Shown here in pieces: positions 1-48,270 of a stretch of DNA of 48,270 bases (the first letter of the stretch is position 1; each line of letters begins with the position of its first letter). The position numbers and the translations under genes were made by a program. The DNA comes from Rubrobacter aplysinae (GTDB taxonomy: Bacteria; Actinomycetota; Rubrobacteria; Rubrobacterales; Rubrobacteraceae). Under the pieces are notes generated by a model that saw only the letters and a program-made list of their open reading frames with translations, did not search any database and was not told the origin of the DNA. Where the stretch lies: positions 1 through 48,270 of the forward strand of contig NZ_LEKH01000020.1 in assembly GCF_001029505.1 (NCBI RefSeq), in the 5' to 3' direction.

Positions 1-1
1 G

Positions 2-499
2 GTCGCGACCGGGGTGGGGTTCCTGGATCATATCCTGCACCTGCTGGCCCACCACTCCGGCATAAGCCTCTCCGTCCACGCCGAGGGCGACACCTGGGTG
101 GACGACCATCACACCGTCGAGGATACGGGTCTCGGGCTCGGGCGCGCCCTGGACGAGGCGCTCGGCGACCGTGAGGGTCTCGTGCGTTTCGCCGACGCGA
201 GCGCCCCGCTCATAGAGGCGCTCTCGACCGCCGTCGTGGATATGGGGGCCAGGTCGCACCTCACCTGCAGCCTCGGGCCGATGCCGGAGAAGATCGGGGC
301 TTTCGACGTGGAGCTGTTCGAGGAGTTCCTGCGCGCCTTCACCCAGTATGGACGCTTCACGCTGCACCTGAACTGCCACTACGGCGAGAACGCCCACCAC
401 AAGGTCGAGTCCGGCGTGAAGGCGCTTGCCGTGGCCCTACGGCAGGGCACTGCCCTGCGCGAGTCCGGCTCGGCCTCCACCAAGGGAGTCGTGGACTAG
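2..499 (+). CDS. hisB: Imidazoleglycerol-phosphate dehydratase, 5'-truncated by window edge
   Basis: This enzyme dehydrates imidazole glycerol phosphate to imidazole acetol phosphate in cytoplasmic histidine synthesis. The reading frame is open from base 2, so the N-terminal 30 or so residues lie outside the window. What remains (165 residues) carries the family signatures: GFLDHILHLLAHHSG at the start, the metal-binding block DDHHTVED, and CHYGENAHHKVES near the C-terminus. It is the monofunctional form, because nothing in the visible part resembles the N-terminal phosphatase of enterobacterial HisB. The stop is followed after one base by the next gene, so the two are cotranscribed and probably coupled. 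Confidence 0.96.
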   Translation, partial: VATGVGFLDHILHLLAHHSGISLSVHAEGDTWVDDHHTVEDTGLGLGRALDEALGDREGLVRFADASAPLIEALSTAVVDMGARSHLTCSLGPMPEKIGAFDVELFEEFLRAFTQYGRFTLHLNCHYGENAHHKVESGVKALAVALRQGTALRESGSASTKGVVD

Positions 500-500
500 C

Positions 501-1154
501 TTGGCGGGCGGCGCACTGGATACGGTCGTCTTCGACATCGGTAACGTGTTGATCGACTGGAACCCGAGGTACCTGTACCGCAAGATGTTCGACACCGAGA
601 AGGAGATGGAGACCTTCGTATCGGACGTCGACGTGATGGGCTGGCACCTGGAGCAGGACCGGGGCCGCTCACTAGAAGAGGGTACGGAGGCCCTGATCTC
701 CCGGCACCCCGAATACGCCGCCGAGATCGAGGCTTTCTACGGCCGTTGGGAGGAGATGTTCGGCGGCGAGATCGAGGGCGCCGTGCGCGTTCTCGGCGAG
801 CTGCGGGCTCTCGGATACCCGCTGTACGCCCTGACGAACTACTCCTCCGAGACCTTCCCGCTCGCCCGCGAGCAGTACGGGTTCCTGCGGTGGTTCGACG
901 AGATCGTCGTCTCCGGCGAGGAGGGTTTCGTAAAGCCGGACCGGGAGATCTACGACCTTCTTGTAGAGCGTACCGGCCTCGACCCCGCGAGGTCGGCGTT
1001 CGTGGACGATAAGGAGGAGAACGTGCGCACGGCGGAGGGGCTGGGCTTTACCGGCGTCGTCTTCCGGGACGGCGCAGAGCTCCGGGAGGAGATGATCCGG
1101 CTCGGCCTATTGAGTTCCGATGCTGCCGGAGAAACCGGAGAGGCGAATGGCTAA
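501..1154 (+). CDS. HAD-superfamily hydrolase in the his operon (candidate phosphatase)
   Basis: A 217-residue haloacid dehalogenase-type protein of the YihX-like subgroup. Motif I is FDIGNV with nucleophile Asp12; as in YihX proteins the usual second Asp of motif I is Gly. Motif II Thr112 (ALTN), motif III Lys145 (GFVKPD) and motif IV Asp169-Asp170 (FVDDKEEN) are all present, so it should be active. The TTG at 501 is preferred because it lies just after the hisB stop and conserved sequence begins at once; AAGGGAG lies upstream. It overlaps hisH by eight bases. Its place between hisB and hisH makes it a candidate histidinol-phosphate phosphatase, but this is inference from position; a general sugar-phosphate phosphatase is the alternative. 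Confidence 0.9.
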   Translation: MAGGALDTVVFDIGNVLIDWNPRYLYRKMFDTEKEMETFVSDVDVMGWHLEQDRGRSLEEGTEALISRHPEYAAEIEAFYGRWEEMFGGEIEGAVRVLGELRALGYPLYALTNYSSETFPLAREQYGFLRWFDEIVVSGEEGFVKPDREIYDLLVERTGLDPARSAFVDDKEENVRTAEGLGFTGVVFRDGAELREEMIRLGLLSSDAAGETGEANG

Positions 1155-1788
1155 CGGGCTGCGGGTCGCCGTGGTGGACTACGATGCGGGGAATACCCTC
1201 TCCGTGACCCGGGCCCTGGAGAAGGTCGGGGCCGTGGTGGACCTCACCCCGGAACCAAGTAAGGTGGCCTCCGCCGACGCCGTGGTCCTGCCCGGGGTCG
1301 GGAACTTCGGGGACTGCCTCGAGAAGCTGCGCTCGCGGGGCCTGGACGCCGCCTGCCGCGAAGCCGTCGAGCGGGGCACACCGTTTCTCGGGGTGTGTGT
1401 CGGGCTTCAGGCGCTCTTCGAGGGCTCGGAGGAGTCGCCGGAGGTCTCCGGCCTCGGCATCCTCTCCGGTACGTGCCGCCGCTTCGTCTCCGACGAGTCC
1501 GGGGAGCGGCTCAGGATACCGCACATGGGCTGGAACCACCTCTCCATCACCCGCGAACATCCGGTGCTCGACGGCCTGGACGGCGAGGCTTTCTACTTCG
1601 TCCACTCCTACTATCCGGAGCCGCTAGACGAAGGCGATCTCCTCGCGACCGCCGACTACGGCGGCGAGTTCTGCGCCGCCGCCGGACGCGACAACCTCGT
1701 TGCCACCCAGTTCCACCCCGAGAAGTCCAGCCGCGCCGGGCTTACGCTGTACGCGAACTTCCTCGCCTGGGCAGAGAAGACAGGATAG
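1147..1788 (+). CDS. hisH: Imidazole glycerol phosphate synthase, glutaminase subunit
   Basis: The glutaminase half of IGP synthase: it releases ammonia from glutamine and passes it to HisF, which makes IGP and AICAR. The protein is 213 residues, normal for HisH. The class I amidotransferase triad is visible: Cys84 in GVCVGLQALFEGSEE, and His190 with Glu192 in TQFHPEKSS. The ATG at 1147 was chosen because GGAGAGG precedes it and the conserved VAVVDYDAGN strand follows. An in-frame ATG at 1120 would only add residues that overlap the HAD gene. The partner hisF is not in this window, since hisA is followed by unrelated genes. Confidence 0.96.
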   Translation: MANGLRVAVVDYDAGNTLSVTRALEKVGAVVDLTPEPSKVASADAVVLPGVGNFGDCLEKLRSRGLDAACREAVERGTPFLGVCVGLQALFEGSEESPEVSGLGILSGTCRRFVSDESGERLRIPHMGWNHLSITREHPVLDGLDGEAFYFVHSYYPEPLDEGDLLATADYGGEFCAAAGRDNLVATQFHPEKSSRAGLTLYANFLAWAEKTG

Positions 1789-1801
1789 ATAGGATGAGCA
1801 G

Positions 1802-2533
1802 ATGATACCGGTGGAGTTCACGGTCTTCCCGGCGATAGACCTGCGTGGCGGCAGGTGCGTCCGGCTCAAGCAGGGCGACTTCGACCGCTCCAAGGAGTAC
1901 GACGCAGATCCCGTGAGCCGTGCCCGGGAGTGGGAGCGTCAGGGGGCGCGGGCGATTCACGTCGTCGACCTGGACGGCGCGAAGAGCGGCTCTCCGGTCC
2001 AGCTGGATCTCATAAAGGAGATGGCCCGAGCGGTAGACGTGCCGCTCCAGGCCGGCGGCGGCGTCCGCACCCTGGAGGACGCGCGCCGGCTCCGGGATTC
2101 CGGGGCGGCCCGCATGGTCATGGGCACCGCCGCCGTGGACGACAGAGACTTGCGGCTGCGAGCCGTGGAGGAGCTTGGCGTGGCGCTGGTCGTGGCCGTT
2201 GATGCCCGTGGCGGCGTGGTCGCAACCCACGGCTGGCAGCGCGAGAGCGGAATAGAGGTCCTGGAGCTCGCCGAAGAGCTAGACGCCGACGGCGTGGCCT
2301 CCGTCCTGTACACCGACGTATCCCGCGACGGCATGGACGCCGGGGCCGCCCTCGAAGAGACCGCCGCCGTCGCCGAGAGGATAGCCACCATAGCCAGCGG
2401 CGGCGTACGTGGCGCCTCGGACATCTCCGCCCTCGCAAAGCTCCCCGGTGTAACGGGAGCGATAGTTGGCACGGCTCTCTACGAGGGTGCCGTCACGCTG
2501 GAGGAGCTACTCGAGGCCGCGAGCAAGGGCTGA
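1802..2533 (+). CDS. hisA: ProFAR isomerase
   Basis: A (beta-alpha)8 barrel isomerase converting ProFAR to PRFAR in histidine synthesis. It has 243 residues. Catalytic aspartates are Asp13 (PAIDLRGG) and Asp134 (VAVDARGG), and the phosphate-binding glycines are in QAGGGVR and IASGGVRG. The sequence fits HisA; in many actinobacteria the PriA variant also does the TrpF step, and I cannot exclude this from sequence alone. It starts 13 bases after hisH and is the last visible gene of the operon. Seven of its nine isoleucines use ATA, a codon normally rare at this GC content. Confidence 0.95.
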   Translation: MIPVEFTVFPAIDLRGGRCVRLKQGDFDRSKEYDADPVSRAREWERQGARAIHVVDLDGAKSGSPVQLDLIKEMARAVDVPLQAGGGVRTLEDARRLRDSGAARMVMGTAAVDDRDLRLRAVEELGVALVVAVDARGGVVATHGWQRESGIEVLELAEELDADGVASVLYTDVSRDGMDAGAALEETAAVAERIATIASGGVRGASDISALAKLPGVTGAIVGTALYEGAVTLEELLEAASKG

Positions 2534-2640
2534 GGACCCCCCGGGTAGCCCGCGCGGAGAGCAAAACCGGTAATTCAGCCAGGTTTCACGGTAGCGCCAG
2601 GGGTCTAGAGGGCGTGTTTGCAGAACGCGGGCGGATTAGC

Positions 2641-2670
2641 CGTCGCCTACCGTCGCCTACCGTCGCCTGC
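2641..2670 (+). repeat. Three tandem decamers upstream of histidine kinase
   Basis: Two identical copies of CGTCGCCTAC and a third copy, CGTCGCCTGC, lie head to tail. A -10-like TAGACT follows at 2686, so the third copy covers the place where a -35 box would sit. Confidence 0.85.
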
Positions 2671-2685
2671 TCTGCGACCGTGCTT

Positions 2686-2691
2686 TAGACT
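2686..2691 (+). promoter_or_regulatory. -10-like element before histidine kinase
   Basis: TAGACT lies nine bases before the TTG start of the kinase gene. The same hexamer precedes the sortase gene at 18395. No good -35 is visible 17 bases upstream; that position falls inside the tandem decamers. Confidence 0.4.
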
Positions 2692-2700
2692 GGAGCTGTT

Positions 2701-4410
2701 TTGTACGGGCCGGGTGCTTTGGTTACGAGCTTCACGGGATTGCGGTGGCGGCTGGTGCTGGCCGCCAGCCTGGCCGTTGCGGTGCTCGGCTGGGTTATCG
2801 GGTACCTCTCGGTCTTCGTCTTCGTCGCCTCCATGGGAATCCTGAGCCGCAGGGAGGTCTCGGATGCCGAGATACAAGCCTTCGGCGACGTCATGGTCTA
2901 CGGCGGGCCGATCTTGCACCTGGGCCTCGTCCTCGTGGCGGCGCGTTGGCTCTCGCTGAAGGTCGGCGAGCGGTTCCTGATGTATGGGGTCTGCATCGGG
3001 CTCCTCTCGACCATGCTGCATCAGGTCATGGGGCTGAACTGGGCGCCGTTCACGGTAGAGCAAGCTGCCCGGTATCTGGCTCTGGCCCTGGTGGGCGGCC
3101 TGCTCGGCGGCCTCTGGGGCAGGGCGACGTGGGAGCGCCGGGAAGCACTCTACAATACGAGCCTCCGGCTCGGTTCCGCTGCGGACGCCGGGGACACGGT
3201 CGCGGCTATAGGCGAGAGCCTGGCCGGGCCAGATGTCGGCGGCGTCATCCTTCTGAGGGCGGTAGTCCGCCCCGGAGAGAGCTCCCCGGAAAAGCTGGAA
3301 CCCCTGGCCCACTGGCCCGCGGAAAACGGTCCGGGTCTGCCGCTGGAGGCCCTCGTGGACGGGGGTGTGATCCGGGCCGCCGGGCTCTCTGGGGGGACGG
3401 CCTCCCCGGTGTTGCTCCGTTCCGGCGAGATGCCGGAAGATTGGAAAGAGGCCCGGAAGAGCCGTAATGTGGGCTCCGTACTCCTGCTCCCGCTCCACTA
3501 TCCCGGGGCGGCTGAATCCGCACCGGAGAGGCGGGTAAGCGCGCTCGCGGTTACTTTCCGCCGGAAGCTGTGGAGGCCTTCGAGGGGCGTCGTGCGCGAC
3601 TACCAGACCATAGCAGTCCAGGTGACGCTCGCCCTGGAGAACATGCGGCTCCTCGAAGAGGCCCGCAGAGCAGGCCGGGAGGCCGGCGTCCTCGTCGAGC
3701 GCCAGCGGCTGGCGCACGAGATCCACGACACCCTGGCCCAGGGCTTCAATAGCATAGTCATAAAGCTCGAAACGATGGAGCGGAGGCTGCCCCCGGCTGC
3801 GGCGGCCGCGCGTACGGACCTTGACTCGGCCCGCGCCACCGCCCGCGAGAGCCTCGCGGAGGCGCGGAGGCTAATATGGGCCCTGCGCCCCGAAGCACTC
3901 GACCGGCACTCGCTGCCCGAGGCCCTGCAGACGCTCGCCGAACGGTGGTCCGGTGAGAACGACGCTCGCGCGGGAGTAAGCGTGTCCGGCACGCCCCGGC
4001 AACTGCCGACGGAGGTAGAGACCGCGCTGCTCAGGACCGCCCAGGAGACGCTCTCGAACGCCCGCAAGCACGCCCGTGCCAGCCGGGTAATGCTGACGCT
4101 ATCGTACATGAAGGGCCTGGTCGTGCTCGACGCCTGGGACGACGGCGTCGGCTTCGACCCCGGCGGAGTGTCCAGGGAAGCCATGCCCCACGACACCGGA
4201 GGCTTCGGGTTGCGGGCGATGCGGGAGAGGATCTCACAGCTCGGCGGCTCGGTCACGGTCGAGAGTGAGCCCGGAGAGGGGACCTCTCTGGCGGTAGAGC
4301 TGCCGGTCGCGGAGGGCGCGGAGAAACAGGGAGATGAAAGTCCCGCAGAGCCCGAGCCCCCCGGAGTGGAACTGCAGCCCGCCGGGGAGACCGCGAGGAG
4401 GGCCCGCTGA
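2701..4410 (+). CDS. Membrane sensor histidine kinase, NarL/DegS type
   Basis: A 569-residue sensor kinase. Four hydrophobic segments (about 16-48, 66-86, 92-110 and 122-141) anchor the N-terminus. A GAF-like region follows (about 150-315). The dimerisation and phosphoacceptor helix (HisKA_3) has His342 in AHEIHDTLAQ. The HATPase domain has an N-box around Asn453 (ETLSNARKHA), a G1 box at 480-486 (WDDGVGFDP), and GGFGLRAMRERI. A charged, Pro-rich tail ends the protein. The TTG at 2701 is preferred because GGAG sits five bases before it. The gene is followed by its response regulator. The stimulus is unknown; GAF and membrane domains allow a small ligand or a membrane signal. Confidence 0.93.
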   Translation: MYGPGALVTSFTGLRWRLVLAASLAVAVLGWVIGYLSVFVFVASMGILSRREVSDAEIQAFGDVMVYGGPILHLGLVLVAARWLSLKVGERFLMYGVCIGLLSTMLHQVMGLNWAPFTVEQAARYLALALVGGLLGGLWGRATWERREALYNTSLRLGSAADAGDTVAAIGESLAGPDVGGVILLRAVVRPGESSPEKLEPLAHWPAENGPGLPLEALVDGGVIRAAGLSGGTASPVLLRSGEMPEDWKEARKSRNVGSVLLLPLHYPGAAESAPERRVSALAVTFRRKLWRPSRGVVRDYQTIAVQVTLALENMRLLEEARRAGREAGVLVERQRLAHEIHDTLAQGFNSIVIKLETMERRLPPAAAAARTDLDSARATARESLAEARRLIWALRPEALDRHSLPEALQTLAERWSGENDARAGVSVSGTPRQLPTEVETALLRTAQETLSNARKHARASRVMLTLSYMKGLVVLDAWDDGVGFDPGGVSREAMPHDTGGFGLRAMRERISQLGGSVTVESEPGEGTSLAVELPVAEGAEKQGDESPAEPEPPGVELQPAGETARRAR

Positions 4411-4414
4411 CCCC

Positions 4415-5047
4415 ATGAGCATCCGCATACTCATCTGCGACGATCACATGGTAGTTCGCGCCGGCCTGCGGGGGCTCGTCTCCGAGGAGCCTGGTATGGA
4501 GGTGGTCGGAGAGGCGGCCGACGGAGAGGAGGCGGTCGCTCTCGCCGGGAGACTAAAGCCCGACGTGGTCCTCATGGACCTGCGAATGCCGCACATGGAC
4601 GGCGTTACGGCGATCTCCCGCATCAAGGCCGACTACCCCAGTATACACGCGATAGTCCTTACCACCTACGAGAGCGACGCCGACATAGTAAAGGCCATAG
4701 ATAGAGGGGCGACCGGATATCTGCTCAAGAACGCCCCGAGCGAGGAGCTCTTTGGGGCCATTCGCGCCGCCGCCGAGGGCAAGCCGCTCCTTTCCCCGGC
4801 CGTCACGGCACGCCTCATGAACCGAGTGCGGGGGCCCGCCGAAGAAGCGTTGAGCACCCGCGAGATCGAGGTCCTGGAGCTCGTCGCCCGGGGGACGAGC
4901 AACAAGGAGATAGCCAAAGAGCTGTGGATCACGGAGACCACCGTAAAGACCCACATGGCCCACATATTCGAGAAGCTCGGCGTTACCGACCGCACGGCCG
5001 CCGTGACCGTGGCCCTTAGAAGGCAGATACTGAGGCTCGATGAGTGA
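4415..5047 (+). CDS. NarL/FixJ-family response regulator
   Basis: A 210-residue DNA-binding regulator, partner of the upstream kinase. The receiver domain (about 1-120) has the acidic pair Asp9-Asp10, phosphoacceptor Asp55 (VLMDLRMP), and a conserved Lys in YLLKNAP. A LuxR-type helix-turn-helix (about 145-205) includes LSTREIEVLELVARG and TTVKTHMAHIFEKL. The ATG at 4415 lies four bases after the kinase stop, so the pair is one transcription unit. A longer reading from 4334 would overlap the kinase and adds Pro-rich residues unlike a receiver. Targets are not evident. Confidence 0.95.
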   Translation: MSIRILICDDHMVVRAGLRGLVSEEPGMEVVGEAADGEEAVALAGRLKPDVVLMDLRMPHMDGVTAISRIKADYPSIHAIVLTTYESDADIVKAIDRGATGYLLKNAPSEELFGAIRAAAEGKPLLSPAVTARLMNRVRGPAEEALSTREIEVLELVARGTSNKEIAKELWITETTVKTHMAHIFEKLGVTDRTAAVTVALRRQILRLDE

Positions 5048-5061
5048 GGGCTCGATGAGTG
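5034..5061 (+). repeat. 13-bp direct repeat across the regulator stop codon
   Basis: GGCTCGATGAGTG occurs at 5034-5046 and again at 5049-5061. The first copy contains the stop codon of the response regulator, so the second duplicates its last codons beyond the stop. Confidence 0.8.
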
Positions 5062-5122
5062 TAAGCCGCAGAGTAGAAACAACCGGACACGCGCGAGGGC
5101 GAGCCGGGTCCACTCGCGTCCT

Positions 5123-6160
5123 CTACCAGAGGCGTCTGGCCGCCGCCACGACGCCCCCCGCCACCAGGACCAGGACGCCTACACTGAGGGCCACGTAGGG
5201 CAGAGGCTCTGACGATATCTCCGTAGACTCCGCAGCTTCCGCGGCTTGCGTACCCCCCGTACCCTCCGCGGCGGAGTCATCTGAGTCCTCGGAACCGCTA
5301 GACTCCGCAGAGGCGGCATCGCCGTCCGGGGTTTCATCGTTCTCGTCGCCGCTTCCTCTATTATCTCTACCCCCGCTGTGCGTTCCCGCGCCGCCTCCGC
5401 CGCCGTCAGAGCCGTTGGCGTCTCCGGGGCCCGCACCGATTCCGGCTCCTGCGGATTCTGCGCCGGCTTCGTCCGAGCCTCCTGGGGAAGAAGGGGCGCG
5501 GGAGACGGGCGGCGCTCCGCTGCTCACGTCTTTCTCGGTGGCGAGCGCGGTCTTCATCCTGGCGCCGGGGGCCCTTTGCAGGGCTCTCGTGAAGCCCTCT
5601 AGGGCGCGCCGGGCATCCTCGCCGGCATCGGGCACGGCATCCTCTCCTCCGGCTTGCTGCCTACCGGTTATATCTTCCAGTCCGCCGCCCTTTCCGGCCA
5701 TGTAGTACATGCAATTACCAGAGGCGTCGCACTCGTAGCTGGCGACGTTGAGGCACGCCTCTTTAGAGCCGCACACGTAGCAGGTCCCGGCCTCACCGTA
5801 CCTCTCGTCCCGGGCCTGGACCTCGAAATAGTCGAAGTCGCCGGCGTCAAGCATGCCGGACTCCCACAACACGTACTCACAGTCCCAGTCGGGATCGCAG
5901 AAGAAGAACTCCTTGCCGGAGGGCCCGAGTATGTGACAGCCCGCCGCATCACAGTAGTCGAAATCCTCCGGTCCGGCTATGCCGAGGCGGGCGAGATCCT
6001 GGAAGCTATCCGGGGCCGGGCGCTCCCCGTACTCCTCGTACTGATCCCGCGTGTTGTCTGGTGGTGAAGCCTGGGCAAGCGCCGTATCGGCGGTCAGCAG
6101 CGTCGCGAGCACGAACGCGCAAAGAACCGCAAATGCGTTGAGTGACTTGAATCCGCTCAT
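5123..6160 (-). CDS. Secreted Cys-rich protein with low-complexity stalk and C-terminal membrane anchor
   Basis: I do not recognise a family. The 345-residue product has a signal peptide (hydrophobic core about 8-28, ending in ALAQ). A compact domain (about 35-155) holds nine cysteines at 70, 75, 88, 94, 127, 130, 136, 144 and 150. Three of the pairs follow one pattern, CD then two to four residues then C: YCDAAGC, FCDPDWDC, ECDASGNC. A phrase FDY also recurs (EDFDYC, GDFDYF). A Ser/Gly/Asp/Glu-rich stalk (about 200-315) follows, then one membrane segment (about 321-341) ending in RRLW. Start: GGAG lies eight bases before the ATG. The layout suggests a disulfide-bonded or metal-binding exterior domain held off the membrane. 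It is divergent from the LPDTG protein. Confidence 0.85.
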   Translation of the reverse strand: MSGFKSLNAFAVLCAFVLATLLTADTALAQASPPDNTRDQYEEYGERPAPDSFQDLARLGIAGPEDFDYCDAAGCHILGPSGKEFFFCDPDWDCEYVLWESGMLDAGDFDYFEVQARDERYGEAGTCYVCGSKEACLNVASYECDASGNCMYYMAGKGGGLEDITGRQQAGGEDAVPDAGEDARRALEGFTRALQRAPGARMKTALATEKDVSSGAPPVSRAPSSPGGSDEAGAESAGAGIGAGPGDANGSDGGGGGAGTHSGGRDNRGSGDENDETPDGDAASAESSGSEDSDDSAAEGTGGTQAAEAAESTEISSEPLPYVALSVGVLVLVAGGVVAAARRLW

Positions 6161-6530
6161 ATGCCAGTCTCCATGTCGGATGTACCGGGGGCAACCGGGA
6201 TCATTACAGGACCATTATTCATCAGGAGCATGGAGCCTGCATCCTGCGAGTGGAGTATTCCTGGGCGACTTTCGGAGGATACTCCCAGGTACGCCCGGAG
6301 TCTTTAGAGAGTCTGTGGAGGATCGGTAGATAATCTGCGGAGCATGGGCTTACGTGATTTTCGGAGGGTTTTGGAGGGTTTCTTAAGGTGGGCAGAGGCG
6401 GGCGGAGCGGTGAGATCATCCTACCGGCGAGAATAAGTCCTCCGTTCGGACGATCCCGGCCTCTGCCCGCCGCGGCAATATGACACCACAGGCCCGGAAG
6501 AGCCGGGCGCGGAAGACAAGGAGCGGGAGC
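6161..6530. other. 370-bp divergent intergenic region with inverted repeats
   Basis: No gene is supported here. It separates two divergently read surface-protein genes, so it must hold both promoters. Visible structure: two overlapping hairpins at 6252-6289, a near-perfect tandem pair TCGGAGGGTT/TTGGAGGGTT at 6361-6380, and an inverted repeat GGGCAGAGGC (6390-6399) with GCCTCTGCCC (6459-6468). I see no clear -35/-10 pair. Confidence 0.6.
6252..6289. promoter_or_regulatory. Two mutually exclusive hairpins
   Basis: GGAGTAT (6252-6258) pairs with ATACTCC (6279-6285). CCTGGG (6260-6265) pairs with CCCAGG (6284-6289). The two 3' arms overlap by two bases, so only one full stem can form at a time unless a pseudoknot forms with shortened stems. 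Confidence 0.45.
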
Positions 6531-7307
6531 ATGCAAACCGGGATGAACAGACTGGAAGATAAGGCGGAGATGAGCCGGCGGCTCGGTCCAGCGAGCCTGG
6601 TGGCTTTGGGGATGCTCGTAGCGCTGCTCGCCGCTGCAGCGCCTGCCGCGGCCCAGGAAAACCCTTCCGGGGCGGGTACGGTGGACGTGACCTTCGAGCT
6701 TACCGTGGACGGTGAGGTGGCGGAGGGCCGGACGCTCGGGCTTGATCTGCCCGGTACGGCGGACATCGGCGGGACATTCTGCTCTACTGCCGCCCCCGAT
6801 GCCCGGATACCGCGCTGTGAGGCCGGCGAGACCTATACCGCGACCTTCTTCAGCATCGGAAACAACGTGAGCACCGGGCCCCTGGCGGTGGCAGCGGGAG
6901 AGACCCGCTCCTACGAGTACACCGTCTCAAACGGCCAAGGTCTCATAGAGACCTTCGAGGCGGGCACGATAACCCCCACCGAGGACACCACCGTGAGCGC
7001 CACCTACCAGGCCGGAGACCAGGGCGACCAGAACCCTCCACAAGATCAGTACGGTCCGGGTGACGAGAATGGAGACCCCGGAAACAGTGAGGATCAGTAC
7101 GAGAACGATCCGGTCGCTCCTCCTTCTGGCAGCGGCTCTCCTTCTGAATCTTCTGGATCTCCCGGAGCTTCCTCCAGCGATTCTAATGGCTCCGGCGGCT
7201 TGAGCATCCTGCCCGACACCGGCGGTGCCTCACTCCTCGCGCTCGGCGCGGGAGCCATGCTCGTGGCCAGTGGCCTGATAGCGAGGCGCATGACCAGCCA
7301 ACGCTAG
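6531..7307 (+). CDS. LPXTG cell-wall-anchored surface protein
   Basis: A 258-residue surface protein. A long signal peptide (hydrophobic core about 22-40, ending APAAAQ) is followed by an extracellular domain (about 45-165) with two cysteines that may pair, then a Gln/Asp/Pro- and Ser/Gly-rich linker. The sorting signal is complete: LPDTG at 227-231, a hydrophobic stretch, and the positively charged tail RRMTSQR. It should be cut between Thr and Gly by a sortase; the gene at 18409 is the only one visible here. The ATG at 6531 is chosen because AAGGAG lies seven bases before it; ATGs at 6480 and 6570 are alternatives. The ligand or role of the ectodomain is unknown. Confidence 0.9.
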   Translation: MQTGMNRLEDKAEMSRRLGPASLVALGMLVALLAAAAPAAAQENPSGAGTVDVTFELTVDGEVAEGRTLGLDLPGTADIGGTFCSTAAPDARIPRCEAGETYTATFFSIGNNVSTGPLAVAAGETRSYEYTVSNGQGLIETFEAGTITPTEDTTVSATYQAGDQGDQNPPQDQYGPGDENGDPGNSEDQYENDPVAPPSGSGSPSESSGSPGASSSDSNGSGGLSILPDTGGASLLALGAGAMLVASGLIARRMTSQR

Positions 7308-7337
7308 ATCCTCCGTTACTCTCAGCCGCCACTCAGC

Positions 7338-7372
7338 GAGTCCGGGAGGGTGCCCGACACTCTCCCGGACTC
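7338..7372 (+). terminator. Strong hairpin after the LPXTG gene
   Basis: GAGTCCGGGAG (7338-7348) pairs perfectly over 11 bp with CTCCCGGACTC (7362-7372). It lies 30 bases after the stop. There is no T-run, so it is a terminator or mRNA 3'-end stabiliser rather than a textbook intrinsic terminator. Confidence 0.65.
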
Positions 7373-7510
7373 CGCGGTGGACTGGCCGCGTATATGCAAC
7401 ATATACAGCCTCCCGGCAACCGGGGGGCTGACGGGCGGTGCCGGACGGAGCAGCGGCTTACCAAATACCGGAAAGCACACCTGTTACGCCGTCGCCGCGG
7501 TCGAGGCGCT
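7373..7510. other. Intergenic sequence without a supported gene
   Basis: From the hairpin to the gene remnant at 7511 I see no convincing gene on either strand. A forward frame through here contains LPATG and LPNTG strings, but it has no signal peptide or membrane tail, and its end runs antisense to the gene remnant. Confidence 0.5.
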
Positions 7511-7580
7511 CTATAACTTGATCGTAGAGGTTTTGGGCTCGCCTTCCTCGTACTTTGCGGATTGCAGGGTCTGTGAACAA
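7511..7580 (-). pseudogene. 3'-end remnant of a paralogue of the gene at 8138-8449
   Basis: On the minus strand this stretch reads TLQSAKYEEGEPKTSTIKL and then a TAG stop at 7511-7513. The intact gene at 8138-8449 ends TLQSAKYEEGEPKTSTLEV. Similarity fades upstream of the TLQ, and no start or body of the gene is present. It is therefore a duplicated C-terminal fragment with its own stop, lying on the far side of the DUF2283/DUF4258 pair. Confidence 0.8.
7527..7555. repeat. 29-bp direct repeat, copy 1
   Basis: A perfect 29-base match to 8154-8182, starting GAGGTTTTGGGCTCG. It lies in the gene remnant. The copies are 627 bp apart and bracket the DUF2283/DUF4258 pair. Confidence 0.92.
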
Positions 7581-7611
7581 CCCTAAGCACTGTTTTCATG
7601 ACCTCGACACG

Positions 7612-7857
7612 CTAAACGAGCGAGAAGCCTTTGAGGTCCTCTGCCCGCTCGGGGATGTCGAGTTCACCACCGTGTTGTGTCAGGAACTTGGGGAGGTTGT
7701 CGGCGTCTACGAACTCCAGGCCCAGGATTTGGCCCCCGGAGTCTATGTCGAGGTTTACGCCTTCTTCTAGCTCCACGGTGCGCGTCACGGCACCGTCCGG
7801 GATCTCCCGAAAGTAGATGTAGAGGGCGTTTACTTCGCTGTCTAGCTCGAATCTCAT
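7612..7857 (-). CDS. DUF2283 family protein (antitoxin-like partner)
   Basis: An 81-residue protein with the typical DUF2283 layout: ALYIYF near the N-terminus, an acidic VNLDIDSGGQILGLEF hairpin, and a short C-terminal tail. The family is small, often encoded beside DUF4258 proteins, and usually discussed as the antitoxin-like member of such pairs; its biochemistry is not settled. It starts three bases after the stop of the DUF4258 gene, so the two are cotranscribed. The role here is inferred from family and pairing. Confidence 0.85.
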   Translation of the reverse strand: MRFELDSEVNALYIYFREIPDGAVTRTVELEEGVNLDIDSGGQILGLEFVDADNLPKFLTQHGGELDIPERAEDLKGFSLV

Positions 7858-7860
7858 ACG

Positions 7861-8103
7861 CTACCGATCCAAGACCTTGACGGTGACTATGTGGAATTGG
7901 CCGGTCATTGACTCAGTATAAACCACTTCTAGGGCACGCCCTCCTAAAGATCGACCACGTTGCGTACGTTTCCTTTGGCTCGGATGACTCCGTCCCCTGC
8001 CTGATAAGACGTTCTCTATGTCTTCCAGAGATACGTTCCGCTCGTTCATGCGTCTCCGGGCGTGGCTGCTCAGGGAGATCCGCACGTCAAACCGTCGCTG
8101 CAA
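7861..8103 (-). CDS. DUF4258 family protein (toxin-like partner)
   Basis: An 80-residue basic protein. The family core is present: LSSHARRRMNERNVSLEDIENVL, a basic middle, and the closing strands LEVVYTES and FHIVTVKVL. DUF4258 proteins resemble small RelE-like folds and are commonly paired with DUF2283 or other antitoxin-like partners. The start is a TTG at 8103 without a clear ribosome site; a GTG at 8085 is possible. Two palindromes lie directly upstream. The pair sits between two copies of the 3' end of another gene. Toxicity is inference. Confidence 0.8.
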   Translation of the reverse strand: MQRRFDVRISLSSHARRRMNERNVSLEDIENVLSGRGRSHPSQRKRTQRGRSLGGRALEVVYTESMTGQFHIVTVKVLDR

Positions 8104-8106
8104 TCT

Positions 8107-8138
8107 GGCATGTCGGGCATGCCGGAAGTTTTAACTTC
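8107..8138. promoter_or_regulatory. Two adjacent palindromes upstream of the DUF4258/DUF2283 pair
   Basis: GGCATG-TCGGG-CATGCC (8107-8123) and GAAGTT-TT-AACTTC (8125-8138) are both perfect. They fill the space between the stop of the upstream gene and the DUF4258 start. The first is placed like an autoregulatory operator; the second may instead end transcription of the upstream gene. Confidence 0.55.
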
Positions 8139-8449
8139 TACACTTCCAGTGTCGAGGTTTTGGGCTCGCCTTCCTCGTACTTGGCGGACTGGAGCGTCTT
8201 CCAGGAGAACTGGGTGAGCGTCTCGTCCGAGGGGGACTTGGCGAGGTCGGGGTCGGTCCTGGCTATTGCCCGGCGGGCGGTCTCTACAGCCCAGTCGAGG
8301 GAGCGTGTAATCTCGAACGCCCGTGCGGCCTGGTACTTTATCTGTAGCGTCTCCGGCTCGGCGTCGTCGGCGGAGAAAGTTAGCTCATACTCCTCCGTGC
8401 GGCTCTCGTAGTCCCCGATGCGCCGGGCCGTGCAGGTTAGCTCTGTCAT
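8138..8449 (-). CDS. Hypothetical protein, intact paralogue of the 7511 remnant
   Basis: I do not recognise this 103-residue acidic protein. It has a beta-rich N-terminal half (ARRIGDYESRTEEYELTF, TLQIKYQAARAFEITRSLDWAVETARRAI) and a C-terminal tail, TLQSAKYEEGEPKTSTLEV, that is duplicated at 7511-7580. Its start is an ATG with no ribosome site; TAGGAT lies exactly six bases before it on the minus strand, which fits a leaderless mRNA. It is divergent from 8503. No signal peptide or membrane segment is seen. Confidence 0.7.
   Translation of the reverse strand: MTELTCTARRIGDYESRTEEYELTFSADDAEPETLQIKYQAARAFEITRSLDWAVETARRAIARTDPDLAKSPSDETLTQFSWKTLQSAKYEEGEPKTSTLEV
8154..8182. repeat. 29-bp direct repeat, copy 2
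   Basis: Second copy of the repeat at 7527-7555, here inside the C-terminal codons of the intact gene at 8138-8449. Confidence 0.92.
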
Positions 8450-8455
8450 GGCCGC

Positions 8456-8496
8456 ATCCTAACACCGGGGGGATGGGCGTACCGGCATGATATAAC
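8456..8496. promoter_or_regulatory. Back-to-back leaderless promoters
   Basis: On the minus strand TAGGAT (8461-8456) is six bases from the ATG at 8449. On the plus strand TATAAC (8491-8496) is six bases from the ATG at 8503. With the normal -12 to -7 placement, both start codons fall on the predicted +1 base. Confidence 0.6.
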
Positions 8497-8502
8497 GCCG
8501 CT

Positions 8503-8961
8503 ATGGATCTTGAGGCCCTCCACGGCGGCTCTTTCGTACACTGGGAGCGGGTCGCGGGCTCCTGGAGCAAGCGCACCGTCTCCTCGCGCCTCTTGCTCTT
8601 CGCCGCCCGCCACTACCTGGCCGCCGTGGGCGACGCGGCGCCCGACCCCGAGCGGCAGGAGCTGCTCGAAGGGGCTCCGCTGCCGAAAGAGGTCAAGGAT
8701 GCCTTTACGAGGCCGCCACAGGCCCCGGGCGACGAGCGGGACCGGTTGTGGGGAGAGTTCGTGGATGCCGCCGTGGTCGCGGAGCTGGATGTGATCTCCT
8801 ACGGCGAGCGTCCGCCGCTGCTGCACGAGCTGCGAAACGGCCTGGAGGCCGCCGCCGAGGAGGCCGGTCCACAGACCCCGCTGGGACGGTGGCTCACCTC
8901 CCGCCGTGAAGCGTTGCCGGGCTCTGACCTGCCCGACGACCCGGAGTTCGTGCCCGTGTAG
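8503..8961 (+). CDS. Hypothetical cytoplasmic protein
   Basis: A 152-residue protein that I cannot assign. It looks largely helical, with several Arg/Glu-rich segments (SWSKRTVSSRLLLFAARHY, LLHELRNGLEAAAEEAG), and a Pro/Asp-rich end (PDDPEFVPV). No signal peptide, membrane span or catalytic motif is visible. Codon use matches its neighbours, with third-position GC throughout, so it is very likely a real gene. The ATG is six bases after TATAAC and lacks a ribosome site, which suggests leaderless expression. Confidence 0.7.
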   Translation: MDLEALHGGSFVHWERVAGSWSKRTVSSRLLLFAARHYLAAVGDAAPDPERQELLEGAPLPKEVKDAFTRPPQAPGDERDRLWGEFVDAAVVAELDVISYGERPPLLHELRNGLEAAAEEAGPQTPLGRWLTSRREALPGSDLPDDPEFVPV

Positions 8962-9064
8962 CGGGCGTGGAGGCCGGAGCTCTCGAGCCCCGGACGTTTG
9001 AAGTGTAGGCGCGAGCCCCGTACGGAGAGCATCTGATGAACAGACCCGGCGCCCGGGTTGCTCC

Positions 9065-9451
9065 CTACGATGCCTGAGCCGGAGCCTCGAAATCCCTGGC
9101 GAGACGTGTTTTTAGCAGAGACTCCGCTTGGCGCGCCGACTCCAGCTCTCCTCGCGGGATCTTTAATATCAGCGTGCCCTGCTCGTTGTTGGAGACGCCG
9201 CTCGTGGCCGCCGGGTCCTCCGCCTCTATGACGAGCCTGTTGCCGAGCAGGCCCGTCTTGAGCTCCACGGACCGGATCCCGGATACAGCCAGACTCACCC
9301 GCCGAGGCTCCTCTGTCCGGTATCCAAGCTTCAGCACTATACCCGTCTCGCCTACCTCGGCTATCCCGGAGCCCAGGGAGGGCGGACCGACGTATGCGCC
9401 GGTCTGGGGTAGCTTGAAAGTAAACCTTATCAGTCGCCCGCCTTGCTCCAT
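9065..9451 (-). CDS. Hypothetical PH-like beta-sandwich protein
   Basis: A 128-residue protein, not assigned to a named family. The order of short alternating strands and turns (IAEVGETGIVLKLGYR, RVSLAVSGIRSVELKTGLLGNRLVIEAED, GTLILKIPRGELESARQAESLLKTRL) followed by one C-terminal helix resembles bacterial pleckstrin-homology-like domains that bind lipids or proteins. This is fold-level inference only. No signal peptide is seen. The ATG has only a weak ribosome site. Confidence 0.65.
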   Translation of the reverse strand: MEQGGRLIRFTFKLPQTGAYVGPPSLGSGIAEVGETGIVLKLGYRTEEPRRVSLAVSGIRSVELKTGLLGNRLVIEAEDPAATSGVSNNEQGTLILKIPRGELESARQAESLLKTRLARDFEAPAQAS

Positions 9452-9812
9452 CGTCCACCCGCATTACGACTCCGGTTACAACCACGCCGCCCCTGACGTA
9501 GCCCCTGAGACGCGCCCTGTCAGAGAGGCGGAAGCTCCAGAATCCATTCTCCGTCTGCACGGATTCTCACGCAACCAGGCCGGGCCCCACTCGACGACTC
9601 GTCGAGTCTGCGTTGGAGGCGGAGGGTCATCGTATCTCGCAAAGCGAAATATATTCACCATAGAATGAAAAATACTCTGGAAAGCTCCGTCCCGTCCGGG
9701 TAAGATGCCGGGAGGCAGTCGTGTCCGGGCCGGGGAGGGCCGGAGGCGCGGTTCTGGAGACGTTCGATGTCGTTTGATGGCAGCGGCGGAAGCGAGAGAA
9801 AAGAGGGGTGGG
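9452..9812. other. 361-bp intergenic region upstream of malic enzyme
   Basis: No gene is supported. It holds a 7-bp inverted repeat, AGAATCC (9539-9545) with GGATTCT (9561-9567), and the perfect 19-bp palindrome at 9589-9607. An in-frame upstream reading of the malic enzyme from 9705 exists but is Arg/Gly-rich and unlike the enzyme. Confidence 0.55.
9589..9607. promoter_or_regulatory. Perfect 19-bp palindrome, operator-like
   Basis: ACTCGACGACTCGTCGAGT: nine-base arms around one central base. It lies about 205 bases before the malic enzyme start and has the size of a dimeric repressor site. Confidence 0.6.
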
Positions 9813-11273
<1,461 letters not shown>

Positions 11274-11319
11274 GGCAGTAGAGCACGCGGAGCGTATAGA
11301 AAGCTCTGCCATCCTCTGA

Positions 11320-11391
11320 CCGGGGCTACCGGGCACCCTGAGATCTTTTCGGGGTCCCCGATGGTCTCGGTAGCTGCACCGGTAGCCCCGG
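11320..11391. other. Long inverted repeat with nested hairpin, structured RNA or terminator
   Basis: CCGGGGCTACCGG (11320-11332) pairs perfectly over 13 bp with CCGGTAGCCCCGG (11379-11391). Inside the loop, TCGGGGTCCCCGA (11350-11362) forms its own hairpin. A further CGGTAGC at 11368-11374 can compete for the 5' arm. It lies 47 bases after the malic enzyme stop and 90 before the ferredoxin gene. No T-run follows. Confidence 0.6.
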
Positions 11392-11480
11392 AGACTGGGC
11401 CGGGAGTAGTGTTCTCCGGCGGAACGTCTCGTGGGAGGAGACGAGGAGCCGGTGGCAACCGCCCGCGAGGGACGTAGAAT

Positions 11481-11783
11481 GTGGCCATGCCGGTACCGAA
11501 ACAGATATTCGTGTGCGCCACTCCTGGGGAGGGGCGTTGTGGAGAGAAGGGCGGGGGCGAGCTACTGGAGAGGTTCCGGGAGGAGATCTCCTCCCGTGGG
11601 CACCCCTCCGGGCTCGTGCTGCGTAACTCGTGTACCCGCCGCCACGAGGAAGGTCCGGTCGTCTTCGTCTTCCCGGATGACGTGTGGTACACGCGGGTAA
11701 CGCAGGCGGAGGTCCCGGAGATAGTGGAGCGTCACCTGGAGAGGCGGGAGGAGAGACGGGACCACGATACGGGGGCCGCGTAG
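11481..11783 (+). CDS. Thioredoxin-like [2Fe-2S] ferredoxin-family protein with an altered ligand
   Basis: A 100-residue protein of the (2Fe-2S) ferredoxin family with thioredoxin-like fold. Family marks: VCATPGEGRCGEKGGGELL near the N-terminus, NSCTRRHEEGPVVFVFPDDVWYTRV in the middle, then VPEIVERHLERRE. Visible cysteines are Cys12, Cys20 and Cys51. The fourth ligand, normally Cys four residues after Cys51 (CLGxC-type), is His55. The protein either holds a Cys3His cluster or has lost it. The GTG at 11481 has GAGGGA eight bases upstream; the ATG at 11487 is possible. The adjacent NDH-2 gene is convergent, so no shared operon is implied. Confidence 0.8.
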   Translation: MAMPVPKQIFVCATPGEGRCGEKGGGELLERFREEISSRGHPSGLVLRNSCTRRHEEGPVVFVFPDDVWYTRVTQAEVPEIVERHLERREERRDHDTGAA

Positions 11784-11793
11784 TTTACGTAGC

Positions 11794-13047
11794 CTAACGC
11801 CGGTCTGCTAGACGCCCGGTGGTGTCGAATCCCAGACGGCCGATGGTGCGCTCCATGGACCAGTCCGCGCCCGTGAGGAGCCGGGCCCGGCGGCCCCGCA
11901 GGTAGTAGAGGAAGATGCTCCGGTACAGGGCCTGGGCCTTCGGGCCGGAGAACTTTGCTCCCGCCGCCTCGGCGACCGCGCTCTCGGGCCCGAGGCTCAC
12001 GACGTAGCCCCGGTCGAAGTACGAGAATGGCCGGCGCTCCCGACCCCGCGTGCGGCGATCGAGATCCCGGGCGATCCAGGGTCCCTGCTGTACGGCCACG
12101 GAGGCGGTCGGGGGCAGCGGGCCGTGGTCCGGGTCCGTGTACACCCCGGCGTCGCCCGGGACGTAGATCTCCGGGTGATCCGGCAACGTGAGGTAGCCGT
12201 CAAGCGCCGCCCTCCCGGAACCGTCGGTCTCGGCATCCAGGGAGCCGTTTAGCGGCGCGGCGTGTACCCCGGCGGTCCACACGCGGGCGCGGGCCGGTAT
12301 ACGCTCGTCTCCGGCGCTTACGCCGTCGCCGTCGGCCCCGGTGACCGGGGTGTTCAGCCGCACCTCGACGCCCAGCTCCCGTAGCTCCCGCAGGGCGACT
12401 TCGTGGAAGTAGGGGTCGAGCCAACCCAGCAGCCGGTCCGTGGCCTCCAGGAGCACCACCCGGGGCTCCCGCGCCGGGGGGCGGGGCGTGCGCTTCTTCA
12501 GATAGTCGAAGAGGGAGGCTATCTCGGCGGCTAGCTCCACGCCGGTGGCCCCGCCGCCGACGAGCGTGACCGTAAGTGTCCCCTCCGCTTCGTCTCCACG
12601 CACGGAGTCTCTCCAGGCTTCGTCCAGAGCGGAACGTAGCGAGAGGGCGTCCCCGAGCGACCAGAAGAGCCCGAAGCTATCCGCCATCTCCGCGGGCGGC
12701 GGGGTGGGACGGCTGCCGGCCGCGAGCACCAGGTACTCGTACTCCACGGGGCCGGCGCTCGTGTGCAGGGTGCGGGTCTCGGGGGAGATACCCTCTACGC
12801 TCGCCCGGAGAAAGTCGCAGCGGCCCCGGCACAGAGCGGGTATGCTGCTCCGGACGCTATCCGGGTGGACCCTGCCCACGGCGACCTCGTGGATCAGGGG
12901 TATGAAGTCCCACTCGGTCTCTTGGTCCACGAGCAGCGTCTGACCGGGGCGGCGCAGCGAGGGCGGCAGGCTCCGGATGAGCGAGGCTCCTGCGAAGCCC
13001 GCGCCCACCACGACCACCCGTGAGCGCCGGGGCTCCGGGGGGGTCAT
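11794..13047 (-). CDS. Type II NADH dehydrogenase-like FAD oxidoreductase
   Basis: A 417-residue pyridine nucleotide-disulfide family flavoprotein, most like single-subunit NADH:quinone oxidoreductase (NDH-2) that feeds electrons to the quinone pool without pumping protons. Two dinucleotide-binding motifs are visible: VVVVGAGFAGASL (about 11-23) for FAD and VTLVGGGATGVELAAE (about 160-175) for NADH. The second FAD motif is EIYVPGDAGVY. No transmembrane segment is seen; the basic and aromatic C-terminal part (ALYRSIFLYYLRGRRARLL) could attach to the membrane surface as in other NDH-2. Some relatives are soluble ferredoxin or sulfide oxidoreductases, but the redox-active CxxC of disulfide reductases is absent. 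Confidence 0.9.
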   Translation of the reverse strand: MTPPEPRRSRVVVVGAGFAGASLIRSLPPSLRRPGQTLLVDQETEWDFIPLIHEVAVGRVHPDSVRSSIPALCRGRCDFLRASVEGISPETRTLHTSAGPVEYEYLVLAAGSRPTPPPAEMADSFGLFWSLGDALSLRSALDEAWRDSVRGDEAEGTLTVTLVGGGATGVELAAEIASLFDYLKKRTPRPPAREPRVVLLEATDRLLGWLDPYFHEVALRELRELGVEVRLNTPVTGADGDGVSAGDERIPARARVWTAGVHAAPLNGSLDAETDGSGRAALDGYLTLPDHPEIYVPGDAGVYTDPDHGPLPPTASVAVQQGPWIARDLDRRTRGRERRPFSYFDRGYVVSLGPESAVAEAAGAKFSGPKAQALYRSIFLYYLRGRRARLLTGADWSMERTIGRLGFDTTGRLADRR

Positions 13048-13373
13048 CGCGCGCCCTCTGGTTGTGGGGCCCGTATCACGCTAAAGCACGTCTTTCGTAA
13101 GATCTCTACGCCTCCAGAGCCCTGGTGTGATGTTCGACGTGGTGGATCACGCCGAGAGTATACCGGTGCTTTGCCCATGACCGCCCGCAGAATCACCGGA
13201 GCCCGTCCGTACACACGATGAGCCCTGACTTACAGCATGCGTACCACACTTTACAAAGTGGGGAGACATCTCTAGACTTCGGGACGGGAGGCGAGCCGTG
13301 GGGTGACGGCGCGCGGGGAACCGGCATGGATACGGGGGAGAGTAGCCCTTGAGGGCTTGGAAAGGGGGCCGCT
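13048..13373. other. 326-bp intergenic region with a palindrome
   Basis: It lies between divergent NDH-2 and a hypothetical gene, so it should contain two promoters. The only clear element is CACTTT-AC-AAAGTG at 13247-13260, an AT-rich perfect palindrome in high-GC surroundings. I see no supported gene. Confidence 0.5.
13247..13260. promoter_or_regulatory. Operator-like palindrome CACTTTACAAAGTG
   Basis: Six-base perfect arms around AC, about 115 bases upstream of the gene at 13374 and about 200 from the NDH-2 start. Its AT-richness contrasts with the surroundings. Confidence 0.5.
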
Positions 13374-13742
13374 TTGCGGAACCGGGAGATTGGAGCCGCA
13401 GAGGCCGGCGACGGCCTCGCGGAGAGCCTGGCAGAGGTCGAGGCTGCGTCTCCGGGGCTCATCGTGCGCCACACGAGCCGCCGGTTGGGGGCGCTCGCGC
13501 CGGAGGAGGCGCGGGAGCGTTTGATCTCCGGCAGCATCTCGTTCGCGGAGTTCGTGGATCAGGTCGGAGACGGGTTCCGGGAGCTTCTGGAGTTCATGAC
13601 TGAGAACGACCTGCACCCCGGGCGTCCGGGGGAGGTTCTGTACTGTATCGAGCGCAACTCCCACACCGCGGGCCGCCGGGATCTCAGGATGCAGCTCAAG
13701 CATCTCTACGCCCCGCAGGCCCCAGAGCACAGGCGGGGATAG
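13374..13742 (+). CDS. Hypothetical protein
   Basis: I do not recognise this 122-residue protein. It is mostly helical and acidic in the first two thirds (GLAESLAEVEAASPG, RLISGSISFAEFVDQVGDGFRELLEFM) and more basic near the end (RNSHTAGRRDLRMQLKHLY). A single Cys (LYCIERN) is present. There is no signal peptide or membrane span. The TTG at 13374 is supported by AAAGGGGG five bases upstream. Third-codon GC fits a real gene. Confidence 0.65.
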   Translation: MRNREIGAAEAGDGLAESLAEVEAASPGLIVRHTSRRLGALAPEEARERLISGSISFAEFVDQVGDGFRELLEFMTENDLHPGRPGEVLYCIERNSHTAGRRDLRMQLKHLYAPQAPEHRRG

Positions 13743-13869
13743 ACGAGAGTAGGCATGGCCAGGCGGTGGCGGCTGTGGTTAATCCCGGGTATCGGGGCGG
13801 GTTTGGGTTTAGAATTCCGGTCGTGAAGCTCGTAAAGACCAGCCCGAGCGGATAACAGGGAGGAAGCCC

Positions 13870-14097
13870 GTGAGCGAAGATACCCAGAAAAAGGTCATCT
13901 CGATAGCGTCCACATTGATCGCTTCCCAGCTAGCCAGCAGGCTCGCGGGCAAGCTCCTGGCGGAGCCAGAGACCGAGAGCCGGAGGGTCAGGGACGACGC
14001 CAAGGAGGCGCTCGTAAAAGCGGTCTTCTCCCTGGTTTCGACGATCATAGCCTCCATAATAATCCGGCAGTTCTTGGCCAAGCGCTGGGGAGCCTAG
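13870..14097 (+). CDS. Small membrane-anchored hypothetical protein
   Basis: A 75-residue protein with a hydrophobic C-terminal segment (about 50-66: VFSLVSTIIASIIIRQF) followed by basic residues AKRW, as in a tail-anchored protein. The first half is an amphipathic helix (ISIASTLIASQLASRLAGKLL) joined by a charged linker (EPETESRRVRDDAKEA). The GTG start has GGAGG seven bases upstream. No known family is recognised. It stands alone between two plus-strand genes. Confidence 0.7.
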   Translation: MSEDTQKKVISIASTLIASQLASRLAGKLLAEPETESRRVRDDAKEALVKAVFSLVSTIIASIIIRQFLAKRWGA

Positions 14098-14190
14098 TAG
14101 GTCCAATAGACTCGGTAGAGCGGTCCCCGTCGCTTACGGTCCGGTGGAGGCTGCCTGAGAAGGGGGCGTGCCCTCTAGCTCCGGTTACGG

Positions 14191-14196
14191 TATCAT
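14191..14196 (+). promoter_or_regulatory. -10-like element of a probable leaderless gene
   Basis: TATCAT lies seven bases before the ATG at 14204, which has no ribosome site. This spacing supports that ATG over the GTG at 14168. Confidence 0.45.
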
Positions 14197-14203
14197 CCGT
14201 GGC

Positions 14204-15661
14204 ATGACTGCTACGCTGATCGTATTGCTTATTATAGTGGCCCTGATCGGGGTCTCGCTCGCGCTCGGGAGGACGTCCAGGGAGGCGCAGGCCGTCCGTG
14301 ACGACGAGTTTGTGGAGCTGGACGGCTCCTGGATCCGCTACCGGGTCACCGGTCAGGGTCCCCCGGTGCTGCTGGTCCACGGTCTGCTATCGTCGTCCAG
14401 GATCTGGGAACCGCTGGCCAAGAGGCTTTCGGGGCAGTTTACGGTGTACTCGTTGGACCTCCGGGGGTTCGGGGAGTCGGACAAGCCGCTTACCGGCTAC
14501 GGGGTGAGGCACGGCAGCCGCGTGCTGTACGCTTTCTGCTCCCATTTCAGGCTCAACAACGCGGCCATCGTCGGACACGACGTCGGCGGTGACATGGTCG
14601 TCAAGCTCGCCGCGGACCACCCGGAGTTCGCCCGGAGCGTGACGCTCGTCGCCGTCCCCGCAAACGAGGATCAGATGGACTTGCCGACCTCGCTGTGGCT
14701 CGCCACGCTGCCGGTTATCGGGCCGCTGTTCTACGTGATCGGGCAGTACGCGGACTTCGTGCGTAAGCTGTGGTTGAAGCCGTTCGTCTCGGACAAGCGG
14801 GACCTGCCCGAGGAGCTAATGGAGGACGCCGCCGCTTCCGTGCCCGCCGCGCTGCGCTCCACCTTCAACACCGTGAGGCGGGAGATCTCCCGTGAGCGTG
14901 TCGCCCGGCAGGCGCGGCATCTGCAGGCCCCGGTGCTGGTGCTCGCCGGCGAAGAGGACCAGATCGTGGACCCCCAGGCCGCCGAGGTGTGGGCCGGGAG
15001 TGCGCCGCGCTCGGAGGTGGCGATACTCGAAGGCTGCGGCCACCTGCCGATGAGCGAGCTACCAGAGGAGTTCAGCTCCCGCCTGCTCACCTTTCTCGCC
15101 GGGAACGAAAGCGGTCACTCCCGGAGGAGCTCCCGGGCACCACGCGAGGAGGCATCTTCTGGAATGCCCAGGGAGGTCAGGGACCCCCGGGAGTCCGGAC
15201 AGGACTCGCGCGGCATAGACGGCCTGGAGCCGGATGAGGAGGCCAGCGCCGCCGAGACCGCAGAACCTCCCCCCAGAGTCTCACGCGGGCCCGTGGGGAG
15301 GGGAGGCAGGCTCCGGCGGGCAGGCGCGGCTCGCCGTGAGGAAGACGATACCGGTGAGATGGGGTACGTGCCGGAGAAGAACGAGAGCCAGGAAGAGGAA
15401 CAGGCGAGAAAGCAAGAAGAGAGCAGGGAAGAGGGGCCGGAGGGTAGGCAAGAGGCCAAGCCTGCGGTGGAGCCCGGGGAGGACCCGGACTCCACGCGCC
15501 GCGTCGAGCGCCAGGACGGCGGTGGCCGGCCGGGCGGCGAGGATATCATCCCCGAGCTCCCCGACGACCTATTCCGCTGGTCCGACGTCCGTAAGGGCCG
15601 CCGTCGCGGGCGCGGTGAGGAAAATGGCGGCGGCCGCGAGAGCGGGGAACGGGGAGACTAG
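14204..15661 (+). CDS. Membrane-anchored alpha/beta hydrolase with long charged tail
   Basis: A 485-residue protein in three parts. An N-terminal membrane segment (about 2-22) comes first. An alpha/beta-hydrolase domain (about 35-300) has the oxyanion region LLVHGLLSS, nucleophile elbow VGHDVGG with Asp as nucleophile, acid in EEDQIVDP, and His in GCGHLPM. An Asp nucleophile points to the epoxide hydrolase or haloalkane/haloacetate dehalogenase branch rather than esterases. A tail of about 180 residues follows, very rich in Glu, Arg, Gln and Gly, with a closing motif PELPDDLFRWSDVRKGRRRGRG. Such a tail is not part of the family and looks disordered. The substrate is unknown. A GTG at 14168 would add 12 residues. 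Confidence 0.85.
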   Translation: MTATLIVLLIIVALIGVSLALGRTSREAQAVRDDEFVELDGSWIRYRVTGQGPPVLLVHGLLSSSRIWEPLAKRLSGQFTVYSLDLRGFGESDKPLTGYGVRHGSRVLYAFCSHFRLNNAAIVGHDVGGDMVVKLAADHPEFARSVTLVAVPANEDQMDLPTSLWLATLPVIGPLFYVIGQYADFVRKLWLKPFVSDKRDLPEELMEDAAASVPAALRSTFNTVRREISRERVARQARHLQAPVLVLAGEEDQIVDPQAAEVWAGSAPRSEVAILEGCGHLPMSELPEEFSSRLLTFLAGNESGHSRRSSRAPREEASSGMPREVRDPRESGQDSRGIDGLEPDEEASAAETAEPPPRVSRGPVGRGGRLRRAGAARREEDDTGEMGYVPEKNESQEEEQARKQEESREEGPEGRQEAKPAVEPGEDPDSTRRVERQDGGGRPGGEDIIPELPDDLFRWSDVRKGRRRGRGEENGGGRESGERGD

Positions 15662-15674
15662 GACCTGGTAGGAT

Positions 15675-16319
15675 CTAGAGGCTCTTTTTGAGGTATATCC
15701 AGTCCCTGATGCCCAGGGCGTAGCCCGTTAGCCAGGAGCTCTGGCGCGATATCTCCTCGTAGCCCTCGGTCTCGTAGAGCGTCAGGGCCTCGTGGTTGAT
15801 GCCGCTGACGTGCAGCCCTATAGAGGACTTGTCCGCCCCGCGTCCCAGGGCCTCGGCCTCGTAGAGCAGGCTCCTGGCCAGGCCCCGGCGCTTGTAGTCG
15901 TTTGTTACCACCAGGCGCTCGACGTAGGCCTCCGTCTTTATGGGGTTGTAGCGGGGGTGAGAGAGCAACGTCGCCGAGCGCAGCGCCGGGAAGAGCCCGA
16001 GCTGCTCGCGGAGCGTCCCCCAGAGCTTGCGGGATAGCGCCTCGTCGTCGGAGTGCCCCGTGCGCACGCCGATGCTGGCGAGGGGGGCAGAGAGGCCGCC
16101 GTCCGTCTCGTGCTCCACGATCAGGGACGTCACCCCGCCGATGGAGTGTTCCAGGGCCACCCAACGCTCCATGACGTCCGCGGCCCGGTCCAGCCTGCCG
16201 CGGAAGACGGGCCGGAACTTATCCACGAAGCCCTCGACCACGAGGCCGGCGATCACCCGGTTGTCCTCCGGGGTGGCCTTGCGCAGTTTGAAGCCCTCGT
16301 CCAAGAGTCCCGTGTCCAC
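15675..16319 (-). CDS. GNAT-family N-acetyltransferase
   Basis: A 214-residue acyl-CoA-dependent acetyltransferase. The acetyl-CoA pocket is visible in VERLVVTNDYKRRGLARSLLYEAEALGR, with the Q/RxxGxG/A-like loop RRGLA, and the late YETEGYEEISRQ typical of the fold. The N-terminal half (LRKATPEDNRVIAGLVVEGF) is a standard GNAT opening. The GTG start has GGAGG just upstream. It lies 32 bases after the ABC permease stop on the same strand, so it is probably the third gene of that operon. The substrate cannot be inferred; modification of the exported compound is possible. Confidence 0.85.
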   Translation of the reverse strand: MDTGLLDEGFKLRKATPEDNRVIAGLVVEGFVDKFRPVFRGRLDRAADVMERWVALEHSIGGVTSLIVEHETDGGLSAPLASIGVRTGHSDDEALSRKLWGTLREQLGLFPALRSATLLSHPRYNPIKTEAYVERLVVTNDYKRRGLARSLLYEAEALGRGADKSSIGLHVSGINHEALTLYETEGYEEISRQSSWLTGYALGIRDWIYLKKSL

Positions 16320-16351
16320 CTGCCTCCGTACGCCGCCGCACCCGTGACGGG

Positions 16352-17146
16352 CTAGCTGATCAAGCGCCGCCGCATGAAGTATATGGGGATGAACGCGAGC
16401 ACGGCGGTGAAGACTATTATCCAGCCCAGGTCAACCAGTATCGTTACCGACGGGCCGGTGGCCAGCTCGCGGCAGGCGTTTACCGCGTGATACAGCGGGG
16501 TGAACCAGGCGATCTGGGATATGGGCGGGGGGAAGCCGTCTATGGGGAAGAAGATCCCCGAGAACAAGAATAGCGGCGTTATGACGAGGGTGAAGTAGTA
16601 GCCGTACAGGTCTATCGTCGGGATCAGGCTCGTAAAAAGCGTCCCCATGACGCTGAACATGATTCCGACCAGTAGCAGCACGAACGGTATGAGCAGCGCC
16701 CACGGCGAGGCTATGAGCCCGAGCGCGGTGAGCACGGCCAGAAACACCGCCCCCTGCATTACGGCTCTCGTGCCCGCCCACAGGTACTCCCCGGCGATGG
16801 CGTCCTCGACGTTTACCGGTGTCGAGACTATCGCCTCGTAGACCCGGTCCACCTTGAGCTTGACGAAGGTGTTGAAGGTGCTCTCGAAGGAGGCGGCGAA
16901 CATCGCGTTTGCCGCGAGCAGGCCGGGCGCGATGTACTGCGTGTAGCTCTGACCGCCGATGCCGCCCTCCTGAATGAAGGCCCCGAGCCCGAGCCCGAGC
17001 GCCGCCAGGTACAAGAGCGGCTCGACGAAGTTCGGGATCAGGATGGTGATCCACCGCTTGCGAAAGATTGTGGCACTCCGTCGCCACACGCGGTACGCGC
17101 CGCGGGGCGAGGGGATGAGCGCGGGTAGTGTATTTACCTTGCCCAT
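16352..17146 (-). CDS. ABC-2 type transporter permease
   Basis: A 264-residue inner-membrane permease with six predicted membrane segments, starting with ILIPNFVEPLLYLAALGLGLGAF and ending with WIIVFTAVLAFIPIYFM. The layout and motifs (YTQYIAPGLLAANAMFAASFE, PLFLFSGIFFPIDGFPP) match the DrrB/NodJ group of ABC-2 exporters. Its start codon overlaps the stop of the ATPase gene by one base, so the two are coupled. With the ATPase it should form an exporter for a drug, lipid or polysaccharide precursor. Confidence 0.93.
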   Translation of the reverse strand: MGKVNTLPALIPSPRGAYRVWRRSATIFRKRWITILIPNFVEPLLYLAALGLGLGAFIQEGGIGGQSYTQYIAPGLLAANAMFAASFESTFNTFVKLKVDRVYEAIVSTPVNVEDAIAGEYLWAGTRAVMQGAVFLAVLTALGLIASPWALLIPFVLLLVGIMFSVMGTLFTSLIPTIDLYGYYFTLVITPLFLFSGIFFPIDGFPPPISQIAWFTPLYHAVNACRELATGPSVTILVDLGWIIVFTAVLAFIPIYFMRRRLIS

Positions 17147-18129
17147 CAGTCCACGAGTCCCCGGCCCGTGAGGTTGAGGAAGACGTCCTCGAGGCTCGAC
17201 CTGCGCTTCAGGGTATCCCCGACCCCGGCCCCGGAGGCCCGGACGCGCTCTATGAGCCTGTCCGGCTCCGAGGTGTAGGCGTAGATTGCGTCTGCGGTGC
17301 GCTCCACGGAGTCCGCCTCCGCCTCGATTACGGGGGCGAGGCTATCGAGGCTGTCAGGACCGCCCCTCTCCGCCCGGAACTCAACGACCTCGGGGCTAAC
17401 GTTCTCCTTTATAAGCGTCTGTGGCGAGCCGGAGGAGATGATCCGGCCGCCCTCCATGATGACGAGCCGGTCGCAGAGCTGGGCGGCCTCGTCCATGTAG
17501 TGGGTCGTGAGGATCAGGGTCTTTCCCCGGCGCTTTAGCTCGCGCAGCTTCTCCCACACCAGGTGCCGGGCCTGGGGGTCGAGGCCGGTGGTCGGCTCGT
17601 CCAGCACCACGAGGTCCGGGTCGTTCATCAGGGAGCGGGCGATCAGGAGCCGCCGCTTCATGCCGCCGGAGAGCTGCTCGACGCGGTCGCCGGACTTCTC
17701 GGAGAGCTGCACGAACTCTAGCATCTCGTCGGCGCGGTTGGAGATCTCCTTGCGGCCCAGGCCGAAGTACCGGCCGTAGACCACGAGGTTCTCCCGCACG
17801 GTAAGGTCCTCGTCCGGGTTGTTCTCCTGGGGCACGACCCCGATGCGTTGCTTGACCCGCCGGGCCTCGCGGCCCACGTCCAGCCCGACGACGTCCAGCT
17901 CGCCGCCGGAAGGGACTGCTGCGTTGTAGATCATCTTCATCGTCGAGGTCTTGCCCGCGCCGTTGGGACCCAGAAAGCCGAAGCACTCGCCCTCGTACAC
18001 CTCGAAATCCACGCCTCTTACCGCCTCGAAGCCCTCGTAGCTCTTCTTCAGGCCCCGGGCCTCCAGCGTGACGCCCCGGCCCCGCGAGCCGTCGCGCCCC
18101 CTCTCCGTTCCTGTTCCCGTACTCTGCAA
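17146..18129 (-). CDS. ABC transporter ATP-binding protein, DrrA/NodI-like
   Basis: A 327-residue ATPase that powers the permease encoded next. Walker A GPNGAGKTST, Q-loop VPQENN, signature LSGGMKRRL, Walker B LVVLDEPTTGLDP and H-loop TTHYMDEA are all intact. The C-terminal region of about 90 residues (EVVEFRAERGG to SSLEDVFLNLTGRGL) is the regulatory extension seen in DrrA/NodI-type exporters. The TTG at 18129 has GGAG nine bases upstream; no other good start exists before the first strand. It is the first gene of a three-gene operon. Confidence 0.94.
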   Translation of the reverse strand: MQSTGTGTERGRDGSRGRGVTLEARGLKKSYEGFEAVRGVDFEVYEGECFGFLGPNGAGKTSTMKMIYNAAVPSGGELDVVGLDVGREARRVKQRIGVVPQENNPDEDLTVRENLVVYGRYFGLGRKEISNRADEMLEFVQLSEKSGDRVEQLSGGMKRRLLIARSLMNDPDLVVLDEPTTGLDPQARHLVWEKLRELKRRGKTLILTTHYMDEAAQLCDRLVIMEGGRIISSGSPQTLIKENVSPEVVEFRAERGGPDSLDSLAPVIEAEADSVERTADAIYAYTSEPDRLIERVRASGAGVGDTLKRRSSLEDVFLNLTGRGLVD

Positions 18130-18151
18130 ACGCGACGCTCCACACTCTTCG

Positions 18152-18167
18152 TTGATAACGTTAATAA
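18152..18167. promoter_or_regulatory. AT-rich imperfect palindrome upstream of ABC operon
   Basis: TTGATAACGTTAATAA has a CG centre with six of eight positions symmetric, like LacI/GntR-type operators. It lies 23 bases before the ABC ATPase start in the divergent gap before the sortase. Confidence 0.35.
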
Positions 18168-18394
18168 GCCAAGGTCTTTGGTGTCTGCGGCGCTCGTGGC
18201 GCTCGTGGCCTTTGTGGCCCCTCCGGCCTGCCGCGGACGAATATCAGACAGATATACTAACGCACACACGCGCCAGACCGTCTGTCAGCGCCTTTACGAC
18301 GCTCACGAGGCTCATACGCGATAGGGCATTGAGTTAGAGCATCGAATTCTTGCGGTGTTTCGGGGTACCGGGGTGCAGAGTCCGAAACTAATGC

Positions 18395-18400
18395 TAGACT
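18395..18400 (+). promoter_or_regulatory. -10-like element of the sortase gene
   Basis: TAGACT lies eight bases before the ATG at 18409, with no ribosome site between, again suggesting a leaderless mRNA. Confidence 0.45.
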
Positions 18401-18408
18401 CCAAACCT

Positions 18409-19350
18409 ATGAGCGATAGATCCCGAAACCATAGACGTTACAGGCACCGTAGGAGACGTCCTGCGCTGCTCGGGGCCACGGCCTTTGCCTCTGTCATCAT
18501 ACTGGCGCTCGGCGGTCTGACGCTCGTGGGCCTCGACAACGTGGGCTCCAAGGGTATGCAGCTATCCCGGGTCTCCCAGCCGGAGGTAGCCCAGGCCCCG
18601 GAGGTGACGAAAGAGAGAGGCGGCGGGGAGCAGGCCCCCTCAAATAGCGTCGAGAAGTCTTCCGAGGCAGCCCCGGACAAGGCTCCAGAGCAAGCCTCGT
18701 CCGGGGCTGCCTCGGATGAGAAGTCCTCCGGGGAAAAAGGCTCGAACGGCTCTTCGGAGAACGAGGAGGCAAAAAAGCAGGAGTCCGATAAAAAGGCCGA
18801 GGACAAGAAGGATAAGCAGGAAAAGCAAGAGAAGCAGGAGCCCGAGCCTCCGCCGGACCCCCGGATCAAGACCATGTGGATGTCCATACCTAAGCTGGGC
18901 ATGTACAGCGACACGGTCTACAACAGCAGTTCTCACGAGCAGATGGGCGTCGGGGCGATCAAGCTGCCCCCGACCGGCTTCCCGTGGCAGAACGGGGCGA
19001 ACACTTACATCTCGGCGCACAGGATCGGCTATCCGGGGACGCAGAGCTACAATCAGTTCTACGCGCTGCCCGCGATGCAGCAGGGAGACATGATCTACGT
19101 CGGTGACGCCAATGGCACCCAGTACAAGTATCGGGTGACCAAGAAGTTCGCCGTCAAGCCGTGGGAGAACTGGGTCACCGAGCCCAAGGCCGGTAAGGAC
19201 CTGATAACGCTCCAGACCTGTGTAGACTCGCTGGATCCGAACACCTGGTGGGATATAAGCCCGAAGCTCATGCGTTCCGGGCCGGACTCGGCGCGCATGA
19301 TCGTGCGGGCCGAGAAGGTGGATACCTACTACCCGCAGCAGTACCAGTAG
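18409..19350 (+). CDS. Sortase (class E/D-like transpeptidase)
   Basis: A 313-residue membrane-anchored cysteine transpeptidase. A basic N-terminus and one membrane segment (about 18-41) are followed by a long disordered Ser/Glu/Lys-rich spacer (about 55-150). The catalytic domain begins at IPKLGM. The catalytic residues are His204 (ISAHRIGYPG), Cys271 in TLQTC (the TLxTC motif) and Arg296 (SARMIVRAE). The spacer is longer than usual and would hold the domain well away from the membrane. The LPDTG protein at 6531 is the only substrate visible here and is not adjacent, so this is probably a housekeeping enzyme. The ATG at 18409 is preferred from the -10 spacing; an ATG at 18391 is possible. 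Confidence 0.9.
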   Translation: MSDRSRNHRRYRHRRRRPALLGATAFASVIILALGGLTLVGLDNVGSKGMQLSRVSQPEVAQAPEVTKERGGGEQAPSNSVEKSSEAAPDKAPEQASSGAASDEKSSGEKGSNGSSENEEAKKQESDKKAEDKKDKQEKQEKQEPEPPPDPRIKTMWMSIPKLGMYSDTVYNSSSHEQMGVGAIKLPPTGFPWQNGANTYISAHRIGYPGTQSYNQFYALPAMQQGDMIYVGDANGTQYKYRVTKKFAVKPWENWVTEPKAGKDLITLQTCVDSLDPNTWWDISPKLMRSGPDSARMIVRAEKVDTYYPQQYQ

Positions 19351-19389
19351 TAACAGCCGCTCACTAGTTGAACGAGCAGAATGCTTACA

Positions 19390-19427
19390 GAGAAGGGGGG
19401 GCGCTCCACAGAGCGTCCCCCCTTCTC
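19390..19427. terminator. Bidirectional terminator between convergent units
   Basis: A 17-base arm starting GAGAAGGGG (19390-19406) pairs with 19411-19427 across a four-base loop, with one mismatch. It lies between the sortase and the convergent four-gene operon, so it can stop both. Confidence 0.85.
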
Positions 19428-19431
19428 TTAG

Positions 19432-19692
19432 CTAGTCCTCCGGTTCGAGGACGTCGTAGAGGATGGGCTCTATCGCGCCGTCGCTGAAGCCGGAGCGGTA
19501 CTGTATGTAGCGGGTTCTTTGCAGGAAGGCGAGTGAGGTGCGCACCCGGCTTTCGAGGCTCGGGATCTCCTCCTCTATCTCCTCTCTCTTGGAGGAGTCT
19601 ATGATCACATCCTCCTCATCTGCCTCCTGCCAGAGATCCCAGAGCTTGCGCCAGAGCCTCTCCTCGTCCTGTGGTAGGGTCTCTCGTTCCAC
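19432..19692 (-). CDS. Small acidic hypothetical protein
   Basis: An 86-residue protein, very rich in Glu and Asp, with probable helices (ERLWRKLWDLWQEADEE, SKREEIEEEIPSLESRVRTSLAFLQRTRYIQYR). I do not recognise a family. It is the last gene of a minus-strand operon: its GTG start shares one base with the moaB stop, and a strong terminator follows its own stop by a few bases. The tight overlap is the best evidence that it is translated. Confidence 0.7.
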   Translation of the reverse strand: MERETLPQDEERLWRKLWDLWQEADEEDVIIDSSKREEIEEEIPSLESRVRTSLAFLQRTRYIQYRSGFSDGAIEPILYDVLEPED

Positions 19693-20210
19693 TACTCAAC
19701 CTGCTTTCTAAGCTCGAATACTACGTGCGGCATCTCGGGGGCTAGGAGCTTTTCGGTCGCCAGCCGGGCCGCGTTTGCGGAGCCCGGCAGGGCGGCCACG
19801 AACCGGCGGCCGATGGTGCCGGCCACGGCCCGGCTCATCATGGCGGCGGCCCCGATCTCCTCGTAGGAGAGGGTGCGGAAGATCTCGCCAAACCCGTCGA
19901 GCCGCTTCTCCAGCATCGCCTCTACGACCTCGTAGGTCGAGTCCCGCAGCGAGATGCCGGTGCCGCCGGTGGTTATCACGGCGTCCACGTCCTCGCGGGC
20001 GAGAAAGTCCGTGAGACGGCCCCGGATCTCCTGTGGCTCGTCTTTTATGAGGTCGCGGGCCGAGATCTCGTGCCCCGCCCCTTCCAGAATCTCCTGTATC
20101 GCGTCGCCGCCGGTGTCCGTCTCCGGGGTGCGGGAGTCGCTTATGGTCAGAACGGCCACCCGGACGTAGTCGGGGGCCTCGTGGTGATGTTGTCTTACGG
20201 CCTCGCTCAC
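19692..20210 (-). CDS. moaB: MoaB/MogA-like molybdopterin biosynthesis protein
   Basis: A 172-residue MoCF-domain protein that adenylylates molybdopterin before molybdate insertion. Typical elements: VAVLTISDSRTPETDTGG, the nucleotide-binding loop VITTGGTGIS, and the closing ALPGSANAAR (PGSxxA loop). The length matches MoaB. An N-terminal His run (QHHHEAP) is unusual. It overlaps the preceding metallo-hydrolase gene by four bases. No other molybdenum cofactor gene is in the window. Confidence 0.92.
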   Translation of the reverse strand: MSEAVRQHHHEAPDYVRVAVLTISDSRTPETDTGGDAIQEILEGAGHEISARDLIKDEPQEIRGRLTDFLAREDVDAVITTGGTGISLRDSTYEVVEAMLEKRLDGFGEIFRTLSYEEIGAAAMMSRAVAGTIGRRFVAALPGSANAARLATEKLLAPEMPHVVFELRKQVE

Positions 20211-20878
20211 GAGGGGCCTCCCGTACCATCCATACCACCCATCTGGCTCATCTGGCCGTTCAGGAACGGATTGCTCACCCGCTCTTCGCCGACCGTGGTC
20301 GCCGGTCCGTGGCCGGGATAGAGCCGGGTCTCGTCCGGGAGGGTCAGGATCTCCTCCCGGATGCTCTTCATCAGGACCTCCATGCTCCCGCCCGGGAGAT
20401 CCACGCGCCCCACGCTTCCGGCGAACACGGCGTCGCCCGATAGCACGAGTCCTTCAGCCTCCACGTAGAAGGCCAGATGACCGGGGGCGTGCCCCGGAGT
20501 GTACAGCGGGCGCAGCCGTAGACCGCCGACCTCCAGCGTCTCGCCGGTCTCGATGTAGCGGTCTATCTCCGGCACCTTGCCGAACTTCACGCCCATCATC
20601 GCGGCCTGCTGCGGTACGGCCTGGAGCATCTCCTCCGCCTCGGCGTGCAGGAGGACGGGGCAGGAGTACTCCTCGGCAAGCTCCGCAACGGCCCCGACGT
20701 GGTCTATGTGCGAGTGGGTGAGGATGATCGAGCCTATCTCCACCCCGCTCTGCTCGACCGCGAGCGCGATGCGGGCCGCCTCGTCGCCCGGGTCTATCAG
20801 CGCGCCCTCGCCGGACTCGTCCCCGACGATGTAGCAGTTCTCCTGGAACGGGCCGACAGTTATGCCTTCTAGGATCAC
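20207..20878 (-). CDS. Metallo-beta-lactamase-fold hydrolase, glyoxalase II-like
   Basis: A 223-residue zinc or iron hydrolase. The metal-binding motif THSHIDH gives His55, His57, Asp59 and His60. Further ligands are the His in YTPGHAPGH, the Asp in LSGDAVF, and the His in YPGHGP. The layout is that of short glyoxalase II-like proteins (hydroxyacylglutathione hydrolase or related thioesters), but it lacks the long C-terminal substrate domain of true glyoxalase II. The substrate is uncertain in an organism that probably lacks glutathione. It starts three bases after pepA and overlaps moaB. The tail is Gly/Met-rich. Confidence 0.9.
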   Translation of the reverse strand: MILEGITVGPFQENCYIVGDESGEGALIDPGDEAARIALAVEQSGVEIGSIILTHSHIDHVGAVAELAEEYSCPVLLHAEAEEMLQAVPQQAAMMGVKFGKVPEIDRYIETGETLEVGGLRLRPLYTPGHAPGHLAFYVEAEGLVLSGDAVFAGSVGRVDLPGGSMEVLMKSIREEILTLPDETRLYPGHGPATTVGEERVSNPFLNGQMSQMGGMDGTGGPS

Positions 20879-20881
20879 GCG

Positions 20882-22432
20882 TTACCGCCTCTCGTGTTGG
20901 CTCGTATTCGAGCTTTCGGACCGGGCCCGCAGCAGCTCGACCAGGAGCCGCGCCGGGGTGCCGGTCGCCCCTTTCGCGACGTACGGGTTCTTCAGCGGGA
21001 CGTCCCAGGCGGTGCCGGCGACATCGAGGTGTGCCCAGGGGAAGTCCGCGAACTCCTTGAGGAACGCGCCGGCGGTCAGGGTGCCCGCGTTACGGCCCCC
21101 GGTGTTCTTTATGTCGGCGGTGTCGGACTCGATCTGGTCCGTGTAGTCCTCGAACAGCGGCAGCGGCCAGGCGCGCTCGCCGGCTGACTCTCCGGCGGCC
21201 TGGACCTCGGAGACGAGGTCGTCGTCGTTGCCCATCAGCCCGGAGGCCGCCTTGCCGAGCCCGACGAGCACGGCCCCGGTGAGGGTGGCGCAGTCTATGA
21301 CGCAGGCCGGGTCGTAGCGTTTTGCGTAGAGCAGGGCGTCGGCCAGGATGAGGCGTCCCTCGGCGTCCGTGGAGATGACCTCGACCGTCTTGCCGTTGGA
21401 GAACTGCAGCACGTCGCCGGGCTTGTAGGCGTCGCCGGCGGGCAGGTTCTCGGTGGCGGGCACGAGGGCCACGACGTTCACCGGGAGGCCCAGCGCCCCG
21501 ACGGCCTCCATTGCCCCGAGCACGGCCGCGCCGCCGCCCATGTCGAACTTCATCTCCTCCATGCCCGCCGAGGGCTTTATGGAGATGCCGCCGGAGTCGA
21601 AGGTCACGCCCTTGCCCACGAGCACCACCGGGGCCTCATCGCCGCCGCCCCGGTGCTCCAGCACGATAAAGCGCGGCTCCTGTGAGGAGGAGCGGCCCAC
21701 CGTGGAGAGGCCGGTCATGCTTTCGGAGTCTATGCCGGCACGGTCGAGCACCGTGAGACCCATGTCGTGGCGGGTCGAGATCTCCTCCGCCTGCCCGGCG
21801 AGAAACTCCGGGGTCGCGGTGCTGCCGGGCTCGTTCGCGAGGTCCCGGGCGAGGCGGGCTCCGCGGGCGATCTTCTCCCCGGCCTCGGCCCCGCGCCGGG
21901 TGGCGCTGGCGGTAGCCTCGTCGTCGGCCGCGAGTAGCTCCACGCCGGGGTCGCTCTGCTCCTCGTCATCCGTCTCGTCCGTCTTGTTCTTGATACCGCT
22001 CTTGTACTTGCGGAACCTGTACAGGCCGAGAGCCGCACCCTCGGCGGCGGCCTGGGCGGCCTGCTCCCCCGTCGCGGCATGCGGGGTGCGGGGGGATAGG
22101 ACCATCTCTCCGGCCTTCAGGGAGCGCGCCTTCTTCGCCGCCGTGGCCGCCGCGCGCCGCAGCTTGTCCAGGGTGAACCCGTCCCGCTCCCCGAGCCCGA
22201 GGAGCATCAGCCGGGAGGCCGCAACCCCGTTTCCGTTACCTCCTTCTCCGGTGTAGAGCAGCGCCATCTCTCCCTCCTTGCCGGAGAAGTCGCCGCTCTG
22301 TAGCGCGGGGGCGGCGGCTCCGGCGAGGGACTCCGGCGCCGCCTCGCCTTTGTAGAGGCAGACCACGAGAAGCTCCGTATTTACACCCGCCGCGCCGTCC
22401 GGGCCGATGGTCCTGGTTCCGATGGGGCCCAA
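20882..22432 (-). CDS. pepA: Leucyl aminopeptidase, M17 family
   Basis: A 516-residue two-metal aminopeptidase that removes N-terminal residues from peptides in the cytoplasm. The catalytic C-terminal half has VGKGVTFDSGGISIKPS (metal and active-site Lys), MKFDMGGGAAV, and STDAEGRLILADAL, where the usual Asn before TDAEGRL is Ser. The N-terminal half is the variable macrodomain-like part. The TTG start is preceded by GAGAGGAGGGG. It is the first gene of the four-gene operon that ends in the terminator at 19390. An acidic insert near residue 150 (DETDDEEQSD) is unusual. Confidence 0.95.
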   Translation of the reverse strand: MGPIGTRTIGPDGAAGVNTELLVVCLYKGEAAPESLAGAAAPALQSGDFSGKEGEMALLYTGEGGNGNGVAASRLMLLGLGERDGFTLDKLRRAAATAAKKARSLKAGEMVLSPRTPHAATGEQAAQAAAEGAALGLYRFRKYKSGIKNKTDETDDEEQSDPGVELLAADDEATASATRRGAEAGEKIARGARLARDLANEPGSTATPEFLAGQAEEISTRHDMGLTVLDRAGIDSESMTGLSTVGRSSSQEPRFIVLEHRGGGDEAPVVLVGKGVTFDSGGISIKPSAGMEEMKFDMGGGAAVLGAMEAVGALGLPVNVVALVPATENLPAGDAYKPGDVLQFSNGKTVEVISTDAEGRLILADALLYAKRYDPACVIDCATLTGAVLVGLGKAASGLMGNDDDLVSEVQAAGESAGERAWPLPLFEDYTDQIESDTADIKNTGGRNAGTLTAGAFLKEFADFPWAHLDVAGTAWDVPLKNPYVAKGATGTPARLLVELLRARSESSNTSQHERR

Positions 22433-22540
22433 AACCCCTCCTCTCTCGTGTAGGAACGATGTAAGAACGCGTGTCGCGGGACATATGGTAAAGGATGCCG
22501 CCCGGCTCTACGGGGCCGGGGGCACGTTCCGCCGCTGTTC

Positions 22541-22546
22541 TACAAT
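22541..22546 (+). promoter_or_regulatory. -10 element of the glycosyltransferase gene
   Basis: TACAAT lies nine bases before the GTG at 22556. No ribosome site intervenes. Confidence 0.5.
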
Positions 22547-22555
22547 ACTCTCGTC

Positions 22556-23245
22556 GTGAGGCTCTCGGTTGTTATACCCGCGCTGGAGGAGGAGGCTGTG
22601 ATCGGCGGCCTCCTCGACTACGTCTCGGGGCTGGATGGCGTCCACGAGGTGGTGGTCGCCGACGGCGGCTCCTCTGACGCTACGGCCGGGATCTCTCGCG
22701 CGAGAGGCGCGGCGCTCGCGCTCTCGGAGCCGGGGCGCGGCATTCAGCTGCGGGCCGGGGCAGAGAGGGCCACGGGCGACGTGCTGCTGTTCCTGCACGC
22801 CGACACGCTGCCGCCGCCGGACGTGGCGGATCAGATACGGGGCGCGCTGGAGGCGGGCTATGTCGGCGGGAACTTCCGGCTCAAGTACCCCGGCGGCGGG
22901 GCGCTCGGCCGCTGGCTGGAGGCTCTCGTGCTCGTCTACCGCAGGGTCGGCCGCTACTACGGGGACTCGGGCATCTTCGTCCGCCGCGACGTGTACGAGA
23001 GCATCGGCGGCTTCCCGGCGGTGCCGGTCATGGAGGATGTGATCTTCGTCCACCGCCTCGAACGGGCCGGTAAGACCGCCTTCCTGCCGGGCCCAATGAC
23101 CAGTTCCCCCCGCCGCTGGACCGGACGCCCCCTGCGCACGCTCTTTCTGTGGGCCGCCATGCAGCTCGCGTACGAAGCCGGGGCGAGCCCCTGGCGGCTG
23201 GCCCGCTTCTACCGCTTGGCCACTGGCGGCACCAGAGAAGAGTAG
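22556..23245 (+). CDS. GT2-fold glycosyltransferase, TIGR04283-like
   Basis: A 229-residue family 2 glycosyltransferase. Nucleotide-sugar binding elements are LSVVIPALEEE, EVVVADGGSSDAT, and the DxD-like LLFLHADTLPP. The phrase GRGIQLRAGAERATGD is typical of the TIGR04283 group, first named for arsenosugar biosynthesis. In most bacteria the true acceptor is unknown. No membrane segment is certain; a C-terminal hydrophobic helix (LRTLFLWAAMQLAYEAG) may touch the membrane. The next gene starts 43 bases later on the same strand. Confidence 0.9.
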   Translation: MRLSVVIPALEEEAVIGGLLDYVSGLDGVHEVVVADGGSSDATAGISRARGAALALSEPGRGIQLRAGAERATGDVLLFLHADTLPPPDVADQIRGALEAGYVGGNFRLKYPGGGALGRWLEALVLVYRRVGRYYGDSGIFVRRDVYESIGGFPAVPVMEDVIFVHRLERAGKTAFLPGPMTSSPRRWTGRPLRTLFLWAAMQLAYEAGASPWRLARFYRLATGGTREE

Positions 23246-23287
23246 CGTGGTGGGGCCGGTTCGCGGGCAACGAGGCGGGCTGTTACC

Positions 23288-24076
23288 GTGGGATATATGA
23301 GCGCCACACAGGGACTCCGGCATCATCTGGACTTCGCCACCACCCTCGCCTACGAGGCTGGGCGGATGACCCTCGGGTACTTCAGGAACGGGGTACGGAC
23401 GGAGACCAAGGAAGACGAGAGTCCCGTCACCGTCGCGGACCGGGAGGCGGAGCGCATGATCCGGGCCCGGATCAGCGAGCGTTACCCTTCGCACGCCATT
23501 CTCGGCGAGGAGTACGGCCCGGAGGCGGGGGCGGGAAGCTATCGCTGGATCGTGGACCCCATAGACGGCACCCTGGCCTTCGTGCGCGGCGTCCCGCTGT
23601 ACGCCGTTCTGATCGCACTGGAGATAGAGGGCGTCTGCGAGGTCGGCGCCGCCTACTTCCCCGCCCTGGACGAGATGGTCCACGCCGCAACCGGGGAGGG
23701 CTGCTACTGCAACGGCCGCAGGGCCCGCGTCTCCCAGGTGCAGAGCCTCTCCGAAGGTATCGTGGCCTTCACCGACGCCAAGGGTTTCGAGGCCTACGGG
23801 CGCGAGCCGGAGTGGGACCGGCTGAGGCGCGCCGCCCGGTACGCCAGAGGCTGGTCGGACGCCTACGGCCACGCGCTCGTCGCCACCGGGCGGGCCGAGG
23901 TCATGCTAGACCCCGCCATGAACCCCTGGGACTGCGCCCCGTTCGCCCCGATCCTGCGCGAGGCCGGCGGCTACCTCGGGGACTGGTCCGGCCGAGAGAC
24001 CATCTACGGCGGCGAGGCCCTCAGCACCAGCCGCGTGCTTCTACCGGAGGTGCTCGATCTGGTCCGGCGCGAGTAG
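23288..24076 (+). CDS. Inositol-monophosphatase-family phosphatase, HisN-like
   Basis: A 262-residue Mg-dependent phosphatase. Metal-binding motifs are ILGEEYG, WIVDPIDGTLAFVRGVPLYAVLIAL, and a late NPWDCAPFAPILREAGG. The block DAYGHALVATGRAEVMLDPAMNPWD is very close to the HisN type of histidinol-phosphate phosphatase, so it is a good candidate for that step; inositol phosphatase is the alternative. It competes for this role with the HAD protein inside the his operon. Starts: GTG at 23288 or ATG at 23297, neither with a clear ribosome site. Confidence 0.9.
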   Translation: MGYMSATQGLRHHLDFATTLAYEAGRMTLGYFRNGVRTETKEDESPVTVADREAERMIRARISERYPSHAILGEEYGPEAGAGSYRWIVDPIDGTLAFVRGVPLYAVLIALEIEGVCEVGAAYFPALDEMVHAATGEGCYCNGRRARVSQVQSLSEGIVAFTDAKGFEAYGREPEWDRLRRAARYARGWSDAYGHALVATGRAEVMLDPAMNPWDCAPFAPILREAGGYLGDWSGRETIYGGEALSTSRVLLPEVLDLVRRE

Positions 24077-24120
24077 GGCGACGGCTAGAACTACTCTAGC
24101 TACTTACTCCAACTATCGAC

Positions 24121-24126
24121 TACCAT
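24121..24126 (+). promoter_or_regulatory. -10-like element of the second glycosyltransferase
   Basis: TACCAT is exactly six bases before the ATG at 24133, the leaderless geometry. A palindrome, GTGCA-A-TGCAC (24128-24138), covers the start codon. Confidence 0.45.
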
Positions 24127-24132
24127 TGTGCA

Positions 24133-25470
24133 ATGCACTGCGTAATAATGTCGGGTGGCTCTCGGGGCGACGTACAGCCTTATGTTTCGCTAGGTCTCGG
24201 ACTAATTTCGGCGGGACATAAGGTTACGCTAGTGGCTCCTGGCGAGTTTGCGGATCTTATCCGAGGATATGGTCTCGGTTACCATCAGATGCCGATGGAC
24301 GCTAGGAGCTTAGTCGAGCAGCAACTGGAGACCGGAACGGCGAGCCCCTTGCAATTCATGCTCCGTTTGCGGCGCGCCGTCGGCTCCGCATTCAGAGAGA
24401 TAGCGGCCTGCTACGCGGAGGCGGCGATCGGGGCGGACGTGGTGATCTACTCACCGTTCGGGATTTTCGGTAGGGAGGCGGCAAAGGCGCTCGGGGTTCC
24501 GGTCGTCGGGGCGTTACCTGCACCGTTTTTGTGTGGAACCCAGTCTTATCAGCATTCCTTCTTTCCGATTCCGGCCGGTACATTAGGCTTTGGCAATGAG
24601 GCCTGGGACTCGTCTCCGGGGCTGTTGAGGCGCGCGTACAATTATCTGTCTTACCCTCTAATGAATCAGACCGGCTTTCAGATTATGAGGCCCGCGGTAA
24701 ATCATGGGCTCAAGACGGCCTCCGAGGTGGTGCCTGGGACAGAACCCTACTCTTTGAGAGGCCCGTTCTCGCACATAACTCACGGTCCCGAACCGGTGCT
24801 CCACGCCTATAGCCAGGCCGTGCTGCCGCAACCTCCGGAATGGAGTGCGAAGAATCTCCACGTGACCGGATACTGGCAGTTGGAAGAGCCGGAAGATTGG
24901 GAGCCTCCGAGGGAGTTACTCGAGTTCCTGGAGGCTGGTGAACCACCCGTATACGTAGGCTTCGGTAGCATGGATGGCGGAGGTGGGGAGGAGCTGACTA
25001 GTCTCATCGTCGAGGCGTTATCTTTAGCCGGACGCCGGGGGATACTGCTCTCCGGGTGGGGCGGCATTGGGACGGATGCTCGGGGTGGGCGTCTATCCGG
25101 ACTTCCAGACAACGTGTGCGTGGTAGACGAGGTGCCGCATAGCTGGCTTTTACCCCGAGTGGTGGCGGCCGTACATCATGGCGGTGCCGGTACGACTGCG
25201 GCTTCGCTCCGGGCCGGTATACCAACGGTGATAGTACCGTTTTTCGCGGACCAGAAGTTCTGGGGGGCGCGTGTAGCGGATCTTGGCGTAGGACCCACGC
25301 CAATCCCCCGTAAGCGGCTTTCCGCCGACAACCTCGCGGTCGCGATAGATCAAGCCGTCTCCGACTGGCGAATGAGAGATAAATCCCAGAGGTTGGGACG
25401 CACTCTGAAGGCCGAAGACGGGGTTGGAACCGCGGTCGAGTACATAGAACGACACGCTTTCGGCGTGTGA
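24133..25470 (+). CDS. GT1/MurG-like glycosyltransferase (UDP-sugar:lipid type), lower GC
   Basis: A 445-residue two-domain glycosyltransferase of the group containing sterol and macrolide glucosyltransferases. It opens with SGGSRGDVQPYVSLGLGLISAGH and has the nucleotide-sugar block VVAAVHHGGAGTTAASLRAGIPTVIVPFFADQKFWG (about 350-385). The acceptor could be a lipid, sterol-like or small hydrophobic compound. Compared with neighbours it is visibly lower in GC, with more TTA, CTA and GTA-type codons, suggesting recent transfer. The stop is followed by a strong hairpin. There is no ribosome site at the ATG. Confidence 0.9.
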   Translation: MHCVIMSGGSRGDVQPYVSLGLGLISAGHKVTLVAPGEFADLIRGYGLGYHQMPMDARSLVEQQLETGTASPLQFMLRLRRAVGSAFREIAACYAEAAIGADVVIYSPFGIFGREAAKALGVPVVGALPAPFLCGTQSYQHSFFPIPAGTLGFGNEAWDSSPGLLRRAYNYLSYPLMNQTGFQIMRPAVNHGLKTASEVVPGTEPYSLRGPFSHITHGPEPVLHAYSQAVLPQPPEWSAKNLHVTGYWQLEEPEDWEPPRELLEFLEAGEPPVYVGFGSMDGGGGEELTSLIVEALSLAGRRGILLSGWGGIGTDARGGRLSGLPDNVCVVDEVPHSWLLPRVVAAVHHGGAGTTAASLRAGIPTVIVPFFADQKFWGARVADLGVGPTPIPRKRLSADNLAVAIDQAVSDWRMRDKSQRLGRTLKAEDGVGTAVEYIERHAFGV

Positions 25471-25515
25471 TCCCGACAGGTTAGAGGTTATGAAACACGC
25501 CGCCAGGCACGAAAA

Positions 25516-25540
25516 GAGGGGACGCATTTCGCGTCCCCTC
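25516..25540 (-). terminator. Intrinsic terminator of glnA
   Basis: On the minus strand a 10-bp perfect stem (GAGGGGACGC with GCGTCCCCTC, five-base loop) is followed by CTTTTC. It lies 23 bases after the glnA stop. It probably also stops the convergent glycosyltransferase. Confidence 0.88.
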
Positions 25541-25562
25541 GCTGACCGCTGATAGCTAAACG

Positions 25563-26894
25563 CTACAGAACCGGCAGGTACTTCTCAAGCTCGTAGGGCG
25601 TGACCTGTATACGGTACTCCTCGAACTCGTCGCGCTTGAGCTGCATCAGGCGGGAGAAGGCGTGCTCCCCGAGAGCCTTCTGCAGTAGCTCCGAGCCCTC
25701 TGCCTCCTTTATGGCCTCTCCGAGGTCGGAGGGGAGGCTCTGGACTCCCATCTTCTCGCGCTCGGTGGCGGAGAGGTCGTAGAGGTTGCGCTCGTTGGGC
25801 TCGGGGAGCTCGTAGCCCTTCTCTATACCTTCCAGGCCGGCGTGCAGCAGGGCGGCGAAGGTGAGGTAGATGTTGGCCGAGGGGTCCGGGCAGCGGAGCT
25901 CCATGCGGGTCGCCTTCTCCTGGCCCGGGTGGAAGCCTGGCACGCGCACGAGCGAGGAGCGGTTCTGGCGGCTCCACGCGATGTAGACCGGGGCCTCGTA
26001 GCCCGGTACGAGCCGCTTGTAGGAGTTTACGTTCTGGGCGAAGATGATCGAGAGCTCCCGGGCGTGGCGTAGCTGACCCGCGATGAACGCCTGGGCCTCC
26101 TTGGAGAGGTAACCCTTCTCGTTGGGGTCGAAGAAGGCGTTCTTGCCGCCGGAGAACAGGCTCTGGTGGGTGTGCATGCCGGAGCCGTTCTGGTCCCGCA
26201 GGGGCTTTGGCATGAAGGTGGCGTATACGCCGTGACGGGTCGCCACCTCCTTTACTATGGTCTTGTAGGTCTGGACGTTGTCGGCCATGTTCAGGGCCTC
26301 GTCGAAGCGGAGGTCGATCTCGTGCTGCGAGATGCCGACCTCGTGGTGGGAGTACTCTACGCGCAGGCCCATCTGCTCCAGCGAGAGCACCGTGTCGCGC
26401 CTGAGGGGCGTGGCCGCGTCGAGGGTGGTGAGGTCGAAGTACGTGCCGTAGTCCAGCGGCTCGGTCGAGGTGGAGTCCTTGAAGTAGAAGAACTCGAGCT
26501 CCGGGCCGACGTTGAAGGTGTCGTAGCCCATCTCCCGGGCCCGGTCGAGCGCGCGCCGCAGGATATGCCGCGGGTCGCCGACGTAGGGGTCGCCGTCCGG
26601 GGTCTGCACGTCGCAGAACATGCGGGCCACGCGGTTCTCCTCCGGGCTCCAGGGGAAGACCTGGAAGGTCGAGGGGTCGGGCATGGCGATCATGTCCGAC
26701 TCCTCGATGTCGTTGTAGCCCGTTATGGAGGAGCCGTCGAAGCCGGCACCGCCCTCCAGGGCGTCCTCAAGCTCGCTCACGGTGAGCGCGAAGCTCTTTA
26801 GCGTGCCCAGGATATCCGTGAACCACAGGCGGATGAACTTTACGTCCTCGTCTTTGGCCTGCTTTAGCACGTCCTCTTTGGTCTTCGTGGCCAA
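25563..26894 (-). CDS. glnA: Glutamine synthetase, type I
   Basis: Makes glutamine from glutamate, ammonia and ATP; a dodecamer in the cytoplasm. It is 443 residues, the short GSI-alpha length, and lacks the insertion of GSI-beta enzymes. Signatures: the latch and N-terminal FDGSSITGYNDIEESDM, metal ligands in VGPELEFFYF and EVGISQHEIDLRF, PKPLRDQNGSGMHTHQSL, and RMELRCPDPSANIYL. The NLYDL segment where adenylylation would occur is present (ERNLYDLSATERE), but the surroundings differ from the GSI-beta consensus, so adenylylation is uncertain. Feedback inhibition is more usual for this form. The TTG start has AGGAGGG four bases upstream. Confidence 0.97.
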   Translation of the reverse strand: MATKTKEDVLKQAKDEDVKFIRLWFTDILGTLKSFALTVSELEDALEGGAGFDGSSITGYNDIEESDMIAMPDPSTFQVFPWSPEENRVARMFCDVQTPDGDPYVGDPRHILRRALDRAREMGYDTFNVGPELEFFYFKDSTSTEPLDYGTYFDLTTLDAATPLRRDTVLSLEQMGLRVEYSHHEVGISQHEIDLRFDEALNMADNVQTYKTIVKEVATRHGVYATFMPKPLRDQNGSGMHTHQSLFSGGKNAFFDPNEKGYLSKEAQAFIAGQLRHARELSIIFAQNVNSYKRLVPGYEAPVYIAWSRQNRSSLVRVPGFHPGQEKATRMELRCPDPSANIYLTFAALLHAGLEGIEKGYELPEPNERNLYDLSATEREKMGVQSLPSDLGEAIKEAEGSELLQKALGEHAFSRLMQLKRDEFEEYRIQVTPYELEKYLPVL

Positions 26895-26990
26895 GCCACC
26901 CTCCTATCTTCGTCTTTACCTAATGTGCTCCCGCCGGCCGCGAATGACTAGAAAACGGCCCGGCGGGGAATGTCACTACGGCACACCGGC

Positions 26991-26996
26991 TATAAT
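26991..26996 (+). promoter_or_regulatory. Consensus -10 TATAAT with long leader
   Basis: A perfect TATAAT stands 155 bases before the GTG at 27152. No consensus -35 is evident. The leader holds two copies of CCAGGGTGC (27037-27045 and 27118-27126), and ACCCT at 27132-27136 could pair with the AGGGT of either copy. Confidence 0.5.
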
Positions 26997-27151
26997 AGGG
27001 AGGCGACGGCCCACTGCATATGGCCCGGTGTCTAATCCAGGGTGCCGGGAGCGATGGCATTTTTGGCCTTGTGTACAAACGGCCCGGGTGCGGAGAGTGT
27101 GGAGAGCGCACGGAGCGCCAGGGTGCAGAGAACCCTAGCTTAAGGGGAGAT

Positions 27152-28174
27152 GTGAGCGACATGCCGGAGAATCAGTCCGGGGGGCGCCGTAGGGGTGGTC
27201 CCCTAGGCGAAGAAGCAGAGGAAACGAAGCGGTCCGAGACCCGCCGCGAGCAGGGGAGCGGCGAGCCGGAGCAGGACGCGACCCAGCGGATACCGACCGA
27301 TGACGCCACGCAACGCATCCCGACCGACGACGCGACCCGGCAGATCTCGACCGAGGAGCGGGGCGGCTCCCGGGGGCGGGGTGGATCCTCTGGCTCAGCT
27401 CGCTCCGGGGGATCGGACGGCTCCGCGGGCCGGGATCGTTCCAGCGACACCCAGGAGTTCGAGATCCCCCCGAAAAGGTCCTCCCAGAAGCAGGAGGAGG
27501 GGAAGAGAAAGGGACGCGCGCCCGGCCCCTCTGGAGAGGGGAGCGGCCGCCGGAGCGCCGCATCCGCCGCCTCTGAAGGCTCTGGCGGATACGGGGGCTA
27601 CTCCACCGGCTACAGCGACGTCCTGAGAGACAGGGAAGAGTACCTGCGCGACATCTACGGCGGCGTGGACTGGCTGGCGAGCTTCGTGGGGTTCATCTTC
27701 ACCCTGCTGTTCGCCGGCCTGCTCGGTGTCGGGGCCGCCATTTTCCTGCTCGTGCCGCTCGGGCTCGGGGATAGCCTCGGGGGCGGCCAGCTCACCTCGA
27801 CCGCGATCACGGGCTTCGCCATAATAGCCGCGGCGGGTTTCTTCTCCTTTCTGTTCGGCGGGTACATCTCCGGGCGCATGGCCCGTTACGACGGCGGACG
27901 TAACGGCGCGATGGTCCTGCTGTGGACGGTTCTCGTCGCGGCGCTGCTACTGGTCTTGAGCGGCGTTCTGGGACAGGCGATCTCGGGCACCCTCACGGGG
28001 GATGTGGTCGGAGAGGCCCTGAGCTTTGGCGATACGGCGGTGGATCTCATCAGCGGCCTCGGCGTCTCCGGGGCTGTGGTCTCGGGTGGCGTGATCCTCG
28101 CCGCCCTCCTGGGCGGGATGCTTGGCGGGCGGCTCGGCAGCCGCTACCACCGGGAGATAGACTACACGCCCTAG
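27152..28174 (+). CDS. Membrane protein with disordered cytoplasmic N-terminus and TxxI repeats
   Basis: A 340-residue protein in two parts. The first 150 or so residues are hydrophilic and low-complexity (Arg, Ser, Gly, Glu), with three 9-residue repeats of the form DATQRIPTD at 42-68. Each has a Thr-x-x-Ile motif, the usual docking pattern for FHA domains once Thr is phosphorylated. The second part has four membrane segments (FVGFIFTLLFAGLLG, ITGFAIIAAAGFFSFLFGG, GAMVLLWTVLVAALLLVLSG, GVILAALLGGMLGGRLG). I do not recognise a named family. The GTG at 27152 follows AAGGGGAG closely; the ATG at 27161 is also possible. Kinase regulation is inference. Confidence 0.8.
   Translation: MSDMPENQSGGRRRGGPLGEEAEETKRSETRREQGSGEPEQDATQRIPTDDATQRIPTDDATRQISTEERGGSRGRGGSSGSARSGGSDGSAGRDRSSDTQEFEIPPKRSSQKQEEGKRKGRAPGPSGEGSGRRSAASAASEGSGGYGGYSTGYSDVLRDREEYLRDIYGGVDWLASFVGFIFTLLFAGLLGVGAAIFLLVPLGLGDSLGGGQLTSTAITGFAIIAAAGFFSFLFGGYISGRMARYDGGRNGAMVLLWTVLVAALLLVLSGVLGQAISGTLTGDVVGEALSFGDTAVDLISGLGVSGAVVSGGVILAALLGGMLGGRLGSRYHREIDYTP
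27275..27355 (+). repeat. Three 27-bp in-frame tandem repeats
   Basis: Units at 27275-27301, 27302-27328 and 27329-27355 encode DATQRIPTD, DATQRIPTD and DATRQISTE. Confidence 0.9.
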
Positions 28175-28219
28175 CCGGGGATTGAGTGGCTGGCGGGAGC
28201 CGGCCAGAGAGGAGACGTT

Positions 28220-28369
28220 TTGAGGAAGAGCTACATAATACTGAAGCTGTTACAGAATCAGCGCGCCCGCAAGATCGCCCTGCAGGCCGTGAAGAGCCCG
28301 ACCATGCGCCGGGCCGTTACGCGCGGCGTCAAGCACCAGTTGAGGCGCAGGCTACGCGGTAGAAGCTAG
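28220..28369 (+). CDS. Very small basic protein
   Basis: A 49-residue open frame, LRKSYIILKLLQNQRARK onward, ending RRRLRGRS. It is strongly basic, with Arg and Lys through the whole length, and could be an amphipathic helix that binds membrane or nucleic acid. AGGAG sits five bases before the TTG, a good ribosome site. It follows the multi-span membrane gene by 45 bases on the same strand. There is no family assignment. Translation is supported by the ribosome site and lack of any competing frame. Confidence 0.6.
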   Translation: MRKSYIILKLLQNQRARKIALQAVKSPTMRRAVTRGVKHQLRRRLRGRS

Positions 28370-28482
28370 GTGCGCACCCGCGGTTTGGCGTGCCGGGTGT
28401 CGGGGTAAGGGCGGAGATGAATGAAGAAAAGGGGCCGACTAACCGCGGCCTCCTGGAGAACACTTTCCCAAAGGAGTAAGAG

Positions 28483-28641
28483 TTGGACATACTACGTCTC
28501 ATACTTTCGATAATCATACCGCCGCTTGGAGTATTCTTGCAGGTTGGACTGGGAGGCCAGTTCTGGCTCAACGTCGTGCTAACGATCCTGGGGTATTTCC
28601 CCGGCCTCATACACGCCGTATACATAATCTTTACCCGGTAG
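28483..28641 (+). CDS. YqaE/Pmp3-family small membrane protein
   Basis: A 52-residue double-span membrane protein of the Pmp3/UPF0057 family, linked in other organisms to salt and membrane-potential stress. The match runs the full length: ILSIIIPPLGVFLQVGLG, then FWLNVVLTILGYFPGLIHAVYII. The conserved IPPLGVFL and LGYFPGLIHA blocks are intact. The TTG start has AAGGAG six bases upstream. An 8-bp inverted repeat, CCGCGGTT (28378-28385) with AACCGCGG (28441-28448), lies upstream. Confidence 0.9.
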   Translation: MDILRLILSIIIPPLGVFLQVGLGGQFWLNVVLTILGYFPGLIHAVYIIFTR

Positions 28642-28655
28642 CCGGGCCTTAATAC

Positions 28656-29753
28656 TCAACCGGGGAGACTATGGAGCAGCGCGAGCGCCTCTCCACCATC
28701 GAGTGAGGTCCTGGCGCGCTCCAGAGGCTCTATTAGCATATCCTCTAGTGGTGGGGAGCCCGGCGTATCTCCGCCCGACATCCAGATCCTGAGGGCGGCG
28801 TTGTACAGGACCAGGTCCCGTAGAGGCCCCGGCTCTCCTTCCAGTAAGGCCCGCGCCGAATGTTCGTCCGTCTCTGCCGGCGGCGGAAGCTCGGAGCGCG
28901 GAACTTTCCCGAGGCCGAGCCTCTGCGGAGAAACGACGGTTTCCCGGATCTTCTCGCCTTCTATTACTACGAGAGCCGAGGTACCGTCCAGCGGGGCCTC
29001 GTCGGAGCCCTCTATCGCTTGGAATACGAGCGCCCGCTCCACGCCGAGTTGCACGAGGGCCCGCGGCATTGTCTCCAGGAAGGGTTGGCGGTGGGTCATG
29101 CCGACCATCATCGCCGAGCCCGTCACCGGGGAGACGAGCTTCTCGGAGACGTTGAGCGCCGTGCGCCGCGCCATCTCGCGCCGGAGCTGCAGCAGGCCGT
29201 GCAGCTCCGGCAGGTAGTGGGCGAGGCTCGTCGCCGCGAAGCCGCTCCTTGCGAGTGACTCGCCGGCCTCCTCGACCGTCTGCGGCACGCGGACTCCTAG
29301 CTTCCGTAACGTTCCGAAATTGGTGTAGCCCTCTTTTGGCGGCACGTCCTCGGAGCCGACGATGATGATGCGCGCGCCGGCGGCGGCCGCTACCAGCGAG
29401 GAGGCCGCGCCGAGGTTCAGGGTGCGCAGCTTGCCGTCGAAGCCGCCGGTGACGGTGAGCACCGGCTCCGGCGGCGCGGGTACCCGCCGCAAGAAGGAGC
29501 GCATGGCGCGGGAGGTGGCGGCGAGCTCGGAGGCGCTGTTGCCCTTGGCGCGCCCGACCATGAGAAAGCTCGCGGCCTGCGCCGGGCTGGCGACCCCGGC
29601 CAGCACCAGCTCCATCGCCTCCCGGCAGAGCTCCGGATCCAGGTCGGCCAGGCTGTCCGGACCGCGGGCGAGCGCCTTGAGGTACGGGGCGAACTCCCGC
29701 CAGCCCTCCGCGCTCCGGGTCTCGTCCGTCTCCCGCGCGGCTCCTGCGCCCAA
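28656..29753 (-). CDS. Anthranilate phosphoribosyltransferase-like protein (TrpD2/YbiB type)
   Basis: A 365-residue protein with the glycosyltransferase family 3 fold. The N-terminal helical domain (LDPELCREAMELVLAGVASPAQAASFLMVGRAKGNSASEL) and the phosphoribosyl part are recognisable. The key PRPP loop of true TrpD, GTGGD, is TGGFDG here, and the following NxST motif is NLGAAS. This points to the TrpD2/YbiB group, which binds DNA and is not shown to make tryptophan. No trp gene is nearby. The start is a TTG without a clear ribosome site; the first 15 residues may be spurious. Confidence 0.82.
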   Translation of the reverse strand: MGAGAARETDETRSAEGWREFAPYLKALARGPDSLADLDPELCREAMELVLAGVASPAQAASFLMVGRAKGNSASELAATSRAMRSFLRRVPAPPEPVLTVTGGFDGKLRTLNLGAASSLVAAAAGARIIIVGSEDVPPKEGYTNFGTLRKLGVRVPQTVEEAGESLARSGFAATSLAHYLPELHGLLQLRREMARRTALNVSEKLVSPVTGSAMMVGMTHRQPFLETMPRALVQLGVERALVFQAIEGSDEAPLDGTSALVVIEGEKIRETVVSPQRLGLGKVPRSELPPPAETDEHSARALLEGEPGPLRDLVLYNAALRIWMSGGDTPGSPPLEDMLIEPLERARTSLDGGEALALLHSLPG

Positions 29754-29959
29754 ATGACTCTACGCTCTGTTTAGAGGATCTGGAAAACTAGCGTCCACGA
29801 GGAATATATTATCGCGGACCTCTGCCGGGGAAGCGAGCGCCCGGAGGATCCGCCTGTAAGCGGGCCCCGGGCTGTGACCGCTACCCTACCTCGACCGCAC
29901 CGTCCCGCACTGTCACGGCCATCCGCTGCCTTCGCGTTAACGGGCGGGCCGCCGGCCTA

Positions 29960-30199
29960 TCAGGCGCGGTCCTGTATCGCGCCCGCGCCCGCCGCCTCCG
30001 CGCAGTGGGCGCAGCAGTAAGGCTGGCCTCCGGCCTCGACGCCGTGGCCCACGATTCGGACGCCACAGTGCGAGCAGGTGGGGGATAGGGCGTGTATGGC
30101 GCACTCGAAGCTGTCGAAGAAGCGCCCCTCTGACACGCCGGGCGTCCTCACCTCGAAAGCCTTGTCGTAATCGTTGCCGCAGACCTCGCAACGGGCCAT
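29960..30199 (-). CDS. Small zinc-ribbon, metallothionein-like protein
   Basis: A 79-residue protein with three Cys/His clusters: CEVCGNDYDKAF, FDSFECAIHALSPTCSHCGVRIVGHG, and PYCCAHCA. It matches a small bacterial family annotated as metallothionein- or zinc-ribbon-like, with conserved FDSFECAIHAL. It should bind one or two zinc ions; the cellular role is not known. The ATG has a good GGAGGTGAG ribosome site. It is not close enough to any neighbour to infer an operon. Confidence 0.88.
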   Translation of the reverse strand: MARCEVCGNDYDKAFEVRTPGVSEGRFFDSFECAIHALSPTCSHCGVRIVGHGVEAGGQPYCCAHCAEAAGAGAIQDRA

Positions 30200-30376
30200 C
30201 GTCTCACCTCCGGTAAGCTTGAACTCCGGTCATCCCGAGCACCTTGCAAGATGCCCTACTAGCGTGCGGTTACCCGTCGCCGGGGCCGGCTAAACGGTCA
30301 TTTACGGTCATTGACTCTCTGTATAACTCCCGTGTAAGGCTTCCTGGGGTTCTACAGTGGGATTCGCCTAAAGCTA

Positions 30377-30420
30377 GAGAGCGGGTAGAGAGGCGAGCTA
30401 CGACTCCCCGGCCCGCTCTC
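30377..30420 (-). terminator. Probable terminator of dodecin
   Basis: GAGAGCGGG (30377-30385) pairs with CCCGCTCTC (30412-30420). It lies just after the dodecin stop on the minus strand. The loop is long (26 bases) and the T-run after the stem is broken, so support is moderate. Confidence 0.45.
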
Positions 30421-30438
30421 CAGTAGATAGGCTAGAAG

Positions 30439-30642
30439 CTAGCCTTCGAGAACGAAGGTGATCATGAGGTTCACCTTGTAGCCCGTTATCTGCCCGTTCT
30501 CGATGAGCACGTTCTGGTCCTTTACCCAGGCGCTCTCGACGTTGCGGAGGGTCTGGTTAGCCCTGTCTATGGCCTCCTTGATGGCGTCCTCGAACCCGCT
30601 CTGCGAGGTCGCGCTCAACTCGGTTACCCTGGCGACGCTCAT
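30439..30642 (-). CDS. Dodecin-family flavin-binding protein
   Basis: A 67-residue dodecin, which assembles into a hollow dodecamer that stores riboflavin, FMN or related flavins. The match is full length: ELSATSQSGFEDAIKEAIDRANQTLRNVESAWV then GQITGYKVNLMITFVLEG. The aromatic Trp that stacks on the flavin is present (ESAWVKDQ), and the Gln of GQI is the usual flavin contact. The ATG is preceded by AAAGGAG. It is a single-gene unit. Confidence 0.93.
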   Translation of the reverse strand: MSVARVTELSATSQSGFEDAIKEAIDRANQTLRNVESAWVKDQNVLIENGQITGYKVNLMITFVLEG

Positions 30643-30763
30643 ACGGTCTCCTTTCCCTAGCTTTCTACTAACTTCATCCTACCCGTGTGGAACGCTGTGA
30701 AACCTGACGAAACGTGACGGAGCCCTGCTCCGGGCGGCCTCCGCTCTCGCGGGCGCGGGCCAC

Positions 30764-30810
30764 GTAGCATGTAAAGAGTGCTTGTAGCATATACAATATT
30801 TTGATTGTAT
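30764..30810 (+). promoter_or_regulatory. AT-rich regulatory region of the CheB-CheR gene
   Basis: GTAGCAT occurs at 30764-30770 and 30784-30790, 20 bases apart (about two helix turns). It is followed by ATACAAT (30791-30797) and its inverted partner ATTGTAT (30804-30810), a perfect 7-6-7 palindrome. TACAAT inside the first arm could serve as -10. This block is strikingly AT-rich for the region. Confidence 0.6.
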
Positions 30811-30882
30811 GCTGGTTATGATGGCTGCCGCGGGGCTCGTGCGGAGCGGGCTGCCGGGAGCGATTGGCGGGAGAGGGAGATC

Positions 30883-33690
30883 ATGGCTGAGTCCACAGAA
30901 TCTGCGGAGTTCATAGACTCGGGAGATTTCTCTTATCTGGTGGTGATCGGCTCCTCGGCGGGCGGGATAGAGGCCCTGTCGCGGGTGCTCGGCTCCCTGC
31001 CGGAGGACTTTCCCGCGCCGGTGGTCATAGCCCAGCACATGCACCCCGAGCGCGAGAGTCACCTGGAGGATCTACTGGCGCGCCAGAGCCGCCTACCGGT
31101 GGAGACCGTGCAGGATCACACCCCGCTCTCGGCCGGCACCGTGTTCGTGGTCCCGGCCGACCGGCACGCGAACGTGACCGACCGGGAGATAGAGGTACAC
31201 GAGGACGGCCACGGCAGGCCCAAGCCCTCCATAGACCTGCTCTTGACGAGCGCAGCGGAGGTCTACGGCGAGAACCTCGTGGCCGTCATACTCTCCGGCT
31301 CGGGCTCTGACGGCACCGACGGCGCGCGGGCGGTCAAGAGGTCCGGCGGCACGGTGGTCGTGCAGGACCCCGAAAGCGCGGAGTTCTCCGGCATGCCCGC
31401 GTCGCTGGCCCCGAGCACGGTGGACATCGTGAGTGACCTGGACGGGATCGGCGGCCTGCTCTCCGACCTCCTCTCCGAGAGCAGGCTCGCAGAAAGCGCC
31501 GACAGTGGGGCGCGCAAGGACGAGGAGAGCGAGTTTACGGAGTTCCTCGAGGAGCTGCGGCGGAGCCGGGGCATAGACTTCTCCGAGTACAAGAGGCCGA
31601 CCATCCGCCGCCGCCTGGCGCGGCGCTTCACCGCGACCGGCGTCGGGAGCCTGGGGGAGTACCGCCGCTACCTGGAAGAGAACCCCGGGGAGTACGCCAG
31701 CCTCATCAACACCTTTCTCATAAAGGTAACGGAGTTCTTCCGCGACCCGGAGCAGTTCGAGTATCTGAGGAGCGAGGTATTGCCCGGGCTCATAGAGGAG
31801 GCCCGGGAAAGCGGCGAGCAGCTCCGGCTGTGGTCCGCGGGCTGCGCAACCGGCGAGGAGGCCTACTCCCTGGCGATACTCGTCTCCGAGGCGCTGGAGC
31901 AGACTCTGGAGGAGACGTCCGGCCAGAGCCCGGCGAGCGTCTCGCAGCCCCCGGACGTGCGCATCTTTGCCACCGACCTCGACGGGGGCGCGGTGGATCA
32001 CGCCCGGCGTGGCGTATACCCGGCCTCGGCGCTCTCGGCGCTTACCGGAGAGCAGGTCTCGCGCTACTTCGACCAGCTAGACGGCCTGTACTACGTAAAG
32101 CAGTTCGTACGGTCCATGCTCATATTCGGCGAGCACGACCTGGCCCAGCGCTCGCCGTTTCCGAGGCTCGACCTGGTCGTGAGCCGCAACGTCCTGATCT
32201 ACTTCACCCCCGAGCTGCAGCGCCGCACGTTGCAGCTATTCGCCTTCTCCCTCAAGGACCGGGGATACCTGATGCTCGGCAAGGCGGAGAGTACCTCGCC
32301 GCTCCCGGAGTACTTCGCCTCCCTGGACCGCCAGTACAAGGTCTTCTACCGCGTGGGCGAGCGGTTCGTAATGCCGGCCTCCAGCATGTCCGAGGCCATG
32401 CCGAGCCTGCCAAAGAGACCCGCGCACGGCGGGCGCTCACTGCGGGCCCCGCAGCGCCGCCCGCAGGCGCAGAGCGGGGACGGCGAGCCGTCCGGGTCCG
32501 CGGCCCAGGCTGGGGAGCGGGCGCTGGCCCCGCTGCCGGTGGGTGTGATCTCCGTGGATAACAGCTACGACATCCACGCCATCAACCCCGCCGCGAGGCG
32601 GCTGCTCTCGGTGCACGGCTCCGCTATCGGCGAGGATCTGCTGCACCTGGTCCGGGAGGCTCCCTACGAAGAGCTGCGCACGGCCATAGACTACGCCTTC
32701 CGGGAGGGCCAGCCTGCGTCCACGGGCGAGTTCGAGGTGGAGGAGGTCACCACCGGAGAGTCCCGCACCCTGGACATGACCTGCCATCCCCCCGGCACCG
32801 GCAGCCCCGGTGTCCCAAAAGACGCTGGTGCCGCGGACACCGCATATAACCAAGAGACCGTTGCTCCCGGCCAGACGGTGATCATCCTGATCGAAGACGT
32901 TACGCACTACGCCCGCAGCAGGCGCGAACTGCGGCAGAGACTCGACTCGGCAGAGACGGAGCTCGCGGAGTACCGCCAGCGGGCCGAGCAGGAGTCCGGG
33001 CGCCAGCGGGAGCAGAACGGTCGTCTGGTGGAGGGCAACCGGCAGCTGGAAGCCTCCAACAGAGAGCTCCGGCGCGCCGTCGAGGAGCTGCGCGCCGCCA
33101 ACGAGCAGTACCAGCTCTCCACCGAGGAGGCTCAGGCCTCCTCCGAGGAGGTAGAGACGCTGAACGAGGAGCTCCAGGCCACCAACGAGGAGCTGGAGAC
33201 GGTCAACGAGGAGCTCCAGGCGACCGTCGAGGAGCTCAACACCACCAACGAGGACCTCCAGAACCGGAGCGCGGAGCTGCAGGAGATCTCCCGGGAGCGC
33301 GAACGGGAGCAGAAGCGGATGCGGACGCAGCTACAGAAGCAGGTGCAGACGGTCCTTGAGAGCGTCTCCGAGCCGATGCTCGTGGTAGAGTCCTCGGGCC
33401 GGGCCACGCTCACCAACGAGGCCTATCGTCACACCTTCGGCGCGAAGGGCTGCGTCGCGACCGACGACTCCGGCTCGGAGCTGCCCGGGGAGGAGACGCC
33501 CCAGAGCCGGGCCACCAGAGGCGAGAGCTTCACCGCCACTCTCATGTCCGCTTGCGATGACGGCACGCGGCGCCGCTTCGAGGCCAGGGGGGAGCCCGTG
33601 GGCGACGACGAGCAGCGGGGAGGGCTCGTGGTCTTCCGCGAGCTCCCGGACCATGAAGACCATGATCCGGACGGCACGCGGCAAGAGTAG
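30883..33690 (+). CDS. CheB-CheR-PAS hybrid signalling protein without receiver or kinase
   Basis: A 935-residue cytoplasmic protein. Domains in order: CheB methylesterase (about 15-205) with Ser25 (GSSAGG), His52 (AQHMHPE) and Asp143 (GSGSDG); CheR methyltransferase (about 215-480) with FSEYKRPTIRRRLARR and the SAM loop LWSAGCATGEEAYSLAI; a PAS-like domain (about 560-670); a long Glu/Asn coiled coil (about 680-820) with repeats such as TNEELETVNEELQAT; and a second PAS-like region. There is no CheY receiver before CheB and no kinase after the PAS. No chemotaxis genes are near, so it probably acts in a stress or sensory pathway. GAGAGGGAG supports the ATG. Confidence 0.93.
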   Translation: MAESTESAEFIDSGDFSYLVVIGSSAGGIEALSRVLGSLPEDFPAPVVIAQHMHPERESHLEDLLARQSRLPVETVQDHTPLSAGTVFVVPADRHANVTDREIEVHEDGHGRPKPSIDLLLTSAAEVYGENLVAVILSGSGSDGTDGARAVKRSGGTVVVQDPESAEFSGMPASLAPSTVDIVSDLDGIGGLLSDLLSESRLAESADSGARKDEESEFTEFLEELRRSRGIDFSEYKRPTIRRRLARRFTATGVGSLGEYRRYLEENPGEYASLINTFLIKVTEFFRDPEQFEYLRSEVLPGLIEEARESGEQLRLWSAGCATGEEAYSLAILVSEALEQTLEETSGQSPASVSQPPDVRIFATDLDGGAVDHARRGVYPASALSALTGEQVSRYFDQLDGLYYVKQFVRSMLIFGEHDLAQRSPFPRLDLVVSRNVLIYFTPELQRRTLQLFAFSLKDRGYLMLGKAESTSPLPEYFASLDRQYKVFYRVGERFVMPASSMSEAMPSLPKRPAHGGRSLRAPQRRPQAQSGDGEPSGSAAQAGERALAPLPVGVISVDNSYDIHAINPAARRLLSVHGSAIGEDLLHLVREAPYEELRTAIDYAFREGQPASTGEFEVEEVTTGESRTLDMTCHPPGTGSPGVPKDAGAADTAYNQETVAPGQTVIILIEDVTHYARSRRELRQRLDSAETELAEYRQRAEQESGRQREQNGRLVEGNRQLEASNRELRRAVEELRAANEQYQLSTEEAQASSEEVETLNEELQATNEELETVNEELQATVEELNTTNEDLQNRSAELQEISREREREQKRMRTQLQKQVQTVLESVSEPMLVVESSGRATLTNEAYRHTFGAKGCVATDDSGSELPGEETPQSRATRGESFTATLMSACDDGTRRRFEARGEPVGDDEQRGGLVVFRELPDHEDHDPDGTRQE

Positions 33691-33734
33691 CTGGACAGGG
33701 GAAAAGTAGCCGAGGAGCAGCCGAGGAGCAGGGC

Positions 33735-34478
33735 CTACCCTTGCCCGGAGACGCGCTCCAGCGCCTCCGGGTCGGCGACGTGTATGTAACGGTCCCGGAT
33801 CTCTAAGTGGCCCTCTCTCCTGAGCTCCAGCAGGGCGTTGGTGACCGCAACCCGGCCCGCTCCGACCATCGCGGCGAGCTCGGCGTGGGTGTAGGGGGTG
33901 GGTATGCGGTACCCCTCCCGGCCCACGACCCCTTCGCTCCAGATCAGGGCCAGCACCAGCCCGGCCATCCGGCCCCGCACGCTCTTGCGTCCCAGGTCCG
34001 CCAGCCTGTCGGCGTACACCGAAAGCCTTTCGGAGAGAGACTCCACGAGCCTCATCCCGATCTCGGGCTCGTGCCGCACCAGCCGCCGGAGCTGTTCGGG
34101 GCTGACCAGGGCCGCCGTCGAGGGCTCCAGGGTGCGCGCGTACACCCCCTGTAGCTGCTGGGCCGTGAGCGTCCCCTCCGCCGACAGCGCACCCGCGTCC
34201 ACTATGGAGAGCGTGAGTTCCTTTCCGGCGGCGACCTTGTAGATCCTGACCCTCCCTTCAAGGAGCAGCAACAACGGCCCCCCGCGCCGCGCCGGGGTGT
34301 GAAAGAGCTGATCGTTTCTGAGGTGCATCGTGGGCGTCCTGCGGGCGAACCTCTCAAGCTCCTCCGCCGACAACGGCTCCAGAACATCCACCATGGATAA
34401 AAGCCGCACCTTCTGCCGTAGCGCCATCTCCTCCGCTGCGGCGTTGCGGTACCCGCCGGGCTCTGAATTGATATTCAT
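33735..34478 (-). CDS. Crp/Fnr-family transcription regulator
   Basis: A 247-residue regulator. The N-terminal jelly-roll (about 30-140) has the order of a cyclic-nucleotide-type sensor (LFHTPARRGGPLLLLLEGRVRIYKV), but the phosphate-binding cassette is not clearly conserved, so a different ligand or no ligand is possible. A long dimer helix follows, then a winged HTH (about 170-240): YTHAELAAMVGAGRVAVTNALLELRREGHLEI. The ATG is exactly six bases from TAGAAT, with no ribosome site, suggesting a leaderless mRNA. It is divergent from the SseB/STAS/Hsp20 genes across 417 bases and may control them. Confidence 0.9.
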   Translation of the reverse strand: MNINSEPGGYRNAAAEEMALRQKVRLLSMVDVLEPLSAEELERFARRTPTMHLRNDQLFHTPARRGGPLLLLLEGRVRIYKVAAGKELTLSIVDAGALSAEGTLTAQQLQGVYARTLEPSTAALVSPEQLRRLVRHEPEIGMRLVESLSERLSVYADRLADLGRKSVRGRMAGLVLALIWSEGVVGREGYRIPTPYTHAELAAMVGAGRVAVTNALLELRREGHLEIRDRYIHVADPEALERVSGQG

Positions 34479-34895
34479 AACTGTATTCTAAACTACAAAA
34501 TGCCGGGGGGGGGTAGATCGGTCCCTATATAGTGTTGAATCTGGCGCTTCGGAGAGCAATATGTAGCCAGGTGGTCCGTCCTCACGGGTAAAGCTTCCAG
34601 GGCTTCCGGAGTTTTTGGGGAGCGTGTCCGGTAGCGGGGCCACCCGCCGGTTGGGTCCTGGAGACCACCAACTGGGGGCCGGCCGGAGTGCGGGGAGCGT
34701 GCAGGCTCGGGTCTTGGCGGATCTGTTGGACCTCGGTGATACGAGAACGGGAGGCGTGGTGGACGCTTCACGGAGGAGTAACTCTAAGACACTCGGCACG
34801 AACGGCGAGAGCTTGATAGGTGGGGTCCGGGTCAAGTTCCAGGGTGTGGACGAGAAGAGAAACCACCAACGTACAGGGCACTGGGAAGGAGAGAC
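34479..34895. other. 417-bp divergent intergenic region
   Basis: It separates the Crp/Fnr gene from the rightward stress cluster. It contains the minus-strand -10 and a G9 tract beside the Crp/Fnr start, and TATATAG near 34525. The forward gene's ribosome site is at 34886. I see no gene and no convincing binding palindrome; short frames through it lack codon bias. Confidence 0.55.
34485..34513 (-). promoter_or_regulatory. Leaderless promoter with G9 tract at the -35 position
   Basis: On the minus strand TAGAAT (34490-34485) is six bases from the start codon. A run of nine G on the plus strand (34505-34513) fills the -35 position for a 17-base spacer. Confidence 0.5.
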
Positions 34896-35456
34896 ATGGT
34901 TAACCCCGAGATCTTCGAGGCTTCTGACGCTTTCAAAACTTTCGATGTGGACGATACGGAGCTTATGGCGGGGGCTCACGAGGCTTACGGGCGCGCCATA
35001 AACGCCATGAAATCCCCCCACGGCCCGGATGCCCCGGACGAAAGGCGATTGAGTCCCAGCTACTGGGTGGTCTGCACCCCGCGGGAGCGTCTACCCGACC
35101 CCAGCGAGGTGCTGTGCGTGACGGGCGGTCGCGGAGAGGGCATCGAGGACGGGGCCGGAGCCCGCCGGGCACTCGCGGTGTTCAGCTTCAGAGAGGAGGC
35201 GGAGGCGTTCCGCAGGCTCCGCTCCCGGGGGCGGGGTCTCCGGATCAGGGAGCTCGACGGCGGGGAGCTCATATCCGTGCTCTACGGTCAGTGGGGCGGC
35301 CTGGGCCGAGTCGCCCTGGACCCCGTGCCGGAGGCCGAGCATCACGTCGCGGACCGCCTGGTCATCGTTAGCCGGGAGGAGTTCGTGAAGCTGCTCGTGA
35401 GCCGGGTGAGGTTCCCCGTTCCATCCCCCCCCGGTGGACCAACCGGCGTCGCGTAA
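34896..35456 (+). CDS. SseB-like hypothetical protein, paralogue of 36463
   Basis: A 186-residue protein that is not a named family member as far as I can tell. From about residue 85 it runs ALAVFSFREEAEAFRRL, then IRELDGGELISVLYGQ, then RVALDPVPEA and VSREEFVKLL. The gene at 36463 repeats the same order: LPVFGSGPEAKRFAEAW, VTGAGELISLLSGS, RVVFDPPVEA, VSRARFLETL. This order resembles the SseB N-terminal domain (VFTSxxxA, GxELL, LNPG). The function is unknown. AAGGAG precedes the ATG by four bases. It is first in a plus-strand run with STAS, a charged protein, its paralogue and Hsp20. Confidence 0.8.
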   Translation: MVNPEIFEASDAFKTFDVDDTELMAGAHEAYGRAINAMKSPHGPDAPDERRLSPSYWVVCTPRERLPDPSEVLCVTGGRGEGIEDGAGARRALAVFSFREEAEAFRRLRSRGRGLRIRELDGGELISVLYGQWGGLGRVALDPVPEAEHHVADRLVIVSREEFVKLLVSRVRFPVPSPPGGPTGVA

Positions 35457-35491
35457 TTAAAGGACCGTAGAGGAGACCGTGAAAGGAGGCT

Positions 35492-35905
35492 GTGAGGCTC
35501 ATGGGCGCGGAAACGGAGACTAACGATCATCTCTCCAGGGTCGAGACGACCGGGTTCTCGGCCCCGGTCGGCAGGGTTGCGGACGGGTCTCCCGTGGTAG
35601 AGGTTCGCGGAGAGGTAGACCTCGCCACCGTACCCGAGCTACTCAGGGGCATAGGCGTGGCCTGTTCCCGGCTGGACGGGCAGCCGGTCGCGTACGTGGA
35701 CCTCAGAGAGGCGGAGTTCATAGACGTCTACGGGGTCCGCACCCTCGTCGAGCAGGCACAGGCCATGTGGGAGCTCGGAGGAGAGCTGCGCCTGGTGGTG
35801 CCGCAGGGAGGCCCGGTGACCCGCGCTTTCGGCCTGCTAGAGGTCGAGCGGGTGCTGGAGCTGTACCACGATACGGTTATCCCCGGTGGACCGGCTGACT
35901 CGTGA
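35492..35905 (+). CDS. STAS-domain protein, anti-sigma antagonist-like, with Tyr at the switch site
   Basis: A 137-residue single STAS domain, the fold of SpoIIAA/RsbV anti-sigma factor antagonists. VVEVRGEVDLATVPELLRGI and AYVDLREAEFIDVYGVRTLVEQAQ are the conserved strands. In classical antagonists the loop is D-S-S-G and the second Ser is phosphorylated; here it is Asp78-Val-Tyr80-Gly, so the usual switch residue is missing. No kinase or phosphatase partner is near. AAAGGAGG lies two bases before the GTG at 35492 and 11 before the ATG at 35501, so either start is possible. The stop overlaps the next gene. Confidence 0.88.
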   Translation: MRLMGAETETNDHLSRVETTGFSAPVGRVADGSPVVEVRGEVDLATVPELLRGIGVACSRLDGQPVAYVDLREAEFIDVYGVRTLVEQAQAMWELGGELRLVVPQGGPVTRAFGLLEVERVLELYHDTVIPGGPADS

Positions 35906-36261
35906 CCGTAGAGATGGATGGAGACATGGTTGCAGAGAGCGACCGTCAACGGCTGGGGGAGCGCTACATGCAGGTGGAGCGCAAGGAGATCGCGGACCGT
36001 AGAAACGGCGAGCTCGCCCGGGTGCTCGGCCCCGCGCTGCCCGGAGAGTCGCAGGAGGAGCTGGGCCGTCTCGCCCGCGAGGACCGGGAGAAGGCCGAGG
36101 AGGGGCTCGCCGAGCTCCGGGACGGCGAAGAGGTCTGGTACAAGCCCGTGGAGGAGCTCACCCGCCGGGACCGGGCGGCCAGGATAGAGGCGCAGAGGAA
36201 GCGTCTGGAGTGGGTGCAGGGACGTCTCAAGAGCTCGTCTCCAAAGAATCCGCAACGATGA
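35902..36261 (+). CDS. Small highly charged helical protein
   Basis: A 119-residue protein rich in Glu, Arg and Lys, probably a helical hairpin or coiled coil (DRQRLGERYMQVERKEIADRR, EELGRLAREDREKAEEGLAELRDGEEVWY). No family is recognised. The GTG overlaps the STAS stop as GTGA, so the two are likely coupled and their products may act together. ATGs at 35914 and 35926 would give shorter forms. Partnership with the STAS protein is inference from coupling. Confidence 0.7.
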   Translation: MTVEMDGDMVAESDRQRLGERYMQVERKEIADRRNGELARVLGPALPGESQEELGRLAREDREKAEEGLAELRDGEEVWYKPVEELTRRDRAARIEAQRKRLEWVQGRLKSSSPKNPQR

Positions 36262-36341
36262 AGAGGTATGAGAGCCCCGGTCACTCGCGCCGGGGGTGTC
36301 GGGGGCTCCTTGCAGAGGCTACCGGCGCCGGAGCGTCGGGC

Positions 36342-36377
36342 GTGAAAGGAGTGAAAGGAGTGAAAGGGGTGAAAAGA
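36342..36377 (+). repeat. Four tandem 9-mers of GTGAAAGGA type
   Basis: Copies: GTGAAAGGA, GTGAAAGGA, GTGAAAGGG, GTGAAAAGA. They lie 86 bases upstream of the SseB-like gene at 36463. Each of the first two carries a ribosome-site-like AAAGGA. Confidence 0.85.
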
Positions 36378-36462
36378 TGGAACGGACGTCATTCAACCGC
36401 CGATGGAGCGGTGCCGGGGGCGCCGTTTGCGCGGCAAGTCCGGCGAGGAGGTGGGTAGGGTC

Positions 36463-36990
36463 ATGACGACCTCGCCACGAAGCACGGGAGAACCGTCCGG
36501 GTCCCGTCCGGGCACTTTACCCGAGGTTCTGCGGACTCCTTACGGGCTCGTCGTCAAGGACGTGGCGGGGGGTAACTATCCCCGGCGGAGCGTCCTCCAG
36601 CCCACGGTGCTTTCGCTACGGCTCCCGGAGGGCAAGGCGCTGCCCGTGTTCGGCTCCGGGCCGGAGGCCAAGCGGTTTGCGGAGGCCTGGAACGAGCGGC
36701 TGCGGTACGAAGGGGCGTCGCCGGCGGGCGCGCACGAGGGGTGGCGGGGCCGGGTTACCGGCGCCGGAGAGCTGATCTCGCTGCTCTCGGGGAGCGAGTT
36801 CTCGGCGGGGCCGTGCGATGGGGTAGACAGGGTCGTCTTCGACCCGCCCGTGGAGGCCATCCCGGCTATCAGGGGAGGACGCGGCCCGTACCGCGCCGGT
36901 GCCCTGCCCCGCGGCGTAAGCCGCGCCCGCTTTCTGGAGACTCTCATGGGCCGGGGAAAGGCCTGGTTCGAAGGCTCGCGCGGGAGTTAG
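36463..36990 (+). CDS. SseB-like hypothetical protein, paralogue of 34896
   Basis: A 175-residue protein. From about residue 60 it repeats the motif order of the gene at 34896: ALPVFGSGPEAKRFAEAW, GAGELISLLSGS, DRVVFDPPVEAIP, and VSRARFLETL. The first 35 residues are a Ser/Pro/Gly-rich, likely disordered segment. The function is unknown; an SseB-like fold is inferred from the motif order. The ATG at 36463 is chosen as the first start with room for a ribosome site (GAGGAGG lies upstream); an in-frame GTG at 36451 is too close to it. Hsp20 follows 52 bases downstream. Confidence 0.78.
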   Translation: MTTSPRSTGEPSGSRPGTLPEVLRTPYGLVVKDVAGGNYPRRSVLQPTVLSLRLPEGKALPVFGSGPEAKRFAEAWNERLRYEGASPAGAHEGWRGRVTGAGELISLLSGSEFSAGPCDGVDRVVFDPPVEAIPAIRGGRGPYRAGALPRGVSRARFLETLMGRGKAWFEGSRGS

Positions 36991-37042
36991 CTCGTATCCG
37001 ACTCGTACTAGCAAAGCGCAAGGTGACTGGAAAGGAGACGGG

Positions 37043-37492
37043 ATGAAGAACCCGTTCAGAGGGATCGTGGACCAGATCACGGAGAACAACCGGATCATGG
37101 AGCAGTGGATGGCCGGTTACTCGACCGGTGGGGAGCGTCAACGGAGCTACGAGGACGCTTGGGCGCCGACGACCGACATCTTCCTGAGGGATAACGGGGA
37201 TCTGGTGGTGCTGGCCGAGCTCCCCGGAGTCCGCAGGGAAGAGGTGGATCTCAGCCTCTCGGACGGGGATCTGACCATCTTCGGCGAGAAAGAGGGCCAG
37301 GAGGAGGGCGTCCGGTACTACACGGCCGAGCGGTACACCGGCTCCTTCCGGCGTCACATAAGCCTCCCGCACGGCCTCGACGAGGACAGAATAAGCGCCG
37401 CTTTCGAGGGCTGCACGCTAAAGATCGTCATACACGATTACTCGGATCTCCTCGAAGAGAAGCAGCTCGATATCGAGACCCCGGAGGACTGA
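37043..37492 (+). CDS. Small heat shock protein, Hsp20/alpha-crystallin family
   Basis: A 149-residue holdase chaperone that binds unfolding proteins. The alpha-crystallin domain spans about 45-140: PTTDIFLRDNGDLVVLAELPGVRREEVDLSLSDGDLTIFGEK, then RYTGSFRRHISLPHGLDEDRISAAFEGCTLKIVI. The short N-terminal arm is typical. The C-terminal IxI/V anchor is not evident; the protein ends DIETPED. AAAGGAG supports the ATG. A decayed copy of its central part lies at 38744-38923. Confidence 0.94.
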   Translation: MKNPFRGIVDQITENNRIMEQWMAGYSTGGERQRSYEDAWAPTTDIFLRDNGDLVVLAELPGVRREEVDLSLSDGDLTIFGEKEGQEEGVRYYTAERYTGSFRRHISLPHGLDEDRISAAFEGCTLKIVIHDYSDLLEEKQLDIETPED

Positions 37493-37640
37493 TGTGGTCC
37501 GGGGCATCCGACCCTGACCGGCCCTAACCGACCGTCGTCCGGCGGGCGAGGTCAAGAGACCCAGAAGAATCACGAAAGAAGCTAAAAACAGCGCCCGATC
37601 CAAGAGCGCAACGAGTGCACATCCGGGGAGGAGCAGGAGC

Positions 37641-38483
37641 GTGACCCACGAAGAAGCCGCGGACCTGATGGATACCAGGCTGGACGGAAGCCACCGGGAC
37701 GGGCACGGCTCCCCGCAGACCTTGCCAAGAGCGGCGTCGGGAACATCTCTAGCACCTCTAAAGTCTCTAAAAGATACGGAGTGCGGCCGGCTGGCCGCGA
37801 TGATCGAAGAGCTCGAGTTGCCTACCACCAGAAGACGCTTCGTGCCCGGAGACGTCGTCTACCAGGGCCGGGAGCCCGAAGACGGGCTGTACATACTGAC
37901 CGAGGGTATCTTGAGCGTCAGTGACCTCCTGCCCGGTGGCAAGAGCTTTACGACCAGGATGCTCACCGTCTCCGACACCTTCGGCCGCCTGAATCCTACC
38001 GACCCGGAAGAGACGCTGACCGTCCCCTCGACGGATGCCGCGTTCTATGCCGGCTACGTCGAGGCCAGCGCCACGGCTCTCACGGACTCCGAGATCCTCA
38101 AGGTGCCCAAGGCGCTTTTGCGCCGGGCGCTGCGCCTGTCGCCGGAGGCGGCGCTGTCGCTGGCAACGCTAACAGAGCTCAGGCTGGCCGAGCAGGAAAG
38201 GCTCGTGCGGGTCCTGTCTTCGCGCCGGACCGAGTCCAGGCTCGCGGGACTTCTACCCCTGCTAGCCGAGAAGTTCTCCAGGGGAGACGGCGGAGATGGC
38301 GGAGAGGGTGCCGTGATCATGCTGCGCCTGACGCACCAGGACCTTTCCGACATGATCTCTACCACGCGTGAGTCGGTCACCAAGGCCATATCGGACCTGC
38401 AGGCCCGCCAAGCCATAGGCTACTCCCGAGGTCTCATAGTCCTGCTGGATCCGGAAAAGCTCCGGTACGCCGCCACCGGCTGA
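37641..38483 (+). CDS. Crp/Fnr-family regulator downstream of Hsp20
   Basis: A 280-residue regulator. After a disordered N-terminal 40 residues, the sensor jelly-roll is recognisable (RFVPGDVVYQGREPEDGLYILTEGILSVSDLLPGGKSFTTRMLTVSDTFG) and a winged HTH follows (about 235-275: MLRLTHQDLSDMISTTRESVTKAISDLQARQAIGYSRG). The cyclic-nucleotide cassette is not conserved. GGAG precedes the GTG closely. It lies on the same strand as the SseB-like, STAS and Hsp20 genes and could autoregulate the cluster. It is not a close copy of the Crp/Fnr protein at 33735. Confidence 0.9.
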   Translation: MTHEEAADLMDTRLDGSHRDGHGSPQTLPRAASGTSLAPLKSLKDTECGRLAAMIEELELPTTRRRFVPGDVVYQGREPEDGLYILTEGILSVSDLLPGGKSFTTRMLTVSDTFGRLNPTDPEETLTVPSTDAAFYAGYVEASATALTDSEILKVPKALLRRALRLSPEAALSLATLTELRLAEQERLVRVLSSRRTESRLAGLLPLLAEKFSRGDGGDGGEGAVIMLRLTHQDLSDMISTTRESVTKAISDLQARQAIGYSRGLIVLLDPEKLRYAATG

Positions 38484-38490
38484 TCAGACG

Positions 38491-38742
38491 TTGACCAGAC
38501 GTGACGGAAACCCGCAATTGGGGCTTTATCTCCAGCGCGAGATATCCTGGCTCGTAGGGCTGTGCAAAGAGGCAAGCTTTACCCGCGAGGGTGCGAGCAT
38601 CATGCGTATCCTGTCCGAGATGGAGCGCCAGGGCGAGCTGCGCGAAGACGACAAGCGGCACGCGCTGGAGGTCGCAGAGCACGTGCGGTACGTGGAGCTT
38701 CTGGAGCCCTCGCCGGAGACCTTGCAGAGGAATACGAAGTAA
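38491..38742 (+). CDS. Small helical hypothetical protein
   Basis: An 83-residue frame eight bases after the Crp/Fnr stop. It seems helical (REISWLVGLCKEASFTREGASIMRILSEMERQGELREDDKRHALEVAEHVRYVELL) and acidic to mixed in charge. No family is recognised. The TTG start has no clear ribosome site. Codon bias favours this frame over others. It may be coupled to the regulator gene. The Hsp20 remnant starts just after its stop. Confidence 0.55.
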   Translation: MTRRDGNPQLGLYLQREISWLVGLCKEASFTREGASIMRILSEMERQGELREDDKRHALEVAEHVRYVELLEPSPETLQRNTK

Positions 38743-38743
38743 T

Positions 38744-38923
38744 AGTCCGACTACCTACACGGCCGGGCGGTACTCCGGCTCCTCCCGGCGCACCGTGAAC
38801 CTGTCCGACGGCCTGGACGAAGACAGGCTGGACCGCCACTCCGAAGATTGTCTACCCGGGGCCGCCGTCCGCGACTGCCCGGAGACCCTGCAAGCGGAGC
38901 GGAGCGAGTCCGGGAACGCATAG
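38744..38923 (+). pseudogene. Degenerate Hsp20 fragment
   Basis: Reading from about 38753 gives YTAGRYSGSSRRTVNLSDGL followed by DEDRLDRHSEDC. The intact Hsp20 at 37043 reads YTAERYTGSFRRHISLPHGL followed by DEDRISAAFEGC. The DNA also aligns closely over about 80 bases. The N-terminal half of the alpha-crystallin domain is missing, the end has drifted (DCPETLQAERSESGNA), and no start or ribosome site is present. It is a decayed partial duplicate. Confidence 0.82.
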
Positions 38924-38950
38924 AGTGTACCGGACGCGGGCCCGGGATCT

Positions 38951-40087
38951 TTACGGACCGGCGAGGCCGGACGTAGTGCGGGTTGCCAGGTCGCGCACGA
39001 CCGCGAACGTGGATCCCGTCTCGCGGTACACCTGTAGCTGGCGGACGGACTCGGGGACGTCCTCTAGCAGCCTTTGCGCGCCGGAGAGGTCGCGTTCCGT
39101 CTCGGCCTCGAGCCACTCTACGAGTGACTCCACGGCGCGGCGGGTCTGTACAGCCTCGCCGCGTCCGGGGTCCAGGAACTCGCCGTACAGCCCGTACTGC
39201 TGGGCGCTCCACTTGTTCTCCTCGATCTCGCGCACCGGGAGTATCGGGCGGGGCTCGCCGGAGTCGTATTCTGCGAGGATGCGATCGCAGAGGGCTGCCG
39301 TGAGGATTATCAGGGCCTCGTTACGGGCCGCGTCGGTCTGGGCGTCGAAGGCCCGGATCTCCATCGTGCCGAGGACGGGGTGGGGGCGGACGTCCCACCA
39401 GATCTCACCGAGCTTGGCTATCCGGCCCGTCTGGTACAGGAGGTCCAGGTGCTCGGTGTAGCGGAACCAGTTGGCGAAGGCTTCGGGGAGCCCGGCTCGC
39501 GGCACGCCCCGGGAGAACACGAAGGCCCTGGCGGAGTGCTGGTCCACGAGCTCGTTCTGCCAGAACGGGGAGTTGGCCGAGAGCGCCAGGAGGTGCGGCA
39601 CGTACTCCCGCAGGCGGTTGTAGAGGTAGATCGCCCGCTCCCTGCCGCCGACGGAGTAGTGGACGTGCAGGGAGAAGGTGTTGTTGCGCCGGATGAGCCA
39701 GCCCAGCTTCTCTTTCAATCGCTGGTAGTGGGGCTGGTCGATGATCTCCTGCTCCCGGAAGTCCCCGATGGGATGGGTGCCGCTGGCCCCGAGCAGGCGG
39801 CCGAGGCCGTCCGCGTAGCCGGCGAGGGCTCGCCGGCGGCTAACGAGGTCCCCCGCCACGCCACCGGGAGCGGGGTGGACGCCGGAGTTTGACTCTATCT
39901 CGCAGTCTATGAGCTCGCCCGAGAAGTCGCCCTCCGGGGCGTCGGCCAGGATCTCCTGCGCCCCGCCCGCGAGCTTGCCGGAGCCGGGGTCGGCGAGCCA
40001 CAACTCCTCTTCGGCCCCGAGCATCGCCTCCGGCGCGCCGGTCTCGTAGGCGTCCTCCGGGATCAGGCTCTTACCTTCGGCCATCAT
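38951..40087 (-). CDS. YbdK-type carboxylate-amine ligase (glutamate-cysteine ligase-like)
   Basis: A 378-residue member of the GCS2/YbdK family, which makes gamma-glutamyl bonds with ATP. Motifs: LGAEEELWL at the start (metal and glutamate site), CEIESNSG, GTHPIGDFREQEI, NNTFSLHVHYSV, and TMEIRAFDAQTD. Actinobacteria usually lack glutathione but use relatives such as EgtA or YbdK, so the true product is uncertain; the position gives no clue. The ATGs at 40087 and 40084 are both possible. Confidence 0.9.
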   Translation of the reverse strand: MMAEGKSLIPEDAYETGAPEAMLGAEEELWLADPGSGKLAGGAQEILADAPEGDFSGELIDCEIESNSGVHPAPGGVAGDLVSRRRALAGYADGLGRLLGASGTHPIGDFREQEIIDQPHYQRLKEKLGWLIRRNNTFSLHVHYSVGGRERAIYLYNRLREYVPHLLALSANSPFWQNELVDQHSARAFVFSRGVPRAGLPEAFANWFRYTEHLDLLYQTGRIAKLGEIWWDVRPHPVLGTMEIRAFDAQTDAARNEALIILTAALCDRILAEYDSGEPRPILPVREIEENKWSAQQYGLYGEFLDPGRGEAVQTRRAVESLVEWLEAETERDLSGAQRLLEDVPESVRQLQVYRETGSTFAVVRDLATRTTSGLAGP

Positions 40088-40151
40088 CTCCGGCTATCCT
40101 GTCTCGTGTCATCGCTTTCCTCGCTTAGCTCTTTTAGATCTTTTTAGAACT

Positions 40152-40769
40152 TTAGATCTCGCCGTAGGCCTTTTCTCCCGCCGTGACCGCCACCGGCAGG
40201 TGGTTCTCCGGCGGGGGGAGCGGGCAGTCCCACAGCGGATTGTAGGCGCAGGAGGGATTGTAGGCGTAGTTGAAGTCCACGACGAGGCCCCCGGCCTCCG
40301 CGCCGAGGTCGGCGTGCTTTATCGTGTCGAGCACGTAGCGGCCGCCGCCGTAGCTCTCGCGGCCGCTGGTGGCGTCCCGGAACGGCAGCAGGAGCCCGCC
40401 GCCGTAGCCCTCGATCCAGAAAAGTGAGAGCGAGACCTCCGCGCCGCCGAGCTCGAAACCCACCCGCCCGAACCGGCGCAGCCGGGTCGTGCCGTCCCCG
40501 TCGAGGTCCAGCGCGAGCGTCTCGGGCTCCGCCTCTTCCACCCGGAGCGTGTAGCGCAGCGCGGGGTCGTAGGGATGGTAGTCGAGCCCCTGGAAACCCG
40601 CGCGATCCTCCTCCGGCAGCGGCGACTGTGAATGGTGGCGGAAAAGCTCGTCCCTCTCCCGACGGAACTCCGTGAGCCGGGCCGCCTCGTCCCGTTCGGG
40701 GGAGCAGGCGCGGGCGTACATCTCCGCGACGCGGCGGCGGTAGTCGAGAAGCTGTTCGTAGTCGGACAC
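40152..40769 (-). CDS. DUF1684 family protein
   Basis: A 205-residue protein of the DUF1684 family. Matches include the N-terminal helix with SPLPEEDRAGF, central RRFGRVGFELGGAEVSLSLFWI, LLLPFRDATSGRESYGGGRYVLD, and the family-defining end VVDFNYAYNPSCAYNPLWDC followed by PLPPPENHLPV and AGEKAYGE. Two conserved cysteines (PSCAYNP and WDCPLPP) may bind metal. The role is unknown. The GTG has GGAGGAAG upstream. It and the YbdK gene are on the same strand, 64 bases apart, and may be cotranscribed. Confidence 0.92.
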   Translation of the reverse strand: MSDYEQLLDYRRRVAEMYARACSPERDEAARLTEFRRERDELFRHHSQSPLPEEDRAGFQGLDYHPYDPALRYTLRVEEAEPETLALDLDGDGTTRLRRFGRVGFELGGAEVSLSLFWIEGYGGGLLLPFRDATSGRESYGGGRYVLDTIKHADLGAEAGGLVVDFNYAYNPSCAYNPLWDCPLPPPENHLPVAVTAGEKAYGEI

Positions 40770-40933
40770 TGTGACGGTCTTCCTCCTCCGGGGTGGGATG
40801 GTGGACGAGACGTATAACCTGCTGCCGGGACCTTGGCGCGTGGTTAGAATATCCGATAACCGACGACGCGGCCCGTACGGCCCGTACGGCGCACCGGAAC
40901 ACCGAGAGGTTCGAGAAGTTCGAGAGGAGGCGC

Positions 40934-41392
40934 ATGACGCCAGGAGTTGGAGACAGGGCCCCGGAGTTCAGCCTGCCGGCGGACGACTGGAGCAACGAGG
41001 TCTCTCTGTCGGAGCTCAACGCCGGCGGGCCGGTGGTGCTGTTCTTCTACCCCGGTGACTGGTCCAGCGTGTGCAGCGACCAGCTCGGGTTCTTGCAGGC
41101 CAGCCTGGAGCTGTTCTCCCAGCGCGGAGCCTCCGTGGCCGCCGTGAGCGCCGACTCCCCCTGGTCGCACCGGGCCTTCGCCGAGCAGCGCGGCATCACG
41201 TTCCCGCTGCTTTCCGACTTCCGGGGGGACGCGCTCTCGGAGTACGGGGTCCAACACGAGCGGGGCTTCCCCGAGAGGGCGTACTTCGTCATAGACTCGG
41301 AGGGTGTGATCCGCACCCGCCGGGTTGAGGACTCTCCGGGGGAGCAGCCGCCGCTGAACGAGGTGCTCGCCGACCTGGACGAGGCCCTCTAG
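40934..41392 (+). CDS. Peroxiredoxin, AhpC/TSA (AhpE/Bcp-like)
   Basis: A 152-residue thiol peroxidase that reduces hydrogen peroxide or alkyl hydroperoxides. VGDRAPEFSLPADD opens the thioredoxin fold, and the peroxidatic Cys is in FFYPGDWSSVCSDQLGF. No resolving CxxC is seen, so it fits the 1-Cys or AhpE-like type. The usual Thr three residues before the Cys is Ser, a normal variant. The ATG at 40934 has GAGGAGG three bases upstream; an upstream in-frame extension to 40793 is unlike the family and was rejected. It is divergent from the DUF1684 gene. Confidence 0.93.
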   Translation: MTPGVGDRAPEFSLPADDWSNEVSLSELNAGGPVVLFFYPGDWSSVCSDQLGFLQASLELFSQRGASVAAVSADSPWSHRAFAEQRGITFPLLSDFRGDALSEYGVQHERGFPERAYFVIDSEGVIRTRRVEDSPGEQPPLNEVLADLDEAL

Positions 41393-41407
41393 GCCGGGAG
41401 GAGGAGC

Positions 41408-42337
41408 TTGCAACGAGGCGAGGGCAGAGCCGATAGACCCAACAAGCCAGCGCCGGTTCCGGCCCCGGTGATCGCGGCCTGCGTCACGACGACGCTGACC
41501 CTGGTGTACAGCGCGCCCACGCCCGGCGTCGGGTCGCGCTACGCGGACACCGGGACGTCGCACGAGTCCCGGATGCTCTCCGCCGTGCCCGCCCGCGAGG
41601 CGCTCTCCAGCCTCGCCTCGGACGGTAGCGCCGCGGGCGGCGTGGGCGAGGCCGTGCTAGAGGCGGTGCGGGGCGCGCTGCTCCTGGGGGCCGACGCCGG
41701 GCAGCGGGCGGCCGCCATGCTCGCCCCGCTCGTGAGATCCGCCGCCACGGGCGAGGCCGCGAGCCGGGTGCTCTCGCGTCTCGGGGCCTCCGAGGTCTCG
41801 CCGTTTGCGCGGGCGCTGGATCTCGCGGGGGACCCCGGGCCGCTCAGGGGCGCCCTGAGCCTTGCGCTCGGGGGCTCGGGCGAGGCCCGGGAGACCACGC
41901 TGCGCGAGGTGATGCGCTTTACCGCCTCCCGCGACCCGCTCGCCCGCGAGTACGCCCGCGACTACGAGGTGACCCGGGGCCTCGCCGAGCCCGCGCTGCT
42001 CGGTTCGCTCTCCCGCGCCGAATCCGCCCGGGCCTCGCTGGTGCAGTCCTACCTGGAGGTGCTCTCCGAGGTTCCCGACCTCGACGTTGCGCGCCGGGCC
42101 GGGCGGCAGGAGGCCGAGGACGTCTCGCGCATGGCCCGGGGCGCGCTCAAGTCCGGCGGCGCGCACTCCCGGCGCGGGCTGCAGGCCGTACAGAACCTGG
42201 ACGGCATACTCCGCGCCGACTCCCGACTCTCGCCCACGGCGACGGAGCCGTACGTGATCCCGGCCGCGTTCCTGGTCTCTCTCGCCTACGGACCCGACGC
42301 CCTCGTCGGCCGCCTGCGGCCCGCAACCGGCGGCTGA
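41408..42337 (+). CDS. CitG/MdcB-like triphosphoribosyl-dephospho-CoA synthase family protein
   Basis: A 309-residue, Ala/Arg-rich helical protein. SAPTPGVGSRYADTGTSHESRMLSA resembles the CitG/MdcB signature (PKPGLVD, then a Ser/Ala-rich helix), and LLLGADAGQRAAAMLAPLVRSA sits where those enzymes have the TNTHLGxILLxAPL motif, but with the key residues altered. It may be a distant relative with a different substrate. No citrate lyase or malonate decarboxylase gene is near. The TTG start has AGGAGGAG directly upstream and lies 15 bases after the peroxiredoxin, so they are probably one unit. Confidence 0.65.
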   Translation: MQRGEGRADRPNKPAPVPAPVIAACVTTTLTLVYSAPTPGVGSRYADTGTSHESRMLSAVPAREALSSLASDGSAAGGVGEAVLEAVRGALLLGADAGQRAAAMLAPLVRSAATGEAASRVLSRLGASEVSPFARALDLAGDPGPLRGALSLALGGSGEARETTLREVMRFTASRDPLAREYARDYEVTRGLAEPALLGSLSRAESARASLVQSYLEVLSEVPDLDVARRAGRQEAEDVSRMARGALKSGGAHSRRGLQAVQNLDGILRADSRLSPTATEPYVIPAAFLVSLAYGPDALVGRLRPATGG

Positions 42338-42513
42338 AGTTCGGGCGCCGGGTCCGGCAAGAGGCCCTCGTAAGGGGCGTAAGAAGCGTAAGAAGTTTCC
42401 CCGGTTCCCGGAGGCGGTTCGGTTAGAATCCAACCGTAGTCCGGCTGAGCGGCGCGAGACGCGCGGAGCGCGCAAGAGTAAGCGAAGTCTCTCAGGAGAG
42501 GAGGCCCGGTAGG

Positions 42514-43350
42514 GTGAAGGCGCTAGTAATAGTGGGGCACGGGTCCCACCTCAACGGAGACTCCAGCCTGCCCGTGTACGAGCACGCACGGCGTATCCGA
42601 GAAGAGTTTCCCGAGGAGTACGACGAGGTCGTCGAGTGCTTCTGGAAGGAGGAGCCCTCGATGCGGCACGTGCTGAACACCATCGAGTCCGAGGAGGTCT
42701 ACGTCGTGCCGGCGTTCATCTCCGAAGGGTACTTTACCCAGCAGGTGATACCGCGCGAGCTCGGGCTTGACGGCGAGGTAACGCACCGCGGCGGCAAGAC
42801 GATACGCTACGCCGGGCCCTTGGGGACCTTCGATCTGATGGCGGACGTGATCCTGGAGCGCACGGCGGATCTGATGCGGGACAAGAGCCCGGAACCGGGA
42901 GAGACAGAGCTCGTCCTGCTCGGCCACGGCACGGATATGAACAAGAACTCCAGCGGCGTCATCTACCTCAACGCGGAGCGTATCCGCGAGCGCGGCGGCT
43001 ACGACGAGATCGGGGTCGGGTTCCTGGATCAGGAGCCAGAGATCAAGGGCGTAGTGGAGGCCTCCGACGCGGCCAACCTCATCGTGCTCCCGGTCTTTAT
43101 CGCCGATGGCTGGCACACCCGCGAGACCATCCCCGAGGACCTCGGCCTCACCGGGGAGGTGACCCGGCTGCCGGGAGACGCAGGTGAGACGGAGAAGACG
43201 GTGTTCTACGGCGCGCCCGTGGGCACTCATCCCTCGATGGCGGGGCTCATCGCCGCCCGGGCGCGGGCCCTCGCCCCGGAAGGATCGGGAAGTTCGGGAG
43301 ATTCTGGAAACTCGCAAGAACGGGAGCCGTTTGCATCCGGCGTCTCCTGA
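42514..43350 (+). CDS. CbiX-like sirohydrochlorin chelatase, two-domain
   Basis: A 278-residue class II chelatase that should insert cobalt, iron or nickel into a tetrapyrrole. Two CbiX-like halves are visible: VIVGHGSHLNGDSSLPVYEHARRI (about 5-30) and VLLGHGTDMNKNSSGVIYLNAERI (about 138-162). Each has the GHG of the active site, and each half also has a PVFI/PAFI(A/S)xGxxT segment with a second His in the later copy (FIADGWHTRETIP). The last 25 residues are Ser/Gly/Glu-rich. The GTG has a GGAGAGGAGG tract upstream. The next gene starts inside its end. Confidence 0.9.
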   Translation: MKALVIVGHGSHLNGDSSLPVYEHARRIREEFPEEYDEVVECFWKEEPSMRHVLNTIESEEVYVVPAFISEGYFTQQVIPRELGLDGEVTHRGGKTIRYAGPLGTFDLMADVILERTADLMRDKSPEPGETELVLLGHGTDMNKNSSGVIYLNAERIRERGGYDEIGVGFLDQEPEIKGVVEASDAANLIVLPVFIADGWHTRETIPEDLGLTGEVTRLPGDAGETEKTVFYGAPVGTHPSMAGLIAARARALAPEGSGSSGDSGNSQEREPFASGVS

Positions 43351-44212
43351 TCCCGCCCGGACCCGGCCCCTCGCCCGGAGGGCCCGGGAGGCGTTCTCCG
43401 CCTGGGTCTCCGAGGAGCCGGCCGGCAGGGTCTTCGCCCAGGTCCTCATCCGGCGCGTCGAGCCGGACGAGACCCCTTCAGGCCCGACCGGCGGCGGCTA
43501 CGAGCTGCGGCACGCCGACGACGTGGACCGCCTACCCCGGGAGCTGAACACGTACGAGGACCCGCGCCAGGCGCGGGAGATAGCCAAGCTAACCGAGACG
43601 GGGGAGTACCGGCCGCTGAAAAGCGCCCCGAACCTCCGCCGGGGCTGGCTGCTCCGGCTCGCCGACGAGGAGGGGCTGTCGGCGGCGATGGGCTATCTCT
43701 ACCCGGCGGCGGTGGTCCACTGGTACCTGGAGCGCGCCGGGGAGTTGCAGATAACGAGCTACCGTGAGAACGCCGCCCGGCAGACCGGCATCTACCAGCG
43801 CATCCAGAGCCTCTCGGACGCGGGGGTGAAGAGGGCGGCGCGGGCTTGCTGCGAGGACTCCGTGTGCCTCAAGAGAACCCTGTGGGACGTGGACGAGCAC
43901 GTGCCGCTGGACATGGACCGGGGCGGCGGCGAGATACCTTGCCCAGAGCCGTGCAGCGTGTTCGTCTCCTTCGCCCGGCGCGTAAGGGCCTTCGAGCGTG
44001 AGGAGGAGCGTGATCTGGCCGACTCTACCGACCTTACCGCCAGCGAGCGCGGGGACCTCGCCGCCCTCGTGGAGGCCGCCTCCACCGGCGACGTGCGGCT
44101 CGCCCGCGAGGCAGAGTTCGAGGAGCCGCTAAACGAGCGCCGCATGCGCTACCGGAGCCAGACCCTGACCCCCAAGCTCCAGCCGCCCGGCGACGAGGGG
44201 GATGGCGAGTAG
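43331..44212 (+). CDS. DR2241-type protein with [4Fe-4S]-like Cys cluster
   Basis: A 293-residue protein that resembles the C-terminal part of Deinococcus DR2241, where CbiX domains are fused to it. A cysteine set likely holds a [4Fe-4S] cluster: Cys173, Cys174, Cys179 (RACCEDSVCLKRTLWD) and Cys204, Cys208 (IPCPEPCSVFVSFARR). The rest has mixed folds (SAMGYLYPAAVVHWYLERAGELQI). The TTG at 43331 is preferred because GGGAG lies four bases upstream, so it overlaps the CbiX gene by 20 bases in another frame. It probably forms a complex with CbiX in tetrapyrrole or cobalamin metabolism. Confidence 0.85.
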   Translation: MHPASPDPARTRPLARRAREAFSAWVSEEPAGRVFAQVLIRRVEPDETPSGPTGGGYELRHADDVDRLPRELNTYEDPRQAREIAKLTETGEYRPLKSAPNLRRGWLLRLADEEGLSAAMGYLYPAAVVHWYLERAGELQITSYRENAARQTGIYQRIQSLSDAGVKRAARACCEDSVCLKRTLWDVDEHVPLDMDRGGGEIPCPEPCSVFVSFARRVRAFEREEERDLADSTDLTASERGDLAALVEAASTGDVRLAREAEFEEPLNERRMRYRSQTLTPKLQPPGDEGDGE

Positions 44213-44242
44213 GAGGCGCGCCAGGGGACACGCCCGGAGGGC

Positions 44243-44455
44243 ATGACCACACCGGCCAACGACGCCCACCTGGTGCAGCTCGTACGCGGGGCCCTGGGCC
44301 GTGACCCGCGCACCAGGAGCCTGCCCCGGGTAAACGTAAGCTCCTGCAAGCTCGTCGTCACGCTTCACGGTAGTCTCACCGCGGAGCAGGGCCGGGCGGT
44401 ACGGGAGGTCGTGAGCGGTGTGGACGGGGTCGAGGGTATAGTATGCAAGCTGTAG
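44243..44455 (+). CDS. Single BON-like domain protein
   Basis: A 70-residue protein that is essentially one BON-like domain: HLVQLVRGALGRDPRTR, then SLPRVNVSSCKLVVTLHGSL, then EQGRAVREVVSGVDGVEGIV. The C-terminal BON domain of the gene at 44649 has the same order. It has no signal peptide, so it is probably cytoplasmic. A Cys (SSCKLV) and a C-terminal Cys (VCKL) are present. GGAGGGC precedes the ATG. Known BON proteins bind membranes or other proteins; the partner here is unknown. Confidence 0.78.
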   Translation: MTTPANDAHLVQLVRGALGRDPRTRSLPRVNVSSCKLVVTLHGSLTAEQGRAVREVVSGVDGVEGIVCKL

Positions 44456-44648
44456 CGGGCTGCGGAGCGGGCCCCGGAGCCGCCAGGGGAGGCTGGAGAA
44501 TTTTCGCTTGCCGCGTTAGGCTGTGGCTGGCCTGTAGCGTGTTTCTCCCGGAGCGGTATCGGGTACTCCTCGTGAAAGAGCCGAAACGCAGCGAAAAGCA
44601 GCGAAAACGAGTAGGGTAAGGCGAGACCAGAGAGATGGAGGAAGTTCT

Positions 44649-45374
44649 ATGGCACGGAGCCAGCTAGTAAGTAACAGGACGAAGGCCAGGGTGGCGCGGA
44701 AGGCCGCGCCGTACGCGCTCAAAGGCGGCGCAAAGGCGGCGAAGCTCGGTGGCCGTCACGCCGTACGAGGCGCGAAGGCGGAGGCGAAGCTCGCCAGCAA
44801 GGCGTTGAGCTCCAGCGAGCCGAAGTCGGCGCGTTATCTCAAGTACGGACTGTTTGCCGTGGCGGGGCTTGCCGTGGGCAGCCTGCTGGGCCGCTCGGGA
44901 GGCGGCCGGGGTGGGACCTCCTCCTCCTTTAGCGGGGGCACCGGCATGCACAACCCCGAGTCGGGCAGCCCGGCCGCCCAGCGGGGCCAGACCTGGGGCT
45001 CCGGCTCGCAGGTTGGATCCGCGGGCGGGGCCTCCGGGGCCGCCAACTACCAGACCCCGGGTGAGGCGAACACTATCGGCGCCGACCGCGACTTCTCCGA
45101 TCCGGCCGCCGGACCCCTAGTAGGCGAGGAAGGACATCCCGAGATGGACATGACGGAGCGGAACCAGATCATCGAGCAGAGGATTCGCACGGGTATCGGG
45201 GAGCAGGTGGATACAGAGGGCCTGCCCAAGATAAACGTCGAGGTCAACGACGGCGTCGTGGATCTGCGCGGCCCCGTGCCCTCGGAGGACGTTAAGCAGA
45301 CCATAGAGAGTGTCGCCACCGCCACGGACGGCGTCCGTGAGGTCAGAAACGAGCTTACGGTGGCCGACGTCTAG
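44649..45374 (+). CDS. Membrane-anchored BON-domain protein
   Basis: A 241-residue protein. A basic N-terminus (about 1-55, rich in Lys, Arg and Ala) leads to one membrane segment (about 65-82: YGLFAVAGLAVGSLLG). A low-complexity Ser/Gly linker (about 83-155) follows, and a C-terminal BON domain (about 170-240: NQIIEQRIRTGIGEQVDTEGLPKINVEVNDGVVDLRGPV). The layout suggests a cell-envelope protein with the BON domain outside or attached. BON proteins are often linked to osmotic and envelope stress. A strong terminator follows. No ribosome site is strong; GGAGGAAG is nearest. Confidence 0.88.
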   Translation: MARSQLVSNRTKARVARKAAPYALKGGAKAAKLGGRHAVRGAKAEAKLASKALSSSEPKSARYLKYGLFAVAGLAVGSLLGRSGGGRGGTSSSFSGGTGMHNPESGSPAAQRGQTWGSGSQVGSAGGASGAANYQTPGEANTIGADRDFSDPAAGPLVGEEGHPEMDMTERNQIIEQRIRTGIGEQVDTEGLPKINVEVNDGVVDLRGPVPSEDVKQTIESVATATDGVREVRNELTVADV

Positions 45375-45379
45375 CTTGC

Positions 45380-45434
45380 ACCGCAAGGTGTTTTCTGCGC
45401 TTTCTGGAGCCCCGGGTTTTGCCCGGGGCTTTTC
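45380..45434 (+). terminator. Tandem intrinsic terminators after the BON gene
   Basis: CACC-GCAA-GGTG-TTTTC (45379-45395) is a small hairpin with T-run. AGCCCCGGG (45408-45416) pairs with CCCGGGGCT (45422-45430) around TTTTG, followed by TTTC. The second is a textbook terminator. Confidence 0.88.
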
Positions 45435-45459
45435 TATGTCCGCTCCCAACCCGTGTATC

Positions 45460-45472
45460 TTGTATATATATG
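45460..45472 (+). promoter_or_regulatory. AT-rich promoter-like stretch before mug
   Basis: TTGTATATATATG stands out in high-GC sequence, 32 bases before the GTG at 45504. It may contain a -10 element; exact placement is unclear. Confidence 0.35.
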
Positions 45473-45503
45473 CCTCCCCGCAAAGAGCGGAGGGGGAGCG
45501 GCC

Positions 45504-46001
45504 GTGGCCCGGGACCTCCTAGAGCCCGGGCTTTCGCTCGTCTTCTGCGGCTATAACCCGTCGCTCTCGTCCGGCGCCACCGGGTATCACTATGCCCACC
45601 GGTCGAACCGGTTCTGGAAGGTTCTCTCGGAGGCCGGCATCACGGACCGGGAGTATTCGCCGGAGCAGGACGTGGAGCTTCTGGAGCGGGGGATAGGATT
45701 TACCAACCTGGTCTCCCGCCCGACGCGCCGGGCCGACGAGCTGCAACGGGAGGAGATAAGAGCAGGAGCCGCCGAGCTCCGCCAGAGGCTCTCCGAGTAC
45801 CGGCCCCGGGCGGTAGCCTACACGGGGATCGGCGTCTACCGGCTGTTCGTATCCACCCGGAAGGTCGAGTGGGGGCTGCAACCCGGGAGCGCCGTGCCGG
45901 GCGTCACGGACGTGGTCGTGCCCTCGCCGTCCGGCCTGAACCGCATGAGCCTGCCCGAGCTGGTGGATCATTACCGTCCGCTACGGAGGTTTCTGGAGTA
46001 G
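45504..46001 (+). CDS. mug: G/U mismatch-specific uracil-DNA glycosylase
   Basis: A 165-residue base-excision repair glycosylase of the MUG/TDG family, removing uracil (and sometimes thymine) from G mismatches. LVFCGYNPSLSSGATGYHYAHRSNRFWKVL holds the active-site GxNP motif (Asn18), and FTNLVSRPTRRADEL is the conserved second block. The late motif, usually NPSGLNR, is SPSGLNR here. The GTG has AGGGGGAG five bases upstream; in-frame codons back to 45453 lack similarity and were excluded. Confidence 0.94.
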   Translation: MARDLLEPGLSLVFCGYNPSLSSGATGYHYAHRSNRFWKVLSEAGITDREYSPEQDVELLERGIGFTNLVSRPTRRADELQREEIRAGAAELRQRLSEYRPRAVAYTGIGVYRLFVSTRKVEWGLQPGSAVPGVTDVVVPSPSGLNRMSLPELVDHYRPLRRFLE

Positions 46002-46095
46002 CCCCGGCGCGGCCGGGATGGTCCGCACGGCGCCCGGTAACGTATACGGAGTATGGCTGCGGAGCACCGGAAGCGGGGAAGCGAGGTAGTTTCTC

Positions 46096-46581
46096 ATGGG
46101 AGATAAAAGGCACCAGGGGAGTCTAGCGCGGCGGGCCCTCGGGCCGCTGCTAGCGCTCGTGCTCGTAGCGGGGATGGCCGGGGCGTGCGGCGGGTCCGGG
46201 AGCACCGGCGGTGGCCAGCAGGGCGGCGGGGACTCGGGTGGATCCGAGGTCTCTACAGGCTCCGGCGGTCAGATGTACCCGGACATCCTGGAGGCCGAGC
46301 TCCGGGGCGGAGGCGGGGATGAATACACCCTCTCCGTGACCGTATCCTCCCCCTACGACTCTCCCGAGAGATACGCGGACGGCTGGCGGGTGCTCGACCA
46401 GGAGGGCGAGGTGCTCGGTAAGCGCGAGCTGATGCACGACCACGCCGGCGAGCAGCCCTTTACCCGCACCCAGAGCGGCCTCCGGATACCGGAAGGGGTG
46501 GAAAGGATAACGGTCGAGGGCCGGGACCTCGAAAACGACTACGGCGGCGAGACCGTTACCATCCCGGTGGAAGGCGGTTAG
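46096..46581 (+). CDS. Putative secreted lipoprotein
   Basis: A 161-residue protein with an N-terminal signal (basic SLARRALG, hydrophobic PLLALVLVAGMA) followed by GAC, a weak lipobox with Ala at -3. A Gly/Ser-rich linker (about 35-60) comes next, then a beta-rich domain (EYTLSVTVSSPYDSPERYADGWRVLDQEGEVLGKREL, then PEGVERITVEGRDLENDYGG). It resembles small Ig-like or immunoglobulin-binding folds in a general way only. The ligand is unknown. The ribosome site is poor. Confidence 0.78.
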   Translation: MGDKRHQGSLARRALGPLLALVLVAGMAGACGGSGSTGGGQQGGGDSGGSEVSTGSGGQMYPDILEAELRGGGGDEYTLSVTVSSPYDSPERYADGWRVLDQEGEVLGKRELMHDHAGEQPFTRTQSGLRIPEGVERITVEGRDLENDYGGETVTIPVEGG

Positions 46582-46595
46582 AGGGTGGTTAGGGT

Positions 46596-47954
46596 TTAGC
46601 CGCGCACCATCTCCAGGACCATGTCCCGGTTGTGCTCCAGGGTCTCCCGGTCGTTGGCCTCGACGTTCAGGCGTAGCAGAGGCTCGGTGTTCGAGGGCCG
46701 GAGGTTGAACCACCAGGTCCCGAGGTCCACGGTCAGGCCGTCCAGGTGGTCTATCTTCGCGCCCTCCGCCTCGGCGAAGTATCCCTCTATCTCATCCATC
46801 TTGGCCCCCTGGTCGGAGACCTCGGAGTTGATCTCGCCGGAGCGCACGTAGGGGTCTATGGGGGAGATCAGGTTCGACACCGGCCCGTCCTGGGCGGCGA
46901 CCAGCTCCGCGAAGGTCAGCATGGCGATGGTCCCGGAGTCGGCGAAGTAGTTGTCCCGGAAGTAGAAGTGCCCGGAGTGTTCACCGCCGAAAGCGGCGTC
47001 GTGCTGGCGCATCTGGGGCTTGATAATGGAGTGGCCGACGCGGCTGCGGATCGCCTGCCCGCCCTCGCTCCACACGAGCTCGGGTAGCGCCCGGGAGCAG
47101 ATGGCGTTGTAGATGATCGTGGCCTCGGGCTCTTTCATCAGGATGTTCTTGGCGACGAGGGTGGCGACGAGGTCACCCGAGATGACCTGCCCCTTCTCGT
47201 CCACGATGAACACCCGGTCGGCGTCGCCGTCGAAGGCGGCCCCGAAGTCCGCGCCTTCTGAGACCACCCGTTCCTGGAGCTCGCGGACGTTCTCCGGCTC
47301 TATGGGGTTCGGGGCGTGATTCGGAAAGGAGCCGTCCAGCTCGAAGTACATCGGCACGTACTCGAACGGCAGGCCCTCGAAGATCGGGGGCAGCATCTTT
47401 CCGGCCATGCCGTTACCGGCGTCCACCACTATCTTCAGTGGTCTCTCTAGGCTCTCCCGGTCTATGAACGAGAGGCAGTGGCGGGCGTACTCCTGGGTGA
47501 TGTCGCTCTTCTCCACGGAGCCCGCGAACTCCGCCGGGCCGGGCATCCTGCCCGACTTTATGAGGTCCCGGATCTGGTATATCCCCTCGTCGCCGGAGAG
47601 GGCTATGGCGTCCTCGCGGCAGAGCTTGAAGCCGTTGTGATCCTGAGGGTTATGGGAGGCGGTTATCATGGCCCCGCCCGGCTCCTCCAGGTGCCCGACG
47701 GCGAAGTACAGCGCGTCCGTGGAGACCAGGCCAAGATCCAGCACGTCCGCCCCGGAGCCGGTCACCCCCTCGATAAACGCCTCTTCCAGCGGCTCCCCGG
47801 AGAGCCGCATGTCGCGGGCGACTATTACCCGGGAGCCCGAGAGCCCGAGGTAGTTGACGAAGGCCCGGCCTATATCCCGGGCTACGCCCTCGTCCAGGGT
47901 GTCCCCGTAGACGCCCCGGATGTCGTAAGCCTTGAATATCGACTCGTCGATCAT
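46596..47954 (-). CDS. Phosphomannomutase/phosphoglucomutase
   Basis: A 452-residue alpha-D-phosphohexomutase interconverting hexose 6- and 1-phosphates for glycan precursors. All four signatures are intact: the phosphoserine loop GAMITASHNPQDHNG (about 94-108), metal loop AAFDGDADR, sugar-specificity loop GGEHSGHFYF, and phosphate loop RPSNTEPLLR. GEHSGH with a bulky sugar loop is the dual-specificity PMM/PGM type (cf. AlgC/ManB). It is convergent with the lipoprotein, 14 bases apart. GAGAG precedes the ATG. Confidence 0.96.
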   Translation of the reverse strand: MIDESIFKAYDIRGVYGDTLDEGVARDIGRAFVNYLGLSGSRVIVARDMRLSGEPLEEAFIEGVTGSGADVLDLGLVSTDALYFAVGHLEEPGGAMITASHNPQDHNGFKLCREDAIALSGDEGIYQIRDLIKSGRMPGPAEFAGSVEKSDITQEYARHCLSFIDRESLERPLKIVVDAGNGMAGKMLPPIFEGLPFEYVPMYFELDGSFPNHAPNPIEPENVRELQERVVSEGADFGAAFDGDADRVFIVDEKGQVISGDLVATLVAKNILMKEPEATIIYNAICSRALPELVWSEGGQAIRSRVGHSIIKPQMRQHDAAFGGEHSGHFYFRDNYFADSGTIAMLTFAELVAAQDGPVSNLISPIDPYVRSGEINSEVSDQGAKMDEIEGYFAEAEGAKIDHLDGLTVDLGTWWFNLRPSNTEPLLRLNVEANDRETLEHNRDMVLEMVRG

Positions 47955-48041
47955 CTCTGTCTCTCTACCTCCGGCTTACTCGGCACTTATTACCCGGCGC
48001 TCGCTGGCACGTCGCCGCGCCGCCTGGTATCGCGTCTCCGG

Positions 48042-48047
48042 TACAAT
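48042..48047 (+). promoter_or_regulatory. -10 element TACAAT near window end
   Basis: TACAAT stands eight bases before an ATG at 48056. That ATG opens only a 29-codon frame, so the promoter may serve the longer frame starting at 48066. Confidence 0.4.
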
Positions 48048-48065
48048 ATCTCTTTATGGCCTCTC

Positions 48066-48270
48066 TTGCAGCCTTTTTCGTCTCCTGCGGCGCTTTTCGT
48101 GCAACCCGTGGGGGACGCTCCGGCCGCTCCGCTGCGGGGCGCTGAACTGGGACCCCGGGCCACCAGGCTGGCCGCCGTCTTCTACGGCCTCATGGTGGTC
48201 GCCGCGGCGCTGTGGAGCGGGCTCCGGGGGCGGGGGCTGCCGCTTCTGGGCGACGCTCCTGTGGCGGGGG
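48066..48270 (+). CDS. Partial membrane protein cut by window end
   Basis: An open frame runs to the last base. After a Pro/Ala-rich start it has RATRLAAVFYGLMVVAAALWSG, a probable first membrane segment. The start could be TTG at 48066 or GTG at 48099. Too little remains for an assignment; a multi-span membrane protein such as a CPBP-type protease is possible but not shown. Confidence 0.5.
   Translation, partial: MQPFSSPAALFVQPVGDAPAAPLRGAELGPRATRLAAVFYGLMVVAAALWSGLRGRGLPLLGDAPVAG

Follow-up and report, generated by a model that had tools for sequence, protein, structure and literature searches.

A predicted SseB/Tic22-type protein family of Rubrobacteraceae and its regulatory neighbors at a locus of Rubrobacter aplysinae

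The window, meaning the whole stretch of DNA that was analyzed, is contig C20 (48,270 bases) of a Rubrobacter aplysinae genome of 3.19 Mb in 33 contigs. Two genes for proteins that we call A and B flank a STAS gene and a gene for a charged protein (CH), and they are accompanied by an Hsp20 gene, two Crp/Fnr genes, and a gene for a CheB-CheR-PAS-coiled-coil protein (Table 1). The STAS, Hsp20, and two Crp/Fnr genes that an earlier note had named at this locus were all present, and the Pfam cut-offs were exceeded by the STAS domain (PF01740, 28.1 bits versus 22.6) and by the alpha-crystallin domain of the Hsp20 protein (PF00011, 53.6 bits versus 20.8). ATG 35501 and ATG 36463 are the more likely starts of the STAS and B genes, compared with the first start of each frame, because of their ribosome-binding context. 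With GTG 35902 as its start, CH overlaps the STAS stop codon; ATG 35926 is an alternative with a better upstream purine stretch. CH and B are separated by 200 bases that include an 18-base imperfect inverted repeat, and the gene row therefore may not be one transcript. The same interval contains, at approximately 36341-36376, three to four tandem GTGAAAGGA-like units that resemble the ribosome-binding stretch 5' of the STAS gene. The Hsp20 gene begins 52 bases 3' of B on the same strand, and the remnant of a second Hsp20 gene lies at 38687-38902 (+), with 32% identity to the intact Hsp20 (E 5e-8) and the start of the domain missing. An inverted-repeat search of the intergenic region that separates A from the left Crp/Fnr gene revealed no operator-like palindrome of at least 10 bases.

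Table 1. Genes of the locus, with coordinates in the window
Feature	Coordinates	Strand	Remarks
CheB-CheR-PAS-coiled-coil protein	30883-33690	+	upstream of the left Crp/Fnr gene; beyond the stretch treated in the earlier note
Left Crp/Fnr regulator	33735-34478	-	divergent from A
Protein A	34896-35456	+	186 aa; predicted SseB/Tic22-like domain at residues ~53-170
STAS-domain protein	35501-35905	+	PF01740; GTG 35492 is an alternative start
Charged protein CH	35902-36261	+	119 aa; Rubrobacteraceae protein family
Protein B	36463-36990	+	175 aa; predicted SseB/Tic22-like domain; frame also open from ATG 36403
Hsp20/alpha-crystallin protein	37043-37492	+	PF00011
Second Crp/Fnr regulator	37641-38483	+	start possibly 37800

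A and B had been proposed to be a paralogous pair with an ordered set of common motifs. All four motifs were found in both reading frames and in the proposed order, as VFSFREEAEAF, GELISVL, VALDPVPEA, and VSREEFVKLL in A and as VFGSGPEAKRF, GELISLL, VVFDPPVEA, and VSRARFLETL in B. Direct BLASTP comparison of the two proteins gave only a modest match (E 6e-4), and their kinship was therefore tested through relatives. With A alone as the query, relatives were retrieved from 33 of 60 genomes, all within the 36 Rubrobacteraceae genomes of the set; B alone retrieved 16 places in 10 of the 60; of the 14 that lie outside its own genome, A alone also retrieved 13. An iterated profile reached B at E 3.7e-16, a value for which B may have sat in the training set of the later rounds. 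A single-sequence scan of the genome contigs with A gave no match. Using a 55-member profile on 37 genomes, we located 102 places in 21 genomes; these comprise 21 of the 23 Rubrobacteraceae genomes (0-11 copies each, with seven in the R. aplysinae genome) and none of the 14 genomes of other Actinomycetota. Members are single short domains with a median length of 132 aa. Named-record relatives were titled Rubrobacter, Rubrobacteraceae, or unplaced Actinobacteria/Actinomycetota; no member was found in phage records, and one plasmid record contained members (NZ_CP045120.1 of Rubrobacter tropicus, 205,328 bases), annotated there as hypothetical proteins. A and B thus belong to one family of common descent, seen only in Rubrobacteraceae among the genomes searched. 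In the family tree (106 columns, many forks unresolved), B groups with two copies from its own genome (on contig C10, support 99/90; together with that on C4, 93/81) and A groups with one copy each from genomes G020 and G035 (99/81). The two proteins are homologous, as had been proposed, and represent two different subfamilies rather than close duplicates or a recent tandem pair.

Structures of A and B were predicted with AlphaFold2 (mean pLDDT 69.6 and 76.4, respectively). The domain core of both models scored mostly 86-91 per ten-residue block, and the N-terminal part of the A model is helical with low confidence. The top structural match was TTHA0547 of Thermus thermophilus (2z0r), a hypothetical protein, at Z 11.7 for A and 9.8 for B; 94-95 residues aligned with an rmsd of 2.4 and an identity of 15-22%. 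TTHA0547 was not reached when the family profile was searched against PDB sequences, a search that returned mainly WD-40 proteins, which we rejected as repeat artefacts, and our literature search found no paper naming TTHA0547. The next matches of both models were four chains at Z 5.1-6.9 over 72-95 residues, namely the Tic22 proteins of Anabaena and Plasmodium (4ev1 and 4e6z) and two chains from chloroplast FtsHi motor complexes (8xks_I and 8xqw_Q); these scores fall short of 8, a range in which the tool cautions that common arrangements occur. No other structure entry appeared at Z 2 for the B model or at Z 4.2 for the A model. The Tic22 chains differ in being about twice as long (198-226 residues), and on 4ev1 the A model aligns to the second half and the B model to the first half. 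SseB domains have been proposed to be related to Tic22 and to act as peptide-binding chaperones, according to the excerpts of PMC9503650 available to us. On their own the Tic22 matches would be weak; as comparisons of predicted structures, they agree with what those excerpts propose for SseB domains.

SseB takes its name from the E. coli protein, whose over-expression causes enhanced serine sensitivity. Neither A nor B gave any match to the SseB model PF07179 at its cut-off of 21 bits, and no Rubrobacteraceae match reached that cut-off. When 55 members were scanned against Pfam, PF07179 was nonetheless the commonest match (7 of 55, best E 4.6e-4), followed by DUF2750 (2 of 55). We then compared the 55-member profile, using hhalign, with a profile of 22 real SseB domains from other Actinomycetota and obtained a probability of 91% and a score of 40.5 over 63 columns, versus 15.9 for the best of 60 column-shuffled SseB alignments, 15.4 for the reversed alignment, and 14.7 for the unrelated CH profile. 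The aligned core spans the strand before LPVF to the DP motif, which is the likeness to PF07179; the difference is that family members score below the cut-off and consist of a single short domain. PHROGs and NCBIfam were uninformative for A, B, and CH. One family member matched SAV_915 at E 0.06. The earlier suggestion that A and B are SseB-like thus survived the profile-profile comparison as distant homology and is matched by the fold of two predicted structures, but it does not extend to Pfam's own definition of SseB. Judged by these profiles and models, the SseB label appears right at the superfamily level, and the A/B family would be a new family of the SseB/Tic22 superfamily, a lineage-specific variation on a known fold and not SseB proper.

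The flanked STAS gene and the Hsp20 gene had been taken, with A and B, as a possible new stress-signaling module. Among the loci examined, we found no other at which A, STAS, CH, B, and Hsp20 occur together; the full set was encountered in this genome alone. In the 6-kb surroundings of the 102 family members from 37 genomes, relatives of this STAS protein were present at three (A, B, and one in G011), CH at four (A, B, one on contig C4 of the same genome, and one in G005), and Hsp20 at five (A, B, one in G002, and an equivalent locus in G008 and G019). The latter are two genomes of one genus, in both of which Hsp20 is encoded 2.2 kb downstream of the family member. Further loci common to CH and a family member occur in G011 and G026. 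G001, the only other genome of the window's genus in the set, has four family members, but no relative of Hsp20, CH, or STAS was found at a distance of up to 6 kb from any of them. On C4 (L120:3442-5866), an SseB-like gene of the B clade is grouped with genes for a CH paralogue and a Crp/Fnr regulator, all three being consecutive and on one strand. The genes do not stay together as the set had been drawn, and a conserved module of SseB-like, STAS, and Hsp20 genes is not supported by these loci. In the texts available to us from a search on Rubrobacter with SseB, anti-anti-sigma, small heat shock, and CheB/CheR, neither the locus nor the family was described.

The CheB-CheR-PAS gene showed a closer association with the family. 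Close relatives of its product (60-64% identity over the first 208 residues) were found in three other genomes of the 37 searched (G005, G011, and G020), and in all three a family member lies 2.0-2.8 kb away; the chance of this outcome is approximately 5e-6 to 2e-5 in a simple Poisson estimate from copy number and genome size. A further relative in G026 has a family member at 4.8 kb; this locus was met via its family member and was excluded from the count. All four close relatives found therefore have a family member within approximately 5 kb. The CheB-CheR-PAS gene is followed in G011, G020, and G026 by genes for a response regulator and for a sensor protein, which in G026 is a PAS/GAF histidine kinase according to Pfam. 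These loci resemble the window in having the same CheB-CheR-PAS protein near a family member, whereas in the window no kinase or response regulator was called directly beside it, and Crp/Fnr, STAS, CH, and Hsp20 genes are found instead. We searched the tree for one clade uniting the family members linked to CheB-CheR and found none; A is placed with the G020 copy, and the rest lie elsewhere. A literature search on CheB-CheR fusions found no papers.

Crp/Fnr genes were present within 2 kb of eight of the 102 family members, with 0.69 expected. Two of the eight are A and B and one is from a near-duplicate genome; the other five correspond to p ~6e-4. Relatives of the left Crp/Fnr protein (40-50% identity) adjoin family members in G002, G005, G014, G019, G020, and G022, and on C4 of the R. 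aplysinae genome. In G005, G019, and G020, small helical proteins, presumably phasin-like, are encoded between the Crp/Fnr and SseB-like genes (L239:8039-8533, L246:8726-9121, and L247:8100-8525); the two that were scanned, from G005 and G019, had no Pfam match above cut-off, and a remnant of such a gene was sought upstream of A and was absent.

We also carried out a rank test that compared the two nearest genes with genes further away at 72 loci, the window being excluded and 14 loci with overlapping or near-duplicate stretches having been removed before counting. Response regulators were enriched among the nearest genes (15 of 272 versus 4 of 278 far, p 0.008), as were HTH_17 regulators (nine near versus none far), a class that had been noticed before testing. 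There was no excess of Crp/Fnr (2 versus 1), CheB-CheR (2 versus 3), sigma factor (2 versus 2), or Hsp20 genes (0 versus 1). Genes of any signaling class made up 41 of the 272 nearest genes, a pooled test that includes two classes picked after the neighbors were seen; without those two, the counts were 29 near versus 13 far (p 0.006). Most family copies stand alone among unrelated genes. HTH_17 regulator genes lie close to SseB-like genes at L091:4110-4919 and 4916-5317, at L054, L084, and L098, and at five more loci; some of these gene pairs overlap at their ends, and the HTH_17 assignment was confirmed by Pfam in L084 only. A MEDS sensor domain was considered for the C-terminal part of the HTH_17 neighbors, but Pfam gave no confirmation. 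The signaling connection suggested by the earlier note is borne out in the form of CheB-CheR-PAS, Crp/Fnr, response regulator, and HTH_17 neighbors rather than as the module then envisaged, and the main link of interest is to the neighboring CheB-CheR-PAS and Crp/Fnr genes.

The site of the STAS protein reads D-V-Y-G, where eight of ten distinct homologues have D-S-S-G or D-S-C-G and the remaining two, both from G011, have N-S-R-G. The first serine of D-S-S-G corresponds to the residue that is phosphorylated in classical anti-anti-sigma factors (SpoIIAA). Against the anti-anti-sigma model TIGR00377, the protein scored 38.1 bits, below the curated cut-off of 53.45. G011 also combines a STAS domain with a cysteine-rich stretch in two ways, fused in one gene and as two neighboring genes (L228:3164-3862 and 12826-13502), and these arrangements stand on both sides of the CheB-CheR locus. 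D, E, K, and R make up 44% of CH. The CH family was found in 21 of the 60 genomes, all Rubrobacteraceae; most of its members are longer proteins, and five called genes are short like that of the window. In G005, a CH-family domain is fused behind a response-regulator receiver domain (L178:1489-2439 (-), the same as L096:3480-4433).

An Rsb-type partner-switching stress module, in which the STAS protein would serve as anti-anti-sigma factor with CH for a partner, could accommodate the STAS domain and the signaling role for CH that its receiver-fused relative suggests. We consider this very improbable given the TIGR00377 score, the replacement of the site serine, and a scan of ten proteins around the STAS gene that found no anti-sigma kinase or phosphatase domain. 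Alternatively, A, B, and Hsp20 might form a general holdase set that protects proteins under heat, drying, or radiation, with the regulators controlling expression only and binding neither A nor B. The predicted fold resembles that of Tic22, described as a peptide-binding chaperone in the excerpts mentioned above, and Hsp20 closely follows B here and lies downstream of a family member in G008 and G019. Apart from A and B, however, only three of 100 members have Hsp20 nearby, two of them at an equivalent locus in two genomes of one genus, the rank test gave no near Hsp20 gene, and a multicopy family placed beside differing regulators is a poor fit to one general holdase; we regard this explanation as unlikely. 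It is likewise doubtful that the locus is a chance island of unrelated stress genes, in which the SseB-like copies would be scattered lineage-specific paralogues in generally regulator-rich genomes. That explanation would account for a full set restricted to one genome, for the solitary position of most copies, and for the gap and inverted repeat between CH and B, but it is opposed by the family member near each of the three CheB-CheR-PAS relatives, by the excess of Crp/Fnr genes within 2 kb, and by the C4 locus, where a CH paralogue has a copy of the B clade and a Crp/Fnr gene as neighbors.

The best-supported reading, which we put forward tentatively, is that the A/B proteins are single-domain adaptors or chaperones of SseB/Tic22 type that serve neighboring regulators. 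The fold and the bias towards regulatory neighbors were computed here; that the A/B proteins bind peptides, have these partners, and take any part in stress is what we infer. By analogy with what is thought for Tic22, the domain would bind exposed peptide segments, and each family copy would be devoted, as adaptor or chaperone, to the regulator whose gene adjoins its own. The partners of A might be the CheB-CheR-PAS protein and the divergently encoded Crp/Fnr regulator, and those of B the STAS and charged proteins. Because the phosphorylatable serine is missing, the STAS protein would act as a scaffold rather than in classical partner switching. The Crp/Fnr proteins may control, in response to a redox or stress signal, how strongly the genes of the cluster are expressed, among them Hsp20. 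SseB/Tic22-type proteins may have been recruited to the CheB-CheR-PAS protein several times. A more elaborate combination, which we consider improbable, is that the SseB/Tic22-type domains of Rubrobacteraceae are dedicated signal-transduction adaptors and that the CheB-CheR-PAS protein is a methylation-based, non-chemotactic switch that acts via an assembly of SseB-like, STAS, and charged proteins and sets protein-folding capacity together with Crp/Fnr.

These results give a predicted fold to a multicopy family that is annotated as hypothetical in named records and tie it to the little-understood SseB domain. They also provide testable regulator partners, the CheB-CheR-PAS protein foremost among them, and the adaptor reading, if true, would help to explain the function of SseB domains in bacteria.
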